64,000 nucleotides of DNA from NCBI GenBank assembly GCA_018812925.1, contig JAHJCU010000004.1:62001-126000 (forward strand), in the 5' to 3' direction. The stretch's first letter is position 1, and each line of letters starts with the position of its first letter. Position numbers and translations under genes: made by a program. Shown one piece after another: positions 1-64,000 of the stretch. The notes below the pieces were generated by a model that was not told the origin of the DNA, did no database searches, and saw only the letters and a list, made by a program, of their open reading frames with translations. The stretch comes from Candidatus Omnitrophota bacterium (lineage in GTDB: Bacteria > CAIJMQ01).

Positions 1-515
1 TCATATAAGCGATCGACCAAAGTATTATCTTCGGGGGCAAATCGGACAACAAGAAAAGCGGGTTTTGATGAACGTCGCTTTTCAATCTGAATTTCAAACG
101 GTATCTTTGGCACATTATATTTGCCACATCCGTATGGTAAAGCTGGGACATTTTCAAGAATCCATTTCTTTATACTATCCGTAAAGTCCGACCAATTAGT
201 GCCAGTTGGAATTGCGTAAAATGGTACAGTAAGTCTAACTCTGTCAGAAAACTTACCAATTAGTTGTGATTTGATTTTACCAAAAACTTTCGTAAATCGT
301 GCATCATCTCGACGCTGGTATTGAAATGTATCTATACTTGTATGTTCTATAGCGATTTTAAAACCATTCCCTCTTGCAATAGCATCAATTTCTTTTATTG
401 AACCATTAACTTCATCAGGCCAAGCAACTATTGATAAAGGAACACCCTTCTTATTCACTAAATGTTTTACGAACGCCTTAATAACTACATCCTGATGCTC
501 CTTTTGCACTATCAC
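1..515 (-). CDS. hypothetical protein (partial, runs off left edge)
   Basis: An open frame of 171 codons without a stop continues past base 1, so the C-terminus is missing. The GTG at 513-515 overlaps the stop of the upstream gene in a GTGA arrangement, which suggests translational coupling; a second GTG lies two codons later. The visible protein is soluble-looking, without signal peptide or membrane segment. Recognisable stretches are an IEHTSID segment followed by an arginine/aspartate-rich part (YQRRDDARF) and a later VPFYAIP segment. I do not recognise the family. The acidic and basic residues after a beta-like stretch could fit a nuclease fold, but that is speculation. Confidence 0.6.
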   Translation of the reverse strand, partial: MIVQKEHQDVVIKAFVKHLVNKKGVPLSIVAWPDEVNGSIKEIDAIARGNGFKIAIEHTSIDTFQYQRRDDARFTKVFGKIKSQLIGKFSDRVRLTVPFYAIPTGTNWSDFTDSIKKWILENVPALPYGCGKYNVPKIPFEIQIEKRRSSKPAFLVVRFAPEDNTLVDRLY

Positions 516-1033
516 TTCGTCCCTTTTGCACTGACAATGTTCCAAGAGAAAGTTTGTTTTTCCTCTAAACTAAACCCAAGGTCGGCATCAAATGTCTGTG
601 ATGTAAGAGACGCACAGTTTTCAGCAAGTGCATATTTAGGAGTAAGCCGATATTCTCTTGCAAGTTCTTCAGTTCCGTTTGAATTTTTAATAATAATTTT
701 AACTGTTACTTCTGACACCGTCCAATTTGAGCCATTATAAACATCACACTCAATCCGTTTGTAATTAATTGATGCTTTACCAGTTAGTTTTGAAAGTTCA
801 GAATCAGGTAAGGGTAATTCAATAGAAGCATCTAATCTCTTTACTCCTAATTGACGCCAACCACTGCTTAGTGAAAGAACCTCCGTTCGCCCTGTTAGTC
901 TATCTATTCTTACAGGAGAAACATTATTCCCAACTTTCATCTGGTCATATCTATATCGTGTAGGCCATACAAAAATGCAGAACAAAAATATAATTACTAC
1001 TACTATCACTAAACCAACTATCTTATATTTCAT
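512..1033 (-). CDS. membrane-anchored hypothetical protein
   Basis: The 173-residue protein has one N-terminal hydrophobic segment (residues 5-23) after MKYK, consistent with an uncleaved signal anchor and a periplasmic C-terminal part. The segment around residues 90-125 (CDVYNGSNWTVSEVTVKI) resembles the beta-sandwich FxLYD-type domains of small cell-envelope proteins, but the match is by eye only. The start is supported by GAGG six bases before the ATG. It is the third of four minus-strand genes and its stop overlaps the next gene's start. Function unknown. Confidence 0.65.
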   Translation of the reverse strand: MKYKIVGLVIVVVIIFLFCIFVWPTRYRYDQMKVGNNVSPVRIDRLTGRTEVLSLSSGWRQLGVKRLDASIELPLPDSELSKLTGKASINYKRIECDVYNGSNWTVSEVTVKIIIKNSNGTEELAREYRLTPKYALAENCASLTSQTFDADLGFSLEEKQTFSWNIVSAKGTK

Positions 1034-1090
1034 TATCTACCTCTCTTTCTTTCATCTTTTTTCTAAAAATCCTCAATTTTCATCTAAAAC

Positions 1091-1150
1091 TGATGTTTTT
1101 TGCATAAAAACGCTCATTTTTCACTCAAAAACGTTAAAAAACCGCATTTT
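1091..1150. repeat. copy A of ~60-bp AT-rich direct repeat
   Basis: On the minus strand this stretch aligns with 1842-1903 over about 55 bases in the same orientation; both contain the core GAAAAATGAGC/TAAAAATGAGC and a GTTTTT...GCAAAAA inverted pair. It lies directly after the lipoprotein stop codon, whereas copy B lies directly before its start, so the gene is bracketed by direct repeats. Confidence 0.6.
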
Positions 1151-1151
1151 T

Positions 1152-1847
1152 TTAGAATTTATTATCAAGAAGTTCACAGTCTAGGAATGCTTTCTTTACT
1201 CTAACATAACTTGCAGGAATTTCCGGGGTGAAAGTGTCCTCTGAAAAAACAGGGTTATATTCTATACTCTCGCATTCGTAGGATTCTTTGAAAAAAGGGT
1301 CATTTTCAGGTCCGATTATATGTTCTTTCTTAAGGAGCACGTTTTTCTCTTTATCTATCCAATATTTAAGACTCACTTCCACCCTATCACGAGTACCCCC
1401 TATTTTGCAAACAATACAATCTCTTCCTGCCACTTTATCCTCACTGACCTGAACAGGAGCTCCAAACGGATTCATTGAGACAGGCATTTTCCAGAACGGT
1501 AGTTGTCTCCCGCTCCATTTCCATTTTTTCCATTTTGCAAGTTTTTCTTTTTTGTCAATATCATAAAACGTCGCATCGTCGTAGAGCCATCTATCGTTTA
1601 TGTTAAACTTTTTACCGGAAATACTGATATTAATCTTGTTTTCTTTCCCACCTATAATCTTAGCGCCTTTATATATCCACACACCCTTAAAACTCTTATC
1701 GTCAGCATTAACTTTCGTAATTAAATTATCTATACCTGACTCAGAATCATCCCTTTTTGAAGAACTGCAACCTGAAGAAGTTATTGTTATTAGTAATAAT
1801 AGAATAAAGAGTGCTTCTTTTTTAAAAAATTTGCGATTTTTATCCAT
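1152..1847 (-). CDS. lipoprotein, possibly LolA/RseB-fold
   Basis: From the ATG at 1847 the protein begins MDKNRKFFKKEALFI and has a hydrophobic stretch ending in SSGC, a lipobox for lipid attachment. An in-frame ATG at 1868 would add seven residues, but it lies inside repeat copy B and neither start has a clear Shine-Dalgarno. The rest (about 205 residues) alternates beta strands and ends with KYWIDKEKNVLLKK...YNPVFSEDTFTPEIP. That pattern (substrate-like beta sheet, then a strand reporting what is left) is typical of outer-membrane lipoprotein-sorting LolA-like proteins. Family assignment is by motif memory only. Its neighbours are other lipoproteins on the same strand. Confidence 0.65.
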   Translation of the reverse strand: MDKNRKFFKKEALFILLLLITITSSGCSSSKRDDSESGIDNLITKVNADDKSFKGVWIYKGAKIIGGKENKINISISGKKFNINDRWLYDDATFYDIDKKEKLAKWKKWKWSGRQLPFWKMPVSMNPFGAPVQVSEDKVAGRDCIVCKIGGTRDRVEVSLKYWIDKEKNVLLKKEHIIGPENDPFFKESYECESIEYNPVFSEDTFTPEIPASYVRVKKAFLDCELLDNKF

Positions 1848-1903
1848 TTTTGCGCAAAAACTGCTCATTTTTAATCAAAAATGCTTCAAAAAGTGCTATT
1901 TTG
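1842..1903. repeat. copy B of ~60-bp AT-rich direct repeat
   Basis: Partner of 1091-1150. It contains two small palindromes: TTTTTGCGCAAAAA and CATTTTT-GATT-AAAAATG. The upstream candidate start codon of the lipoprotein gene falls inside the repeat, which is why the downstream ATG at 1847 is preferred. Confidence 0.6.
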
Positions 1904-1905
1904 CT

Positions 1906-2826
1906 CTATTTTACTTTTTGCATCTTACTCCAAGTTTCTCCTCTGTCTTTGCTCGTGAAGTAATGGAGTTCATAGGTGGGCGCATCCCCTTGTGGCATAG
2001 CTTCAAAAATATTTGGTATCCATGCTTGAAAAATAAGATACATAGTATCATCAATAGAGGCGGTATACGGTTCCTTAACCAACACCTTCAACTCTCCGGG
2101 AGTTACAGTATGCCAGTTTTTTCCTCTATCCTCTGTAAATGAAATAAAAGGCATGTTTTTCTTTTCTCCACCTGCATAGGTCAAATAGACCATACCTTTT
2201 GAGTCTTTGGAAAAACAGATATCTTCCCCGCTTCTTAAGCTTTCTACCTCTTTCCAATTCCTGCCTCCATCAGAAGAGAAAGTGAAATAAATCATCCCTT
2301 TAAACAGCTTTTCATACCAGCAAATATAAATAACTTTTTTACTATCCACAAATATCACAGGATGCGTTCCGGCTGTTTCTTTGCTGTTAAGTATTATCTG
2401 TTCCTGCCAATTTTTACCTCCATCGGTGGATTTAGAGAAAAATACAGCTTTGAACTGGGAGAGTAAATCTTCTTGAGTAAGCGTTTCTACGGCCGCGGAA
2501 TTACCGGACCAACTCAAATATAGAGTATCTTCATTGTCAACGGTTAATACGCTACCCCACGCACTGTAGGTTAAGTAAGTTTCTGCACTGCCGGCAGACT
2601 TCCATGTTTTACCGTCATCAGATGAGTAAAGAACGGGAATACTTTTTCCTCCGTAGCGTTCAGCTATTTTATAGAGGTTGCCTCTTGTATCTTTAACCAC
2701 TCTTTGTTGCTTATACTCTTTTATGACTTTAGTTAGTGGTTTGTCACCTCCCCTGAACCAATCACAACCACACAGAAAAAAGGATATCACAGTGAGGAAT
2801 GATAATATCAGGAATTTCCTGTTCAC
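1906..2826 (-). CDS. secreted lipoprotein with BNR/Asp-box repeats (sialidase-like propeller)
   Basis: The 306-residue protein starts MNRKFLILSFLTVISFFLCGC, a lipoprotein signal with lipobox LCGC. At least five Asp-box motifs (S-x-D-x-G-x-T/N-W pattern) are spaced along it: SSDDGKTW, STDGGKNW, SSDGGRNW, TEDRGKNW and SKDRGETW. These mark blades of a beta-propeller as in sialidases and related sorting or photosystem-assembly proteins. I see no evidence for sialidase catalytic residues, so a carbohydrate-binding or structural envelope role is as likely as hydrolysis. It precedes the LolA-like lipoprotein on the same strand and follows the acyl-CoA dehydrogenase gene by eight bases. Confidence 0.8.
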   Translation of the reverse strand: MNRKFLILSFLTVISFFLCGCDWFRGGDKPLTKVIKEYKQQRVVKDTRGNLYKIAERYGGKSIPVLYSSDDGKTWKSAGSAETYLTYSAWGSVLTVDNEDTLYLSWSGNSAAVETLTQEDLLSQFKAVFFSKSTDGGKNWQEQIILNSKETAGTHPVIFVDSKKVIYICWYEKLFKGMIYFTFSSDGGRNWKEVESLRSGEDICFSKDSKGMVYLTYAGGEKKNMPFISFTEDRGKNWHTVTPGELKVLVKEPYTASIDDTMYLIFQAWIPNIFEAMPQGDAPTYELHYFTSKDRGETWSKMQKVK

Positions 2827-2834
2827 CTTAATAG

Positions 2835-3974
2835 CTATTTCCCTTTTAGGATGTAGTTAGCAATAATGTTTCGTTGGATTTGTGATGTGCCTTCTATTAT
2901 CTCAAAAAGTTTTGCTTCGCGCATAAGTCGTTCAACAGCATAATCCTTCATATAACCTGAACCGCCGAATACCTGTACTGATTTGACTGTTGTATTCATT
3001 GCGACTTCGGAAGCATAGAGCTTACCCATTGAAGCAACTTTTTCAAACGGCTTGCCGTTGTCTTTAAGCCAGGCGGCTTCGTATAGAAGGAGTTTAGCCG
3101 CTTCAATTTCTGTAGCCATATCGGCTAATATGTGCTGAACTGCCTGGAAGGATGATATCGGTTTATCGAACTGGATTCTTTCTTTGGAATACTGAAGTGC
3201 TTTCTCGTAGGCGGATTCTGCAACGCCCAATGCACCTATGCCCACTCCGATTCTGCCAACATCGAATGTTTCCATTGCAACTCGAAATCCTCTACCCTCC
3301 TGAGTAAGAATATTGGCTTTGGGAACTCTGCAATCATCTAATACTAATTCCACATTTGATAGACCTGCAAATCCCATTTTGTCAAAATGTTGTCCTACGG
3401 AAAATCCTTTAGTACCTTTCTCTACTATAAAAGCTGTAAAGCCTCTTGCGCCTTTATTAGGTCTGGTAGTAGCGATGACTATGAATGTGGAAGCTTCTCC
3501 GCCATTTGTTATGAATATTTTTCTGCCGTTTAGGATGTATGAATCGCCGTCTTCTTTTGCTATTGTTTTAACATTTCCCGCATCCGAACCGGCTTCAGGT
3601 TCTGTAAGCGCAAAAGCGCCTACCCCGTCTTTTGCGAGAGGAACGAGATATTTCTTTTTTTGTTCTTCAGTGCCAAATGTCATAAGAGGATATACACATA
3701 AAAGATTTGCCCCAAAAGAAAGCCCTGTAGTCCCACAAGCCTTGGATATTTCCTCGGCTATCAATGACCATGTCATAAAGTCCATCCCCAAACCGCCGTA
3801 TGCTTCAGGTATAACCAAACCCAATAAATCCATATCCGATAAAAGTTTGAGATTTTCTTTAGGGAATTTTCCTTCTCTTTCAACCTCCTCGGCTCTTGGC
3901 GCAATTTTTTCTTTGCAAACTTTCTTTACTTCTGCAAGCATTAATTCTTGTTCTTCGGTTAAACTAAAATCCAT
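2835..3974 (-). CDS. acyl-CoA dehydrogenase (short-chain type)
   Basis: This FAD enzyme oxidises an acyl-CoA to the trans-2-enoyl-CoA and passes electrons to an electron-transfer flavoprotein. At 379 residues it has the usual length for short-chain/butyryl-CoA dehydrogenases. The signature ALTEPEAGSD is at 122-131. The C-terminal EGTSQIQRN segment carries the expected catalytic glutamate near residue 361, the position used by short-chain members. An AAAGGA ribosome site lies before the ATG. It sits 24 bases downstream of fabF on the same strand, so it may be co-transcribed with fatty acid synthesis genes. No ETF genes are in the window. Exact substrate cannot be read from sequence. Confidence 0.93.
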   Translation of the reverse strand: MDFSLTEEQELMLAEVKKVCKEKIAPRAEEVEREGKFPKENLKLLSDMDLLGLVIPEAYGGLGMDFMTWSLIAEEISKACGTTGLSFGANLLCVYPLMTFGTEEQKKKYLVPLAKDGVGAFALTEPEAGSDAGNVKTIAKEDGDSYILNGRKIFITNGGEASTFIVIATTRPNKGARGFTAFIVEKGTKGFSVGQHFDKMGFAGLSNVELVLDDCRVPKANILTQEGRGFRVAMETFDVGRIGVGIGALGVAESAYEKALQYSKERIQFDKPISSFQAVQHILADMATEIEAAKLLLYEAAWLKDNGKPFEKVASMGKLYASEVAMNTTVKSVQVFGGSGYMKDYAVERLMREAKLFEIIEGTSQIQRNIIANYILKGK

Positions 3975-3998
3975 TTTTTATTATCCTTTCTTGAATTA

Positions 3999-5243
3999 TT
4001 AATTCTCAAATTTTTTAACCGCCAAACAGGCGTTATGTCCGCCAAAACCAAAAGAATTGGAAATTGCAACTTTTACCTCTTTTTCTCTTGCTTTATTTGG
4101 AACATAATCCAAATCACATTCAGGGTCAGGATTTTCATAATTGATAGTGGGATGAATGACACTGTTTTCAATTGTTTTCACACAAGCAATGAGCTCAACG
4201 ACTCCTCCTGCTCCAAGCATATGCCCGGTCATTGATTTAGTAGAAGAAATCGGAATTTTATAAGCATCTTGTCCGAAAAGTTTTTTGATTGCGAGTGTTT
4301 CAATTTTATCGTTATATTGCGTAGAAGTTCCGTGTGCGTTTATATAATCCACCTCGGATAAATTTATTTTAGCATCTTCAAGCGCTTTGGCCATGACCAA
4401 TTTTGCGCCTTTGCCTTCAGGGTCGGGAGCCGTGATATGATAAGCGTCCGCAGTCATTCCAAAACCAACAAGTTCAGCATATATACGAGCACCTCTTTTT
4501 TGAGCGTGTTCTAAACTCTCAAGAACAAGTGTTCCGCTGCCGTCAGCCATAACAAAACCATCTCTGTCTTTATCAAAAGGGCGGGATGCTTCCTGCGGCG
4601 AATCATTTCGTGTTGACAACGCTTTCATCTGGCCAAAACCAGACAGACCCAAGGTTGTTATAGCGGCGTCACTACCACCAGTGATAATGATGTCTGATTC
4701 ACCATAACGGATGGTTCTGAAGGATATGCCTATAGCATGAGAAGCGGAAGCACAAGCCGTTGCAATAGACATGTTAGGGCCTTTAAAACCAAAATTAATT
4801 GCTATTAGCCCAGGCGCTTCATCAGCGATAAGCATGGGAATAAGAAACGGCGAGACCTTTGAGGGTCCTTTCTCCAAAAGGATAGCATGTTGGTCTTCTA
4901 TAACTTGCAATCCGCCAATTCCCGAACCAAGAATTACACCGGCTCTTTCTTTGTTTATTTTTGCTAAATCAATATCTGCGTCTTCAACAGCCATATAAGA
5001 TGAAACTATGGCATACTGCGCAAATTTATCTAAACGTCTTACGTTTTTGGCGTCTATATAAGCGCTCGGGTCAAAGTTTTTCACTTCGCCGGCAATCCGG
5101 GAAGTATAAGAAGAAACGTCAAAATAGGTTATTTTTTGTATTCCGCTTTTTCCTTCCAAAAGCGAAGCCCAAAAATCTTTCACGTTGTTGCCAATAGGAG
5201 TAACACATCCCATCCCAGTAATAACTACGCGTTTTGGTTGCAT
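3999..5243 (-). CDS. fabF: 3-oxoacyl-ACP synthase II
   Basis: Condensing enzyme of type II fatty acid synthesis: it joins malonyl-ACP to a growing acyl-ACP with loss of CO2. The 414-residue length matches FabF. The nucleophilic cysteine is C164 in TACASASHA. The two active-site histidines are in NAHGTST (about 304) and TGHMLGAGG (about 341), giving the full Cys-His-His triad of elongating synthases. It follows acpP on the same strand. The start ATG ([12 protein letters not shown]) has no obvious Shine-Dalgarno, and a palindromic spacer (5260-5295) lies just upstream, which could affect expression relative to acpP. Confidence 0.97.
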
Positions 5244-5259
5244 ATCTGAATTTTAGATT

Positions 5260-5295
5260 ATCAGGATATTGAGACTAGCATCCCAATATCCTGAT
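5260..5295. repeat. inverted repeat in the acpP-fabF spacer
   Basis: ATCAGGATATTG (5260-5271) and CAATATCCTGAT (5284-5295) are perfect 12-base inverted arms around a 12-base loop. There is no T-run on the minus strand after it, so it is not a classic terminator. The wording (GATATTGGGATGCTAG) is similar to the GATACTGGATGCTTGATACTAG repeats found elsewhere in the window. Confidence 0.75.
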
Positions 5296-5325
5296 ATCTT
5301 TTATTATTGTTTATTTGAAAAAACG

Positions 5326-5562
5326 TTATTTACCGTGGTTGTTTATGTAGGTTATAGCTTCTCCTACGCTACGAATTTTTTCCGCTTCTTCGTCAGGAAT
5401 TTCTATGTTAAATGATTCCTCTAAAGCCATTACTAACTCTACGGTATCTAGGGAATCGGCTCCCAAATCATCAATAAAAGAAGCGTTTTCAGTTACTTGT
5501 TCTTTTTTAACTCCTAGTTGTTCAACAATTATGTCTTTTACTTTCTGTTCAATGTCTGACAT
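5326..5562 (-). CDS. acpP: acyl carrier protein
   Basis: This 78-residue acidic protein carries acyl chains during fatty acid synthesis on a phosphopantetheine arm. The arm attaches to S37 in [10 protein letters not shown], the standard ACP motif; AcpS, encoded at 18866-19249, would make this modification. The start is well supported by GGGAGG five bases before the ATG. It heads the minus-strand acpP-fabF-acyl-CoA dehydrogenase group and is divergent from the radical SAM gene at 5709, so the 146-base gap between them should hold its promoter. Confidence 0.97.
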
Positions 5563-5672
5563 TCTATCCTCCCTTTTTTAGAATTTAAAAAGAAATTACA
5601 TTGAATTATATCAGAATTTTTTATTTGCTTACAATATATTATTTAAAACCTATGCCCGGAATTGTTAAATAA

Positions 5673-5701
5673 TTTCATGTTTTTTGCAAAATTGCTATAC
5701 T
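5673..5701 (+). promoter_or_regulatory. possible promoter of the radical SAM gene, near-leaderless
   Basis: TATACT at 5696-5701 lies seven bases before the ATG at 5709; a poor -35 candidate, TTTCAT (5673-5678), is 17 bases upstream. No Shine-Dalgarno precedes the ATG. If real, transcription would begin at or next to the start codon. Confidence 0.35.
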
Positions 5702-5708
5702 GTATGGC

Positions 5709-6716
5709 ATGAAAGAAGCTTGGTTTTATAATGCAACGGAAAATAAAAATGTAACATGTTTTTTATGTCCGCATAACTGCCAAATCAAGCCAGGGGAAAG
5801 AGGACAATGCAATGTAAGGGAAAACATCAACGGGAAACTTTATTCACTCGTATATGGGAAAATTATTGCCGAACATATAGACCCAATCGAAAAAAAACCG
5901 ATTTACCACATATTGCCCGGTTCTTCGTCATACTCAATAGGGACTGTCGGCTGTAATCTTTCCTGCCGCAACTGCCAAAACTGGCAAATATCACAATTAG
6001 ATAAAAAATCTCCTATTCAAGGAAAGGACACCACCCCCAAAGAAATCGTAAAAAATGCTATTGAAAGTAATTGCAAATCCATTGCTTACACCTATACTGA
6101 GCCGACAATTTTTTATGAATTCGCTTATGATTGCGCAGTCCTTGCGCACTTGGAAGGTTTAAAAAATATTTTTGTCACGAACGGTTATATAAACAGCGAA
6201 CCTTTGAAAAAAATAGCTCCTTTTTTAGATGCGTGTAATGTTGATTTAAAATCTCTGAGAAAAGAAACTTATAAAAAAATCTGCGGGGGGAAATTAGAGC
6301 CGGTGAAAAACAGTATAAAACTGATGAAAAAATTAGGAATTTGGGTCGAAATTACGACTTTGATTATTCCAAAAGTAAACGATTCTTTCGAAGAAATCGC
6401 CGATATAGCCGATTTTATAAAAGACATTGGAGAAGAAACCCCTTGGCATATATCAGCTTTCTTCCCAAATTATCTTATGACGGATATTGCACATACTTCG
6501 GTATCTTCCTTAATAAAAGCCAGGCAAATAGGTATGGATAAAGGATTAAAATATGTATATACAGGGAATATCTCGATAGATGAAAACGAAAACACTTATT
6601 GCTATAATTGTAAAAATTTACTGATCCAAAGGCACGGATTTTCAGTAATTAAAAATATCGTCAAAAACAAAAAATGCCCGAATTGCAATGCAAAAATAGA
6701 CGGTTTTTTAGAATAA
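5709..6716 (+). CDS. AmmeMemoRadiSam-type radical SAM protein (AmrS-like)
   Basis: A 335-residue radical SAM enzyme related to pyruvate formate-lyase activating enzymes. The 4Fe-4S motif is C82-x3-C86-x2-C89 in VGCNLSCRNCQNW. The N-terminus has a further cysteine cluster (CFLCPHNC at 17-24, then C34 in RGQC), and the C-terminus a CxxC...CPNC zinc-ribbon-like pair. This layout with the CPHNC...GQC head is that of the AmmeMemoRadiSam group, normally accompanied by Memo-like and AMMECR1 proteins; neither is in this window. The substrate of the family is not established to my knowledge. It lies upstream of glnA on the same strand. Confidence 0.85.
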   Translation: MKEAWFYNATENKNVTCFLCPHNCQIKPGERGQCNVRENINGKLYSLVYGKIIAEHIDPIEKKPIYHILPGSSSYSIGTVGCNLSCRNCQNWQISQLDKKSPIQGKDTTPKEIVKNAIESNCKSIAYTYTEPTIFYEFAYDCAVLAHLEGLKNIFVTNGYINSEPLKKIAPFLDACNVDLKSLRKETYKKICGGKLEPVKNSIKLMKKLGIWVEITTLIIPKVNDSFEEIADIADFIKDIGEETPWHISAFFPNYLMTDIAHTSVSSLIKARQIGMDKGLKYVYTGNISIDENENTYCYNCKNLLIQRHGFSVIKNIVKNKKCPNCNAKIDGFLE

Positions 6717-6740
6717 ATGTTTTCAGAGTTCAAAAATCTG

Positions 6741-6776
6741 TATAATCATATATAATGTAAAGATTACCACAGGAGG
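6741..6776 (+). promoter_or_regulatory. promoter region and ribosome site of glnA
   Basis: Two perfect TATAAT hexamers occur ten bases apart (6741-6746 and 6751-6756), without strong -35 boxes. A strong AGGAGG (6771-6776) precedes the ATG at 6781. No TGGCAC-N5-TTGC sigma-54 element is visible although rpoN is nearby. Confidence 0.5.
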
Positions 6777-6780
6777 AAAA

Positions 6781-8109
6781 ATGGATAAAAGACAGGAAAT
6801 TTTAAAATTAGCAAAAAAGGAAAAGATAAGATTCATAAGATTATGGTTTACCGATATATTGGGATTTTTAAAGAGTTTTGCCATTACCATAGATGAACTG
6901 GAAGAAGCTTTATATGAAGGCAAGGGTTTTGACGGCTCTTCAATAGAAGGATTTGCAAGAATAGACGAAAGCGATATGGTCGCTTTACCGGACCCCGACA
7001 CTTTTGTAATCCTTCCCTGGGGACCGTCCAGCGATATAAAAGTCGCAAGAATGTTCTGCGACATTAAAAACCCCGACGGTTCGGCTTATGACGGAGACCC
7101 GCGTTATGTCCTAAAACGAATATTAAAAAAGGTCAAAGACATGGGATATACTTTTTATGTGGGACCGGAACTTGAATATTTCTATTTCAAGAATTCGCAA
7201 CCAAAAGCAGAGCCGATTGATTTCGGAGGATATTTTGACCTGACTCCAATGGACATAGCAAGTGATTTAAGGAAAAAAACCGTAATAGCGTTAGAGTCAA
7301 TGGGCATACCCGTTGAATATTCCCATCACGAAGTGGCTCCCTCTCAACATGAAATCGATTTAAGATACAGAGACGCGTTAACAATGGCTGACACGGTTAT
7401 GACTTACAGACTTGTTGTAAAAGAAATAGCATTGCAAAATAATGTTTACGCGACATTTATGCCAAAACCTATTTTTGGAATGAATGGTAGCGGTATGCAT
7501 ACACATATGTCCTTGTTCAAGGGGACAAGAAATGCATTTTTTGATAAGAACGATAAATATCATATTTCAAAAATTGCAAAAAATTTCATTGCAGGATTAA
7601 TGGAACATGCGCAAGAAATAACATCAATCACCAACCAATGGGTAAATTCATACAAGAGATTAGTCCCTGGATATGAGGCCCCTGCCTATATCTCATGGGC
7701 AAGTAGAAACCGTTCTGACTTAATCAGAATACCAATGTATAAACCCGGAAGGGAGAAAGCAACAAGAGTGGAATACCGCGCGCCCGACCCCGCCTGCAAT
7801 CCTTATCTTGCGTTTTCTATAATGTTAGCTGCAGGGCTTGAAGGTATGAAAAAAGGATATAAACTCAAAACTCCGATAGAAAGAAATGTATACGAGATAG
7901 GCGAAGAAGAAAGGAAAAAGTTGGGCATAGACACTCTACCTGGCGACTTATACGAAGCTGTTTTGCTTACAAGCAAAAGCAAACTTGTAAAAGAAACTCT
8001 GGGAGACCATGTTTTCAATAAATTCCTGGAAAATAAAAAGATAGAATGGAATAATTACAGAGCTCAAGTTACTTCCTATGAAATGGATAGATACTATTCA
8101 ATACTATAA
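6781..8109 (+). CDS. glnA: glutamine synthetase type I (alpha subgroup)
   Basis: Condenses glutamate and ammonia to glutamine using ATP; the main ammonium assimilation enzyme. At 442 residues it fits GSI. Seen motifs: FDGSSIEGFARIDESD near 49-64, a VGPELEYFYF glutamate metal ligand, NGSGMHTHMS, and the RVEYRAPDPACNPYLAF segment. The C-terminal part lacks the NLYDL-type tyrosine context that is adenylylated in GSI-beta, and the overall length suggests GSI-alpha, so control is likely by feedback and not by adenylylation. It is followed after 14 bases by nadE, an ammonia- or glutamine-related amidating enzyme. Confidence 0.97.
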   Translation: MDKRQEILKLAKKEKIRFIRLWFTDILGFLKSFAITIDELEEALYEGKGFDGSSIEGFARIDESDMVALPDPDTFVILPWGPSSDIKVARMFCDIKNPDGSAYDGDPRYVLKRILKKVKDMGYTFYVGPELEYFYFKNSQPKAEPIDFGGYFDLTPMDIASDLRKKTVIALESMGIPVEYSHHEVAPSQHEIDLRYRDALTMADTVMTYRLVVKEIALQNNVYATFMPKPIFGMNGSGMHTHMSLFKGTRNAFFDKNDKYHISKIAKNFIAGLMEHAQEITSITNQWVNSYKRLVPGYEAPAYISWASRNRSDLIRIPMYKPGREKATRVEYRAPDPACNPYLAFSIMLAAGLEGMKKGYKLKTPIERNVYEIGEEERKKLGIDTLPGDLYEAVLLTSKSKLVKETLGDHVFNKFLENKKIEWNNYRAQVTSYEMDRYYSIL

Positions 8110-8123
8110 ATTCAAAATTTAAA

Positions 8124-8855
8124 ATGCAGGATTTAATAGATAATATAAGTATTTGGATTAAAGAAGAAATAGAAAAAGCAGGGAAAGATGGAGTGGTTTT
8201 GGGACTTTCGGGCGGATTGGATTCCACAATAACCGCATTTTTATGTAAACAAGCGCTGGGACAAGAAAAAGTTCTGGGGATCATAATGCCATGCCATCCT
8301 AATCCGAATGTTTCGGAAGATACAAAGTTGTCCGTTGAATTTTTAAAAATCCCCACTAAATATATAGACCTTACTCCTGCATATGATGTGTTTTTATCTA
8401 TTCTTCCTGAGGGGAACAAAACATCGCACTCCAACTTAAAAGTCCGCCTTCGCATGGCTACACTCTATTATTTTGCAAATAAGTTTAATTATCTTGTTGC
8501 TGGAACAAGCAACAAATCAGAATATAATGTTGGATATTTTACAAAATACGGAGACGGAGCAGTTGACCTTATGCCTATTGCGGATATATACAAAACAGAA
8601 TTGTTCAAATTAGCAGAATATATAAATGTACCAAAAAAAATAATCGACAAGCCTCCGTCCGCAGACCTATGGGAAGGACAAACCGACGAAAAAGAACTTG
8701 GTATAACTTATGAAAAACTGGACAATGCGTTAAAAAATCTTTTAGAAAATAAAAAACCTGCAAATAGTGCGCAAGAAAAATTAGTTGAAAAAATGATAAA
8801 AGAATCTGTGCACAAAAAAATACTCCCACCAATATTTAAAAGAAAAAATAATTAG
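8124..8855 (+). CDS. nadE: NH3-dependent NAD+ synthetase
   Basis: Last step of NAD synthesis: amidation of deamido-NAD with ATP. The 243-residue protein has only the synthetase domain, with the ATP-pyrophosphatase loop SGGLDS at 29-34 and typical later motifs (GTSNKSEYNVGYFTKYGDG and PSADLWEGQTDE). Because the N-terminal glutaminase domain is missing, free ammonia should be the nitrogen donor. It is 14 bases after glnA and probably co-transcribed. No Shine-Dalgarno is evident before the ATG; the preceding bases are a TTCAAAATTTAAA stretch. Confidence 0.96.
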   Translation: MQDLIDNISIWIKEEIEKAGKDGVVLGLSGGLDSTITAFLCKQALGQEKVLGIIMPCHPNPNVSEDTKLSVEFLKIPTKYIDLTPAYDVFLSILPEGNKTSHSNLKVRLRMATLYYFANKFNYLVAGTSNKSEYNVGYFTKYGDGAVDLMPIADIYKTELFKLAEYINVPKKIIDKPPSADLWEGQTDEKELGITYEKLDNALKNLLENKKPANSAQEKLVEKMIKESVHKKILPPIFKRKNN

Positions 8856-8957
8856 TTAATAAGGTCCTGATATTGGGTCGTGACAGGGTTACAGAAAAAC
8901 ATTTTCTATACAGAAATAAAATCGGGAGTATATTAATCTTTTTTAATCATTAACATT

Positions 8958-10406
8958 ATGGAAATACAACAAAAACTCCAACAGAGACTGCAACAAAGGC
9001 TTATCATGACGCCTCAACTTAGGCAAGCTATGCACATTCTGCAACTTCCGATACTTGAACTAAAAGCTTTGATGGAAGAAGAGTTAATAAATAATCCTTT
9101 GCTCCAAGAACAATTAGACGAAGAAAAAGACAAAAATGAAACAGAAGAAACGTCGCAAGAAAAAAACGAAGAAATAAAAGAATTAGACAGCAAATGGGAT
9201 GAATATCTACAAATAACAAAATCACCCAAAAAATATACGCAAGAAGAAAGAGAAAGAAGAAACTATATCGAAAGTTCTATAACCAAGCCCATATCTTTAC
9301 AACACCATCTGGCTCAACAACTAAAAGAAACCGACTTAAAAAACCTAGATAAAGAAATTGCGGAAACCATTATCGCAAACATAGATGATGACGGGTATTT
9401 AAAAGCCGACATAAACGAAATAGCGCACATTCTTGATACCAATAAAGAAAAAGTAGAAAAAATTCTTTTGATAATTCAGGGTTTTGATCCTGTCGGAGTA
9501 GCCGCAAGGAACCTACAGGAATGTCTTCTATTGCAGTTAAGAGATGAAAAAACGCCTGCCCGCCCCGACCAGCAAAAAGCAGGGAGGAATGACGCTTTAT
9601 TAGAAAAAATAATCAATGAACATATAGACGATTTGGCAAACAAGAGATATCATAAAATTACATCTTCTTTAAAAATATCGGATGAAGAGTTAAGGAATAA
9701 AATACATATCATAGAAAAATTAGAACCCAAACCCGGCAGACAATATGCTTCTACCGAATTTAATTTTATAGTCCCAGACGTTATCGTTAAAAAAGTAGGT
9801 AACGATTACAAAATTATTGTCAACGAAAAGGAACTGCCCATTTTAAAAATAACTCCGTCATATAAAAAACTCCTACAAGAAAGCCAAAAAATCGACAAGA
9901 CAACAAAATACATAAAAGAAAAACTAACCAGCGCAGAGTGGTTACTAAAGAACATTCGACACCGGCAGGATACGATTTACAGGGTTACATCTTATATTGT
10001 CCAAAGACAAAGAGAATTTTTAGACAAAGGAGCCGGACATTTAAAGGTTTTGACATTAAAAGACGTTGCTGAAGCAACAGTTTTGCACTCTTCAACCATA
10101 AGTAGAGTAACATCCACAAAATACATAGAAACACCGCGGGGAATATTTAAACTTAGATATTTCTTTTCAGGCGGGTTAGCCAAAACAAGCGATTTACTTG
10201 AGGATGAAACAGAAATAACAGCATCAAGAAACGTAAAAAATTTAATAAAAACACTTTTTGAAAAGGAATCCCACAATCATCCGTTATCAGACCAGAGAAT
10301 GACAGACTTTCTCAATAAACAAGGATATAAAATCGCGCGCCGCACCGTAGCTAAATACAGGGAGCAACTCGGAATCCTGCCTTCCAAGATGAGAAGGACG
10401 CTGTGA
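8958..10406 (+). CDS. rpoN: RNA polymerase sigma-54 factor
   Basis: Alternative sigma factor that needs AAA+ activators for open-complex formation. The 482-residue protein shows region I (glutamine/leucine-rich MTPQLRQAMHILQLPILEL, residues 17-35), an acidic region II (about 50-80), the core-binding region, a helix-turn-helix (TLKDVAEATVLHSSTISRVT) and the RpoN box ARRTVAKYRE at 460-469. Residues about 199-212 (TPARPDQQKAGRND) look inserted into an otherwise variable loop and are encoded by a dispersed palindromic repeat. No Shine-Dalgarno precedes the ATG. No enhancer-binding activator is in the window. Confidence 0.96.
   Translation: MEIQQKLQQRLQQRLIMTPQLRQAMHILQLPILELKALMEEELINNPLLQEQLDEEKDKNETEETSQEKNEEIKELDSKWDEYLQITKSPKKYTQEERERRNYIESSITKPISLQHHLAQQLKETDLKNLDKEIAETIIANIDDDGYLKADINEIAHILDTNKEKVEKILLIIQGFDPVGVAARNLQECLLLQLRDEKTPARPDQQKAGRNDALLEKIINEHIDDLANKRYHKITSSLKISDEELRNKIHIIEKLEPKPGRQYASTEFNFIVPDVIVKKVGNDYKIIVNEKELPILKITPSYKKLLQESQKIDKTTKYIKEKLTSAEWLLKNIRHRQDTIYRVTSYIVQRQREFLDKGAGHLKVLTLKDVAEATVLHSSTISRVTSTKYIETPRGIFKLRYFFSGGLAKTSDLLEDETEITASRNVKNLIKTLFEKESHNHPLSDQRMTDFLNKQGYKIARRTVAKYREQLGILPSKMRRTL
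9553..9592. repeat. in-frame palindromic repeat inside rpoN
   Basis: The left part CCTGCCCGCCCCGA (9555-9568) matches 13 of 14 bases of the element inside recJ (reverse complement of 46158-46171). The right part, read on the minus strand, begins TCATTCCTCCCTGCTTTTTG and matches the element inside the glycosyltransferase gene at 12938-12957. The insert keeps the reading frame. Confidence 0.7.
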
Positions 10407-10415
10407 GAAATGATT

Positions 10416-10448
10416 GATACTGAATACTCGATAATAGATACGAATAGA
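10416..10448. repeat. GATACT-type repeat, copy 1
   Basis: The stretch GATACTGAATACTCGATAAT followed by AGATACGAATAG lies in the 77-base convergent gap after rpoN. It resembles the copies at 20673-20705 and 21649-21680. No T-rich hairpin terminator is visible in this gap. Confidence 0.55.
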
Positions 10449-10483
10449 AGCAAGAAGAAAAAATTAATCTAATCTATCAGTTT

Positions 10484-12514
10484 TTATTTAACTGCCTTTC
10501 GGGATAGCCAGATTAAAGGGTTCAATGCACCTCTTACTGCTTTCTTTAATACTGGATGTTCTCTTATAAATAGAGCTGCACGCGGAGAAACTTTATAGTA
10601 AGTGGCTACAAAACCTTCTCTTATCGGATTAGTAAGCAGATAACTGTCCCTGAACCTGCTCAAAACTCTAACCTCAGAAGCCATCGGAGTTCCAAAAGTC
10701 GCTGTAGCTATGAAACAATGACCTCCTTCTGCACCTCCACCGCTAACGGTCTCCATATCCATAACGGAAAACACACTGCCTGCCAGGCAAGTAAAGGTTA
10801 TTCTGCCTAACCCGTCTGACAGGTATAAACCTACTAAGGCGCCGTCTTTATTTACCACATAATAGTTGTTTGGAGCAAATCCGCTTATAATATGCGTTGC
10901 TGTAATACCAGGTTCGCTTGCTTCTTCTGTCCATTGTCTATAATAGGGATCCCATGTGTCAAAGGAAAAATCAATCCGAACCGGAGAAGATAATACAATG
11001 TCCATTGTGGAAGTATATGATGTTAAAGAATCTTCTAAAACAATGCTGATAATACCGGTATCACTGGGGTCTGCTGTTGCCGAAAGAACCATAATGTTCT
11101 CGTCGAAGATGGATTTGATTGCCGGGGTAGTAGTGTATTGGTAGGTGAAGTCGGCGTAGGAAGGGTCGGTACTTCCATCAGGATGATGATGAGCAGCCCA
11201 ACTGGCTGGGTCAGCATCAGCTTCATTGGCCGGAAAGGTGGTCCAGTAAGTATTGCTTCCATATAATTTCAAGGCAAGCCAGTACCAATTATGCGAATAA
11301 TCCATTGTCCAGTTGAAACCCGTGAAATTTTTGTTAATCCAGGTGTAAGTACTGGTTGCTGATACTAATTGGCTTTTACCCGGGTCAATATTTGGGTCAT
11401 AGGTTCCATACCTCTGAATTCCAATATATGAATATCCCGACGCCTGTTTGTACCAACTATAAGTGTCAATGCCTGATAAATTAGCCAAAGGATAATTAGG
11501 TATATCATCTGGAAAGTTTTGAACCCAACTACCGCAAAACTCTGTTTCAGTGCTGGTCGGTGCGGTTAAAAGAAGAGTTTTTGAGTCTTTACCAGTTCCA
11601 TATGGCTGTCCATGGGTCGGACTTATCCCCCTAAAATAGTATGTGGTTGCTAAAGAGACGGTGTTACCGACAAAAAACAACAATCTCCTTTTCGTGGTAT
11701 TAGAGCCATCAGTGACGGTGAAGTTTAAAGAGTAGGTACCGGATTTGGTGGGGATAAAACTGCCGGTAACCTGGTTGCTGTTCTTTGTGGCAGTTACTGT
11801 TTCTGATGGGCTGGTAACTGCTGTGTAAGAACAATCCGGACAGGCGACACCATTGGGGTCAAATATAGAGATATCAAAACTAGCTATGCCATTAACATCT
11901 ATTGTTTTCGTTGTTTCTGCTGAAGTCAGCGTCTTGCTGGTTAGATTATGATTGAACTGGTTTGAAGAATAAGTGTTGGTTGTACCAGTATTATAAAGGT
12001 CATGTCTATTATTTAAGAGAGTATTGCTGGTGAGGTTGTTGGAGGAGGAAGAATCAAGATAGATGCCTCTGTTGTTTGAGTTGGCGGTGACATTCTGGAT
12101 TGTTGAGGAGGTGGTGTTATTGAAATAAATTCCGTAGTAAAAATTAGAAATTCCAGAATTAGTGATAGTGCCAAAATTCTGAATTATAACTGTGTCATAA
12201 CCAGCAAGATCGTTAATTCCATAGTCTCCAGCGCCACCATCTCCTGTTATTGTGTAATTTCCGCCGTCAATTGTGATGTTGTTTGCTCCGACAATTAGAC
12301 CGTGACCGGAACAAACACCTAAATCCCCAGTGAGTTCGTAAGTATAACCAGCCGCGCCTATAACCGTGTCGCCGCAGGCACAAGGAGTATCGGTTATTCC
12401 ATCGCCATTGGTGTCGCCGCAGTTAGCTGCTTGGACTTGACTCCCAAATCCTATTACTGCAACAAGAAAAAATAAAATAATGATAATTCTGTTTTTCTTA
12501 TTTTTTTTATTCAT
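10484..12514 (-). CDS. secreted beta-helix protein with CFI-box C-terminus
   Basis: A 676-residue exported protein. The signal peptide covers residues 1-29 (cleavage after VQAA region). A calcium-loop-like CGDTNGDGITD follows. Residues about 60-190 are rich in short N/S/T-rich repeats (GIYFNN, NNRGIYLDSSSSNNLTSNTL) typical of right-handed parallel beta-helices of the NosD/CASH type. The middle holds beta-sandwich-like sequence. The last 75 residues start CFIATATFGTPMASEVRVL, followed by RFRDSYLLTNP and YYKVSPRAA: the CFI-box C-terminal module seen on many exported proteins of environmental bacteria. Two neighbours have a divergent version. Substrate unknown; surface carbohydrate binding is a guess. 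Confidence 0.8.
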   Translation of the reverse strand: MNKKNKKNRIIIILFFLVAVIGFGSQVQAANCGDTNGDGITDTPCACGDTVIGAAGYTYELTGDLGVCSGHGLIVGANNITIDGGNYTITGDGGAGDYGINDLAGYDTVIIQNFGTITNSGISNFYYGIYFNNTTSSTIQNVTANSNNRGIYLDSSSSNNLTSNTLLNNRHDLYNTGTTNTYSSNQFNHNLTSKTLTSAETTKTIDVNGIASFDISIFDPNGVACPDCSYTAVTSPSETVTATKNSNQVTGSFIPTKSGTYSLNFTVTDGSNTTKRRLLFFVGNTVSLATTYYFRGISPTHGQPYGTGKDSKTLLLTAPTSTETEFCGSWVQNFPDDIPNYPLANLSGIDTYSWYKQASGYSYIGIQRYGTYDPNIDPGKSQLVSATSTYTWINKNFTGFNWTMDYSHNWYWLALKLYGSNTYWTTFPANEADADPASWAAHHHPDGSTDPSYADFTYQYTTTPAIKSIFDENIMVLSATADPSDTGIISIVLEDSLTSYTSTMDIVLSSPVRIDFSFDTWDPYYRQWTEEASEPGITATHIISGFAPNNYYVVNKDGALVGLYLSDGLGRITFTCLAGSVFSVMDMETVSGGGAEGGHCFIATATFGTPMASEVRVLSRFRDSYLLTNPIREGFVATYYKVSPRAALFIREHPVLKKAVRGALNPLIWLSRKAVK

Positions 12515-12588
12515 AATTTCTTCTCTCTTTTACATCTTTTACATTTTTGACATTATATTTTACAACAAAACATAAAAAAATGTAGGTT

Positions 12589-13710
12589 CTAATCTTTCCC
12601 CAAATACGGCTCAAACAGTTCTTGGTATAACTTTTCGGCATTAGATTTGGAACCTTGCATTGCTGGGAAACCTGAATATTTTTTTGCTTCTTCCACATCT
12701 CTTATAATATCAAGAGAGTACTGGCTTTTTGAATAAAACCATCCTTTTCCCATATAATATTGCGACAGATAAACCTGTTCCGTCTGTCCCGGAGTCGGTA
12801 TAAAAAGACATTTTGTCTTTCCTAATTCAGCTATTTCCATCATTGTCGTATAACCTGAACGGCTTATTATGAATTTTGCGCGATTCATAAGAACACTCAT
12901 TTCCTCGCGTCCAGCATGTGATTTTACGGTAGTTGAATCATTCCTACCCGCCTTTGAAGTAGTAGAGGGTAATTGATATTCGGAATTTTCAGAAGGCTTG
13001 CCTAAAAGCACCATTTTTTTGCCGGGAAGTTTTTGTACCTGTTTCAGCATCACTTCCTCAAGTATCGTCCTCTGCGGTTCCGGACCTGAAACGCTTATTA
13101 AAAAATCTATATCTTCGACTACATCTATCTTCCTTATACTTGAAAGTATCCCTGCATAATATATTCGCTCTTGAGTTGCTTTTCTTGTATTTAGTGAAAG
13201 AGTCCCGCTCAATGATACCGTATCAGGGCTGTTGTCTGGGACAATAACTCTTGTAAATTTTGAATGGTAATAGCTGTTGAAGCTTTGCGCCCACTGTTCC
13301 GCAAATGATAAAACCTTAGGAGCGCTGAAGCGCAACTGATGAGAGATAAGGAAAGAAGGAACGTCGGGAGAATACACGCCGAATCTATTATCACTTATTA
13401 TTAAATCGTATTTATTTTCCTTAAAAAACTGCCATGCTTTCTTTTCTTCAACACGGATGGCATGAATCATAATCGGAATATATGCGGTAAATTTTGCAAT
13501 AAAGAAACGACTTTTTGTATACGGTGGAGGATAATCAGGGAAACAGATAAATTCACACTGCGGAAATTCTTTTTGTAAGAATACAAGAGAAGGACCGCTT
13601 GAGGCAATAGTTATTTTGTGTCCGCGTTTGAGAAGTTCTCTGATTATCGGGACATCTCTGGTGGCATGCCCCAAACCCCAAGACAGGGGAGACACAAAAA
13701 TACGGGCCAT
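12589..13710 (-). CDS. glycosyltransferase, GT-B fold, MurG/GT28-like
   Basis: The 373-residue protein opens with VSPLSWGLGHATRDVPIIRE, the glycine/histidine loop of COG1819-type glycosyltransferases, and has the C-terminal donor-binding part with FIISRSGYTTMMEIAELGK and PTPGQTEQVYLS. That combination fits transfer of a nucleotide-activated sugar to a lipid or glycan on the cytoplasmic face. Residues about 246-268 (STTSKAGRNDSTTV and following) look inserted and carry the same repeat as rpoN. The gene begins one base after the stop of the PHP gene upstream, so the pair is probably translated together. Confidence 0.85.
   Translation of the reverse strand: MARIFVSPLSWGLGHATRDVPIIRELLKRGHKITIASSGPSLVFLQKEFPQCEFICFPDYPPPYTKSRFFIAKFTAYIPIMIHAIRVEEKKAWQFFKENKYDLIISDNRFGVYSPDVPSFLISHQLRFSAPKVLSFAEQWAQSFNSYYHSKFTRVIVPDNSPDTVSLSGTLSLNTRKATQERIYYAGILSSIRKIDVVEDIDFLISVSGPEPQRTILEEVMLKQVQKLPGKKMVLLGKPSENSEYQLPSTTSKAGRNDSTTVKSHAGREEMSVLMNRAKFIISRSGYTTMMEIAELGKTKCLFIPTPGQTEQVYLSQYYMGKGWFYSKSQYSLDIIRDVEEAKKYSGFPAMQGSKSNAEKLYQELFEPYLGKD
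12938..12957. repeat. in-frame repeat inside the GT28-like gene
   Basis: TCATTCCTACCCGCCTTTGA matches the minus strand of the rpoN insert (TCATTCCTCCCTGCTTTTTG) at 16 of 20 positions, without gaps. Both encode KAGRND in their host proteins, in a loop between secondary-structure elements. Confidence 0.65.
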
Positions 13711-13711
13711 T

Positions 13712-14710
13712 TTAAATTATTTCTACAGTTCTAAGTTGCCTATTCATCTTGTAAACAAGGACATTTTGAAGTTCCAAATAACAGAATGCCGGAGCGCCCG
13801 ATTTTGCAAGCGATGAAAAAAACCGTTCCGCAGCTTTTCTGACAAGCGGATAATCCTCAAATGCTCCCCGCAGAAACCAATTTATAAAATAATTCAGTGC
13901 GCGAATTTGCGTATGAACCACTTTTTCCAATCTAACTACATCCAAACTAAAAATAAGCTCAACCCAAGTAGAGATTTCATCCCTTAGCATTTTAGTTGTC
14001 AAATCTTTCGGGTTTAAATAAACCCTACCTTCGGCAATATTCTGGAAATATTCCCTGAAAGTCTCGCCTTTAGCAAAAGTGGAAGCCCTACCGATATCAC
14101 CAACATGTGTATCGGTCGTGGCAATAATTCCTTTAGAATATTTTTCCGCAAGTTTCATTGCAAGTGCATTTTTCTGCCAAACTCTGTGCATATTATATTC
14201 GGTAACCGGGAACAACTGGAGCAGTTTATGGACAACCCTAAAATTAGGTTTTTCTCCGTGGTCATACCAATAAGGATGGTTGTAAACAAAAGGCAAATCT
14301 TTTTCCTTTAAATACGATACGAAAGCAAAAATATCCTTTTTGACTTTTGCTATTTCCATCAGTTCTTTAAATTGGACTTTATTTAATTCATATATGTTTA
14401 CATGTATGGAATGCCCGACATTCTTCATATCCTTTATTTTTATTTCCACGCCCGGCACCAATCCCTCTTTATCCCAACCGATATGGTCATAAGCATCCAT
14501 GCTATCATGGTCGGTAAAAGTAATGAATTTCATGCCTTTTTGGCGGGCCTTTTCGTAAAGAACAAACGGGTCCAAGAATTTCGAAGGTAAAACGTCGTGA
14601 GAATAATACGTATGGACATGCAAATCCGCCTCATGCCATCCCTCATTTAGAAGCTGGGAGAACTTGTCCTTTGTTCCAATTTTTGAATTGTTAATCCTTA
14701 GCTTATTCAT
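13712..14710 (-). CDS. PHP-domain phosphoesterase
   Basis: The 332-residue protein carries the PHP metal-binding motifs near the N-terminus: ADLHVHTYYSHD (HxH) and FITFTDHDSMDAY, with later VPGVEIK, YNHPYW and TTDTHVGD histidine/aspartate segments. PHP proteins are metal-dependent phosphoesterases. It is longer than the YciV/RNase AM type found at 20766 and its C-terminal 100 residues are not recognised. Being directly upstream of a glycosyltransferase, a role in sugar-phosphate or lipid-phosphate turnover is possible. The ATG start is followed by a short lysine/asparagine-rich stretch; no signal peptide. Confidence 0.85.
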   Translation of the reverse strand: MNKLRINNSKIGTKDKFSQLLNEGWHEADLHVHTYYSHDVLPSKFLDPFVLYEKARQKGMKFITFTDHDSMDAYDHIGWDKEGLVPGVEIKIKDMKNVGHSIHVNIYELNKVQFKELMEIAKVKKDIFAFVSYLKEKDLPFVYNHPYWYDHGEKPNFRVVHKLLQLFPVTEYNMHRVWQKNALAMKLAEKYSKGIIATTDTHVGDIGRASTFAKGETFREYFQNIAEGRVYLNPKDLTTKMLRDEISTWVELIFSLDVVRLEKVVHTQIRALNYFINWFLRGAFEDYPLVRKAAERFFSSLAKSGAPAFCYLELQNVLVYKMNRQLRTVEII

Positions 14711-14767
14711 GAGAGTATATTATACCTCAATTAACCCTAAAATCAACTTTATGTCAGTCCCAATGTC

Positions 14768-15946
14768 TCATCCTGATATACCACTCTGACGCTTAACTAT
14801 CTTATCTTCCTCTGCCATTTTTCCGCAGAGCCATATCACCGGTCTAAAAATCTCTCTTGCAACATTCTTTAAAACGGGATAGTTGTTTATAATTTTAACT
14901 AGAACAGGAGAGATTCTATAATAAGCTGACACAAGGATTTGACCGACAGGGTTGGTCAGCAAATTATCATCTCTAAAACGCCTGCATAACATAATATCGT
15001 CTGGCGCTAAAGTAAAGTTTTCTATATAACAATGTGCTCCACCCCCATCCTTGTCGTCATTGTTGCCATCACTGCCTGCAATCACTTCCGGAACATACCC
15101 ATAACGATTTAGACATACGCGAGAGTAGGAAAAGCCGGCATCAGCCAATTTCTGCATCTCCTGCCCTCCCTCGTAATACATATACGTAACATACACAACA
15201 CCGTTTAAATCAACAGCTATTTGGGGATATGAAGAATCGCCTGCCCCCACATCAATGGAATCGCCATCGGCAAAAGTAGTTATCCAGCTTGAAGTATCAT
15301 TGTCCCATATACGCACATCTGTACCGTTATAACGGTTTAGATAAAGGCTTTCAGCCAGAAAATGAACATATGTCACATAAACATTGCCGTTTAAATCAAC
15401 AGCAAGTTGAGGAGTCTCGCAACCCTGTGTTCCGGGGTCAATCGGGTCACCATCAGTGAATGTATCCGTCCATTCAGGAACACCATTGTCCCATATGCGC
15501 ATATCCGTGCCGTCATACCGGTTTAGATATATATTAGAAACATCCGAATCTTCCTGCTGATAAGTAATATAAACTATCCCGTTTTGGTCAATAGCTATCT
15601 GCGGATACTGGGCAGCACCACTCGTGGGCTCATCAATAGGGTCGCCATCGGTGAAGGTGGTTGACCAGCCGGGTATATCATTGTCCCAGATTTCTACATC
15701 TATGCCGTCATACCGGCTTAAAAAGATACGGCGGCCAGCAAAATTCTGTTCAAAAACAGTATAAACAATACCGTTGGAATCAACAGCTATTTGAGGAAAA
15801 TATGCATTAGAATCCGTAGCCGCATCAATCGGGTCGCCGTTAGCAAACGTCGTTGTCCATCCGGGAATATCCTCGTCCCAAATTTCTGCTACTTGAGCAA
15901 AGCAGGCATTATTAATACTCAAAATAAACAATACAAAAAACAACAA
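14768..15946 (-). CDS. exported protein of four ~68-residue repeats with CFI-type tail
   Basis: After a hydrophobic export signal ending ACFAQ, the protein contains four tandem repeats beginning at about residues 21, 89, 158 and 222. Each follows the pattern IWD-D-P-W-TTF-DGDPID, then YPQIAVD-NG-VYVTY, then LNRYDGTD. The likely fold is a beta-propeller or similar. The C-terminus (CYIENFTLAPDDIMLCRRFRD, NLLTNP, YYRISPVLVK) is a divergent CFI-type module shared with the next gene. The only in-frame start is TTG at 15946. An ATG overlapping the upstream stop at 15954 is in another frame and would join if a T6 run (minus strand, 15935-15940) had seven Ts. Confidence 0.75.
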   Translation of the reverse strand: MLFFVLFILSINNACFAQVAEIWDEDIPGWTTTFANGDPIDAATDSNAYFPQIAVDSNGIVYTVFEQNFAGRRIFLSRYDGIDVEIWDNDIPGWSTTFTDGDPIDEPTSGAAQYPQIAIDQNGIVYITYQQEDSDVSNIYLNRYDGTDMRIWDNGVPEWTDTFTDGDPIDPGTQGCETPQLAVDLNGNVYVTYVHFLAESLYLNRYNGTDVRIWDNDTSSWITTFADGDSIDVGAGDSSYPQIAVDLNGVVYVTYMYYEGGQEMQKLADAGFSYSRVCLNRYGYVPEVIAGSDGNNDDKDGGGAHCYIENFTLAPDDIMLCRRFRDDNLLTNPVGQILVSAYYRISPVLVKIINNYPVLKNVAREIFRPVIWLCGKMAEEDKIVKRQSGISG

Positions 15947-15953
15947 TCAAACA

Positions 15954-17318
15954 TCAGTTTTTATTCCCTTGTAACAGCCAAACCACAGGTCTTAAAATCT
16001 CTCTTGCAACACCTTTCAACGCAGGATAGTTGTTTGTAAGCCCAACCAAAAAAGGAGACGCTCTATAATAGGTTGATACAAATAATATTCCTGCAGGATT
16101 AGCTAGCAAATTCTCGTCTCTGAAACGCCTGCATAACATAATATCATCTGGTGCTAAAGAAAAACCTTCTAAAAAACAAAGAGGTGCTCCACTACTACCC
16201 CCATCATCGGTATCGTCACCTTCATAATACTCAGGCACAGTTGATGTAACAAAATCGCTATTTGTTATTTCAGCATCACTTTCATCAGTAGCGGTTAACG
16301 TCAACTCATCGGTCGTACCTCCAGCGGTTCCTGCAGGAACGGTTAATTCTACTATCATACTGTCTGCTTCGTCAGGATCAAGTGTAATAGAACTTCCACC
16401 CGGAAGGTTAGTTGCCCACCCATTTGAAGAAGACGCAGATAAATCGTAAGTAGCCGGTTCTGCCTGGAAACTTTGCACTATAAAAGTATAACTTTTTACT
16501 TCACCGGCAGAAACGTCTTCATCGGCAGGCGCATATACCTGAACACTACCTGCACCCGTCCACTTCTCAAATGCAACAATCTGCCAAGTATTGCCGGGAG
16601 CAAGAGTGCTGCGATTCCATTGAACAGAATATCCGGCGTCAAGATCATCTCCATTCACCGTATTAGGAAGTTCTCCATCATCCATTTCATTCCAATTGGT
16701 GGTAAAGTCGTTCTCATGATACCTGTCAGCCAACGAACTCGGATGTCCGTATAAACCCATAATACCGGCATCTTCATTGTTAGGATTTTTAAGATATACC
16801 ATATTTATTACTGCGTTGTAATAACCCCTTGAATTATCATTTCCGTCAAAGTAAGTATCTCCTCCGTGCAGAAAACGGCAATCTGTATAAGTAGTACTAC
16901 CTGTATTTTCCATATCCCATTCCAATCTATAATAATAATTTCCGTTTGTATAATAAATCCTCTGCGTAACCCTAACACCCGTTGCTCCGGCATCATAAAC
17001 AGTTTCTATACTCCAGTCATCAGGTTTATTGTGAGACACGGGTGTAAAAAGAGTGCCTCCACAACCACCGGCAGGGACTGCTCCCATTGAAAACTGCTGT
17101 GATGTCCCGTCCAAAAAAAGAACAGAACCCTTGGCATTAATACCAAAATACTGTCGAGTTACACCATATAGAATTCCCATTTGAGCGCAGTCATCTGCCT
17201 GAATAGTTAATGGTGTCCCATCAATTTGAAGCCATACATCATCTGCTTTTACAGAATTAGGCAAAAACATGCAAATAAATCCAACAATGAATAAATAGCA
17301 GAAAAATCGCTTTCCCAT
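15954..17318 (-). CDS. exported protein with CFI-type C-terminus
   Basis: The start at 17318 (MGKRFFCYLF) has AAGGAG eight bases upstream, so it is preferred to the ATG at 17354. The signal peptide ends near VKADD. The body (about 30-290) is beta-rich with an aromatic/glycine-rich pattern (YYRLEWDMENTGSTTYTD, FLHGGDTYFDGND) and a segment at about 300-360 resembling an immunoglobulin-like NEW3-type domain (TVPAGTAGGTTDELTLTAT). The tail CFLEGFSLAPDDIMLCRRFRD, NLLANP, YYRASPFLVG is nearly identical in design to that of the downstream neighbour. Role at the cell surface likely, ligand unknown. Confidence 0.75.
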   Translation of the reverse strand: MGKRFFCYLFIVGFICMFLPNSVKADDVWLQIDGTPLTIQADDCAQMGILYGVTRQYFGINAKGSVLFLDGTSQQFSMGAVPAGGCGGTLFTPVSHNKPDDWSIETVYDAGATGVRVTQRIYYTNGNYYYRLEWDMENTGSTTYTDCRFLHGGDTYFDGNDNSRGYYNAVINMVYLKNPNNEDAGIMGLYGHPSSLADRYHENDFTTNWNEMDDGELPNTVNGDDLDAGYSVQWNRSTLAPGNTWQIVAFEKWTGAGSVQVYAPADEDVSAGEVKSYTFIVQSFQAEPATYDLSASSSNGWATNLPGGSSITLDPDEADSMIVELTVPAGTAGGTTDELTLTATDESDAEITNSDFVTSTVPEYYEGDDTDDGGSSGAPLCFLEGFSLAPDDIMLCRRFRDENLLANPAGILFVSTYYRASPFLVGLTNNYPALKGVAREILRPVVWLLQGNKN

Positions 17319-17362
17319 TTTTAACTCTCCTTTTAAATTTTTATAACTTATCATAGTATATA

Positions 17363-18397
17363 CTAAACTTTCGGTTTAGAAAAATATTTCTTCAAACAAG
17401 TTACGCTTGCACTTATATTACTATTTTTAAGAACAGCCGAAATTACAGCTACACTATCTGCGCCTGATTTCAGTGCCTCGCCAATATTTTTTTCGTTAAT
17501 TCCTCCAATAGCAACTATCGGGATAGATATTTTTTTCTTTGCTTCTTTTATAACTTTTATTCCCAAAGGATAAGGCACATCTTTCTTTGTAGTTGTTGGA
17601 AAAATCGGACCTAATGCAACATAATCAGCGCCATCTTTTTCTGCTTTTATTGCTTCTTTTACACTGTCGCAGGATATTCCGATAATTTTATCTTCACCGA
17701 TTATTTCGCGCGCTTCCGTAATAGACAAATCGTCTTTACCTAAATGAACTCCATCAGCTTCTACAGCCAAAGCAATATCAACTCTGTCGTTTACAATAAA
17801 TAAAATTCTCTGAGGAATTAAAGTTCTTATTTTTTTCGCTTCGGTACAAAGTTTTTTGTCAGAACAAGTTTTATCACGCAATTGAATAGTATCAGCCCCG
17901 CCCTTAACTGCTTCTACTACAATTTTCGCATTTGATTTGCCTGCTATTTTTTCATCGGTAATGATATAAAGCCCCAACTTTGAAGTAAGCTCTTTCCTGT
18001 AAATAGAAAGTTGAATTTCTTTTTGAAGTACATATAAATCAAATCTAATTTTTTTGATTTTATCGGTAACTTTTGAATTGATAAGTTTTGAATATTCTTC
18101 CAAAACTCTGATACTTTCTTCTACTCTTGAAAAATTGGAAGCGATTATTTCCTGTAGGTTTTTTCTCTTGCTTTCTATCCTTTTTTTTCCGACATCTTTT
18201 TGGCTTTGTCTTGAAACAAGAAGTTTGATAGAGGATATATTAAGCAATGAGGGAATACGCGAAATTTCGTGTCTTAGACTTCTTAATCTTTCGGATAATT
18301 CTTTTTTCTCAAAAATAAAACGCAGTTCATCTTCTATTACTCTTATACCCTCTCTTGCCCTATTTATATTAGCGTCAATTACGCGATATATGGTCAT
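17363..18397 (-). CDS. thiE: thiamine-phosphate synthase with N-terminal ThiD2 domain
   Basis: The C-terminal domain (about 135-340) is ThiE, joining HMP-pyrophosphate and thiazole-phosphate to thiamine phosphate; motifs TIQLRDKTCSD, GVHLGKDDLS and ALGPIFPTTTKKDV are present. The N-terminal 120 residues begin IYRVIDANINRAREGIRVIEDELRF, the ThiD2-type domain that precedes ThiE in cyanobacteria and some other phyla and has been proposed to phosphorylate HMP-phosphate. So the protein may do two successive steps. It overlaps the adenylyltransferase gene upstream by four bases (ATGA). No TPP riboswitch is visible; other thiamine genes are absent from the window. Confidence 0.93.
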   Translation of the reverse strand: MTIYRVIDANINRAREGIRVIEDELRFIFEKKELSERLRSLRHEISRIPSLLNISSIKLLVSRQSQKDVGKKRIESKRKNLQEIIASNFSRVEESIRVLEEYSKLINSKVTDKIKKIRFDLYVLQKEIQLSIYRKELTSKLGLYIITDEKIAGKSNAKIVVEAVKGGADTIQLRDKTCSDKKLCTEAKKIRTLIPQRILFIVNDRVDIALAVEADGVHLGKDDLSITEAREIIGEDKIIGISCDSVKEAIKAEKDGADYVALGPIFPTTTKKDVPYPLGIKVIKEAKKKISIPIVAIGGINEKNIGEALKSGADSVAVISAVLKNSNISASVTCLKKYFSKPKV

Positions 18398-18876
18398 TGG
18401 TTTTTAATCTTATCAATGATTTCAGAAGTGGAAGAACTTTCAACCTGCGGAATAATGACTACCCTGCCTCCGTTTGTCTCAACTATATCCCTGCCTACAA
18501 CTTCTGCTATCTTCCAATCCCCGCCTTTAACCAAAACATCGGGCTTTAATCCGGATATAATTTTATACGGGGTTTCTTCGTTGAATATAGTGACAAAATC
18601 CACCATCCAGAAACTTGCAAGTATTTCCGCCCGTTCATATTCGGGAAATATCGGACGGTTTTTCCCTTTTAATTTTTTTATTGAATCGTCGGAATTTATA
18701 GCCACAACCAACAAATCGCCTTCGCTTTTTGCTTTCTGCAGCAGAATTATGTGTCCTTGATGAATAAGGTCAAAACATCCGTTTGTAAATACTATTTTTT
18801 TATTTTGCTTCTTTTCTTCAAGGAGTTTTTCTTTTAATAAATTTATATCTTCTATTATTTTGTGTTTAGTCAACAT
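18394..18876 (-). CDS. D-glycero-beta-D-manno-heptose 1-phosphate adenylyltransferase (RfaE2/HldE C-terminal domain)
   Basis: A 160-residue single-domain nucleotidyltransferase with FTNGCFDLIHQGHI (HxGH motif) and the later VKGGDW and ESSSTSEII segments characteristic of the HldE C-terminal domain. It would add AMP to heptose-1-phosphate to make ADP-heptose, the donor used by the WaaF-type transferase at 27497. The kinase domain, fused in HldE of Enterobacteria, is not here and must be elsewhere if the pathway is complete. The start is overlapped by the end of acpS, with AGGAG three bases before the ATG. Middle gene of a three-gene overlapping unit. Confidence 0.9.
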   Translation of the reverse strand: MLTKHKIIEDINLLKEKLLEEKKQNKKIVFTNGCFDLIHQGHIILLQKAKSEGDLLVVAINSDDSIKKLKGKNRPIFPEYERAEILASFWMVDFVTIFNEETPYKIISGLKPDVLVKGGDWKIAEVVGRDIVETNGGRVVIIPQVESSSTSEIIDKIKNQ

Positions 18877-19249
18877 CTTCTCCTATTGCCGTCGCCATAG
18901 CATATTTTCTGTCATGGGAAATGCTTAAAGCAATATTTTTTATTCTTTTTTTTGCGGCTATCAGTTTGGTTTTTCCCTTAAGAGATATATAAGGTTCACC
19001 GCTTTTATTCTTAAGTATCTCAACGTCTTTCCATCTGACCCCAAGCCCCCAGCCCGTTTTTAAAACCTTGAAAACCGATTCCTTGGCGGCAAATCTGCCG
19101 GCATAATTAATCCAAGGGGATTCCTTGCTCTGACAATATTTCCTTTCGTTATCGGTAAATATTAGATTTAAGAAGCGCTCGCCTCTCGTTTCTATTATTT
19201 TCTTTATTCTATCCACACTGATAATATCCGTTCCTACACCTATAATCAT
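18866..19249 (-). CDS. acpS: holo-[acyl-carrier-protein] synthase
   Basis: Transfers phosphopantetheine from CoA to the serine of AcpP (encoded at 5326). The 127-residue protein has the family hallmarks: GVGTDIISVDRI at the N-terminus (metal-binding aspartate) and RFAAKESVFKVL with the catalytic glutamate and lysine. First gene of the overlapping acpS-heptose adenylyltransferase-thiE unit, read on the minus strand. Its upstream side (19250-19563) is a repeat-rich 314-base gap shared with alr on the other strand. Confidence 0.95.
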   Translation of the reverse strand: MIIGVGTDIISVDRIKKIIETRGERFLNLIFTDNERKYCQSKESPWINYAGRFAAKESVFKVLKTGWGLGVRWKDVEILKNKSGEPYISLKGKTKLIAAKKRIKNIALSISHDRKYAMATAIGEDVD

Positions 19250-19272
19250 GTTTTCACAAATTTATTAAAGAT

Positions 19273-19337
19273 TGCCCCTAGAAATGCATAGCATTTCAGG
19301 GACTAAGTCCTCGGAATCTTTCCAAGATTCCAGAGGG
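19273..19337. repeat. multi-hairpin element upstream of acpS
   Basis: Two perfect small stems occur in succession: GAAATGC-ATA-GCATTTC (19281-19297), closed by flanking CCC/GGG, and GGAATCTT-TCC-AAGATTCC (19313-19331), closed by CCTC/GAGG. Between them GGACTAAGTCC forms a third short stem. No T-run follows, so it is more like a dispersed structured repeat than a terminator. It lies in the acpS 5-prime leader. The rest of the 314-base gap holds AT-rich sequence, the CCCCGTTAGA repeat and the alr promoter. Confidence 0.65.
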
Positions 19338-19444
19338 AAAATTTCAGATTTAAGATTTTTAAATGATTTTTAATCTCCAATCTTGAATTTAAAATTATGT
19401 TAATTATATCATTTTATAAAAACTTACATACCATCATCTGTTTG

Positions 19445-19520
19445 CCCCGTTAGAAGTAAAAACTGTTTTTAGATATTTCTGTAACAGGAGTGCTTTCGGC
19501 TCTTCCTACTTCTAACGGGG
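19445..19520. repeat. CCCCGTTAGA palindromic repeat, copy 1
   Basis: CCCCGTTAGAAGTA (19445-19458) and TACTTCTAACGGGG (19507-19520) are perfect 14-base inverted arms enclosing 48 bases. The same terminal motif recurs at 38104-38147 and 52679-52810. It ends just before the alr -35 box. Confidence 0.85.
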
Positions 19521-19521
19521 T

Positions 19522-19551
19522 TTGAAAACAATCAATCAATTAACCTATAAT
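19522..19551 (+). promoter_or_regulatory. alr promoter, likely near-leaderless
   Basis: TTGAAA (19522-19527), an 18-base spacer and TATAAT (19546-19551) make a good housekeeping promoter. The ATG at 19564 is only 12 bases after the -10 and has no Shine-Dalgarno, so the transcript should have a leader of about six bases or fewer. Confidence 0.65.
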
Positions 19552-19563
19552 GCCTTATAAAAT

Positions 19564-20670
19564 ATGAGAACCACAAAAGTTATAGTATCTTTAAAAGCAA
19601 TAAAAAATAACATCGACACAATCAGAAGAAAAATCGGTAAAGACGTGAAAATTCTCGCATGCGTTAAGACCGACGCTTACGGACACGGGCTTGAAAAAGT
19701 GTCAAAAGCGATACAAAAAAAAACGGATTATTTCGGCATTGCGTCTATAGATGAAGGCGCTCTTTTAAGAAGAATAGGAATCAAACTTCCCATTCTTATA
19801 TTGAACTGCATTCTGCCCGAAGACGCAAAAGAAATCATTAAATATAACCTTTCGCCTACATTGTGCTCTTTTGAAGTCGCTACGGCTTTAGACAAAGAAG
19901 CATTAAAGAAAAATAAAAAAGTAAAAGTGCACATAGATATAGACACAGGAATGGGACGAACAGGAATAAAAGTTCAGGAAGCAATAGATTTCATCAAAAA
20001 AATTCTGAAATTCAAAAACTTAGAGATAGAAGGGATATCAACGCATTTCCCATCCGCCGACGAATCCGACAAAAATTTCACCTGTCAGCAAATCAAAACT
20101 TTAGACCGACTATTAAAAGACATTGACGCTATGGGAATAGACATCCCTTTAAAACATACCGCAAATAGCGCCGCAGTTTTGGCATTTCCCGAAAGCCATT
20201 TCAACATGGTTCGTCCGGGATTAGCAATATACGGATATTACCTTTCTGCTCATTTCAAAAAAATAGCTAAACTCGAGCCTGCATTATCTCTGTCAAGCAG
20301 AATAGTATGTTTGAGAAAACTTCCAAAAGGCGCAACTATAAGTTACGGTAGAACATACACAACTAAACGCACTTCGCTTATTGCTACACTTCCAATAGGA
20401 TACGGCGAAGGATACAGCCGCGCTTTATCTAACAAAGGCAAGGTTATTGTCCGCGGGAAAATAGCTCCTGTTGTGGGAAGAGTTTGTATGGACCAAACAA
20501 TGATAGACGTTAGTAAAATTCCAAATGTTAAAATAGGCGATGAAGTTATTCTTATAGGAGAGCAGAAAGGCAAAAAAATATCCGTAGAAGAAGTTGCATC
20601 ATTAGCAGGAACAATTCCATATGAAATTGTGTGTATGATAGGGAAGAATGCAAAAAGAACTTACGAATAA
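19564..20670 (+). CDS. alr: alanine racemase
   Basis: PLP enzyme converting L- to D-alanine for peptidoglycan. At 368 residues it has the normal length. The PLP lysine is K35 in CVKTDAYGHG and the opposing catalytic tyrosine is Y261 in TISYGRTY. Other conserved stretches include VHIDIDTGMGRTGI, FNMVRPGLAIYG and VGRVCMDQTMIDV. It is divergent from acpS and followed after 95 bases by a PHP-domain gene. Start supported by the upstream promoter and by the family's usual N-terminus. Confidence 0.97.
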   Translation: MRTTKVIVSLKAIKNNIDTIRRKIGKDVKILACVKTDAYGHGLEKVSKAIQKKTDYFGIASIDEGALLRRIGIKLPILILNCILPEDAKEIIKYNLSPTLCSFEVATALDKEALKKNKKVKVHIDIDTGMGRTGIKVQEAIDFIKKILKFKNLEIEGISTHFPSADESDKNFTCQQIKTLDRLLKDIDAMGIDIPLKHTANSAAVLAFPESHFNMVRPGLAIYGYYLSAHFKKIAKLEPALSLSSRIVCLRKLPKGATISYGRTYTTKRTSLIATLPIGYGEGYSRALSNKGKVIVRGKIAPVVGRVCMDQTMIDVSKIPNVKIGDEVILIGEQKGKKISVEEVASLAGTIPYEIVCMIGKNAKRTYE

Positions 20671-20672
20671 AT

Positions 20673-20705
20673 GATACTGGATGCTTGATACTAGATACTC
20701 GTAAA
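20673..20705. repeat. GATACT-type repeat, copy 2
   Basis: GATACTGGATGCTTGATACT followed by AGATACTCGTAAA. It aligns closely, in the same orientation, with copy 3 at 21649-21680. The two copies bracket the PHP gene between them. Confidence 0.65.
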
Positions 20706-20765
20706 AACAAATAATAAAAATCTTTAACTAGAATCTAGTGTTGAACTATAAGGAGTAATAATAAC

Positions 20766-21647
20766 TTGGACATAGAACAAATATTAGACGACAAATATAC
20801 AAAAGGTTATGCAGATCTTCATCTGCACACCGTATATTCAGACGGCGAATATACACCGCAAAGCATTGTGCAAAAAGCCTTATCGGAAAATTTCCGCGCT
20901 ATTGCGATAACGGACCACGACACAGTTGACGGTGTCGCCTCTGTCATTCAAGAGGCAGGCGAATCAATTGAAATAATACCCGGCATAGAATTATCCGCAG
21001 GAGTTCAATGTTCCCAAGAAAATGATAATCTTTCGGAAGAAACCCATATTGTCGGATTATTCATAGATTATAAAAATTCTGAATTTTTAGAAATTCTAAA
21101 AGGACTATCCTTAGGAAGAAAAGACAGAATGAATGATATGCTGACAAAATTAGACGAGATGGGGATGCCCATTACAATGCAAGAAATAGAAAAATTCAAA
21201 ACAAAAGATGTGGTTGGAAGACTCCATCTTGCGCAGGCAATGGTTGAAAAAGGTTATGTGAAAAATACAAATGAAGCGTTCGATAAATTTATCGGCGACG
21301 ACAAACCCGCTTATGCAAACAGAAGCCGTCTTTCCTCAAAAAGAGCAATATCCCTGATAAAAGAAATCGGCGGTATTCCCATAATCGCACATCCTCATCT
21401 GTTAAAAAACGACAGCATTGTTTTTCAACTAATAGAAGAGGGAATAGAAGGTATTGAAATTTATTTTGCCGACAATGGCGCAAATCCTTTATCAAAATAC
21501 ACCGAAATAGCAAAAAAACATAACCTTTTAATATCCGGCGGGTCGGATTGCCACGGGCTTTCAAAAGGAAAAACCTTATTAGGAAAAGCAAAAGTTCCGT
21601 ATCAGGCAATAGAAGCAATGAAAGAATGGATAGAAAAACGGAAATAA
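20766..21647 (+). CDS. PHP-domain phosphoesterase (YciV/RNase AM-like)
   Basis: A 293-residue PHP protein with the metal-ligand motifs YADLHLHTVYSDG, IAITDHDTVDGV, IIPGIELSA, IPIIAHPH and SGGSDCHG in canonical order and spacing for the YciV family, whose members hydrolyse 3-prime,5-prime-nucleoside bisphosphates or short RNAs. The start appears to be TTG at 20766 with AAGGAG ten bases upstream; no in-frame ATG precedes the conserved region. The gene is bracketed by the GATACT repeats. Which substrate it uses cannot be read directly. Confidence 0.88.
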   Translation: MDIEQILDDKYTKGYADLHLHTVYSDGEYTPQSIVQKALSENFRAIAITDHDTVDGVASVIQEAGESIEIIPGIELSAGVQCSQENDNLSEETHIVGLFIDYKNSEFLEILKGLSLGRKDRMNDMLTKLDEMGMPITMQEIEKFKTKDVVGRLHLAQAMVEKGYVKNTNEAFDKFIGDDKPAYANRSRLSSKRAISLIKEIGGIPIIAHPHLLKNDSIVFQLIEEGIEGIEIYFADNGANPLSKYTEIAKKHNLLISGGSDCHGLSKGKTLLGKAKVPYQAIEAMKEWIEKRK

Positions 21648-21648
21648 G

Positions 21649-21680
21649 ATACTAGATTCTTGATACTGGATACTGGTAAA
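21649..21680. repeat. GATACT-type repeat, copy 3
   Basis: GATACTAGATTCTTGATACT followed by GGATACTGGTAA. It begins immediately after the PHP stop codon and ends ten bases before the ATG of the following glycosyltransferase, so it forms that gene's 5-prime leader. Confidence 0.65.
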
Positions 21681-21689
21681 AGAAAAATA

Positions 21690-22805
21690 ATGAAAACAAA
21701 TGTTTTAAGAGTAGTATCCAATCTGGGAACCGGAGGTGTTCAGAGAAGATTGGGCTCGCTTCTTCCTTATATCAATAAAGAAAAATTCAATATCACTGTA
21801 TGTGCTTTTAAAGACGGTCCTCTCAAAAACACTTTAGTAGAAAAAGGATATAAAGTTTTTATAATTAAGAGAATGTTCAAGTTTGACCTAATATGTATAA
21901 TCCGTCTGTTCAAACTAATAAAACAAGAAAAAATACAAATAGTCCACACACATACACATAAACCCAATACAACAGCGCGTATAGCCGCAATTTTAGCAAG
22001 AGCTCCTATAATTATTGCAAACGAACACAATGTTGATGAATGGAAAAACGCCTTCCAGAAGTTAATAGATTGTTTTTTATGCCGTTTCACCGACATAATA
22101 ATAGTAGTATCAATGGGCGTTCAAAAATTTTGTCAGTCAACAGGTATTCCATTCTGCAAATTCCGCCTTATTTATAACGGTGTTGAAGTTGATAAATTCA
22201 AGAACAAAAAGTTCAGAGATACAAAAAGAAAGGAACTGGACATAGATGAAAACACTTGTGTAATAGGAACAGTCGGAAGAATCCATCCCCAAAAAGGCCA
22301 CGAATTTTTAATCCAAGTAGTTGAAAAACTTTTAGCAGAGCATCAATCGCTTATATTCTTAATAATCGGCGAAGGTTATTTAAAAGAAGAATTTATCCGT
22401 AAAGTAAAGTCCCTGAACTTAAGTAAAAATATTCTATTCTTAGGTGAAAGAGAAGATATACCCGAACTACTTTCCTGTATGGATATATTCGTTTTACCTT
22501 CGATTAGAGAAGGATTTCCTAATACTATTCTAGAAGCAATGGCTTCATCCCTACCTGTTGTAGCCACCGATGTGGGAGGAGTAAGAGAATTAATCATACC
22601 CGATGAAACAGGTTTTATCGTCCCCCCCGCAGATATTTCTGCGTTACATGAAAGTCTGGCAAAATTGATAAAGGATAAAGATTTAAGAATTAAAATGGGA
22701 AATACAGGATTTGAACGGGTGAAAGAATTCTCTATCGAAAAAATGGCTAAAGAAACGGAAGATTTATATCAGGAACTAATTAAAGAAAAATTAAAAATCA
22801 AATAA
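21690..22805 (+). CDS. glycosyltransferase family 4
   Basis: A retaining GT-B glycosyltransferase. The N-terminus VLRVVSNLGTGGVQRRL has the glycine-rich acceptor-side loop; the C-terminal domain has VGRIHPQKGHEF and the E-x7-E motif in REGFPNTILEAMAS, then PVVATDVGGVRE for nucleotide-sugar binding. The ATG at 21690 (MKTNVLRVV) is preferred: the TTG at 21660 would put the GATACT repeat into the protein. Sugar and acceptor unknown. It ends a plus-strand run of alr-PHP-GT and converges with the EEP-family gene. Confidence 0.9.
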   Translation: MKTNVLRVVSNLGTGGVQRRLGSLLPYINKEKFNITVCAFKDGPLKNTLVEKGYKVFIIKRMFKFDLICIIRLFKLIKQEKIQIVHTHTHKPNTTARIAAILARAPIIIANEHNVDEWKNAFQKLIDCFLCRFTDIIIVVSMGVQKFCQSTGIPFCKFRLIYNGVEVDKFKNKKFRDTKRKELDIDENTCVIGTVGRIHPQKGHEFLIQVVEKLLAEHQSLIFLIIGEGYLKEEFIRKVKSLNLSKNILFLGEREDIPELLSCMDIFVLPSIREGFPNTILEAMASSLPVVATDVGGVRELIIPDETGFIVPPADISALHESLAKLIKDKDLRIKMGNTGFERVKEFSIEKMAKETEDLYQELIKEKLKIK

Positions 22806-22821
22806 GATTTATTTCTTTTTC

Positions 22822-23793
22822 TTAATTAGCCGTTATAACAAAATCAATAATAACCGGATAATGATCAGAATCTACATTAGGACCAATTTCTTTTTGTATA
22901 ATTTCTATACCTGTAGAATAAAGACAATGGTCAATGGGAATAAGGAGTATAGGATTATGAGATGGCCATGTTGGCTGAACACCTCTGCCCTTAGAACTAT
23001 CTTTTAATCCTGTCTCTTTTAACAATTTTCCAAAATAATAACTCCAAGGAGAAGTGTTAAAATCCCCAATCAACATCACCGGTGAAGTAGCTTTATGAAT
23101 ATACTCCGGTACCCCCTCAAACTGAGCATTTCTCAAAAGGAAATATTCTTTACTAGTAGGCGGCAGGGGATGAGTAGCTAAAATGGTAACCCTACCATTA
23201 TCTGTCGCAACCTCAGCAAAGATAGAGGGAACTTCAGCATCGCCAATATCTATAATATCGGCTTGTGTAAATGGATACTTGCTATAAAGAGCTATCCCGA
23301 AATTATCTTCACGCGATTGAATTTTTGAGTAGAGATACGGATTTGATAGTGATTGCAAACTGCTAACCCACTTATCATCTATTTCTTCCAGCACAACAAT
23401 GTCAGGATTATAATCCCGAATTACTTTAATGACTTTAGTTACATTTCCAAACTGAGTATTCACATTTATCGATAAGATGCGTTGGGATAATTGCGAATTA
23501 AAATCGTTTGTTGTTCTACCAAAATATAGCGGAAGAATTGTAGATAAATTGACAATAGCCAAAAGCCCAAAACAGAGGGCTACCTTGTTGTACTTTCTGG
23601 GAATAAGAAGTAGTAAAGAGACAATACTAAGACCAATAAAGTACTGAACACGAAAATGAGCGAACAAGTCCAAAAACCAATATAAAGCACCCAAAAAACT
23701 AAGGACAGTGCTTACTGACATTACAAAACCAGCCGCAGCAATTACTCCCCACGCTCTAAAACTGAATCTAAAGAAATCAGATGCTTTTTTCAT
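22822..23793 (-). CDS. membrane-bound endonuclease/exonuclease/phosphatase family protein
   Basis: Three hydrophobic segments occupy the first 90 residues, followed by an EEP hydrolase domain (about 100-320). Active-site elements are visible: VNTQFGN, VLEEIDD (catalytic glutamate), ATHPLPP, GDFNTSPWS and the terminal SDHYPVI. This topology (three TM plus EEP domain) is common in bacteria, and such members are thought to hydrolyse phosphodiesters at the membrane surface. ATG at 23793 (MKKASDFF) is preferred to the TTG at 23805. It follows the DUF2207 gene on the same strand after a gap of about 115 bases. Confidence 0.85.
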   Translation of the reverse strand: MKKASDFFRFSFRAWGVIAAAGFVMSVSTVLSFLGALYWFLDLFAHFRVQYFIGLSIVSLLLLIPRKYNKVALCFGLLAIVNLSTILPLYFGRTTNDFNSQLSQRILSINVNTQFGNVTKVIKVIRDYNPDIVVLEEIDDKWVSSLQSLSNPYLYSKIQSREDNFGIALYSKYPFTQADIIDIGDAEVPSIFAEVATDNGRVTILATHPLPPTSKEYFLLRNAQFEGVPEYIHKATSPVMLIGDFNTSPWSYYFGKLLKETGLKDSSKGRGVQPTWPSHNPILLIPIDHCLYSTGIEIIQKEIGPNVDSDHYPVIIDFVITAN

Positions 23794-23909
23794 GGAAACA
23801 TTCAAGCTTTAATAAGTTAACTACTAACTACATATGAAAATTTGCAACATAAATGCGTATCGGAAATCGGGGGTGTCTGCCCTTTTTAAAATAGTCGCTG
23901 TTGTTCTTT

Positions 23910-25853
23910 TCACCATCCACCACCTCCTCCTCCACCACCGCCACCACCTGAACTCCCTCCTCCACCACTTCCTCCGCTTGAGCCCGGTGGCGTAGACGAA
24001 GATGAGACCACACTGGACAATGAATTACCCAGTCCTGAAGCAAAACCTGCAATCCCCAAAGTGCTCCATGCCGTCCCAGAATACCAAAGTGGTCTGTATT
24101 CCTGGCCTGATGCTATAGCCCTTTCGAAAACATCGTTAAACTGTTCTGCCCATTTCTGCTCAACATCAAGAGCTAATGCATAAGGCAAATATTTTTCAAA
24201 AAGTTCCGACGTCTTTTCCAGCGGATTGAGTATCTTCAAGCGGTCTTTTTCCGCAGTAGCTAAATACATTCTAAATCCTTCTATTTTATCCATAACCTTT
24301 CTGCCCATGAGAGTGGGCGCTTTAAGCAAATGGTAAAAGAGCACATTAAGAAATACCATAGCAAGCATTAATAATGATATCGTTATTGAAGTAGCATAGA
24401 TTAAAAATCCGATACCTATAATTTCACCCGCAAAAAAAGGAAGGGCAAAAAGCGTAAGAGGTATTGCCTTAATGGAAAAGAGCACTCGATTTGTTTTATC
24501 AGCAAAAGCTCTCTTCCAGAGATTAGATACCTGTCGAGCTAACCCCACAACCCCAAAACTCCAGATAGTCAGCCATACACTCATAAAAAGAGCTATAGGT
24601 AATTTCTCTATATTGTTATCTCCAAAAATTACGCTTATGACCATCACCAGAAGTGACAAAATAACTCCCGGAATAAAATATTGGATATTAGTGAAAAAAT
24701 ATGTTTTTTCATACTTGTTCTGCAATAAATGCTTTAGCGAATTAATTGCAAGATTGATTGGTCTATGATTTGTATTTTTTAACTCTACTGTATTGTTGCC
24801 TCCAAATAACAGGCGGATAATTTCCTTTTCCTCTCCGCTTAAATCAATCTGATTATTGCCTGTTTTTTTTAACTTATATACCCTGTTTGTTTCGCTAATG
24901 GCAAGATACCCTTTTACTGCCATGTTGATGACCGATGAAACAAATACCTTATGGTCATAGTTCATTTTCAGGATATAGCGCAGTGCTGAAGGATTAAGTT
25001 TTTCTGGAGGATAATAAAGAGGAATTATTGTGCCTTTTGCCGGGTCTTTACCTACCAGAATCCACAAAACCAGATAATATCCTGTAATAATCAATAAACC
25101 CAGAACACCGATAAGAACACTTCGATTGTCTTTGATAAAATATCTAGTTTTTGTTTCTATGTCCGGCTCTTTGACAAAACCCTTGGGCCAGGAAATGGCA
25201 AGAGTTAAACCTTCTTTCGCTTGTAAGGTCTTCGTTGAGGTAAAAATAATATTCCTATCAGGGTCAACTTTGCTGGTAAAATCTTTTCCCTGCGCACCTT
25301 GCGGACCAGTATATCCGGCAGTGCTTAAAATCGCTTTGCTTGCACCATCAGGAAGTTTTATCGTTACTTCAACCCGGTCAATTGGAAACGCCCAATCATT
25401 ACCGGTAACATTCCAGTAAAGTTCATCAAAATCTTTAAAAAATCCCAACTGGCGATTAGTATTATATATAAGCGTATAAGTATATTTACCAGGAGAAATC
25501 AATATGTTTTTTTTGCCGATATAGACACGTTTACCGTTAGCTAAATTTTTTAAAAAATAATCTTCCGGGGCATTATCTTTAAAAACTTTAATTACCTTAA
25601 AATCAACTACATAATTATTGCCTAACCGGTCTTTATAGCGTGTGGGGAAATCGCGGTAAATGCCATGCTTAATTTCATTTCCAGTGCTCTGTACCGTAAT
25701 GTTTTCCGTCACCTGCATTGAGCCATCTTCGTTTACGTTTATATAGCTCTCGAAAAGAAGTATTCTTTCTCCCTGGCAAAAAATAGACTGACTAAAGCCC
25801 AAAAAAGCCAGCATTAGCAAGAAAATTATTATTTTTAGTATCTTATTGTCCAT
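23910..25853 (-). CDS. DUF2207 membrane protein
   Basis: A 647-residue protein with a signal peptide (1-27), an extracytoplasmic DUF2207 beta domain with ITVQSTGNEIKHGIYRDFPT, a first TM helix near 247-268, a cytoplasmic helical part, several further TM segments (about 395-510) and a soluble C-terminal region ending in a glycine/serine tail (GGSSGGGG...W). The family is a common partner of LemA proteins, as here: LemA lies two bases upstream. Function of the family is not established; a role in envelope stress or membrane protein maintenance is often inferred. The order SPFH-LemA-DUF2207 suggests one envelope unit. Confidence 0.88.
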   Translation of the reverse strand: MDNKILKIIIFLLMLAFLGFSQSIFCQGERILLFESYINVNEDGSMQVTENITVQSTGNEIKHGIYRDFPTRYKDRLGNNYVVDFKVIKVFKDNAPEDYFLKNLANGKRVYIGKKNILISPGKYTYTLIYNTNRQLGFFKDFDELYWNVTGNDWAFPIDRVEVTIKLPDGASKAILSTAGYTGPQGAQGKDFTSKVDPDRNIIFTSTKTLQAKEGLTLAISWPKGFVKEPDIETKTRYFIKDNRSVLIGVLGLLIITGYYLVLWILVGKDPAKGTIIPLYYPPEKLNPSALRYILKMNYDHKVFVSSVINMAVKGYLAISETNRVYKLKKTGNNQIDLSGEEKEIIRLLFGGNNTVELKNTNHRPINLAINSLKHLLQNKYEKTYFFTNIQYFIPGVILSLLVMVISVIFGDNNIEKLPIALFMSVWLTIWSFGVVGLARQVSNLWKRAFADKTNRVLFSIKAIPLTLFALPFFAGEIIGIGFLIYATSITISLLMLAMVFLNVLFYHLLKAPTLMGRKVMDKIEGFRMYLATAEKDRLKILNPLEKTSELFEKYLPYALALDVEQKWAEQFNDVFERAIASGQEYRPLWYSGTAWSTLGIAGFASGLGNSLSSVVSSSSTPPGSSGGSGGGGSSGGGGGGGGGGGW

Positions 25854-25855
25854 TT

Positions 25856-26407
25856 TTATATCTTCACATCGGGAACTTGCCGTTCTGTAGCATATTCTAT
25901 TTCGAAGAAATCAGCTGACTTGAAATGAAATGCAAATGAAACAAGATTGGAAGGAAAAGTCTCTACCGCAGTATTAAGATTACGCACTGTTCCGTTATAA
26001 TATCTGCGCGCCATCTCTATGTCATTTTCGATTCTGATAAGCGTTTTCTGTAAATCAAGAAAATTTTTGTTGGCTTTTAGGTCGGGATACGCCTCAACGA
26101 GCGCAAAAAGATTTTTTATCCCAAAAGAGAATTGATTTTCTAATTCGCTTTTCTCTTTAATATTTGTGGTATTAGCCATTGCCTTAGAACGCAATTGGGT
26201 TATCTGTGCAAATAATCTTTGTTCATATTCTTTATAGCTCTTTACCACTTCCACTATATTCGGAATAAGGTCATGCCGTTTTTTCAACTGCACGTCAATA
26301 TCACTCCACGCTTCTTTTACTAGAAAACGAAGCCGAACTAAGTGGTTGAATATTCCGATTAAAAATACAACCGCAAGAGCAAAAATACCTATAATAATTA
26401 TCTGCAT
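25856..26407 (-). CDS. LemA family protein
   Basis: About 183 residues: an N-terminal TM helix (residues 2-20) followed by a four-helix bundle with the LemA signature VKEAWSDIDVQLKKRHDLIPNIVE and LVEAYPDLKANKNFLDLQ. The ATG at 26407 is used; a GTG directly before it adds one residue. LemA proteins face the periplasm or cytoplasm as membrane-tethered bundles and usually travel with DUF2207 or TPM-domain proteins. The downstream DUF2207 gene starts two bases after the stop, so the two are surely co-transcribed. Confidence 0.92.
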   Translation of the reverse strand: MQIIIIGIFALAVVFLIGIFNHLVRLRFLVKEAWSDIDVQLKKRHDLIPNIVEVVKSYKEYEQRLFAQITQLRSKAMANTTNIKEKSELENQFSFGIKNLFALVEAYPDLKANKNFLDLQKTLIRIENDIEMARRYYNGTVRNLNTAVETFPSNLVSFAFHFKSADFFEIEYATERQVPDVKI

Positions 26408-26506
26408 CACTTTATTAGCATTAACTTTTTATTTCACACAAAAACACTCCTGCAATCTACCCTACAATGCAAGGTCAAATGTCTTCTGCTATTTCAAAAG
26501 AACTAG

Positions 26507-27373
26507 TTATTTCTCTCTCTTTTCCCTAAGCGGCAATACTCCTGCCAATTCGCCTATCACATTAACTAATTCCGCATTTCCTGGAACGACTACTTTTGCA
26601 TTATTTTTTAAGGAAACTTCAACGGCTTCAAGTTTTCTTAAAACTTGCGCATTGCCCACAAAATATTTTTCTGCGGCTTCGTTCACTAATTTTATTGCTT
26701 CGGCTTCACCTGTGGCTTGTAAAATCCGCGCCTGCTTAATACCCTCCGCTTTTTTAATCTCTGCTCTCTTTTCGCCGTCTGCTACGGTTTCTCTGGCTGT
26801 AGCATAATCAACAGCTGCTATCTTTTCATTCTCGGCTTTTACCACTTTATTCATAGTTTCCTGCACATCTTTTGGAGGGTCTATTTCTTTTAATTCCGTT
26901 CTGACAATAGTAATACCCCAGTTTTGAGTTTCATCAAGAAGTGTTTTGTGCAATTCGGAATTTATTTTCCCTCTTTCGCTGTTGGCAGATTTTAGGGTAA
27001 GTGTTCCGATGATATTTCTCAAAGTAGTACGCGCAAGGTTAACTATCTGATATTTATAAAGGTTAACATTATACTGGGAGTTTCTTACATGCTCTTCATC
27101 CGGATTAACTTTAAAATAAACCTGCGCATCCACTCTGGCATTTAGGTTATCGTTGGTAATAATTTCCTGTGGTTCCGCATCAATCATTTGTTCTGTTATA
27201 TTTACCAGATAAATCTTTTCTATGACGGGCATAACCCAGTTGAAGCCCGGGCTTGCAAAACGGTTATATTTACCCAATCTTTCAATTAATCCCCTATGCG
27301 TAGGACGGACTATGCGGATACCGATTAAAAATATAAAAATAACTATACCTATAAAAATTGTCCAACCGTTCAT
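26507..27373 (-). CDS. SPFH/band 7 family protein (slipin/stomatin-like)
   Basis: A 288-residue membrane protein with one N-terminal TM helix (4-22) and a band 7 domain starting VRPTHRGLIERLGKY. A long coiled helix follows (AENEKIAAVDYATARETVADGEKRAE), with the typical KKAEGIKQARILQATGEAEA stretch. Such proteins oligomerise into membrane cages that organise microdomains and can control proteases. No NfeD partner is visible. First gene of the SPFH-LemA-DUF2207 group on the minus strand, divergent from waaF; the 123-base gap should contain both promoters. Confidence 0.93.
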   Translation of the reverse strand: MNGWTIFIGIVIFIFLIGIRIVRPTHRGLIERLGKYNRFASPGFNWVMPVIEKIYLVNITEQMIDAEPQEIITNDNLNARVDAQVYFKVNPDEEHVRNSQYNVNLYKYQIVNLARTTLRNIIGTLTLKSANSERGKINSELHKTLLDETQNWGITIVRTELKEIDPPKDVQETMNKVVKAENEKIAAVDYATARETVADGEKRAEIKKAEGIKQARILQATGEAEAIKLVNEAAEKYFVGNAQVLRKLEAVEVSLKNNAKVVVPGNAELVNVIGELAGVLPLREKREK

Positions 27374-27496
27374 ATGTTACCCTCCTTTTTTAGATTATTA
27401 ATATTTTAATTTATTGCTATTACTGCGTTAACAAATTTATACTTTAACACATAAGAAGTCAACAGGAGACATCTTTTTTGATAGAATAGAAACGTA

Positions 27497-28501
27497 ATGA
27501 AAATTCTCGTCAGAAGCCCTAATTGGATTGGAGATGCTGTTTTATGTTTATCAAGCACTTCATATCTGAAAGAGAAAATGCCGCAAGCTCACATTACCAT
27601 GCTTGCAAAAGATTGGGTTAAGGATGTTTTCTTAAACCATCCCGCAATTGATGAAATCATTTCTCTGAATAAAGCCTCAATTACTTTTATTAAAAAATCA
27701 AAATTTGATATAGGAATTCTTTTTACGAATTCTTTTTCCTCTGCATTTTTATTCTTTCTTGCCGATGTCAAAAAACGCATCGGTTACAAAACTGATTTGA
27801 GAAGTTTATTTTTAACCGACGGCATTCCGGTGCCAAAAAATTTAAACACACTTCACCAAAGAGATTATTATTTTGAACTCGTCAGAAATTTGGTTCATGG
27901 AAATGACGCCGTTAAAAACCCCGTTCTTTATATCAGCGATGAAGAAAATGAAAAAGCAGATAGCGCCTTAAAAGGCTTGGGAATTAACGGGGGCACAAAG
28001 ATAGTTGGTATATTTCCCGGCGCAAGTTACGGTCCCGCAAAAATGTGGGATACAAGGAATTTTAAATTACTTGCAGATAAAATTATAACAACAGACAAAG
28101 CCAAAGTTTTAATTTTTGGCGGCAAGAAAGAAAAAGAATTAGGCGAGATAATTCAAAATGAAGGAAGTAATATCATTAATCTATGCAGTAAAACAACGCT
28201 AAGAGAGACAATGGCTTTAATAAAAAGGTGTGCAGTTTTTATAACAAACGATACAGGACCAATGCACATAGCTTCAGCTTTAAATATTCCGGTAATTGCT
28301 ATCTTCGGTCCTACTAATGCCGAAAGGACTTCCCCGTTAGGCTCTTCAATTGTAATTAAAAAAGAATTTGATTGTTCTCCCTGTAAGCATAGAATCTGTC
28401 CCCTGCCAAATCACAAGTGCATGGAAGAAATAAGCGTTGAAGAAGTTTTGGAAACAGTAAAAAAATGGATTGATGAGCCCCGCAACGTAAAACACCGGTA
28501 A
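27497..28501 (+). CDS. waaF: LPS heptosyltransferase II-like (GT9)
   Basis: A 334-residue GT9 enzyme that would transfer heptose from ADP-heptose to the LPS inner core. Typical motifs: ILVRSPNWIGDAVLCLSS at the N-terminus, GIFPGASYGPAKMWD, and FITNDTGPMHIASALNIPVIAIFGPTNAERTSPLG. The cysteine-rich end CSPCKHRICPLPNHKCM is also typical of WaaF. Its donor could be made with the adenylyltransferase at 18394. TAGAAT at 27482-27487 lies just upstream of the ATG and no Shine-Dalgarno is seen, so the mRNA may be nearly leaderless. I use the symbol for the closest subfamily. Confidence 0.9.
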   Translation: MKILVRSPNWIGDAVLCLSSTSYLKEKMPQAHITMLAKDWVKDVFLNHPAIDEIISLNKASITFIKKSKFDIGILFTNSFSSAFLFFLADVKKRIGYKTDLRSLFLTDGIPVPKNLNTLHQRDYYFELVRNLVHGNDAVKNPVLYISDEENEKADSALKGLGINGGTKIVGIFPGASYGPAKMWDTRNFKLLADKIITTDKAKVLIFGGKKEKELGEIIQNEGSNIINLCSKTTLRETMALIKRCAVFITNDTGPMHIASALNIPVIAIFGPTNAERTSPLGSSIVIKKEFDCSPCKHRICPLPNHKCMEEISVEEVLETVKKWIDEPRNVKHR

Positions 28502-28535
28502 AATCTCTTTGATATTTTCCCGATACTCTGCGGGG

Positions 28536-28565
28536 TAATCAGAACGCAGAAATGCGTTCTGATTA
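28536..28565. repeat. perfect 13-bp hairpin with GAAA loop
   Basis: TAATCAGAACGCA (28536-28548), loop GAAA, TGCGTTCTGATTA (28553-28565). It lies 35 bases after the waaF stop. There is no T-run, but the stem with a GNRA-type loop should be very stable in RNA and could protect the waaF 3-prime end or stop polymerase with Rho. Confidence 0.8.
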
Positions 28566-28570
28566 AACTA

Positions 28571-28599
28571 TAGACCATAGACTAAAGAAAAGATATAAT
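28571..28599 (+). promoter_or_regulatory. murA promoter
   Basis: TAGACC (28571-28576), 17 bases, TATAAT (28594-28599). The start codon at 28623 is 23 bases after the -10. No convincing Shine-Dalgarno is present. Confidence 0.5.
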
Positions 28600-28622
28600 T
28601 ACAAAATAAATCCTCAAGAAAA

Positions 28623-29885
28623 ATGGATAAAATTATAATTGACGGTCCCTGTCCGTTAAAAGGAAAAGTAAAAGTATCGGGTGCCAAAAACTCCACTCTT
28701 CCTATAATGGCGGCGTGTCTTCTTTCCCCCTCTAAATTCGTGCTGAGGAATATCCCGTCGGTAGTCGATGCACACACAATGATAAAACTGTTATCTGCTC
28801 TTGGCGCAAAAACAGAATGGTTAAGCAAGGATGCCATATCTATAGATTCAACCAATGTAAATAAATGGAAAGCTCCTTATCAGATAGTCAGTAAAATGAG
28901 AGCATCTATCTGTGTTTTAGGTCCGCTTATGGCAAGGTTCAAGAAAGCGGAGGTATCATATCCCGGCGGATGTGTCATAGGAACAAGGCCCATCGACCTG
29001 CACTTGAAAGGATTAACAAAATTGGGTGCCAAGATAGAACTTAAAGATGGTTATGTGGTAGCAAAAGCTAAAAAATTAAACGGAGCATCAATATATCTGG
29101 CGGGTGTTTACGGTTCAACCGTTCTTGGGACAGCAAACATATTAATGGCGTCAACATTGGCAAAGGGCGAAACGATAATAGAAGGCGCTGCCTGTGAACC
29201 AGAAGTTGTGGACTTAGGAACTTTTCTTATTAAAATGGGAGCAAAGATAAAAGGATTAGGAAGCCCGACGATAACTGTAACAGGCGTAAAAAAACTTCAT
29301 GGAGCAGAACACACAATTATAAGCGACCGTATAGAAGCAGGCACATATCTAATCGGCGGAATCATATCCCGAGGCGAAGTCGAAGTTGAAGACATAAATC
29401 CTAAATTTCTGACAGTTTTCATAGATAAACTAATTGAATGCGGAGTTGAAGTCAAACAAACGGCTAACAGTATTAAAGTAAAAGCTAAAAAGAATTTAAA
29501 ACCGATAGAAATTACTACTCTTCCCTACCCCGGATTTCCGACCGACCTGCAGGCGCAGATGACAGCTTTTCTTACTACAATAGAGGGTATATCATTCATC
29601 CATGAAAAAATATATCCCGATAGATTTATGCACATTGCAGAACTTCTGCGTATGGGGGCGCGAATAATGAAACAAGATTCGGCAACAATAATCCAAGGAG
29701 GAAAGTTAAAAGGCGCGCCCGTAATGGCGTCGGACTTAAGAGCTTCTGCCGCTTTGGTTCTGGCAGGACTGGCAGCAGAAGGCAGGACAGAAGTAAACAG
29801 AGTCTATCATATAGACAGAGGTTACCCGAAAATTGATGAAAAATTAGCTTCGTTAGGCGCAAAAATTAGAAGAGTGAAAGCATGA
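28623..29885 (+). CDS. murA: UDP-N-acetylglucosamine 1-carboxyvinyltransferase
   Basis: First committed step of peptidoglycan synthesis: transfers enolpyruvate from PEP to UDP-GlcNAc. At 420 residues it is the normal size. K22-N23 in SGAKNSTLP and the catalytic cysteine C117 in PGGCVIGTRP are both present, so the protein should be fosfomycin-sensitive in the usual way (inference from Cys). DRIEAGTY and PGFPTDLQAQM motifs are also seen. Its last four bases overlap the start of hisD (ATGA). Confidence 0.97.
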   Translation: MDKIIIDGPCPLKGKVKVSGAKNSTLPIMAACLLSPSKFVLRNIPSVVDAHTMIKLLSALGAKTEWLSKDAISIDSTNVNKWKAPYQIVSKMRASICVLGPLMARFKKAEVSYPGGCVIGTRPIDLHLKGLTKLGAKIELKDGYVVAKAKKLNGASIYLAGVYGSTVLGTANILMASTLAKGETIIEGAACEPEVVDLGTFLIKMGAKIKGLGSPTITVTGVKKLHGAEHTIISDRIEAGTYLIGGIISRGEVEVEDINPKFLTVFIDKLIECGVEVKQTANSIKVKAKKNLKPIEITTLPYPGFPTDLQAQMTAFLTTIEGISFIHEKIYPDRFMHIAELLRMGARIMKQDSATIIQGGKLKGAPVMASDLRASAALVLAGLAAEGRTEVNRVYHIDRGYPKIDEKLASLGAKIRRVKA

Positions 29886-31171
29886 TAGCGATAAAAGAGA
29901 GTAAAAGATTAAAAACACCTTTTGTAAATGCCGACGTAGAAAAAACGGTAAAAGAAATTATTAATCGGGTAAAAATGGAAAAAGATAATGCTATTGATAT
30001 ATTTACTATAAAGTATGACCTTGGTGAAGAGACAAAGATAGATGTACAGACTCTGCGCGAAATAAAAGTTCCAGAAAAAGAAATAGAAGACGCAGAAAAG
30101 AAAGTAGACAAAGATTTTATAATTGCAATTAAAAAAGCTAAAGAGAGAATAGAAAACTTTCACCGAATACAAAAAGAAAAATTTAAAGATTGGAAAAAAG
30201 AAGAAGATGGTATTTTAACAGGCGAAATCTTTAAACCTTTACAAAAGGTGGGGATATATGTTCCTGCAGGAAAAGCTCCTTTATCATCTTCACTGCTTAT
30301 GGCAGCAATTCCCGCTCAAATAGCAGGTGTAGAAAAAATAGTTATAGCAACTCCTCCTCAAAAAGATGATACTATTAGTATTCATATACTTGCAACCGCC
30401 AGTCTGTTAGGTTTAAAAGAAATATATAAGGTTGGAGGAGCTCAAGCAATAGCTGCGCTTGCCTATGGCACAGAAACTATCCCTAAAGTTGATAAAATAG
30501 TCGGTCCCGGAAATATTTATGTAACATTAGCAAAAAAACTACTTTATGGAGAGGTGGGAATTGATATATTAGCAGGTCCGTCGGAGGTAACAATTATCGC
30601 AGACGATACCGCAGAAGCAGAATTCATTGCATACGACCTTCTGTCCCAAACCGAACACGGTCCGCATTCGCCCGCTATATTGTTATCGCCATCCGAAAAA
30701 TTATGCAAAGAAGTAGAGAAGAAAATCAAAGCTCTTCTTGCAGATTGCGATGAAAATACACGAAAATCATGGGATAACAACGGTGGTATTTATAAAACGA
30801 ACAACTTAGAAGAAGCTTTCACAAAAGTTAACGAATCAGCACCCGAACATCTTATACTTGCGATTGAAAACCCTCACGCCTTTTTAGATAAAATAAAAAG
30901 CGCAGGCACGGTATTTTTAGGAAACTATTCACCTGTAACATTAGGAGATTATATCGCAGGACCTAATCATATTATACCCACATCACAAACCGGCAGATGG
31001 GATTCGCCTTTAGGCGTAAAAGATTTCCTTAAATGCATCAATATAATCAGCGCAGAAAAATCTTCACTACAAAAATTAGAACCATTTTTAAAATCATTAA
31101 CCGACGCAGAAAAACTCAATAACCATTCTAAAGCAGTAGAAATAAGAAATGAAAGGAGACAGTATGAATAA
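29882..31171 (+). CDS. hisD: histidinol dehydrogenase
   Basis: Zn-dependent NAD enzyme oxidising L-histidinol to L-histidine. The 429-residue protein shows YVPAGKAPLSSSLLMAAIPA, KVGGAQAIAALAYGT, GPGNIYVTLAKK, GPSEVTIIADD, SQTEHGPHSP and GPNHIIPTS, with the catalytic EH pair and zinc ligands in place. It overlaps murA by four bases, so translation is coupled to a cell-wall gene. No other histidine genes are in the window. A paralogue acting on another alcohol cannot be excluded, but the motifs are those of true HisD. Confidence 0.95.
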   Translation: MIAIKESKRLKTPFVNADVEKTVKEIINRVKMEKDNAIDIFTIKYDLGEETKIDVQTLREIKVPEKEIEDAEKKVDKDFIIAIKKAKERIENFHRIQKEKFKDWKKEEDGILTGEIFKPLQKVGIYVPAGKAPLSSSLLMAAIPAQIAGVEKIVIATPPQKDDTISIHILATASLLGLKEIYKVGGAQAIAALAYGTETIPKVDKIVGPGNIYVTLAKKLLYGEVGIDILAGPSEVTIIADDTAEAEFIAYDLLSQTEHGPHSPAILLSPSEKLCKEVEKKIKALLADCDENTRKSWDNNGGIYKTNNLEEAFTKVNESAPEHLILAIENPHAFLDKIKSAGTVFLGNYSPVTLGDYIAGPNHIIPTSQTGRWDSPLGVKDFLKCINIISAEKSSLQKLEPFLKSLTDAEKLNNHSKAVEIRNERRQYE

Positions 31172-31853
31172 CATAGTAAAAAGTGTGGTATTTTTGCTCG
31201 TTGTAACTTTTCTTTTAGTACCAGCGAAAGGATTTGCTCAGACAAGAGGTGAACTTACAGCGCGCATTGAAAGAGCACAAGAATATCTTGGAGACATTAT
31301 GGAAGCTCCTGATACTTCCATTCCACAATCAATCATGGAAAACTGTCACGGAATAATAATTCTGCGTCAATATAAAGCAGGATTTATTTTTGGAGTAAAG
31401 GGAGGACAGGGAATAGTTCTTGTTAAAGACGAAACTACAAATGAGTGGAGTCCTCCGGCATTTGTAAAAACAGGCGAAGGCAGTTTTGGTCTGCAGATCG
31501 GCGGACAATCGGTTGACTCTATATTTTTAATTATGAACAAAGACGGGATGGAAATGTTAAACAAAACTAAATTTAAGATTGGGTTGGATGCTTCTGCCGC
31601 AATAGGACCTATAGGAAGAGACGCAGAAGCCAAAGTGGGCCCCGGGACAGCCATACTTGTATATTCAAGAGCCAAAGGGTTATATGCAGGAGCATCATTT
31701 GAAGGGGGACTTCTTTTAAATGATGACACTGCCAACAGAAAGTTTTACGATGTAAAAGACATTACTATTCAGGATATTCTGTTTGACAATAAAGTAAACA
31801 TGCCGGAGGAAGCAAAACCTTTAATTAATTTATTGAATGATTATATCAACTAA
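31164..31853 (+). CDS. secreted SYLF (Ysc84-type) lipid-binding protein
   Basis: Starts at the ATG at 31164 with AAAGGAGA six bases upstream, overlapping the hisD end by eight bases. A cleaved signal peptide covers about residues 1-26 (ending GFAQ). The mature part has the SYLF-domain features: MENCHGIIILRQYKAGFIFGVKGGQGI, a WSPPAF segment, GEGSFGLQIGGQSVD, and VGPGTAILVYSRAKGLYAGASFEGG. SYLF domains bind phospholipids in eukaryotic proteins and occur in many bacterial periplasmic proteins of unknown role. Operon position after hisD is probably incidental. Confidence 0.88.
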   Translation: MNNIVKSVVFLLVVTFLLVPAKGFAQTRGELTARIERAQEYLGDIMEAPDTSIPQSIMENCHGIIILRQYKAGFIFGVKGGQGIVLVKDETTNEWSPPAFVKTGEGSFGLQIGGQSVDSIFLIMNKDGMEMLNKTKFKIGLDASAAIGPIGRDAEAKVGPGTAILVYSRAKGLYAGASFEGGLLLNDDTANRKFYDVKDITIQDILFDNKVNMPEEAKPLINLLNDYIN

Positions 31854-31895
31854 GCCAAATAAACCAGAATATTAAAATTTTTTAAGGGAAAACTG

Positions 31896-32168
31896 ATGAT
31901 TGAAAAAAGTGAGCTTGTTTTATTTTTACTTAGTTTAGGTGTTTTGTTTTTCCTTATTGGAAATACATCACGGTTTAAAAAAATCCCCTCATCAAATATT
32001 CTAATTGCGGGGTTCCTTGTATTTTTTACGGGATGGGTTTTTACAATTCTTGAGGGTTTTTTCTGGGGAACATTTCTCAATATCATAGAGCATATTTGTT
32101 ATATAGCAGGGCTCGTATTAGTAGCTGTCTGGTGCTGGAAAATGTTCGGCAGGAAGGAGATTAGATAG
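31896..32168 (+). CDS. small three-helix membrane protein
   Basis: A 90-residue protein with three predicted TM segments (about 7-22, 34-54, 63-83) and short basic loops. AAGGGA precedes the ATG. Its stop codon shares one base with the GTG of the HD-GYP protein, so the two are translationally coupled. Its hydrophobic layout (AG-x-L...W/E...F-W) is reminiscent of the N-terminal membrane module of the downstream protein, so it may be an accessory sensor subunit. I do not recognise a named family. Confidence 0.65.
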   Translation: MIEKSELVLFLLSLGVLFFLIGNTSRFKKIPSSNILIAGFLVFFTGWVFTILEGFFWGTFLNIIEHICYIAGLVLVAVWCWKMFGRKEIR

Positions 32169-34156
32169 TGGAGCATACAGTAATAAGTTCTCTTGACACT
32201 ATTTCTTTACTTATAATCCTCATAATATTTGCAATATTTGCATGTGGATGGAAACGCTCTATACACTCCGGAGTCAAGTTTTTCTTTGCAGGAGTTCTCT
32301 CCCTAATGTTTATTTATACCTCCTGTAATATCTTTGAATGGACCGGAGAAAATAACGCCTTTGACATCTACGGAGACCTTGTCGGGATATTAATACCAAT
32401 GACCTGGGGGTTCCTTTTTTACGCGCTCCTGCAGCAATTAACAGAACAAGAATTAAAAAATAGTGACGCAAAATTTCAGGAATTGTTTGATGAAGCACCA
32501 ATAGGTTACTACGAACTGAATATAGAAGGACGAATAACAAGAGTTAATCGCACGGAACTGGAAATGCTCGGCTATACTTTTAAGGAAATGTGGAGACATT
32601 ACGTGTGGGATTTTATTGAGGAAAGTGAAACGTCGCATCAAACATTCACGGACAAAATTAAAGGAATTTTGCCGCCTGACCCCTCCACAGAATACACCTA
32701 TCGATGTAAAGACGGAACATTAATACCTGTTCTGGTTAAGGACAAAATTCTAAAAGATGATATAGGGCAGATTATAGGTATTCGTTCAACTATTCAGAAT
32801 ATTACCGACCATAAAAAAGTTATAGAAAAACTAAAAGAGAACGAAGAATTCAGCATGGCCTTGTTCGAATATAACCCTATAGAAACCATAGTTGTTAATA
32901 CAAAAGGCGAAATAATCAATTTTAATTTACCAAAGAGAAAATCCGGAGACAGATTACCCAATGTCCGAGACATAATGTATAAAGATTATGCAAAGAAGCA
33001 TGAACTCGACATGTATACTGAATTGATGCAGTGTATTAGTTCGGGAAAAACAAAAACCTTTCCTGACCAGAAATATAAAGGCAAAATTTTGTCAATAACC
33101 ATAGCGCCATTCCCAAAAGGAGCCATAATAACATCGCAAGATATTACGGAACGCAAATTTGTAGAAGAAGCGTTAAAAGTAAGCGAAGAGCGATACAGGG
33201 AATTATGGAATAATGCGCCTGTCGCCTATCATGTACTTAATGCAAAAGGAATTATTATAAGCGTGAATCATACTGAAGCAAAAATGTTCGGATATGAACC
33301 CGACCAAATGATAGGCAAATCTATTTTTGAATTTATTCTGCCCCAACAGCAAGTTGAGGCAAAAAAAAGATTTCTGAAAAAGATGCGCGGCAAACATTTG
33401 GAAAACGCAGAAGACAGAATATATGTAGCAAAAGATGGTAGAAAAATCCATGTTACTATTGATGACATATTTGAATATGATAATAAAGGCAAGATTATAG
33501 GAGTTAGGACCACACTGATTGATATAACCGACCGCAAGAAAGCTGAAGAAGAACGCGAACAAAATTTCCAGCAAATAAAAAGAGCTTTTGAAGAAACGAT
33601 AACTGCTTTAGCATCTGCAGGTGAAATAAGGGATTTGTATACTGCAGGACATCAAAAAAGAGTAACAGAGCTTGCCTGTGCCATAGCTAAAGAAATGAAC
33701 CTTCCCAATAGCCAAATTGATTCAATACGAATGGCAGGGCTCGTTCATGACATAGGCAAAATAGCAATTCCCGCCGAAATTCTAGGCAAACCGGCAAAGT
33801 TATCTGAAATGGAAATGGATTTGGTAAAAACTCATTCCAAAGCAGGATATGATATATTAAAAACCGTAGAGTTTCCTTGGCCTTTAGCAAAAATAGTTCT
33901 TCAACACCATGAAAGAATAGACGGTTCAGGTTACCCGGAAGGATTAAAAGGAAACGAGATACTTCTGGAGGCACGAATTTTAAGTATAGCCGATGTTGTT
34001 GAGGCAATGGCAACTTACAGACCCTATCATGAAACATTCGGTATAGATATAGCATTAGAAGAAATTTTAAAAAACAAAGGGAAGTTATACGACCCTCAAG
34101 TAGTAGATATTTGCGTAAAACTGTTCAAAGAAAAAAGATTTAAACTTAAAGATTAA
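32168..34156 (+). CDS. membrane PAS-PAS-HD-GYP signalling protein (putative c-di-GMP phosphodiesterase)
   Basis: 662 residues starting at GTG. Three N-terminal TM helices (about 12-95) are followed by PAS domains (about 100-225 and 335-460) separated by a third PAS-like region (230-330). An HD-GYP output domain lies at about 485-655, with MAGLVHDIGKIAIP, HHERIDGSGYPEGL and LSIADVVEAMATYRPY. The HD and GYP motifs needed for metal binding and c-di-GMP hydrolysis are intact. PAS domains suggest sensing of redox, light or small ligands. The coupled 90-residue membrane protein may form part of the sensor. The GGDEF protein at 42061 could make the same second messenger. Confidence 0.9.
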   Translation: MEHTVISSLDTISLLIILIIFAIFACGWKRSIHSGVKFFFAGVLSLMFIYTSCNIFEWTGENNAFDIYGDLVGILIPMTWGFLFYALLQQLTEQELKNSDAKFQELFDEAPIGYYELNIEGRITRVNRTELEMLGYTFKEMWRHYVWDFIEESETSHQTFTDKIKGILPPDPSTEYTYRCKDGTLIPVLVKDKILKDDIGQIIGIRSTIQNITDHKKVIEKLKENEEFSMALFEYNPIETIVVNTKGEIINFNLPKRKSGDRLPNVRDIMYKDYAKKHELDMYTELMQCISSGKTKTFPDQKYKGKILSITIAPFPKGAIITSQDITERKFVEEALKVSEERYRELWNNAPVAYHVLNAKGIIISVNHTEAKMFGYEPDQMIGKSIFEFILPQQQVEAKKRFLKKMRGKHLENAEDRIYVAKDGRKIHVTIDDIFEYDNKGKIIGVRTTLIDITDRKKAEEEREQNFQQIKRAFEETITALASAGEIRDLYTAGHQKRVTELACAIAKEMNLPNSQIDSIRMAGLVHDIGKIAIPAEILGKPAKLSEMEMDLVKTHSKAGYDILKTVEFPWPLAKIVLQHHERIDGSGYPEGLKGNEILLEARILSIADVVEAMATYRPYHETFGIDIALEEILKNKGKLYDPQVVDICVKLFKEKRFKLKD

Positions 34157-34189
34157 AATCTCTCAAAAATATGTATAAGGAACGCGAAA

Positions 34190-35473
34190 ATGAACCACTT
34201 CAATTTTAAAAACGGACATCTTTACTGTGAGAATATTCCGGTAAAAGATATCGCCGAAAAAATAGGAACACCTACTTATATTTATTCTTCCGCAACAATA
34301 AATAACAACTTAGAACTCTTCGACGAAGCATTTAAAGATTATCCCCATCTTTTCTGTTACTCTATGAAAGCCAATTCCAATTTAAGTATTCTCGCTATTA
34401 CGGCAAAAAAAGGCTGGGGAATCGATATTGTCTCAGGTGGTGAACTATTTAGAGCATTAAAAGCAGGAGTAGACCCCAAAAAGATAGTCTATGCCGGAGT
34501 CGGAAAAACAAGTAAAGAATTAAAAGAAGCGATAGATGCCGATATACTGCTTATAAATATTGAATCTGAAGCGGAATTGGAAGCAATAGATAAAATCGGT
34601 AAACAGAGTGAAAAAGAAGTATCTGTTGCATTAAGGATAAATCCCGAAATTGAACCCGAAACACACCATAATATTGCTACTGGGAAAAAAGGAACAAAAT
34701 TTGGGCTCTCATTCATTCGGGCAAAAGAAATATTTTTAAAACGGGCTAATTATAAAAATATACAAATCGAAGGTTTACATATGCATATTGGTTCTCAAAT
34801 AGTTTCCCTAAAACCGTATGAGGAAGCTGTAAGAAAAATGGTTGAGTTTATTGAAGAATTAAAAAAAGAAGACGTACCTATACAATGGTTAAATATCGGC
34901 GGAGGAATGGGGATAACTTACAAAGAAGAAATCCCGCCTACTCCAAGTCAGCTGGCAGACGCAATTTTGCCACTCATAGAGAAAACAGGATGCAAACTTA
35001 TTATAGAGCCGGGTCGTTTTATTGTAGGTAATGCCGGCATACTTATAACTAAAGTTTTGTATACAAAGATAAGCGAAGATAGAAATTTCATAATAGTGGA
35101 CGCAGGTATGAATAGTTTAGTTAGAGTTGCTCTTTACGGAGCATATCACGAAATTCTCTCGGAAGAACAGAAATATGGAACAATTGTAGCAGATGTTGTT
35201 GGACCTATCTGCGAAAATACTGACTTCTTTGCAAAAAACAGAGAACTGCCACCTTTTAAACAAGGTGATTACCTCATTATTATGAGCACAGGGGCTTTTA
35301 GTTTTAGTATGTCCTCAAATTACAATTCTCACACACGACCAGCAGAAGTTCTTATCGATAACTCCAGAGGCTACTTAATCAAAAGGAGGGAATCTTATTT
35401 AGACCTTATACAGGGAGAGTCCATATCCCCTCGGTTAGTGCTTCCATCCTCGTTAGAAAGTGTAGATTTTTAA
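34190..35473 (+). CDS. lysA: diaminopimelate decarboxylase
   Basis: PLP fold-III enzyme that decarboxylates meso-diaminopimelate to lysine. 427 residues. The PLP lysine is K60 in CYSMKANSN. Also seen: LHMHIGSQI, NIGGGMGI, IIEPGRFIVGNAG, the GPICENTDFF segment with the active-site cysteine, and SFSMSSNYNSHTRPAEVL at the C-terminus. This combination separates LysA from arginine and carboxynorspermidine decarboxylases. The start lies 33 bases after the HD-GYP gene with a weak AAGGAA upstream. No other lysine pathway gene is present. Confidence 0.95.
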   Translation: MNHFNFKNGHLYCENIPVKDIAEKIGTPTYIYSSATINNNLELFDEAFKDYPHLFCYSMKANSNLSILAITAKKGWGIDIVSGGELFRALKAGVDPKKIVYAGVGKTSKELKEAIDADILLINIESEAELEAIDKIGKQSEKEVSVALRINPEIEPETHHNIATGKKGTKFGLSFIRAKEIFLKRANYKNIQIEGLHMHIGSQIVSLKPYEEAVRKMVEFIEELKKEDVPIQWLNIGGGMGITYKEEIPPTPSQLADAILPLIEKTGCKLIIEPGRFIVGNAGILITKVLYTKISEDRNFIIVDAGMNSLVRVALYGAYHEILSEEQKYGTIVADVVGPICENTDFFAKNRELPPFKQGDYLIIMSTGAFSFSMSSNYNSHTRPAEVLIDNSRGYLIKRRESYLDLIQGESISPRLVLPSSLESVDF

Positions 35474-35539
35474 ACGAGGTGAGTGAAAAGAATAAAATGT
35501 CTTTCTATTAGCTCCTTTTCTTTTGATATAGTAAATATA

Positions 35540-36739
35540 ATGCAAGAAAAAATAAAAGTTGTTCATATTATTACCAGATTGATACTCGGCGGAGCTCAAG
35601 AAAACACCTTATTAACAGTCGAAGGGCTCTCGAAAATTAGCGATTATGAGGTGACCTTATTTACAGGACCCCCTCTCGGCCCCGAAGGCTCGTTAGTTGA
35701 AGAAGCAAAAGAAAAAGGCCTTAGGCTCGTCCTGATAGATTGTTTAAGAAGAAACATTCATCCTTGGTTGGATTTCAAAAGCTTCTTCAAACTTTATTCT
35801 TTACTGCGAACAGGCAGTTATCATATAGTCCATACCCATTCTTCCAAAGCCGGCATTCTAGGGCGTATAGCCGCTTGGTGTGCAGGTGTTCCGATTATAA
35901 TCCACACAATACACGGACTTCCTTTTTTCCCCTATCAGAATAAATTCATGAATTTTATAACAGTAAATCTTGAGCGAATCACTGCGCTATTTACCGACAA
36001 AATAATTACCGTATGTGACAACATGGCAAAAAAAGCACACAAGGCTAAAGTTGCGCCCTTAAATAAATTTTTAACAATATACAGTGGTATGGCATTAGAC
36101 GAATTTTTAAAAGTTAAAGAAAATAAAAAATTAAAAGAAACTTTGGGAATAAAAGATAACGAACTGGTAATAGGCAAAATAGCGCGGTTATTTGAACTAA
36201 AAGGTCATAGATTTTTACTTAAGTCAGCAAAAGAAGTTATAGCCCAATTTCCAAACACAAAATTCCTGCTTATCGGGGACGGGATATTAAAAGACAAACT
36301 AGAAAAACAAGCGCTTGATTTAGGTATAGCAGATAAAATTATTTTTACAGGATTAGTCCCACGAGAAAAGATTCCCGACTACATATCAATAATGGATATC
36401 GTAGTGCACGTATCTTTAAGAGAAGGGCTTGCAAGGGCAATTCCCCAAGCCCTTGCCTGCGGTAAGCCCATTATATCATTCAATATTGACGGTGCGGATG
36501 AAATCATAAGAAACGGACAGAATGGTTTTCTACTACCTGCCCCAAATATGAGCGAAGAAGAATGGGATAGTTATGATTGCACTCAACTCACCTCTTCTAT
36601 CCTGAAATTGTTACAAAATGATAATTTAAGAAAAAAAATGGGAGATGAGGGTAGGAAAGTTGTCGACCCTATTTTTAGAGCAGAATATATGGTTGAAAAA
36701 ATAGACGACCTATACAAAAAGTTGTTGAAAGAAATTTGA
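35540..36739 (+). CDS. glycosyltransferase family 4
   Basis: GT-B glycosyltransferase, 399 residues from the ATG at 35540 (MQEKIKVVHIITRLILGGAQENT). A GTG at 35483 would add 19 residues that look unlike a GT N-terminus, although AGGTGA lies directly before it; the start is therefore uncertain. The donor domain has IARLFELKGHRF and REGLARAIPQALACGKP. The second acid of the usual E-x7-E motif is glutamine here, as in a known GT4 branch. The gene lies between lysA and YihY, away from the other glycan genes. Confidence 0.87.
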   Translation: MQEKIKVVHIITRLILGGAQENTLLTVEGLSKISDYEVTLFTGPPLGPEGSLVEEAKEKGLRLVLIDCLRRNIHPWLDFKSFFKLYSLLRTGSYHIVHTHSSKAGILGRIAAWCAGVPIIIHTIHGLPFFPYQNKFMNFITVNLERITALFTDKIITVCDNMAKKAHKAKVAPLNKFLTIYSGMALDEFLKVKENKKLKETLGIKDNELVIGKIARLFELKGHRFLLKSAKEVIAQFPNTKFLLIGDGILKDKLEKQALDLGIADKIIFTGLVPREKIPDYISIMDIVVHVSLREGLARAIPQALACGKPIISFNIDGADEIIRNGQNGFLLPAPNMSEEEWDSYDCTQLTSSILKLLQNDNLRKKMGDEGRKVVDPIFRAEYMVEKIDDLYKKLLKEI

Positions 36740-36745
36740 AATTGT

Positions 36746-38065
36746 TTATATATCTTTCAGCAGTATATTAGCAGGTGATTTTTCTATAGTTTGATTAAAT
36801 GTTTGCAAGCATTCAGAAATCCTGTCCAATTCCTGAGACTTTATAATCGGGATGTTATCACTACCGCGTTTTTCCATAGCATCAATCACATATTTTACCG
36901 TAAGTTTATCTAGGTCCTGAGCAGGCTGATAAGCGACACTTTTATAATCGTTACGTCTTATTTCGGATACGATTCCGGCTTCGACTAATTCATATAATAC
37001 GGTGTTAATCAATCTCATGGGTATTTCTAATTTATGAGAGATTTGATCCGCCATAAGAGGTTTATCGCCGCTTGCAAAATTTTTTGCCAGTAAATTGGTA
37101 GTCATCAAACTAACAAGTTTTTTAAACGAATAACTTGCTTTAAGAGAATCCGGTTCGAATTCGTATGTTTCTACATTCTGGTGAGCAAACGATATTTCGG
37201 CTCCCAGAAGAACGATGAGCCAACTAATTTGAAGCCATATAAGAAAAAGCGGGAGCGCCGCAAAACTACCGTAAATGGCTCCGTATCTTGCCAGTAACAT
37301 TTGAGAACGTATATATCCCACCTGCGCGAGCTGATAAATAGTCCCTGCAACGATTCCTCCCAAAATGGCAGACCTTAAATTGACTTTCGTGTTTGGCATA
37401 AAAACATACATAAAACTTAAAAATAACCAGATAACCATATAGGGAACAAGTTTTAAGGCAACAACAAGAAAAGGCCCTATCACGCCCAAAAGAGATATCT
37501 TCTGCATTAAAAATTCAAACTGGCTTGTTATCGCCAAAGTAATGCTCCCGGGCATAATGATAAGGACAGGGGCGATGAGCATAATAGCAAGATAGTCGCT
37601 GAATTTTCGGGCAAAACTTCTGGATTTTTTTATCCCCCAGATATCATTAAATGAATTTTCTATGTTGCTTAACACTCTTATTACCGTCCAAAACAATAAC
37701 GCAACTCCGACACCGGCAACTACGCCGCCTTTTGTTTTTTCAAGAAGAGACTGCGCAAATTCAATAATTCTTCTTACTACTTCTTCCTGCCCCTGAAGTC
37801 GTTCCACAAGTTGTGTTTCAAGCATCTTTTCGATGCCGAAACCCTTTGCTATTCCGAATACCATAGCAACTATCGGCACAATGGCAAGCAAGGAATAAAA
37901 CGTTAGCGCAGAAGCCCTGAGTTGACATTTATCCTCGTCAAATCCGCGCATTGCCAGGAGAACTATTCTCAACTGCCTTACCAATAATGAACGTCCGCGC
38001 GGAAGCTTTCTTAAGGGAATTCTCCAGATATCAATGGTAAGAAATCTTATAAATTTTGAAATCAT
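36746..38065 (-). CDS. YihY/BrkB family membrane protein
   Basis: 439 residues. The N-terminal 300 are the YihY/virulence factor BrkB domain with about six TM helices, starting after the QLRASALTFYSLLAIVPIVAM segment and including NSFNDIWGIKKSRS and YGSFAALPLFLIWLQISWLIVLLGAEI. Members were once called ribonuclease BN, an assignment now discounted; function remains unclear. The C-terminal 120 residues form a soluble winged-helix-like domain (MADQISHKLEIPMRLINTVL...LVEAGIVSE) that is common in this family outside Proteobacteria. Convergent with the GT4 gene (6-base gap) and divergent from asmA. Confidence 0.92.
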   Translation of the reverse strand: MISKFIRFLTIDIWRIPLRKLPRGRSLLVRQLRIVLLAMRGFDEDKCQLRASALTFYSLLAIVPIVAMVFGIAKGFGIEKMLETQLVERLQGQEEVVRRIIEFAQSLLEKTKGGVVAGVGVALLFWTVIRVLSNIENSFNDIWGIKKSRSFARKFSDYLAIMLIAPVLIIMPGSITLAITSQFEFLMQKISLLGVIGPFLVVALKLVPYMVIWLFLSFMYVFMPNTKVNLRSAILGGIVAGTIYQLAQVGYIRSQMLLARYGAIYGSFAALPLFLIWLQISWLIVLLGAEISFAHQNVETYEFEPDSLKASYSFKKLVSLMTTNLLAKNFASGDKPLMADQISHKLEIPMRLINTVLYELVEAGIVSEIRRNDYKSVAYQPAQDLDKLTVKYVIDAMEKRGSDNIPIIKSQELDRISECLQTFNQTIEKSPANILLKDI

Positions 38066-38103
38066 CTTGAAATATTTTGCTTTATGAAGCGTAGTTTGTC
38101 AAG

Positions 38104-38147
38104 CCCGTTATACTGTTAGGGAAATTTCCTGTAACGGGGTTAGAAAT
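38104..38147. repeat. CCCCGTTAGA palindromic repeat, copy 2 (degenerate)
   Basis: CCCGTTA (38104-38110) pairs with TAACGGG (38132-38138) around the palindromic core GGAAATTTCC (38120-38129), and runs into GGGGTTAGAAAT (38136-38147). It sits in the 215-base divergent gap between the YihY and asmA genes. Confidence 0.6.
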
Positions 38148-38250
38148 CTGCCACATTATAAATTACACCTAATCCTTTGATTAAATTTCATTTTGTCGTG
38201 ATAAAGTGTAAAATTATTAATATAAAAAGTTTGCTTTAAGTTAAATCATC

Positions 38251-38275
38251 GCCTGCTTAAAAACAGGCAGGGAGG
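38251..38275 (+). promoter_or_regulatory. hairpin overlapping the asmA ribosome binding site
   Basis: GCCTG (38251-38255) pairs with CAGGC (38264-38268), and AGGGAGG (38269-38275) directly follows, five bases before the ATG at 38281. The wording CGCCTGC...GCAGGGAGGAT matches the two ends of the repeat inserted in rpoN, so a copy of that repeat seems to supply this ribosome binding site. Confidence 0.55.
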
Positions 38276-38280
38276 ATAAA

Positions 38281-40311
38281 ATGAAATCCAAAAAATTAGG
38301 CAAAATTCTCGGTATTATCGTCGCATCTATTTTATTGCTTATCATTATAGCAATGTTCTCGCTCAACAGTTTCTTGAAATCCGAAGTTTTCAAGAAAATC
38401 GTTATCAATAGAATAGAAACTGCGTTGAATATCCCCGTCGAGATGGGAAGTTTTCAGACAAATATATTTTCAGGGGTTCAAATCAACAAGTTCAACATTA
38501 AAAATCCGACTGACTTCCCGGAAGGATATTCTGTAAAAACAGAAGCTATTATTTTAAAATACGATTTATATGGCCTTCTTCGTCGAAACTTCAGAATAGA
38601 AGAAATACAACTTGTACGTCCCGATATTAATCTTTTACAGAAAGATGATGGGACATGGAATCTGCCCATTACTTCATCGGACAACGGGGCAGGGTCAAGC
38701 AAAGAAGCGATGATGCTGCCATTTATAGCGGACAACGTCCAGATAATTGACGGTAATTTAACATGGGCAAAAGTAGGAGAAACTACTTCGCTTTCAATTC
38801 AAAATTTCACGATAAGATTAAAAATTCATAGCATCAATTCTTTTCCTAATATGGATTTAAATCTTTCAGTCGGCGAAATGGACTCAACTATGATTTCCCC
38901 AATTAAAGATATAAAGGCAAATTTAAAAACATCCGAAGGGTTGGCATCTCTTGATAATCTTTCTCTTAATATTTCAGGAGGTTCGATTGAGATGAAAGGC
39001 GATTCTACTTTACCGTCAAAAGATAAAGACGCCGAATACACCGCAACTATATCGGTAAAAAATATTGATTTGGAAACACTGATTAGCCAGTTTGTTCCCG
39101 AAGCAAAAGAATTATTAAAGGGAGTTGTTGATGCAGATATTACCATCAAAGGACAGGGATTTGACGCCAAAGCTGATATAAAATTTTCTATCCCATCGCT
39201 TTTAGTCCAAGATAAAATAAAAATAGAACAAGTAAAAGGTAATATTAATTATGCTGATTTCGATTTTATAATCTCCGATATTACTATGAACGTTTTTGGA
39301 GGTAATGTTGTAGGAAAAGGAACCGGGACACTGGCAAACATATCAAACCCCGAATTTAATTTAGCATTTAATGTTAACAATATAGACACAGGCATCGCGC
39401 TTACCGCTTTAGGACAAGATGCTTTACTTGCTCAAGGTAAACTGTCGGGAAATATAAATGCATCAGGGAATATATCTGACATAAAAGCAGACGGCAAAAT
39501 TTCTTCCGATAAACTTAATATTAAAAAAATGGGGGACTTGACCGATATAACTGCACCATTTAGAGCAACAATAACAAAACAAGATAAAGAAGTGAATATA
39601 GACAACTTCAGCGCTAAAATTTACGGCGGTTCAGTCGAAGGTAAAGCTAATATAATATTTGGGAAAGATGGCCAGCCTCATTTTTCCACAACATTAAACC
39701 TGTCGGGCCTTGAGGCAGGAAATGCTTTGAAACAGTTAGCTGGCAAAGCATTCCTGACAGGAAAAACAGAAGGGAATATACAACTGGCAGGTCAAGGTAC
39801 AGATATAAATACACTTACAGGCAGTACAGATATCATATTCAAAAACGGTAAATTAGCTACACACCCCATACAGAACCTTTTATCCGTATTTATACCCGCC
39901 CTGAAAACAATTAACTTTGTAGCCGCAAAGTTTCTTTCAACAATAGGAGATGGGAAAGTTAATATAACAACCGCCACATTAGAAAATCCGCAACTTTTAA
40001 TGTATTACGGCAAAGGACAAATGAAACTCTCAAACCAGAAACTTGCAATACCGTCGCATCTTTTAATGAGATGTGATATGGTTGCAAAAATGCCACTGGT
40101 AAGCGGAGCATTTGTCAGAGAAGATGAAAACTGGTGCGGCATAGATTTTAATATACTCGGCACTCTTTCTAACCCAAAATCTGACCTTGGAGACAAACTC
40201 AAGGGTCAAGCCATTGGCAGTGCAATTGAACAGATATTCGGCGGCGATAAAGACAAGGAAGATAAAGGCGGTGGTGGAATAGGAGATTTATTGGAAGGTA
40301 TATTTAAGTAA
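38281..40311 (+). CDS. AsmA family protein
   Basis: A 676-residue envelope protein with one N-terminal TM helix (about 9-29), then a long periplasmic stretch of repeated beta segments. The AsmA N-terminal signature is visible as INRIETALNIPVEMGSF and ILKYDLYGLLRRNFRIEEIQLVRPDINLLQ. The C-terminal AsmA domain is at about 440-640, and a glycine/lysine/aspartate-rich tail ends the protein. The family forms hydrophobic grooves thought to move phospholipids between the inner and outer membranes, which supports a diderm host. Followed after 11 bases by cstA. Confidence 0.92.
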   Translation: MKSKKLGKILGIIVASILLLIIIAMFSLNSFLKSEVFKKIVINRIETALNIPVEMGSFQTNIFSGVQINKFNIKNPTDFPEGYSVKTEAIILKYDLYGLLRRNFRIEEIQLVRPDINLLQKDDGTWNLPITSSDNGAGSSKEAMMLPFIADNVQIIDGNLTWAKVGETTSLSIQNFTIRLKIHSINSFPNMDLNLSVGEMDSTMISPIKDIKANLKTSEGLASLDNLSLNISGGSIEMKGDSTLPSKDKDAEYTATISVKNIDLETLISQFVPEAKELLKGVVDADITIKGQGFDAKADIKFSIPSLLVQDKIKIEQVKGNINYADFDFIISDITMNVFGGNVVGKGTGTLANISNPEFNLAFNVNNIDTGIALTALGQDALLAQGKLSGNINASGNISDIKADGKISSDKLNIKKMGDLTDITAPFRATITKQDKEVNIDNFSAKIYGGSVEGKANIIFGKDGQPHFSTTLNLSGLEAGNALKQLAGKAFLTGKTEGNIQLAGQGTDINTLTGSTDIIFKNGKLATHPIQNLLSVFIPALKTINFVAAKFLSTIGDGKVNITTATLENPQLLMYYGKGQMKLSNQKLAIPSHLLMRCDMVAKMPLVSGAFVREDENWCGIDFNILGTLSNPKSDLGDKLKGQAIGSAIEQIFGGDKDKEDKGGGGIGDLLEGIFK

Positions 40312-40322
40312 AAAGAAAATAT

Positions 40323-41945
40323 ATGCATTTAACTATATTTTTTATTGCCGCAGTAATTTTTTTGTTTGTAGGGTATATTTTTTACGGAAAGATGCTCGGG
40401 AAAATATACGAATTAAACGACAAAAAACCTACTCCTGCGCATACACTTAAAGACGGAATTGACCATGTCCCCACCGGTAAACCTATCCTTTTAGGGCATC
40501 ATTTCTCTTCAATAGCGGGAGCCGGGCCTATTATCGGCCCAATTTCAGGAGCTATGTTCGGATGGCTTCCCGTACTTTTATGGATAATTATAGGGTCTGT
40601 ATTCTTGGGCGGCGTTCACGATTTTTCTGCACTGGTATCTTCCATAAGAAATAAAGCTCTTTCCTTAGGAGAACTAATAAAAAATCTCATGGGCAAGAGA
40701 GGTCGTCTCTTATTCCTGATTTTCTCCTGGCTGACTCTTGTTTTAGTTATAGCGGTTTTTTTTGAACTTACAAAAACTGCATTTATTCAATCCCCGGGCA
40801 TAGCAACCTCATCAATTCTTTATATTGTATTGGCAGTAGTAATGGGAACAATGCTTTACATAAAGAAAACCCCGTTACTTCACACAACTATAATATCTTT
40901 AATCTTCTTGTTTGCCTTTATTCATATCGGCCAAAAACTCCCACTTAATCAGGGCGAGAATTTCTGGATATTCGCTCTTGCTTTTTATTGTTTTTGTGCA
41001 TCTATTCTGCCCGTTTGGCTTCTACTGCAGCCAAGAGATTATTTGAGCAGTTTTCTGCTTTATGCCTCGGCAATAGGCGGTTTTGTAGGAATAGTAATCG
41101 GCGGATACAAAATTACGTATCCAATGTATACTGCATTTAATATCAACGGTTCTCACCTATATCCAATACTGTTCGTAACAGTTGCCTGCGGCGCAATTTC
41201 AGGTTTTCATTCGCTCGTATCTTCGGGAACAACCTCTAAACAATTAAATAAAGAATCCGACGCAAAATTTATAGGTTATGGAAGCATGATTATTGAAGGA
41301 TTAGTTGCCGTTATTGCTTTATCTACCGTCATGATAATTTCAAAAGAAAGATACGCGGAACTTATCAGAAATCCTTTAGCCGTCTATGCCAACGGGATGG
41401 GAATATTTTTGAGCAAATTAGGATTTTCCGTAAAATTTGGGGAAAGTTTCGCAATTTTGGCTTTATCAACATTTATTCTAACAACTCTGGATACCGCCAC
41501 TAGAATAGGAAGATATACATTAAGCGAACTATTGGGAGAATATGCGGCAATATTTAAAAACAAGTATATCTCAACACTGGTTACGATAGGAGCCGCTCTA
41601 TTTTTGGTTCTTGCAAAATCCTATGATTTGCAGGGCAATTTGATACCCGCTTGGAAAATCATTTGGCCCGTATTCGGCGCAAGCAACCAACTGCTTGCTT
41701 CGCTGGTCCTATTAAGTGCAACTTTATATCTCATATCAAAGAAAAAAAGATGCCTTATTACATTGCTCCCTTTGCTCTTTATGTTACCGATGACTATTTT
41801 TGCCTTGATATCTATTGCCGTAAAAAATCTCTGCACACAAGCCCCCAACTATACAATAGGTATTTCTTCAATAGTTCTTATATTATTAGCTTTACTGCTG
41901 GTGTTAGAATCAGTTGCTTCAATATATAAAAAAGAGACCGAATAA
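40323..41945 (+). CDS. cstA: carbon starvation protein A (peptide/pyruvate transporter family)
   Basis: A 540-residue polytopic membrane protein with about 14 TM segments. Conserved features include DGIDHVPTGKPILLGHHFSSIAGAGPIIGP near the N-terminus, GGVHDFSALVSSIRNK and SGTTSKQLNKESDAKFIGYGSM, all typical of CstA. E. coli CstA and BtsT transport peptides or pyruvate; which applies here cannot be told. The length is shorter than the roughly 700 residues of E. coli CstA and matches the shorter group found in many anaerobes. It follows asmA with a short gap and converges with the GGDEF fusion gene. Confidence 0.93.
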   Translation: MHLTIFFIAAVIFLFVGYIFYGKMLGKIYELNDKKPTPAHTLKDGIDHVPTGKPILLGHHFSSIAGAGPIIGPISGAMFGWLPVLLWIIIGSVFLGGVHDFSALVSSIRNKALSLGELIKNLMGKRGRLLFLIFSWLTLVLVIAVFFELTKTAFIQSPGIATSSILYIVLAVVMGTMLYIKKTPLLHTTIISLIFLFAFIHIGQKLPLNQGENFWIFALAFYCFCASILPVWLLLQPRDYLSSFLLYASAIGGFVGIVIGGYKITYPMYTAFNINGSHLYPILFVTVACGAISGFHSLVSSGTTSKQLNKESDAKFIGYGSMIIEGLVAVIALSTVMIISKERYAELIRNPLAVYANGMGIFLSKLGFSVKFGESFAILALSTFILTTLDTATRIGRYTLSELLGEYAAIFKNKYISTLVTIGAALFLVLAKSYDLQGNLIPAWKIIWPVFGASNQLLASLVLLSATLYLISKKKRCLITLLPLLFMLPMTIFALISIAVKNLCTQAPNYTIGISSIVLILLALLLVLESVASIYKKETE

Positions 41946-42026
41946 AAGTCGGCCATTATTCGTTTTCAAAATTTCCAAAAGATACTTAATAATATGATTA
42001 TAAAGTTGAGCCAAATTGGTTATTTG

Positions 42027-42048
42027 CGTTGCCAAAGTCTTGGCAACG
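42027..42048. terminator. perfect 9-bp hairpin between convergent genes
   Basis: CGTTGCCAA (42027-42035), loop AGTC, TTGGCAACG (42040-42048). It is 82 bases after the cstA stop and 12 bases after the end of the GGDEF-fusion gene read from the other side. No T-run follows on either strand, so it is at best a Rho-assisted or structural 3-prime end. Confidence 0.45.
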
Positions 42049-42060
42049 AAGTGGACGAGT

Positions 42061-43992
42061 TCACAAATACGGATCTACATTTTGCGAATCGATTATCATT
42101 ACTGGAGATTTTGTTCTTGGAGAAATCACTTCTTCCTTGATGGTGTTTCTCAAGACTGTTCGCATCAGAACTTTCCCCATACCAACGGGGTTGGTGTTTA
42201 AAGTAGCGAATAACTCTCTCTTTTTAATACTCTGAATAGCGTTTTTATTCCCGTCAAAACCCATTGTGAATATTTTATTTATTTTACCCGCTTCTTTGAC
42301 TGCCTCTACTGCCCCCAAAGCCATTTCATCGCTCAAACAGAAAAATGCGTCTAAATGAGGGTATTTTTTAATTAACTCTTTAGCAACTAATTTGGCTTTA
42401 TCTCTGTTCCAATCCGCAGGTCTGGACTCCACTATTTTAATTGCAGGATATTTTTTCACTACTTCGATAAATCCTTTTTTCCTGTCAATGGAATCGCTTC
42501 CTTCGGAAATACCTTCAATAATGGCTACATTTCCTTCTGTTCTTAACAACCTTACCATAAAATGCCCCACCATTCTGCCCGCTTCTTTTTGTTCATAATA
42601 AATATAAGAAGCTATTTTGCCCGGAGGGTTCATCTTCAATGTGTTGAGATTGAAAACAAAAATCGGAATTTTTGCTTTGTTTGCTTTTACGATTATGTCT
42701 CCCACATTCTGTTTCGAGCACAAACCGATTGCATCCACTTTATCTTCAATTGCTTTTCGCAAAGAACCTAATTGTTTTTCATAACGCCCTCCATAATTCG
42801 GGTCATCACTACCTGATAGAACAATAACATCTACACTTCCAACTTCTTCTGCGACTTCCTTTACTCCCCGCAAAACATTGGAATAAAACGGACTAAGTGA
42901 CGAGGAGCAAAATACAAACCTATTCTTGTCTTTTCTGGTAATTAAAGAAGGACATACTCTATTCCTGCCTTCTTCTTTCGCAAGATATAATGCCTCGTCT
43001 GCTTTCTTTACAAGGTCTCCGTAGAATATTGCATTTTCAGGATAAGATGACAGCCCAATACTGATAGTTAATTGGACTTTTTCTGTGCCTCCGTTTGCGT
43101 TAAATACATAATTTTCCACGCTTTTCCTTATTCTTTCCGCCGCGCATAATGCCTGATGTCTATTAGTATAAGGACAAATTACCGCTATTTCTTCTCCGCC
43201 ATATCTGAAAGGTATATCATATGCTCTTATGGTATCCCTTATTATTTCCGAAATTACATACAAAACTTTATCTCCAACAAGATGCCCGTATTTGTCATTG
43301 AATATTTTAAAATGGTCTATATCAATCATTAATACTGACAGAGGATATTTAAAACGATTTGCTTTTGACACCTCTTTTATTAATGTTTCATAGAAAGACC
43401 TATGATTATACAGTGTAGTTAAACTATCAATATTTGCAGTATTGAGTAATATTGCCACTCTTTCTTTCAAATATTCGTTCTGAATCGTCATCATTTCGGT
43501 ATAAAATAACTTGTTCAGTTTGTCTAAACCCAAATTAGAATATTCTTGGTTATATAACAAGATAATACCGATATTTTGTTCCCCTGCTTTCATGGGAATA
43601 ACAACTGACGAAACCAATTTGTTATCTTTAACGAATGACAAATTTTTTATTTCCTTGTTTTTATCAATATCAATGGCGCAGATTTTATTTTTCTTTAACA
43701 ATATTTCCATAACCTGCTTTTCTTTATTTACCTGCCCTTTTTTATGTTTACCAGCGCCTGTTATAAATTCTATCCTGTTGGTTGCTTCATCTCTTGCCCA
43801 GACGGAAAGCATATGTGCTTTTGAAGATTTTAAAATTTTTGCCAATGCAGATTCTATGGCTTTTTTCTTAAAAAAGTCCCTCAAAACAAGGTTGGTTAAT
43901 GTAACATTACTTACCTCTACAGGTTTCGTCGCACGCTGCAGACTCTTTGTCTTGCTACTTTTGAAAGCAGATTTTGGTTTCTTGGTTTTCAT
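42061..43992 (-). CDS. GAF-GGDEF-substrate-binding fusion protein (putative diguanylate cyclase)
   Basis: About 643 residues from the ATG at 43992 (TTG at 44004 adds four). Order: lysine-rich N-terminus, GAF-like domain (about 35-175), GGDEF domain (about 185-350) and a type I periplasmic-binding/LacI-like ligand domain (about 360-635). The cyclase has RYGGEEIAV (active site, GGEEI variant) and RAYD nine residues before it, an intact inhibitory I-site. The ligand domain shows SPFYSNVLRGVKE, IPIFVFNLN, GSDSIDRKKGF, FFCLSDEMALGAVEA and MGFDGN. There is no signal peptide or TM helix, so sensing would be cytoplasmic. A binding domain placed after GGDEF is unusual. Confidence 0.87.
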   Translation of the reverse strand: MKTKKPKSAFKSSKTKSLQRATKPVEVSNVTLTNLVLRDFFKKKAIESALAKILKSSKAHMLSVWARDEATNRIEFITGAGKHKKGQVNKEKQVMEILLKKNKICAIDIDKNKEIKNLSFVKDNKLVSSVVIPMKAGEQNIGIILLYNQEYSNLGLDKLNKLFYTEMMTIQNEYLKERVAILLNTANIDSLTTLYNHRSFYETLIKEVSKANRFKYPLSVLMIDIDHFKIFNDKYGHLVGDKVLYVISEIIRDTIRAYDIPFRYGGEEIAVICPYTNRHQALCAAERIRKSVENYVFNANGGTEKVQLTISIGLSSYPENAIFYGDLVKKADEALYLAKEEGRNRVCPSLITRKDKNRFVFCSSSLSPFYSNVLRGVKEVAEEVGSVDVIVLSGSDDPNYGGRYEKQLGSLRKAIEDKVDAIGLCSKQNVGDIIVKANKAKIPIFVFNLNTLKMNPPGKIASYIYYEQKEAGRMVGHFMVRLLRTEGNVAIIEGISEGSDSIDRKKGFIEVVKKYPAIKIVESRPADWNRDKAKLVAKELIKKYPHLDAFFCLSDEMALGAVEAVKEAGKINKIFTMGFDGNKNAIQSIKKRELFATLNTNPVGMGKVLMRTVLRNTIKEEVISPRTKSPVMIIDSQNVDPYL

Positions 43993-44030
43993 TGTTAATT
44001 CCAACTAGCATACTATCAGAATTCTGAAAT

Positions 44031-44061
44031 AAAAAAAAGTAAAACTCTTTTTTAAGAAGAG
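44031..44061 (-). terminator. possible intrinsic terminator after the Zn-dehydrogenase gene
   Basis: On the minus strand CTCTTCTT pairs with AAAAAAGAG imperfectly, followed by TTTTAC and a run of eight Ts. It begins about 20 bases after the stop of the dehydrogenase gene. The stem is weak. Confidence 0.4.
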
Positions 44062-44079
44062 AACTACCAAAAATTTAAT

Positions 44080-45084
44080 TTACGGATAAAATAGTATTTT
44101 GCAGGAATTTTTTGCTTCTACGGCAAGTTTCAAGCCCTTCTGGAAATCTTTCAACGACAGACGGTGGCTGATAATAGAGGTTGCATCTTTTAACTTACCA
44201 CTTACAAACATATCAAAGACCTCTTTCTGTTCTATCGGTGTGGACGAATAAGTTCCTAAAATCAGCGTCTCGTGGTATATGAGATTCGGGTCAAGCTGAA
44301 CCCTGGTATTATCGGGCACTTGCGCAAATATACTTAGTTTACCCCCTACTCTGACCATATCTAAAGCTTCCTCAACAGCTTCTTTATTACCTACACTGAC
44401 GATAACTATATCGGATTCTTTAAATTTATCTATTTTTTTATTCTTTATATTGATAACATCTTCCGCACCTAATTTTTCAGCAAATTCAAGTCTTGAATCT
44501 ACCACATCAACCAAACGGATGCTCTTTACTCCCATTGTTTTTAAAAGAATAAGATGCATAATCCCTGAAGGGCCTGCCCCGATTATAGTCACTACATCTT
44601 TGGGTTCAATTTGTATTCTCTTAATATTTCTCCAAGCGCACGCAAAAGGTTCAATTAGAACTGCTTCTTCATCGCTTAAAGAATCCGGTAAGGGTATAAC
44701 ATTATTTTTTACCAACTCTTTGGGAACTTTTATAAATTCCGCAAAACCGCCGGGTTTGATATTTGTACTCTTGAAAAGCTCACACAAAGAAAAAGTGCCT
44801 TGCTTACAGTATTTACAGGAAAAACAGGGAGCATGATGGCTTACAAATACTCGCTCGCCAACTTTAAAACTGCCGACATTTCTACCCTGTTTTTCAATGG
44901 TTCCGACTACTTCATGGCCCAAAACAGAACCTGACTGAACCGATTCCTGTTGTATTTTGTAGATATCTGTTCCGCACAGACCGCATATCTTAACTTTTAT
45001 AAGAAGTTCATCGTCCGTAATTGTGGGAACGGGAATATCTTCATATTTGATATGGTAAGAAGAATAAAAAACTTGCGCTTTCAT
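44080..45084 (-). CDS. zinc-dependent alcohol dehydrogenase family protein (MDR superfamily)
   Basis: 334 residues. Catalytic zinc site: GLCGTDIY and GHEVVGTIEKQG. Structural zinc lobe: CFSCKYCKQGTFSLC, four cysteines intact. The NAD-binding Rossmann loop is VTIIGAGPSGIMHLILLK. The overall make-up resembles sorbitol or threonine dehydrogenases, so a polyol, sugar alcohol or threonine is a plausible substrate, not determinable here. Its start overlaps the stop of recJ by four bases (ATGA), so it is translationally coupled to a DNA repair gene, probably by chance of operon assembly. Confidence 0.9.
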   Translation of the reverse strand: MKAQVFYSSYHIKYEDIPVPTITDDELLIKVKICGLCGTDIYKIQQESVQSGSVLGHEVVGTIEKQGRNVGSFKVGERVFVSHHAPCFSCKYCKQGTFSLCELFKSTNIKPGGFAEFIKVPKELVKNNVIPLPDSLSDEEAVLIEPFACAWRNIKRIQIEPKDVVTIIGAGPSGIMHLILLKTMGVKSIRLVDVVDSRLEFAEKLGAEDVINIKNKKIDKFKESDIVIVSVGNKEAVEEALDMVRVGGKLSIFAQVPDNTRVQLDPNLIYHETLILGTYSSTPIEQKEVFDMFVSGKLKDATSIISHRLSLKDFQKGLKLAVEAKNSCKILFYP

Positions 45085-46799
45085 TGAACATCCTCCATTT
45101 TAAGTATAACCGAATTTCTGTTTTCCCATCCATCAATTTGCGCTGTATAAGCCAAATCTATGATGTCCTGCTTGTTCAAAACATTTAAATAATCCGCTTT
45201 ACCAAAACCGATAACTTCTCTATGAAATTTTTCATCTTTTACCCAGAATTTTATATGATTGGAACCGACTTTTTTAGGTTCGGTCATTATTTGAAGATTC
45301 TTGGTTATAAAAACCGGTTCTTCGTTGCTTAAACCAAAAGGAGAAAAAAGTTGAAATTCTTTTACTACCGAATCAGTAAGAATATCCAAAGACATATAAG
45401 CATCCGCTACTAACAACGAAGTGAATTCCTCAATAGGTAACTCTTCGGCTAAGCTATTTATCTTGTTTCTAAATGGCTCTATATTATCCTGCGCAATCTC
45501 CAATCCGCAGGCGTGTTTATGTCCGCCGAAAGTTACAAGCAATTCTTTTACTTTTCCCAAATTTTCGAATAAATTAAAATCACCTATACTGCGTCCGGAG
45601 CCCCTGCCAATACCGTTATTCAAAGAAATCAAAATCGCGGGTTTAGAGAATTTATCCACAAGACGCGACGCAACTATACCAATTACTCCCGGATGCCATC
45701 CTTCATTGGCAAGGACAAGAATTCTATTTTCACGGAAATTGACATTTTCTTCCGCCATCTTCATAGCTTCCTGACAAATTTCTTCTTGTATTTTCTGTCT
45801 TTGTTTATTATCCGCTTCCAATAAAGAAGCAATCTCCAAAGCTTCTTGTTCACACTGGCTCAAAAGCATCTTAACGCATTTATCGGCAGTATCAATCCTT
45901 CCACCTGCATTTAAACGCGGACCCAAAATAAAACCGATATCGCGCGTCGTAATATTTTTGTTATTAATTTTGGCAGTGTTTTTTAAAGCATTTATGCCAA
46001 CTTTTTTAGAAGAATCGAGTTTACTTAAACCATATTTAACTAATATCCTGTTTTCTCCTATAAGCGGAACCACATCACTTACAGTCCCAAGAGCAACTAA
46101 GTCAAGATGTTCTTCGAGGAAATCAAGTTCTTCCCGCCTGCTTGTCCCGATGTTACGTCGGGGCGAGCAGGTTTTCTCCTGCAACACTTGAGCGAACTTA
46201 AATACGACCCCAACGCCTGCGAGTTCTTTAAAAGGATAAGAACAAACTTTTGGGTTTATAACAGCTAATGCCGGAGGGATATGAACGCCTGCTTTATGAT
46301 GGTCAACAATTATCGTATCTATACCTTTTTGTTTGGCTAACAATATTTCTTCGGAACCGTCCATACCGCAATCACATGTGATTATTAATTTTACATTTTC
46401 CTTTTCTGCTTGTTTTATGGCTGTCATGTTTAGACCATAACCATCCTTAACTCTATGCGGCATATAATAAGAAGCATTTGCTCCAAGCTGTTTTAACGTA
46501 AGAAGCATAAGACATATTGACGTTATTCCATCAACATCGTAATCCCCATAAACAAGAATTTTCTCGTCGTTTTCAATAGCCTGAAAAACTCTGGCAGAGG
46601 CTTCCCCAATCCCATTCAAAAGATACGGAGAATGAAGATCAGACAAGTTGCCGTTTAAAAATGCTTGCGCTTCCTTGGGCGTTTTACTGCCGCGATTTAT
46701 CAACAGTTGCGCAGTACACGGAGAAATTCCTAAAACATTAGAAATTTGACCCGAAAGAAACGGTTCAAGTTTTTTTACTTTCCAGCGTTTCGGTTGCAT
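45081..46799 (-). CDS. recJ: single-stranded-DNA-specific exonuclease RecJ
   Basis: 572-residue DHH-family 5-prime to 3-prime exonuclease for recombination and mismatch repair. Motifs: VYGDYDVDG (85-91), TCDCGMDG, the DHH motif TIIVDHHKAG, and the DHHA1 part with GRGSGRSIGDFNL and FGGHKHACGLEI. Residues about 209-225 (TCSPRRNIGTSRREEL) interrupt an otherwise conserved stretch and come from a palindromic repeat. The ATG (MQPKRWKVKK) has no Shine-Dalgarno. The downstream dehydrogenase gene overlaps by four bases. Confidence 0.96.
   Translation of the reverse strand: MQPKRWKVKKLEPFLSGQISNVLGISPCTAQLLINRGSKTPKEAQAFLNGNLSDLHSPYLLNGIGEASARVFQAIENDEKILVYGDYDVDGITSICLMLLTLKQLGANASYYMPHRVKDGYGLNMTAIKQAEKENVKLIITCDCGMDGSEEILLAKQKGIDTIIVDHHKAGVHIPPALAVINPKVCSYPFKELAGVGVVFKFAQVLQEKTCSPRRNIGTSRREELDFLEEHLDLVALGTVSDVVPLIGENRILVKYGLSKLDSSKKVGINALKNTAKINNKNITTRDIGFILGPRLNAGGRIDTADKCVKMLLSQCEQEALEIASLLEADNKQRQKIQEEICQEAMKMAEENVNFRENRILVLANEGWHPGVIGIVASRLVDKFSKPAILISLNNGIGRGSGRSIGDFNLFENLGKVKELLVTFGGHKHACGLEIAQDNIEPFRNKINSLAEELPIEEFTSLLVADAYMSLDILTDSVVKEFQLFSPFGLSNEEPVFITKNLQIMTEPKKVGSNHIKFWVKDEKFHREVIGFGKADYLNVLNKQDIIDLAYTAQIDGWENRNSVILKMEDVQ
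46137..46171. repeat. in-frame palindromic repeat inside recJ
   Basis: CCTGCTTGTCCCGA (46137-46150), loop TGTTACG, TCGGGGCGAGCAGG (46158-46171): 14-base arms with two G-T type mismatches. The arm matches the rpoN insert at 13 of 14 bases. The insertion keeps the recJ frame. Confidence 0.75.
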
Positions 46800-46815
46800 A
46801 AAAAATCAGTTGCAA

Positions 46816-46906
46816 AGGCACTAAGGCACATAGGCACAAAGTTTTTTGTTTTTTTTAGATTCTATATATTTCCTCTGTGCCTCTGTTACTTTGTCCCTTT
46901 GTGCCT
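46816..46906. repeat. GGCACAAAG-type repeat between recJ and rsmA
   Basis: A run of GGCAC units (AGGCACTAAGGCACATAGG and CACAAAG, 46816-46841) faces an inverted counterpart (TGTGCCTCTG, then TTTGTCCCTTTGTGCCT, 46876-46906). The inverted part covers the rsmA stop codon, so the rsmA C-terminus RHKGTK is encoded by the repeat. Confidence 0.65.
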
Positions 46907-47773
46907 ATTTTGAATCTTAATTTTTGTTATAAAATCTGCCAATAACCCGACTTCTTCCAAAGAAAGCGTTTCCCCCCGTCTTGTTAAATCAATTGGAGAT
47001 TTCTTGTAAAATTCCAATGGAAGATTTAAGAATTTGAGAGTGTTCTTAAGATTTTTCCTTCTCATTCTAAACATTGCGTCTGCTATTTTGAAGAAAAGTT
47101 CCTCGTCACAAACTTTTACTCTTGGGCTTTTTAGAGGTTTAAATAAAACAATAGCCGAATCCACATTAGGTGACGGGAAAAACACCCTTCTTGAAACTTT
47201 ATGAATTATTTCAATGCCCATATGAAATTGTGCCTTTATACTTAAAAAAGAATAATTTTCACTGCCGGGACACGCAACGAGACGTTGTGCAAACTCTTTC
47301 TGAAGCATAAGCACGATGCATGAGAATTTCTTCTTAAAAGAAATCAATTTAAATAGAATCGGAGAAGCTATGCTGTAAGGCGGGTTTGAAACTACTTTCC
47401 ATTCAGGAGATTCTCTTAGAATAATTTCCAGGTCAATTTTTAGGATATCATCATTGATAACTTTCACATTGGGATAGGAAACAGCGGCAAGCTCTTTTAA
47501 AGAAGAAGCAGCCCCCCTATCCTTTTCTATAGCAAACACTTCAGCGCCTTCGCAAGCCAAAGCAAAAGTAAGCGTCCCTATTCCTGAACCTATCTCAAGA
47601 ACTTTTTCTCCCTCTTTTATTTTTGCGGTTTCAACTATCTTCTTAAGGATATTTTTATCAACCAAAAAATGTTGACCCAGAAATTTTCTGGGACTAAGCC
47701 CTCTTTCTATCAAAAGATTTTTGACTTGAGTAGGCGTAGCCAAATCCAAATCAGGTTTATGTAAATTAGCCAT
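46886..47773 (-). CDS. rsmA: 16S rRNA dimethyladenosine transferase
   Basis: 295 residues; dimethylates two adjacent adenines in helix 45 of 16S rRNA (KsgA). Motifs: SPRKFLGQHFLVDKNILKKIV, the SAM site VLEIGSGIGTLTFAL, AIEKD, and the catalytic VVSNPPYSIASPI. The C-terminal domain has VFFPSPNVDSAIV. The last six residues, RHKGTK, fall in a dispersed GGCACAAAG repeat and are probably not functional. It lies upstream of recJ on the same strand, with an 86-base gap. Confidence 0.96.
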   Translation of the reverse strand: MANLHKPDLDLATPTQVKNLLIERGLSPRKFLGQHFLVDKNILKKIVETAKIKEGEKVLEIGSGIGTLTFALACEGAEVFAIEKDRGAASSLKELAAVSYPNVKVINDDILKIDLEIILRESPEWKVVSNPPYSIASPILFKLISFKKKFSCIVLMLQKEFAQRLVACPGSENYSFLSIKAQFHMGIEIIHKVSRRVFFPSPNVDSAIVLFKPLKSPRVKVCDEELFFKIADAMFRMRRKNLKNTLKFLNLPLEFYKKSPIDLTRRGETLSLEEVGLLADFITKIKIQNRHKGTK

Positions 47774-47867
47774 CAGAGTATAAAATGATGCGTTAAAAAA
47801 CTAAAAACATAATATCACAATATTGACCTGTTTTCTTTTAATCCACGGGAAAATATATTAGCAGTAC

Positions 47868-48617
47868 TTAGTATATATCGCAATAAAGCTCATTTTTAAA
47901 AGCACTATCTCTTACAGAAATAATTTTATTAAATATATCTCTGATTCCGGTTCCAAAATTATCTTTATAAATATGCTCTTGTAGAATTTTTATAAATTTT
48001 GCTTCAAAATCAGAAGACTTATGTGTATCTGCCGTATCTGCTATTATGGTTCCTATTTTAATTGTTACGTCACCCTGTATACACAAATAGGTGATATCTG
48101 ATAGTTTTTTAATTATTTCTGGTTTGGGATAGGGTTTAATATCTTCTATTTGTTTTCTAATAGAACCAATGCGATCTGATATTTCTTTGTAGAAAGATTT
48201 TAGGAATTTAAAATCTTGTTTATCGAAACTTATTGACTTTTTATGTATTACTTTTAAAATAGCTTCAACATTTGCAGTTTTCTTGAATTCTTCATAGGCA
48301 TTTGCAAAATCATGATTCTTACCACCATTTTGTTCCGATATCAAATTAAACTTTCGCAAAATTCCATACATAAGAAGGTTTAACGAAAGTGTAATAAAAT
48401 AAGTTTTTTCCCTGTTAATATCTTTAATCTTTTTATCTTTTCTTTTCCTAATTAAAGAATCAATTCCCCAAATAGTTAAAGATACTACTACCATCCCGCT
48501 GATTAAGTTTATAAAGAAGCTGTTAATATCGGGGTGAATATCCAATTTGCAAAGTTTAAGAGTGATATATATAACTACCAGAATTAGCAAAATTATAAAC
48601 ACAATAATTTTTTCCAT
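47868..48617 (-). CDS. hypothetical membrane protein
   Basis: 249 residues with two N-terminal TM helices (about 3-22 and 36-55), a basic loop (RKRKDKKIKDINREK) and a cytoplasmic, mostly helical remainder of about 180 residues with a CIQGDVTIKIG strand segment. No catalytic motif seen. Located between rsmA and the iron-dependent dehydrogenase on the minus strand, with gaps of 94 and 47 bases. It resembles small membrane proteins of accessory gene islands, but I recognise no family. Confidence 0.65.
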   Translation of the reverse strand: MEKIIVFIILLILVVIYITLKLCKLDIHPDINSFFINLISGMVVVSLTIWGIDSLIRKRKDKKIKDINREKTYFITLSLNLLMYGILRKFNLISEQNGGKNHDFANAYEEFKKTANVEAILKVIHKKSISFDKQDFKFLKSFYKEISDRIGSIRKQIEDIKPYPKPEIIKKLSDITYLCIQGDVTIKIGTIIADTADTHKSSDFEAKFIKILQEHIYKDNFGTGIRDIFNKIISVRDSAFKNELYCDIY

Positions 48618-48664
48618 TTTAAAGTAGTTTTTTAAACTTAAAACTTATAACTTACCACTTAATA

Positions 48665-49897
48665 CTATTTTCCCAGTGACAATTTATATATTCTCACAAT
48701 ATCGTTTTCCTTAACTTCCACTGGGTTGGATTCTATAGGTCCTTGCCCGGTTACCATCGCGCTTTTTACCATATTATTTATACTGCCCGGGTCAACTCCC
48801 AATTCTTGCAGCCCTTTATCCATACCTATTTTTTTTAGTAGTTCTTTTACGGCTTCTACCGATTTCATTGCCTCGTATTTATTTGTTCCAAATGCTCTCT
48901 TGCCCATTGCTCCTGATGCAAGACAATATTTCTGCAAGGTAGTATTGTCACCGTTTTCGATATTGAACTGCATGATGTGAGGGGTTAAGGCAGCAAGTGC
49001 GGCGCCGTGTGAAATATTAGGATAATAAGCGCTGATTGGATGAGACATTGCGTGAGGCAATACAACACGCGAGGTGGTTATCACAAATCCTGCATATGTA
49101 TCAGCCAAAGCCATTGCGCCTCTACTTCTTATGTTATCACCGTTTCTATAAGTATCTGTTAAGTAATTGAATACCAGTTCGATACCTTTCAAAGCCATTT
49201 CTTCCGTAATGGGATTGCAATTTTTTGAAACCAGCCCTTCAAGACAATGTGTTAATACATCAACGCCGCATTCGGCAGTTAAAGCAGGCGGCATATTCGT
49301 TAAAATTTCCAAATCCACAACGGAAAGTTTTGGGAAAATATGCTGTGAATATATTCCCATCTTTTGTTTAAGCTCAAGATTAGTTATTACGGAAAATCGC
49401 GTTACATGAGAACCTGTTCCCGAACTTGAAGTTATTGCTACTATGGGAAGTGTTTTTGATGTTATAGGTAGCGGAGTACTTTGAGATGGTGAAAAAGCCC
49501 ATATTGATTGGAATTCTCCCTGCCCTGAACCAGAACAAGTTCGGTTCAGGGTGGAGCTATGACCTGCGACTATGGCTATAGCTTTTGCGGCATCTATACT
49601 TGAACCGCCGCCAAGACCAATAATCACATTGCATTTATTTTCCAAAGCAACTTTTGCGCCTTCATCTACTAATTCTGTTGTGGGATTAGGTGTAATTTTG
49701 TTGAAAACAGTTACTTTTATTACGTGATTTTTCAGATGGTCAATTATTTTTTGAGTAAAACCCAACTGATCCATACTGTTTCTGCCTGTTACTAATAGAA
49801 CATTATCTCCAAGTTTTTTTACTTCTTCGGATATTTTAACCGATACGCCTTTCCCAAAAAGCAGATTTACTTTTGGCAGTTCAAAATTGAAATCCAT
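48665..49897 (-). CDS. iron-containing alcohol dehydrogenase
   Basis: 410 residues with the Fe-ADH fold: NAD site GLGGGSSIDAAKAIAI (94-109), SSGTGSHVTRFSVI, and the iron-ligand region with ECGVDVLTHCLEGLVSK, LPHAMSHPISAYY and ISHGAALAALTPHIM. Substrate (butanol, propanediol, lactaldehyde or other) is not determinable. Residues about 113-128 (SSTLNRTCSGSGQGEF) lengthen the loop after the NAD site and coincide with a palindrome (49523-49551). A GGAGG ribosome site precedes the ATG. It is divergent from the transaldolase gene. Confidence 0.92.
   Translation of the reverse strand: MDFNFELPKVNLLFGKGVSVKISEEVKKLGDNVLLVTGRNSMDQLGFTQKIIDHLKNHVIKVTVFNKITPNPTTELVDEGAKVALENKCNVIIGLGGGSSIDAAKAIAIVAGHSSTLNRTCSGSGQGEFQSIWAFSPSQSTPLPITSKTLPIVAITSSSGTGSHVTRFSVITNLELKQKMGIYSQHIFPKLSVVDLEILTNMPPALTAECGVDVLTHCLEGLVSKNCNPITEEMALKGIELVFNYLTDTYRNGDNIRSRGAMALADTYAGFVITTSRVVLPHAMSHPISAYYPNISHGAALAALTPHIMQFNIENGDNTTLQKYCLASGAMGKRAFGTNKYEAMKSVEAVKELLKKIGMDKGLQELGVDPGSINNMVKSAMVTGQGPIESNPVEVKENDIVRIYKLSLGK
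49523..49551. repeat. palindrome inside the Fe-dehydrogenase gene
   Basis: CCCTGAACC (49523-49531), A, GAAC, AA, GTTC, GGTTCAGGG (49543-49551): 13 pairs with one bulged base. The upstream ATTCTCCCTGC resembles ATTCCTCCCTGC of the rpoN repeat, one base shorter. It is translated in frame within a variable loop. Confidence 0.65.
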
Positions 49898-49940
49898 AAT
49901 ATTTTCCTCCGTCTAAGATAGTCGATAGTGTTTAGTAAAT

Positions 49941-50010
49941 AGTTTACAGTGTATAGCGCATGGTTTTGGGATACTTTCTACTATCAACTATACCCTATAG
50001 ACTATAAACT
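49941..50010. repeat. TATAGACTATAAACT-type inverted repeat upstream of tal
   Basis: AGTTTACAGTGTATAG (49941-49956) and CTATAGACTATAAACT (49995-50010) are inverted with two mismatches in 16. It fills much of the 192-base divergent gap between the Fe-dehydrogenase and transaldolase genes. A shorter related stretch (ACTATAGACCATAGACTA) lies at 28567-28584. Confidence 0.5.
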
Positions 50011-50054
50011 GTTTTTTGTATTTTCATCTATTTTTCTCTTTAGGTCAAATTTTG

Positions 50055-50089
50055 TATAATAAAAAACTTTAAAATCCGGGGAGGAGAAA
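50055..50089 (+). promoter_or_regulatory. tal -10 box and strong ribosome site deciding the start
   Basis: TATAAT at 50055-50060 is followed by GGGGAGGAG (50078-50086), three bases before ATT at 50090. No ATG, GTG or TTG occurs in this frame between the stop at 50060-50062 and 50201, so the ribosome site points to ATT as the start. Confidence 0.6.
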
Positions 50090-51166
50090 ATTACTAAATT
50101 ACATGAACTAAAAAAAGCTGGGCAGTCTGCGTGGTATGACAATATTACAAGACAACTTCTTCTTTCAGGAGAGCTGGATAAACTTATATCTAGCGGTATT
50201 TTGGGGTTAACTTCAAATCCCACTATTTTTCAAAAAGCTTTAACATCTCCGGCATACAAAAAACAATTGGATGAATTAAAATCCAAAAAAATTAGCGTAA
50301 TTGAGGCGTATGAAAAATTAGTTTTCAAAGATATATTGGATGCGGCAAAATGTTTTGATGGTGTTTATAAGACAAGTAACGGCGAAGATGGATATGTAAG
50401 CATTGAGGTGTCTCCGCAATATGCCTATGACACTCTTAAGACAATAGAAGAAGCAAAACGAACTTTTACGGTTTTGGACAGACCCAACATAATGATAAAG
50501 ATTCCTGCTACTAAGGAGGGGATTCCGGCAATAAAAGAAGTTATTGCTTCGGGTATAAATGTAAACGCAACATTGATATTCTCCGTAGAACAATACGAAA
50601 AAACGGCTAATGCGTATATAGAAGGTCTCCAGAAACGCGCATCGGAAGGTAGGGATTTATCAAATATTCATTCTGTAGCAAGCGTATTTATATCCAGAGT
50701 TGATACTGATATTGATAAGGGTTTAGATGCAAAAGGAAATACAGCACTAAGAGGGCTTGCGGCTGTCGCTAATGCAAAGGTAATTTATGCAAAATTCAAA
50801 GAAATTTTTTACAGCGAAAGATTCGAGAAACTAAAGAAGAAAGGCGCAAATATGCAAAGACCGCTTTGGGCTTCTACTTCTTCTAAAGACCCTGCTTATT
50901 CAAAAGTTAAATATGTTGAAGAATTAATAGGTTCCGAAACGGTAAATACTATGCCTGAAGAAACGGTTAAGACTTTCCTTCAATCCGGCAATATTAAAGT
51001 TGTTGTGGAAGAAAACTTAGAAGATGCAAAAAAAATAATTAAGAGTTTAAATGAGGAAGGTATAAATATCGATTTAGTGTGCAAAAAACTACAAGCTGAA
51101 GGAGTCAAGAAATTTGTTGAATCATTTGAATTGCTTTTAGATTCAATCTCTAAAAATATTTTATAG
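50090..51166 (+). CDS. tal: transaldolase, apparent ATT start
   Basis: Transfers a dihydroxyacetone unit between sugar phosphates in the non-oxidative pentose phosphate pathway. From ATT at 50090 the protein has 358 residues and starts (M)TKLHELKKAGQSAWYDNITR, matching the transaldolase family N-terminus (GQS-W-D-I). Starting at the TTG at 50201 would lose 37 residues including this motif. Other features: GLTSNPTIFQKAL, IKIPATKEG with the Schiff-base lysine at about 137, NATLIFSVEQY, and RPLWASTSSKDPAY. The stop overlaps the convergent acylphosphatase gene by 17 bases. Confidence 0.9.
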   Translation: MTKLHELKKAGQSAWYDNITRQLLLSGELDKLISSGILGLTSNPTIFQKALTSPAYKKQLDELKSKKISVIEAYEKLVFKDILDAAKCFDGVYKTSNGEDGYVSIEVSPQYAYDTLKTIEEAKRTFTVLDRPNIMIKIPATKEGIPAIKEVIASGINVNATLIFSVEQYEKTANAYIEGLQKRASEGRDLSNIHSVASVFISRVDTDIDKGLDAKGNTALRGLAAVANAKVIYAKFKEIFYSERFEKLKKKGANMQRPLWASTSSKDPAYSKVKYVEELIGSETVNTMPEETVKTFLQSGNIKVVVEENLEDAKKIIKSLNEEGINIDLVCKKLQAEGVKKFVESFELLLDSISKNIL

Positions 51167-51431
51167 AAAAATCTTTAAATTCACCCGTATATTCTTCCCG
51201 GGCAACCTCTACATTTTCTACCGATGCGCCTGATGGACCATGACGCGACCATTCTATGACCTTTTCTACATTTTCTTTGTTTCCTTCTAATACTGCTTCC
51301 ACTTTTCCATCAGCTCGATTTTTTGCCCAACCTACAACATCACAATTAGAAGCTATCTGATACATAGTATAGCGAAAAAATACTCCCTGAACTTTACCTG
51401 AGATAATTAAATGTACTCTTGTTTTTGTCAT
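51150..51431 (-). CDS. acyP: acylphosphatase
   Basis: A 93-residue enzyme hydrolysing carboxyl-phosphate bonds such as in acetyl phosphate or 1,3-bisphosphoglycerate. Both catalytic residues are in place: the arginine in GKVQGVFFR and the asparagine in GWAKNRADGKVEA, and the end VENVEVAREEYTGEFKDFSIKY is typical. It stands alone on the minus strand between tal and trpB. Its last 17 bases overlap the tal 3-prime end. Confidence 0.93.
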   Translation of the reverse strand: MTKTRVHLIISGKVQGVFFRYTMYQIASNCDVVGWAKNRADGKVEAVLEGNKENVEKVIEWSRHGPSGASVENVEVAREEYTGEFKDFSIKYF

Positions 51432-51461
51432 TTTAATTTCCGATTCACAATATAAATGATT

Positions 51462-51490
51462 TTGCCATACTAACTCAATTATTATACAAT
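51462..51490 (+). promoter_or_regulatory. trpB promoter, likely leaderless
   Basis: TTGCCA (51462-51467), 17 bases, TACAAT (51485-51490). The ATG at 51498 follows the -10 by seven bases, so transcription should begin at about the start codon. No Shine-Dalgarno and no attenuator leader peptide is visible. Confidence 0.6.
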
Positions 51491-51497
51491 AATCAAA

Positions 51498-52694
51498 ATG
51501 AAAAACATTTCACCCGATACGCAAGGACACTGGGGAAAATTCGGAGGCAAGTTTGTTTCCGAGACCCTTATGTGCGCGCTTGAAGAATTATCTTCTGCCT
51601 ATAACGAAGCTATTAAAGATAAAAATTTTAAACAAGATTTGAATAATTGTCTTAAGCAATATGCAGGCAGACCTACCCCGCTTTACTACGCAGAAAGATT
51701 CAGTAAAAAAACAGGAGTCAGGGTTTATCTAAAAAGAGAAGACCTTCTGCATACCGGCGCTCATAAAATAAACAATACGATCGGTCAGGCGTTTTTAGCT
51801 AAAAGAATGGGCAAAAAACGGCTGATTGCCGAAACAGGAGCAGGACAGCATGGGGTAGCCACTGCTACCGTTGCGGCTTTATTGGGTATGCCTTGTGATG
51901 TATATATGGGAGAAGATGATATAAAAAGACAAAAACTTAATGTATTTAAAATGAAGCTCTTAGGGACGAAAGTTATTCCCGTAAAAACAGGAAGTAAAAC
52001 CTTGAAAGATGCCATCAATGAAGCCTTAAGAGATTGGGTAACCAATGTAAAAACCACTTATTACCTTTTAGGTTCTGTGGTTGGACCGCATCCGTATCCT
52101 GTTATTGTCCGTGATTTTCAGTCGGTAATAGGAGAAGAAACGAAAAGACAAATACGAAAACTTGAAGGAAGATTACCTGATTATGTTGTAGCGTGTGTTG
52201 GCGGCGGTAGTAATTCAATGGGTATGTTTTATCCTTTCATAAAAGAAAGAAAAGTTAAACTTATAGGAGTAGAAGCAGGAGGACTTGGTCTTGCATCGGG
52301 CAAACACGGAGCTTCCTTATGTAAAGGCACCGAAGGTGTCCTTCATGGCGCACGAACTTATATATTGCAGGATAAAGACGGACAAATAGCTTCAACACAT
52401 TCTGTAGCGCCCGGGCTTGATTATTCCGGTGTTGGACCTGAACATGCGCACTTAAAACAAACAGGTAGAACTTCCTATTATACGGTGAAAGATAAAGACG
52501 CAATGGATGCGTTCTTTATGCTTTCGCATCTTGAGGGAATACTTCCTGCATTAGAATCATCTCATGCAATAGCTTGGGTTAAGAATTTCGCGATCAATTT
52601 TAAAAAGAATGATTTAGTTGTTGTTAACCTTTCCGGTCGCGGCGATAAAGATGTCGATATTGTGGAAGATTATATTAACCCCGTTAGAAATTAA
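51498..52694 (+). CDS. trpB: tryptophan synthase beta chain
   Basis: PLP enzyme joining indole and serine. 398 residues, TrpB1 type. It starts [19 protein letters not shown]; the PLP lysine is K90 in [26 protein letters not shown] and [12 protein letters not shown] (phosphate site) follow. The C-terminus [18 protein letters not shown] is complete by family standards; the final NPVRN is encoded by the first bases of the CCCCGTTAGA repeat and is probably an added tail. With trpA it forms an operon lacking other trp genes. Confidence 0.97.
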
Positions 52695-52810
52695 ATAAAA
52701 TATATTGCATATATTACTAACAGGGTGGAAAAGTTTACAGATAACAAGTTGGTTCAAGTTGTAATTTGCGGTCGCCAATAGATACAATGGCGACCTATCT
52801 CTAACGGGGT
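52679..52810. repeat. CCCCGTTAGA palindromic repeat, copy 3, with nested hairpin
   Basis: CCCCGTTAGA (52679-52688) and TCTAACGGGG pair in inverted orientation across 132 bases (right arm 52800-52809). Nested inside is a perfect 8-bp hairpin: GGTCGCCA (52770-52777), ten-base loop, TGGCGACC (52788-52795). The element fills nearly the whole trpB-trpA gap. No T-run is present, so read-through into trpA is expected. Confidence 0.75.
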
Positions 52811-52821
52811 AAAGGAAGATA

Positions 52822-53622
52822 ATGAATAGAATAGAAAGTAAATGGAAAGAACTTAAGAAAAAGGGTCTTAAGGCATTTATCGCATTTATTACGGCGGGTG
52901 ACCCTTGCTTAGAAGATACCTATAAAATTGTTTTGGAAATGGAGAGACAGGGGGCAGATATTATTGAGTTAGGCATCCCCTTCTCCGACCCTATTGCGGA
53001 TGGTCCCGTAATTCAAGCTTCTTCTAATAGAGCCTTGGAGAAAAGAACAAATTTAAATAAAATCTTACTCTTAGTTAAAGACTTAAGAAAAAAGACCGAT
53101 ATCCCGATTGTCTTTTTGTCATACTATAATCCCATTTTCCATTATGGTATTGAGAAGTTCGTTGAGGATGCTGTAAAATCGGGTGTTGACGGAGTTATAG
53201 TGGCAGACCTGCCGCCTGAAGAAGCAAAAGAAATAAAAATATTCTCCTCCAAAAAAGGACTTGATACGATTTTCTTGGCAGCACCTACATCTTTAAAAGA
53301 AAGATTGCATAAAATAGCAGAAGCCTCTACCGGATTTATCTATTGTGTTTCTGTTGCAGGAGTCACTGGGGCAAGAAATTCATTAGCACAGAGTTTAAAG
53401 AGAAGAGTTGTGGATATTAAAAAACTTACAGATAGACCCGTAGCAGTAGGTTTTGGTATATCTAATATTCAAACTGCGAAGTGGGTTGCTTCTTTTGCCG
53501 ATGGCGTAATTGTAGGAAGCGCAATCGTAAAGGTTATTCAGGATAATTTAGAAAAAAAAGACTTAATTAGTAAAGTTGGTAAATTAGTTAAAGATTTAGC
53601 TTCAGCAATCCATAAAGCGTAA
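52822..53622 (+). CDS. trpA: tryptophan synthase alpha chain
   Basis: Cleaves indole-3-glycerol phosphate to indole, which is channelled to TrpB. 266 residues with both catalytic acids, E49 (IELGIPFSDP) and D60 (IADGP). The phosphate-binding end (GFGISNIQTAKWVASFADGVIVGSAIV) is also seen. AAAGGAAG lies four bases before the ATG. It is separated from trpB by a repeat-filled 127-base spacer, an unusual gap for a gene pair that is normally tightly coupled. The next gene, a glycosyltransferase, follows after only eight bases. Confidence 0.97.
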   Translation: MNRIESKWKELKKKGLKAFIAFITAGDPCLEDTYKIVLEMERQGADIIELGIPFSDPIADGPVIQASSNRALEKRTNLNKILLLVKDLRKKTDIPIVFLSYYNPIFHYGIEKFVEDAVKSGVDGVIVADLPPEEAKEIKIFSSKKGLDTIFLAAPTSLKERLHKIAEASTGFIYCVSVAGVTGARNSLAQSLKRRVVDIKKLTDRPVAVGFGISNIQTAKWVASFADGVIVGSAIVKVIQDNLEKKDLISKVGKLVKDLASAIHKA

Positions 53623-53630
53623 CTTGGTGT

Positions 53631-54761
53631 ATGATAAAAATATGTCGCATAGCTTATCTCATCACAGAACTTAATATTGGCGGCGCTGAGAATTCTCTAT
53701 ATCAATTAGTAACCCATCTTAATTCTAAAAGATTCTCTCCTGTAGTTTACTCATTAAGCGGTGAAGGTAAAATTGCAGATAAATTAAGAGATAAAGGTAT
53801 AGAGGTAATATGTCTTGGCGCAAAAAATAAATTTGATATCACGGTTTTATTTAAACTGATAAAACTTCTTCACCGCAAAAAGCCATATATCCTCCATACC
53901 TATCTTTTCCATGCTAACTTCATGGGAAGAATCGCAGGCTGTATTGCGGGTATCCCTATTATAATTTCTTCAGTAAGAGTTGCAGAAAAAGAGAAAAATC
54001 ATCATTTATATTTAGATACGTTTACACAATGGATGATAAACAAAGAAATATGTGTGTCAAAGGAAGTAGAAAAATTTATGCAGAGGAAAGCAAAGATTTT
54101 CCCTTCAAAACTTACAACAATTTATAACGGCATAAATACTTCCGATTTTTATTTACTTAATGATAAAGAAAAAAATAAAAAGAAAGAAGAGCTATCCATC
54201 TCTGGGTTCAATCTAATTATTGGAACGGTTGCCAGACTTACAAACCAGAAAGGAATAAAATATCTTCTTAAAGCATTTCAGCTCGTTTTAAAAGATTTTC
54301 CAAAAAGTTGTCTTTTGATAGTAGGACATGGTCCTCAAGAAAAAAAATTAAAAGAATTGGCTTTGGAATTGGATATCGCTTCTTCAGTTAAATTTCTGGG
54401 TTTTAGAGAAGATGCGATGAAAATCATTAATATAATGGACGTGTTTGTTCTGCCTTCGCTTTGGGAAGGTATGCCTAATGTGGTTCTTGAAGCGTACGCT
54501 TTGGGTAAACCTGTAATAGCAACGCAAGTGGATGGGGCCAAAGAAATAATTCAGGATAACAAAACGGGTTTTTTAGTTCCTCCCCGTGATTGGAAAAATT
54601 TAGCTAACGCTATAAAATTACTTCTTAAAAACCAAAAAACAAGAGAAAAATTTGGGAAAAAAGGCAAAGAATTTGTAGCCCAAAATTTTTCTTTGGATAG
54701 AATGGTAAAAGATACCGAAAAACTTTATAAACAGTTAATTTCTCAAATATTACTAAAATAA
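53631..54761 (+). CDS. glycosyltransferase family 4
   Basis: 376 residues. N-terminus AYLITELNIGGAENSLYQL with the glycine loop; donor site VARLTNQKGIKYLLKAF; E-x7-E motif WEGMPNVVLEAYALGKP, then VIATQVDGAKEIIQ. All catalytic elements of retaining GT4 enzymes are present. It starts eight bases after trpA and opens the glycan cluster that runs to the right edge. Close in design to the partial gene at 63538, which has the same opening (LDIGGAERQLVELV). Confidence 0.9.
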   Translation: MIKICRIAYLITELNIGGAENSLYQLVTHLNSKRFSPVVYSLSGEGKIADKLRDKGIEVICLGAKNKFDITVLFKLIKLLHRKKPYILHTYLFHANFMGRIAGCIAGIPIIISSVRVAEKEKNHHLYLDTFTQWMINKEICVSKEVEKFMQRKAKIFPSKLTTIYNGINTSDFYLLNDKEKNKKKEELSISGFNLIIGTVARLTNQKGIKYLLKAFQLVLKDFPKSCLLIVGHGPQEKKLKELALELDIASSVKFLGFREDAMKIINIMDVFVLPSLWEGMPNVVLEAYALGKPVIATQVDGAKEIIQDNKTGFLVPPRDWKNLANAIKLLLKNQKTREKFGKKGKEFVAQNFSLDRMVKDTEKLYKQLISQILLK

Positions 54762-54780
54762 TTTTTATAATAAGAATGTC

Positions 54781-55743
54781 ATGAATATCAAATTCTATAT
54801 TGCTTTGGCAAAAGGAATAATCGCGGGTTATATTCCTGCCGGATTATATAGACTTGTCTCTAAAGGCACTGGGGGAACAATTTCTGCGCGATATAGTTAT
54901 TCTATATGGTTGAGACATCTTGTAATGGCTTACAAAAATAATCTCCCAACTCAACCCGATACTATCGCAGAACTTGGGCCTGGAGATTCTTTAGGCATTG
55001 GGTTGGCGGCATTAATATCAGGAGTGAATAAATATTATGCTTTTGATGTTATTAAATATGCCGATAACCAAAGAAATATTAAAATTTTTGATGACTTGAT
55101 AGTTCTATTTAGGAAACGCGAAAAAATCCCGGATGAAACCGAATTTCCAGAAATCAAGCCATACCTTGAATCATATGAGTTTCCAACCCATATCTTAAGT
55201 GATGACCATCTTAATTTAATGTTGAAAAACGATAGAATCAAATCTATAAAAAACGCGCTTTTAAATACAGGGAAAACTCATAGCGATAAAATACAAATAT
55301 CCTATTTTGTTCCTTGGCATAATTCAAATATAATAAAAGAAGCTTCAGTTGACATGATATACTCCCAAGCAGTATTGGAACACGTTGAATATCTTGAATA
55401 TATATATGAGACATTATATCGTTGGCTAAAGCCGGGAGGTTTTATGTCCCATCAAATTGATTTCAAATCTCATGGATTAGCAAGTGAATGGAATGGGCAC
55501 TGGACATATTCAGATTTTGCGTGGAAAATAATGAGAGGGAAAAGGTCTTATCTGTTAAATAGAGAGCCTCATTCAAAGCATATTGAACTTATACATAAAG
55601 CAGGTTTTGAGATTATTTGTGATATACAATACAAAAATAAATCGAGAATTCAAAAAAAATACCTTAAATCAAAATTCAAGTACCTCTCTGATGATGATTT
55701 AACTACAACAGGAGCCTTTATTCAAGCCGTAAAGAAAAGATAA
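54781..55743 (+). CDS. class I SAM-dependent methyltransferase
   Basis: 320 residues with a SAM-binding motif I AELGPGDSLGIGLAALI (about 63-80) and the later methyltransferase stretch VDMIYSQAVLEHVEYLEYIYETLYRWLKPGGFMSHQIDF (motifs for promoter of acceptor and post-motif region). An N-terminal hydrophobic segment (about residues 4-24) may associate with the membrane. The acceptor is unknown; position in the glycan cluster suggests methylation of a sugar or lipid-linked intermediate. Usual length for the group is 220-320. Confidence 0.8.
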   Translation: MNIKFYIALAKGIIAGYIPAGLYRLVSKGTGGTISARYSYSIWLRHLVMAYKNNLPTQPDTIAELGPGDSLGIGLAALISGVNKYYAFDVIKYADNQRNIKIFDDLIVLFRKREKIPDETEFPEIKPYLESYEFPTHILSDDHLNLMLKNDRIKSIKNALLNTGKTHSDKIQISYFVPWHNSNIIKEASVDMIYSQAVLEHVEYLEYIYETLYRWLKPGGFMSHQIDFKSHGLASEWNGHWTYSDFAWKIMRGKRSYLLNREPHSKHIELIHKAGFEIICDIQYKNKSRIQKKYLKSKFKYLSDDDLTTTGAFIQAVKKR

Positions 55744-55874
55744 TAGAGAATGGGAAATACCTACTTTAGAGATAGTCAGTAGGAAAAATAATAAACTAGA
55801 TAATAAACCTTTACTTTAATAGGTTGAATGTTTAATCATGAGAGATTCATAATAAATAAAGAAAAATAAAATTT

Positions 55875-57338
55875 ATGGATATTCTACTAGTAAATCCAGA
55901 TAGCCAAAGAGTTAACAATTTCCCTTTAGGGATATTAGCTATCGGGAGTTACCTAAAGAAATTTACCAATTATTCTGTAGAGCTTTTGGACCAAAGTGTA
56001 TTTATAGATTCCCAAGCATTTACCGAATCTCTAATTGAGCAATGTAAAAAGACATCCCTAGTAGGAATTAGTTTCATGACAACCCAAGCCTATTTGGCAA
56101 GGGATATAATACAAACTATCAAAAAATACAATCCTCAATGCAAGATTATAACAGGAGGCCCTCACTCTATTTTATACCCGGAACAAACTATCCGCTATCA
56201 GGATATTGATTTTGTAGCTTATGGAGAAGGCGAAAAGACTGTAGCAAAGTTACTTGAGGTTTTAAGTGAAGAAAACAGGTATACAGAGGTCCTGGGTCTG
56301 GTATATAAAAATAATGGGAAAATTGTTAAGAATCCTCCAGCTTCTTTACTTGAATCAGAAGAAATGCCTAATATTTGCTATGAACTTCTTGATAAAAAAG
56401 TAATAGATTCAATGAGAGATTATATCGAGGTTATCACTAGTAGAGGGTGTTCATATCATTGTACTTTTTGTATCAATAGCATCTGCAGTTTGAAATGGCG
56501 GGGTAAAAATGTAGACCAGATTATTGACGAATTAGATAATATTGTTACAAAGTATAATCCTCGGACAATTTCTTTCCAAGATCAGGATTTTTTCCAATCT
56601 AAAGAGCGAACCTATAGATTAATTGAGAAGTTAATTGATAGAAAATTTTATTTCCAATGGCAAGCTGCTGTCCGAGCAAATTATTTTTCTCCCTCGTATA
56701 TTAATAATGAAATGATCCCAAAGCTAAAAAAAAGTGGCTGTATCTGTTTGCAAGTTGGAGCTGAATCTGGATCTCAGAGGATTCTAAATAAGTTGAAAAA
56801 AGGAATTAAGATAGAGCAAATTTTTACCATGGCTAAAGACTGCAAGGAAGCCAATATTGAGTGTGTTTTCTCTTTTATTATCGGATTTCCCCATGAAAAA
56901 AAATATGATTATTATTTAACACTAAAGTGCATTGATCAGCTTTTTAAAATGCTCCCTAATTGTACAATTATAGGACCACAGCCCTTGCGAATTTATCCGG
57001 GTGGAGAACTATATGAAGAAATCAAGCAACTTGGGTACCAAGAACCTAAAAGTTTCGAAGAGTGGACTCAACGTAATCTGAAACAAAAATTTTCAGACTA
57101 TCCTTTCCAAGTCGAGAACCATCACTGGACAGAAGATTCAGACTTTATAAATTATCTACAAGTTTTCGTCCATTTAGTAAGTAGTAAATTTCTTCCCAGA
57201 CAAAAATTAAAAAGATTGATGATACTTCCCTTTCGTATTATAGCTAAGCTACGTTGGAGACTAAGTTTTTTTAATTATCCCTATGATGCAAAGTTTTATA
57301 ATTTTATGCTTGGAGTTGTACGAAAGATTAAAAAATAG
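55875..57338 (+). CDS. B12-binding-domain radical SAM protein
   Basis: 487 residues. The N-terminal third is a cobalamin-binding-type Rossmann domain (ILLVNPDSQRVNNFPLGILAIGSYLKK, VGISFMTTQAYLARDI, ITGGPHSI, DFVAYGEGE). The radical SAM cluster is C192-x3-C196-x2-C199 in RGCSYHCTFC. Members of this superfamily do methylations, cyclisations or other carbon chemistry on lipids, sugars and cofactors; no B12-coordinating histidine (DxHxxG) is present, so cobalamin may not be bound. Cluster position suggests modification of the glycan or its carrier. A 131-base AT-rich gap without clear features precedes it. Confidence 0.85.
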   Translation: MDILLVNPDSQRVNNFPLGILAIGSYLKKFTNYSVELLDQSVFIDSQAFTESLIEQCKKTSLVGISFMTTQAYLARDIIQTIKKYNPQCKIITGGPHSILYPEQTIRYQDIDFVAYGEGEKTVAKLLEVLSEENRYTEVLGLVYKNNGKIVKNPPASLLESEEMPNICYELLDKKVIDSMRDYIEVITSRGCSYHCTFCINSICSLKWRGKNVDQIIDELDNIVTKYNPRTISFQDQDFFQSKERTYRLIEKLIDRKFYFQWQAAVRANYFSPSYINNEMIPKLKKSGCICLQVGAESGSQRILNKLKKGIKIEQIFTMAKDCKEANIECVFSFIIGFPHEKKYDYYLTLKCIDQLFKMLPNCTIIGPQPLRIYPGGELYEEIKQLGYQEPKSFEEWTQRNLKQKFSDYPFQVENHHWTEDSDFINYLQVFVHLVSSKFLPRQKLKRLMILPFRIIAKLRWRLSFFNYPYDAKFYNFMLGVVRKIKK

Positions 57339-57358
57339 TTATTAAATTACTTACTTAG

Positions 57359-58915
57359 ATGAATGATACTTTAGAAAAAACAGAAAAATGGGGAATTCCC
57401 ACTTTGGATAATGCTTTAAAACATATAACAAAGAGTGGGTTTTTTATCTTTTTTGGTTCTGCTGTAGGAGGAGTAATAGGTTTTTTAACCAGAATATTAG
57501 TCATAAAAAATATTAGCGAGTCAGAATTTGGCGTTCTTTCTATTGCATTGGTGTTTTTGAGTTTAATTGTATGGTTATTTGCTGCAGGGTTAGTCGTGGG
57601 ACTATCCAGATTGATTTCATATTATAAATCCAGGAATAATCTCGTTAAGGTAGAAACTATTGTCAGGACAGCAGTCTGGAGTTCTTTATGTATGGGGATA
57701 GGCATTTCTGTTATATTGCTTTTTATTGGGAGTAAAATCTTTCATCTTTTTTATTCCGCGAACCTTTTCCCCGTATTTGCCATCTTGGTTGGAGGTGTTC
57801 CTTTTCTTATATTTACCGCTCTTTGTATACAAATATTTTTGGGATTTGGCGTATCTGCGCCCAAAATTTATTTAGACCCTGCCAGTTCTTCTGCTATAAG
57901 ATTGGCAACGGTTCTAATAGCAATATTTTTTAGTAACATTTTCGCAAAAGCAATATTTTTAAATATTATTTGGGCTTATTTTTTCTCTTTTCTGATAACA
58001 GGTTTAATCGCTTTATTTTATACTGCAAAAAACCTTCCGCAATTCATAAAATTTAAGCTTATAGGAAATATGGATAAAGAAATTATTCTTTTTTCATTGC
58101 CGCTCCTTGGAGCGGTGATTTTTTCTTTCACGCTTGGCTGGACAGATACATTATTTATCGGATATTTCTATAGCCCAACTGAAGTAGGTATTTATAACGT
58201 TGCGTTTACACTGGCTAACATAATCCCTTTTTTGTTGCTTGTTCCGATTGGTTATATCTATACCCCCATAGCCACGCAATACTACGCGGGGAATATGCTT
58301 ACTAAAGTGAAAGATTTATATTCTTCTCTCTCCCGATGGATTTTTGTTTTTACTATCATCCCCACTTTTGTTTTCCTATTATTCCCCAAGCAGGTATTAA
58401 TTCTTTTCTTTGGTGAACGATATATAAATGCTTCTTTTGCTCTGACTTTACTTACCGGCGGATTTTTAGTCCAAATAATTTTTGGACCCATTGTAGCCAC
58501 TTTGATAGCTTTAGGGAAAAATAAAACAATATTATCAGCTAATTTTATAGGCTTAGCAGCAAATATCTCTTTAAATTTTTTTCTTGTTCCTAAATTAGGA
58601 ATTATAGGAGCAAGTTATGCGTGTCTGTTTTCTATCATACTTGTAAATGTTGCTTACTTTTTGCCTCTTTACTACAAAGACAAAATTTCACCTTTTAACA
58701 AAGATTATCTTAAAGTTATCCTCCTAGGAACAATTTCAATTTTGTTAGTCTATATTCCCGGTAAATTTTTGTTAAATATAAGCACTTGGATGTTGCCTGC
58801 GGTAATTCTTATATTTCTATTGATTTTGGGGATATTATTTTTCTTAACTGATAGCATAACAGAAAATGATAAAATGCTTTGGGAAGCAATTGTGCAAAGA
58901 TTTAAAGGAGATTGA
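57359..58915 (+). CDS. polysaccharide flippase (Wzx/MATE-like)
   Basis: 518 residues with about 14 TM segments; typical sequence of the oligosaccharide flippase superfamily (FGSAVGGVIGFLTRILVIKNISESEFGVLSIALVF near the N-terminus and TDTLFIGYFYSPTEVGIYNVAF around residue 260). It would move undecaprenyl-linked repeat units across the inner membrane. It is the export component of this cluster; no Wzy polymerase or Wzz is seen in the part available, although the cluster runs past the edge. Confidence 0.9.
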   Translation: MNDTLEKTEKWGIPTLDNALKHITKSGFFIFFGSAVGGVIGFLTRILVIKNISESEFGVLSIALVFLSLIVWLFAAGLVVGLSRLISYYKSRNNLVKVETIVRTAVWSSLCMGIGISVILLFIGSKIFHLFYSANLFPVFAILVGGVPFLIFTALCIQIFLGFGVSAPKIYLDPASSSAIRLATVLIAIFFSNIFAKAIFLNIIWAYFFSFLITGLIALFYTAKNLPQFIKFKLIGNMDKEIILFSLPLLGAVIFSFTLGWTDTLFIGYFYSPTEVGIYNVAFTLANIIPFLLLVPIGYIYTPIATQYYAGNMLTKVKDLYSSLSRWIFVFTIIPTFVFLLFPKQVLILFFGERYINASFALTLLTGGFLVQIIFGPIVATLIALGKNKTILSANFIGLAANISLNFFLVPKLGIIGASYACLFSIILVNVAYFLPLYYKDKISPFNKDYLKVILLGTISILLVYIPGKFLLNISTWMLPAVILIFLLILGILFFLTDSITENDKMLWEAIVQRFKGD

Positions 58916-58918
58916 AAA

Positions 58919-59671
58919 ATGTTAAAACTAACTCTAACGCCATCACCATTTTTTAGTAGAAATAAACAATTACCACAATATTACAAAGGTTTGCTTGCGA
59001 AATCAGATGTCAATCTCCATGCTCAATTATTGGTGCATATAGAAAAGTTGATAGACGCTCATAAAGGAAAAATTTTTAGAGTTTTAGATTGGGGATGCGG
59101 AGAGGGTAGTTTTTCTCAAAGATTACACGATTTAGGTTGTGAAGTCATAGCAGTCGATATGAATAAGAAAGAATTTAAAGCAAGTGGTCCTAAATTCTAT
59201 AAATTAAATTTTAATGCAAAGGATGAGGTAATCCAATTTATTAAAGAACATTCAGGGAAATTTGATCTCATTGTTTCCATAGAAGTAATTGAGCATGTTG
59301 AAAACCCCTGGGATTTTTTACGTACTTTAAAGCAATTATGTTCATACTCGACTTACTTATTAATTACGACGCCCAATATTAGTTGTTGGTGGAGTAGGTT
59401 TTGGTTTTTGTTAACAGGGGAAATTTGGGGGTTTTGTGAGTTTTCCTGGTTAGAAATAGGCCATATTAACGCAATCCCTCAGGTAGAAATGGTTAATATT
59501 TTCCGTGAAATAGGATTCTCGCACATTGAAGTATTCTCCGGAGGCACTCTCCCAATTATTTGGGGATACAACTGGAAAAGATTATTAGTTAGTATTTTTT
59601 TCTTACCGTTACAATTCTTAATTAAGAAAGAACAACGCGGTCTAGCATCCTGTTATCTTGTAAAAAGATGA
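58919..59671 (+). CDS. class I SAM-dependent methyltransferase (Methyltransf_23-like)
   Basis: 250 residues with motif I RVLDWGCGEGSFSQRLHDLG, an acidic motif II (VIAVDMNKKEF) and LIVSIEVIEHVENPWDFLRTLKQL, a pattern of the methyltransferase 23/11 group that includes UbiG-like and glycan-modifying enzymes. Its ATG lies three bases after the flippase stop, and the AAAGGAG ribosome site lies in the end of the flippase gene. Acceptor unknown. Confidence 0.87.
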   Translation: MLKLTLTPSPFFSRNKQLPQYYKGLLAKSDVNLHAQLLVHIEKLIDAHKGKIFRVLDWGCGEGSFSQRLHDLGCEVIAVDMNKKEFKASGPKFYKLNFNAKDEVIQFIKEHSGKFDLIVSIEVIEHVENPWDFLRTLKQLCSYSTYLLITTPNISCWWSRFWFLLTGEIWGFCEFSWLEIGHINAIPQVEMVNIFREIGFSHIEVFSGGTLPIIWGYNWKRLLVSIFFLPLQFLIKKEQRGLASCYLVKR

Positions 59672-59725
59672 GGAGAATACGTCTTGAATAAGTATTACCA
59701 TGTAAAATGAGACGTTTGTATTTTT

Positions 59726-60823
59726 ATGCAAAAAATAATGTTTATTATTTCTTCTTTGGGTATAGGAGGAGTAGAAAAAATAGTTATTAATATACTTAAA
59801 AATCTAGACGAAAATAAATTTTCTCCCACTCTTGTTCTACTTGCTTCAGATACAACTTTGCAGGGGGAACTTCCTGACAATATTTCTATTATAAAATTAG
59901 GTATAGAAGGCCATTTTGCTACTTTACGTCTAATCTTGCCATTGGCAAGAATAATTCAGAGAGAAAAACCTCAAACAATAGTCTCTTTTATGTGGGGAAT
60001 TAACTTAATTGTTCTGTTAACTAAATTTTTTATATGTTCCTCAGTTAAAATAATTCTTTCAGAGCGAATTCATTTGGGGAAGGATATCCCAAATTATAAA
60101 TTCTCTTTTCTACGTAGGTTCCTGGTTAAAAAATTTTATCCTCAATCTGGAGCTATTATTGCTATATCTTCAGGTATTAAACAGAATCTTATAGACGAAT
60201 TTGGAATTCCGGAAGAAAAAATAAGGGTTATCCATAATGGAATTGACTTGGGAAATATAGAAACTTTGGCAAAAGCTCTTTTTCAGCCCACTTTTAAAGA
60301 ATATATTATTGCTGTAGGGAGATTGGAAAAACAAAAAAATTATTCTCTTCTATTAAAAGTTTTTGCGAAAGTTAATAAAAAACATGATATAGGATTAGTA
60401 ATCCTCGGGGAAGGTAAAGAGAGAAAAAACCTTAAGATCCTTATCCGAGAGTTAGGATTAGATGGAAAAGTTTTGATGCCCGGAGTAGTAGATAATCCTT
60501 ATTCTTGGCTGGCTCATGGAAAAGTTTTTGTGCTTTGTTCAAAATATGAAGGATTCGGTAATGTAATTATAGAGGCAATGGCTTGTAAAATACCCGTAGT
60601 AGCTACAAATTGTCCTTCTGGACCAGGAGAGATAATAAATGATGGAGTAACCGGTCTTTTAGTGGAAAATAACAATGTTGAAAAATTAGAAGTGGCGATA
60701 TTAAAATTTTTAAATAATCCTTCTTTGGTAAAAGAAATAAGTGAAAAGGCTTTCGCGGAAGTCAAACAATGGGATATAAAACAAGTCACTAAAGATTATG
60801 AAACAGTGATTCAATCTATTTAG
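59726..60823 (+). CDS. glycosyltransferase family 4
   Basis: 365 residues. N-terminus IMFIISSLGIGGVEKIVIN; donor-binding VGRLEKQKNYSLLLKVF; E-x7-E motif YEGFGNVIIEAMACKIPVVA; then NCPSGPGEIINDG, which is typical of the branch of GT4 that includes N-acetylgalactosamine transferases in O-antigen clusters. There is no clear Shine-Dalgarno. It is followed after 14 bases by a methyltransferase gene. Confidence 0.9.
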   Translation: MQKIMFIISSLGIGGVEKIVINILKNLDENKFSPTLVLLASDTTLQGELPDNISIIKLGIEGHFATLRLILPLARIIQREKPQTIVSFMWGINLIVLLTKFFICSSVKIILSERIHLGKDIPNYKFSFLRRFLVKKFYPQSGAIIAISSGIKQNLIDEFGIPEEKIRVIHNGIDLGNIETLAKALFQPTFKEYIIAVGRLEKQKNYSLLLKVFAKVNKKHDIGLVILGEGKERKNLKILIRELGLDGKVLMPGVVDNPYSWLAHGKVFVLCSKYEGFGNVIIEAMACKIPVVATNCPSGPGEIINDGVTGLLVENNNVEKLEVAILKFLNNPSLVKEISEKAFAEVKQWDIKQVTKDYETVIQSI

Positions 60824-60837
60824 GAGGTACATAGAAT

Positions 60838-61638
60838 ATGAAAAAAGAAGAAATTACCTTTTCTTTTGGTAAGAATTGGGAGGAATTTATCAAAAAAAGT
60901 TTCAGCCAAGAAAGAATAGAAATATCCAAAAACTATATTTTAGATTTTCTGGAACTACCTGATTTATCAGATAAATACTTTTTAGACGTTGGTTGCGGCA
61001 GTGGACTTTCTTCTTTAGCGGCATTAGAAGCAGGAGCAAAAAAGATTGTCAGTTTTGATGTTGACTCTTATTCTGTGAAGACTACTGAAAAATTACGTCA
61101 AATGAGAGGAAATCCTACAAACTGGATTGTTTTAGGAGGGTCTATTCTGAATAAAACTTTCCTTTCGAATATAGAACCCGCAGATATTGTCTACTCATGG
61201 GGAGTCCTTCATCATACTGGGAAAATTTGGGAGGCATTGGAGAATACTTCTAAATTAATGAAAAAAGATGGGTTCTTCTATATTGCTCTCTATACAACAA
61301 CAAACAAATCAGCCTATTGGCTTGAAACCAAGAAGAGATACAATAGAGCATCAACATTAGAGAAAAAGTGGATGCAACTCGCATATATTATTCGTTATAC
61401 AATTATCCCTCAATTATTTAGACTAAAGAATCCTTTGCCTTATCTTCGTAATTACAAAAAAAGTCGAGGAATGTCCTATTTGACGGATGTCAAAGATTGG
61501 CTTGGAGGATATCCTTATGAGGATGCGAAAATTGAGGAAGTATTGAGATTTTGCCGCAAGAAACTCTCTTTTGAACTTATAAACATCAAGACAGGGGAAG
61601 CATGTACTGAATATCTATTCCAAAAGAGACAAATATAA
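60838..61638 (+). CDS. class I SAM-dependent methyltransferase
   Basis: 266 residues. SAM motif I YFLDVGCGSGLSSLAALEAGA, acidic motif VSFDVDSYSVK, and ADIVYSWGVLHHTGKIWEALENTSKLMKKDGFFYIALY. AGGAGG precedes the start at eight bases. It is the third methyltransferase in this glycan region, implying a heavily methylated glycan or lipid carrier. The next gene, asnB, starts two bases after the stop. Confidence 0.87.
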   Translation: MKKEEITFSFGKNWEEFIKKSFSQERIEISKNYILDFLELPDLSDKYFLDVGCGSGLSSLAALEAGAKKIVSFDVDSYSVKTTEKLRQMRGNPTNWIVLGGSILNKTFLSNIEPADIVYSWGVLHHTGKIWEALENTSKLMKKDGFFYIALYTTTNKSAYWLETKKRYNRASTLEKKWMQLAYIIRYTIIPQLFRLKNPLPYLRNYKKSRGMSYLTDVKDWLGGYPYEDAKIEEVLRFCRKKLSFELINIKTGEACTEYLFQKRQI

Positions 61639-61640
61639 AA

Positions 61641-63527
61641 ATGTGCGGAATATGCGGATTTTTGAATAAAAAAATTCTTTCCTCTGAAGTTTTGGAGAAA
61701 ATGAATGACGAGTTGGCTCATCGGGGACCTGATGATAGAGGTATATATTTAAATACAATTCCTAATTACCAATTACCAATTACCAATGATACTTTTCAAG
61801 TGGGGTTGGGGAATAGGAGGCTTTCTATTATTGACCTTACGGAACACGGTCATCAGCCAATGTGCAATGAAAAGAGAGATGTCTGGATAGTTTTTAACGG
61901 GGAAATCTATAATTTTCAGGAATTAAAAAAAGAATTAGAGGGCAAAGGACATAAGTTCAAAGGAAGGTCTGATACCGAAGTTATTTTGCATTCTTATGAA
62001 CAATGGGGTGTAGATTGTTTGCAAAGATTCAACGGCATGTTTGCTTTTGCTATTTGGGACCAGAAGAAAAAAACACTTTTTATAGCAAGAGACAGAGTTG
62101 GTATTAAGCCGCTGTATTATTATTTTAAAGACGGGAATTTCGCTTTTTCTTCCGAATTAAAGTCCCTGCTGAAGTATCCCTTATTTGAAAAAGAATTAAA
62201 CAAAAAGAGTTTATATTATTATCTTCTTTTTCAGTATGTTCCAACCCCTTATTCTATATTCGAAAATACTTGGAAACTACTGCCCGGTCATTATTTAATA
62301 TTAAGAGAAGGTAGGGGTGTTAAGATTAAGAAATATTGGGATATCTTGGGTAAAAGAGAAGTGATAAGAAAAAAAAATGTTCAAGAATATATGGAAGAAT
62401 TTGAAAGTTTGCTTAAAAGCTCTATTAAATATCGACTTATAAGCGATGTCCCTGTAGGCGCATTTTTGTCCGGCGGCACAGATTCTAGCTTAGTAGTAGC
62501 TTCAATGGCTCAATTAACAGATAAAGTAGAAACATTCACTATCGGTTTCGAAGAAAAAAAATACAATGAAGCTCCATATGCAAAAGAAATAGCTAATTAT
62601 TTAGGTACAAAACATCACGAACTTTATTTTAAAGAGAAAGATATATTCTCGCTTATTAGAGATTTGCCCCAATATTACGATGAACCTTTCGGCGATTCTT
62701 CTTCCCTGCCAACGTACTTGGTTTCCCGTCTTGCAAAAGAAAAAGGTGTTAAGGTGGTTCTTTCCGGAGACGGAGGGGACGAATTATTTTGCGGATATAA
62801 TCGTTATATATGGATGAATAGAATGCAAAATATTCTACTATTACCTGCAATTATCAGAGAAAAAGTTGCGCCTTTATTAGGAAACATCCCCTATCTAAAA
62901 CTGCGGCGAATATCTCAAATTTTGCAATACAAAGACCTTCTCCAAATGTATTTGAGCGTAGTAGATATGTGGTCCGAAAAAGAACTTGAAAAACTTTTAG
63001 GAGAAAATTATTCCTATGAAGAATTGCCTTTTTCCAAAGTTTATAAAAAAGTTAATGCATCGCATTTACTTGAAAAATTACAACTTGTAGATTTTCATAC
63101 ATATTTGCCCGAAGATATACTTACCAAAGTAGATAGAGCTTCTATGGCGGTATCACTTGAGACAAGAGTGCCATTATTAGACCACAGAATAGCAGAGTTT
63201 GCGTATAGCTTGCCTTTGGATTTACGCTATAGACAAGGGATAAGAAAGTATCTATTGAAAAAAGTGCTTTACAAAGAACTTCCAGCCAAATTTTTTAGAC
63301 GACCCAAACAAGGATTTGGGATTCCGCTTGATCAATGGTTAAGAGGAGGTGTTAAGCCTTATATTGACGAATATTTGAATACTGGGAGAATAAAAAAAGA
63401 AGAGTTGTTTAACCCTGAATTTGTGAAAGAACTTATTAAAAAACACTTAAGCGGTAAATATAATTATCAATATCCTATATGGACTTTGCTCCAATTCCAA
63501 TTGTGGAAAGAAAAATACCTTACCTGA
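61641..63527 (+). CDS. asnB: asparagine synthase (glutamine-hydrolysing) family protein
   Basis: 628 residues. The N-terminal glutaminase domain starts MCGICGF, with the nucleophile cysteine exposed after Met removal, and RGPDDRGIY, NGEIYNF and SDTEVILH. The synthetase domain carries the PP-loop SGGTDSS and the VDRASMAVSLETRVPLLDH segment. In polysaccharide clusters such proteins amidate sugar carboxylates as often as they make asparagine, so a glycan role is plausible. Residues about 41-51 (PNYQLPITNDT) are an insertion encoded by AATTACC repeats. Starts two bases after the methyltransferase. Confidence 0.93.
   Translation: MCGICGFLNKKILSSEVLEKMNDELAHRGPDDRGIYLNTIPNYQLPITNDTFQVGLGNRRLSIIDLTEHGHQPMCNEKRDVWIVFNGEIYNFQELKKELEGKGHKFKGRSDTEVILHSYEQWGVDCLQRFNGMFAFAIWDQKKKTLFIARDRVGIKPLYYYFKDGNFAFSSELKSLLKYPLFEKELNKKSLYYYLLFQYVPTPYSIFENTWKLLPGHYLILREGRGVKIKKYWDILGKREVIRKKNVQEYMEEFESLLKSSIKYRLISDVPVGAFLSGGTDSSLVVASMAQLTDKVETFTIGFEEKKYNEAPYAKEIANYLGTKHHELYFKEKDIFSLIRDLPQYYDEPFGDSSSLPTYLVSRLAKEKGVKVVLSGDGGDELFCGYNRYIWMNRMQNILLLPAIIREKVAPLLGNIPYLKLRRISQILQYKDLLQMYLSVVDMWSEKELEKLLGENYSYEELPFSKVYKKVNASHLLEKLQLVDFHTYLPEDILTKVDRASMAVSLETRVPLLDHRIAEFAYSLPLDLRYRQGIRKYLLKKVLYKELPAKFFRRPKQGFGIPLDQWLRGGVKPYIDEYLNTGRIKKEELFNPEFVKELIKKHLSGKYNYQYPIWTLLQFQLWKEKYLT
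61764..61784. repeat. AATTACC heptamer array inside asnB
   Basis: Three perfect tandem copies of AATTACC (21 bases) within codons for NYQLPIT. Because the unit is seven bases, loss or gain of one copy would shift the asnB reading frame. Confidence 0.8.
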
Positions 63528-63537
63528 TAAGTTAACT

Positions 63538-64000
63538 ATGGATAAAATCAATATTTTATATCTGATTGCCACTTTAGATATCGGTGGAGCAGAGAGACAA
63601 TTGGTAGAACTTGTAAAGCGAATTGATAAAAAGAAATTTAATCCGATAGTTTGTTGTTTGACAAGAGGCGGTCCTTTAGAGCAAGAATTAAAAGAAACAA
63701 GAGTTGAATATTTTATTTTAGGTAAAAAATTCAAATTTGATTTCTCGGTAATTTTTAAACTTATTTCTATCTTAAAACAAAAAAATATTCATATTCTGCA
63801 TACATGGATGTTCACCTCAAATTCTTTTGGAAGGATGGCGGGAATTGTTTCTCAAACCCCGATAATGATTGCATCGGAAAGGTGTGTTGACCTTTGGAAA
63901 AACGGATTACATCTTCTCATAGATAAAACACTGGCAAATTTTACAGACAAGATAATATGTGTCTCTGAAGCGGTAAAAAACTTTTATCATAATGATGCCT
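63538..64000 (+). CDS. glycosyltransferase family 4 (partial, runs off right edge)
   Basis: The visible 154 residues open MDKINILYLIATLDIGGAER and continue with VCCLTRGGPLEQELKE, LHTWMFTSNSFGRMAGI and ASERCVDLWKNGLH, all typical of the N-terminal half of GT4 enzymes. The donor-binding domain is beyond the window. It follows asnB after ten bases and continues the glycan cluster. Its sequence resembles that of the transferase at 53631. Confidence 0.85.
   Translation, partial: MDKINILYLIATLDIGGAERQLVELVKRIDKKKFNPIVCCLTRGGPLEQELKETRVEYFILGKKFKFDFSVIFKLISILKQKNIHILHTWMFTSNSFGRMAGIVSQTPIMIASERCVDLWKNGLHLLIDKTLANFTDKIICVSEAVKNFYHNDA

Follow-up and report, generated by a model that had tools for sequence, protein, structure and literature searches.

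The window analysed here, a stretch of 64,000 nucleotides from the genome of a Candidatus Omnitrophota bacterium, carries genes for the sigma-54 factor RpoN, for RecJ, for a GT28-like glycosyltransferase (GT), and for an iron-type alcohol dehydrogenase (ADH), each with a short in-frame insert (Table 1). The source genome (G000, 1.47 Mb) was compared with two congeneric genomes (G001 and G002), one genome of the same family (G003), and genomes of another family (G004–G006); G003–G006 served as outgroups. Orthologues were found by chimeric protein queries and aligned at the protein and DNA level. Beyond the Pfam-assigned rpoN, recJ, and GT genes, gene names were read from the translated sequence.

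Table 1. Genes, inserts, and repeat units of the window and of genome G000
Feature	Position in window	Strand	Length	Sequence or remarks
rpoN (sigma-54) gene with insert	8958..10406	+		Pfam Sigma54 AID, CBD, DBD
rpoN palindromic insert	9555..9587	+	33 nt	Degenerate copy; adds PARPDQQKAGR; CCTGCCCGCCCCGACCAGCAAAAAGCAGGGAGG
GT28-like glycosyltransferase gene	12589..13710	-		Pfam Glyco_tran_28_C
GT28-like gene insert	about 12945..12971	-	27 nt	In frame; TACCC/GGGTA ends
recJ gene	45081..46799	-		Pfam DHH, DHHA1, RecJ_OB
recJ insert	46133..46171	-	39 nt	About 13 residues, TCSPRRNIGTSRR; hairpin 46137-46171 plus CGGG tail, coding strand
Second hairpin family, iron-type ADH	49520..49555	-	about 33 nt (11 aa)	In frame
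Second hairpin in ADH, arms and loop	49523-49552			CCCTGAACC-GAACTTGTTCT-GGTTCAGGG; loop GARCTTGYTCT
Empty site, same ADH	49801..49802	-		G001 has 27-nt in-frame element PARQSLDGG
ADH insert (G000), the second-family hairpin above			33 nt
V-ATPase A insert (G000)			33 nt	In frame
V-ATPase B insert (G000)			39 nt	In frame; predicted insert-region peptide SARPDVPSEQAGG
RsmD insert (G000)			33 nt
HypF insert (G000)			51 nt	Composite
M20 peptidase insert (G000)			39 nt
PfkA insert (G000)			33 nt
CoaBC insert (G000)			39 nt
ValRS insert (G000)			33 nt
DEAD-box helicase insert (G000)			33 nt	Predicted insert-region peptide NLPASCGSKQAGG
Transketolase insert (G000)			33 nt
UvrA insert (G000)			54 nt	From another hairpin
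RACo-like gene inserts (G000)			24 nt	Plus a second insert
AddA-like gene inserts (G000)			33 + 60 nt
FolK insert (G000)			21 nt
Lnt insert (G000)			27 nt
Fumarase domain insert (G000)			27 nt
FolC insert (G000)			27 nt
39-nt unit			39 nt	CCTGCCCGCCCTGATGTTACATCGGGACAAGCAGG+CGGG
33-nt unit			33 nt	CCTGCCCGCTTCTTGCGGAAGCAAGCAGG+CGGG
33-nt unit			33 nt	CCTGCCCGCTTCGATGCGAAGCAAGCAGG+CGGG
27-nt unit, example			27 nt	CCTGCCCGCTTCCGCAAGGCAGGCGGG
27-nt unit, example			27 nt	CCTGCCCGCCAAAGATTGGCAGGAGGG
21-nt unit			21 nt	CCTGCCCGACAAGCAGGCGGG
25-nt unit, sister subfamily			25 nt	CCTGCCCGCTTCGCAAGCAGGCGGG

The initial annotation had described a palindromic repeat in rpoN, recJ, and the GT gene, adding about 14–20 residues at each site. 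All three inserts are indeed in frame (33, 39, and 27 nt), but they add 11, 13, and 9 residues, respectively, and the palindrome in the ADH gene is a fourth in-gene site besides the three described. The 35-nt hairpin in recJ (46137-46171) was confirmed, and its minus-strand arm, CCTGCTCGCCCCGA, agrees with the rpoN sequence CCTGCCCGCCCCGA (9555-9568) at 13 of 14 bases, with one difference, as had been claimed. The proposed end match between the rpoN and GT inserts is also present, but the shared AATGA consists partly of native host codons: TAATGACC occurs in rpoN of a relative with an empty site, and TGAATTT occurs in relatives of the GT. To read AATGACG as an end belonging to the element, in the manner of a CGTC REP, was rejected on the same grounds, AATGAC being native in rpoN of the empty-site relative. 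The insertion in the GT gene is genuine and in frame, its nine residues being absent from G001, G002, and G003, but by sequence it matches the family weakly and is only loosely related to it.

A hairpin family across the genome

The rpoN and recJ inserts are members of a GC-rich hairpin family that occurs genome-wide, in dozens of copies, with the consensus CCTGCCYG...CRRGCAGG followed by CGGG. In coding-strand orientation the unit consists of the hairpin and then CGGG, and inserts of the core family are 21, 27, 33, or 39 nt long. With one mismatch allowed, the arm pattern CCTGCYYGYCCCGA was found at 16 places in G000 compared to one for the reversed control, and the exact-arm pattern CCTGCYYGN{8,38}CRRGCAGG at 14 places compared to none. 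A search with a 35-nt model returned full copies at E-values of 8.5e-12 to 2.9e-10, these being the same five copies from which the model was built; the recJ hairpin, at 56.8 bits, is itself one of the five. Many further genomic copies were thus found by patterns and model; their absence would, on the terms of the initial annotation, have counted against it. Copy numbers obtained by these searches of G000, with the model scoring up to 150 candidates per genome, are to be read as "at least". The rpoN copy scores only E 0.27 with the family model within the window and is assigned to the family because of its arm and its empty site; the short 3' pattern GGNAGGAATGACG matched rpoN only.

The copies in the genes for RsmD and the DEAD-box helicase are identical DNA in unrelated genes. 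The same repeat DNA was found between genes too, about half of the well-scored copies lying inside genes. Most copies fold into stable hairpins, at about -8 to -30 kcal/mol. The predicted insert peptides are short and rich in Pro, Ala, Arg, Lys, Gln, and Gly, of the types LPASxxSKQAG or PARPDVTSGQAGG.

The strict 33-nt core pattern occurred in G000 (7) and G001 (2) and nowhere in the rest of a 386-genome search. A loose arm pattern run over 60 genomes, among which seven genomes of the host class were returned, lost its specificity far from the genus. Hairpins with CGTCATT ends, situated outside long open frames in G004, are possibly older relatives of the family.

In-frame gains, empty sites, and the reading frame

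At least 20 genes of G000 carry in-frame inserts that add 7 to 20 amino acids compared to the relatives. For every insert there is a relative that lacks it or has a shorter version, with exact empty sites in the orthologues. The relatives checked for the same residues lack them at these sites, so that the second finding named by the initial annotation as a refutation was not made either. Since the outgroups G003–G006 are empty wherever available, the inserts are gains. In the DEAD-box helicase gene of G000, AA is followed by CCTGCCCGCTTCTTGCGGAAGCAAGCAGGCGGG and then AGGGCGCGG, where three relatives have AA followed directly by AGGG... The rpoN site is empty in G003 (CAIJMQ010000043.1) and occupied in G001, where the residues read PAYPDQQKTGR. 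The recJ site is empty in G002 and G003, and in G001 the same hairpin contains a further nested insert of 27 nt that keeps the frame. No target-site duplication was seen in the empty-site DNA alignments, for instance those of the DEAD-box helicase, CoaBC, and V-ATPase B genes.

Some inserts are common to G000 and G001 (RpoN, RecJ, CoaBC, Tkt, V-ATPase B, FolC, and ADH) and others are found in G000 only (DEAD, PfkA, ValRS, V-ATPase A, UvrA, and GT), so that gains went on after the split of the two species. G000 and G001 encode the same insert peptide in V-ATPase B, their DNA differing by one synonymous change. On its own, G001 has gained the 27-mer nested in its recJ hairpin and 18 codons of FolC. 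Another of its proteins (L251), for which no G000 orthologue was found, contains a 33-mer that G002 and G003 lack. In the window, insertions that keep the frame and span at least 8 codons relative to its kin are nearly all GC-rich hairpins. Some inserts of G000 (GT, UvrA, and the 24-nt insert of RACo) are divergent or of other hairpin families.

In alignments with solved sigma-54 structures the rpoN insert is a gap position, and the recJ insert falls in a gap of the alignment with the solved RecJ 8y30. Gaps coincide with the inserts of V-ATPase B and the DEAD-box helicase as well, and the alignment of PfkA to a solved structure breaks off at the insert. This pattern of gaps fits a placement of the inserts at loop positions.

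Every insert length, and every later indel inside an insert, is a multiple of three, including deletions of 9 nt from the RsmD insert in G001 and of 12 nt from the CoaBC insert in G002, and no stop codon lies within the host reading frame at the inserts. The 25-nt sister subfamily, whose length is not a multiple of three, has 13 copies in G000 (9 at equal score) and 5 in G001, none of the 5 being inside a gene; two 25-mers lie close to the 5' ends of open frames, ahead of plausible start codons. With the G000 copies sorted manually, 0 of the 13 25-mers were genic compared to about 17 of 24 copies with lengths divisible by three (Fisher p 2e-5). The 25-nt subfamily occurs solely outside genes, probably because selection removes frame-breaking insertions. 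The "selection for translatability" proposed in the initial annotation is therefore supported in the form of purifying selection on the frame, given that genes hold multiples of three only and no 25-mers. We infer that this selection acts as a filter on insertions, and the conserved frame suggests that the inserts of this uncultured organism are translated.

Among the 33-mers, most have no stop in any of the six frames and some have stops in one or two; the 39-mers, the V-ATPase B copy excepted, are interrupted by a stop in one or two. By manual count, about 15 of 16 core genic copies have the CCTGCCCG strand as the coding strand (p 0.0005). As a possible cause of this bias, a weaker fold of the RNA in coding orientation was considered; the energies differ strongly for 39-mers but not for all 33-mers.

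Origin of the inserts and relation to known elements

Our preferred reading, to which we assign a probability of about 0.88, is that non-autonomous palindromic (REP-like) elements have spread in these genomes, are translated when they lie in genes, and are filtered by selection on the frame. Short elements would have spread in the common ancestor of the genus and would still do so in the present species, with copies of 21, 27, 33, or 39 nt inserting without target-site duplication. A copy landing in a gene would add whole codons that are translated, and would be kept at positions where an additional loop is tolerated; frame-breaking insertions would be purged. As a mover we tentatively suggest, at less than even odds, a Y1 (RAYT-type) transposase acting by single-strand copying and either lost from or unsampled in G000.

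It is most improbable that the inserts are ordinary lineage-specific protein loops, GC-rich and hairpin-like by chance, with no mobile family behind them. Variable loops are common at such positions, and the inserts of GT and RACo show only a loose relation to the family, but identical or near-identical DNA of 33 and 39 nt in unrelated genes refutes this for the core family, and the same DNA is also intergenic, with control patterns near zero. Scarcely more credible is a removal of the hairpins at the RNA level, or their bypass by ribosomes, leaving proteins free of the residues. The stable folding of most copies and the shared orientation of most genic ones would suit this, but a removed sequence would not need a frame, whereas lengths and later indels are multiples of three and the frame is free of stops; known signals for bypass or self-splicing were not seen either.

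A rather unlikely, though not negligible, explanation is that the elements are classical REPs of the GTAG or CGTC type, mobilized by a resident RAYT transposase. In its favor are the size, the hairpin with an unpaired 4-nt end (CCCG), the absence of a target duplication, the Y1/RAYT genes (PF01797) of G001 (4) and G002 (2), and the CGTCATT-ended hairpins of G004. The tag CCCG is, however, neither GTAG nor CGTC, no PF01797 gene was found in G000, the RAYT flanks of G001 differ, and a RAYT gene of G002 has a copy as an insert, not in its flanks. We are similarly doubtful of a gene-dwelling hairpin lineage, split from the 25-nt intergenic one, whose lengths (21, 27, 33, and 39 nt, in steps of 6), frame openness, orientation, and tolerance of nesting were shaped by translation, gene-borne copies seeding new ones. 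The length classes, the six open frames of most 33-mers, and the dominance of different subfamilies among genic and intergenic copies speak for such a lineage, but 33-mers are intergenic too, stops interrupt one or two frames of the 39-mers and of some 33-mers, and plain survival of in-frame insertions gives the same pattern. If it did exist, it would represent translated selfish DNA adding loops to the proteome.

Rickettsia is known to have palindromes that lie in frame in genes (RPE; Ogata et al., 2000, 2002, as cited in PMC10969869 and PMC3733652). In-frame intragenic REPs have already been described outside the Rickettsiales, in Opitutus terrae, Thauera, Xanthomonas, and other bacteria, some of them Proteobacteria (PMC3733652). 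The genes reported to contain intragenic REPs include uvrA and those for RNA helicases and tRNA synthetases (Di Nocera et al., 2013, PMC3733652). The comparison with the palindromic elements of Rickettsia and Wolbachia drawn in the initial annotation is apt as regards behavior: palindromes lie in frame in unrelated, mostly housekeeping genes, are absent from orthologues, and occur between genes as well. RPE differ in measuring about 150 bp (PMC10969869), whereas the present elements are 21–39 nt long, have another sequence, and belong to an uncultured lineage. RPE-4 and RPE-6 are short CGTC REPs; a 25-nt sister subfamily seen only outside genes is a feature of the present family.

GTAG and CGTC REPs (PMC3733652) are likewise hairpins of 20–40 nt with an unpaired end, some of them intragenic, but they lie mainly between genes and bear a GTAG or CGTC tag, whereas the present family ends in CCCG and has about half of its well-scored copies in genes. 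No GTAG tetranucleotide stands at the hairpin base, the conserved unpaired end in the 33-nt alignment being CCCG; a CGTC end followed by A-T stem pairs is absent from this alignment, and no RAYT (PF01797) gene flanked by the present repeat, as is characteristic of GTAG REPs, was found in G000 or G001. By size or by tag, the family is therefore filed as neither RPE nor tagged REP. MITEs (PMC10969869) resemble it in being small, non-autonomous, and able to fuse with ORFs, but here a single hairpin of at most 39 nt has neither a target-site duplication nor separate terminal inverted repeats. Searching the literature for comparable elements of candidate phyla yielded nothing on point. New are the family, the lineage, and the 25-mer contrast; the behavior was already known from RPE and intragenic REPs.

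The Rickettsia-type phenomenon is hereby extended to a small-genome candidate lineage, for which species-level empty sites, ancestral and derived states, and nested events, often missing elsewhere, are supplied, and in which the 25-mers set against the multiples of three form an internal control showing selection on the frame. The inserts constitute a ready set for testing translated selfish DNA as a steady source of protein loops. Annotations and alignments of such genomes need to be used with care, as they include recent insert peptides.

A second hairpin family and other repeats

The ADH hairpin (49520..49555) represents a second, unrelated hairpin family; it is present in G001 and absent from G002 and G003. 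At the other, empty ADH site (49801..49802), G002 also has nine residues, PARQGINGR. In the RACo-like and AddA-like genes, an outer hairpin of the second family holds a 27-mer nested in its loop, a composite that perhaps moved as one unit or inserted at a favored target.

In G002 (C5, about 6158-6192 of the contig), a palindrome of the family lies in frame in the C-terminal part of a RAYT-type Y1 transposase gene, which has 446 codons. In G001, a RAYT gene (G001:C39) is flanked on one side by hairpins of the CCCACCTCCGAGGTGGGA type, which are also found near one end of its frame; it is a candidate REP-transposase unit distinct from the studied family. RAYT flanks were rejected as a source of the elements, the RAYT-flanking hairpins of G001 being of other sequence.

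The 18 codons of the UvrA insert (G000 C11:229137), which is absent from G001–G004, consist of CCCGACGTCCGTC-type hairpins and thus represent yet another family of palindromes. Some 25-mers of G000 C11 (L230, L232, L233, and L234) are embedded in longer, AT-rich repeats between genes, TTACGAATTACG...CTTTACGAGTTA, that have the look of a separate repeat family. Within the window, two adjacent genes at 14829-16190 contain direct repeats of 53–215 nt that are 68–77% alike and, by appearance, form part of a secreted or surface-type protein.
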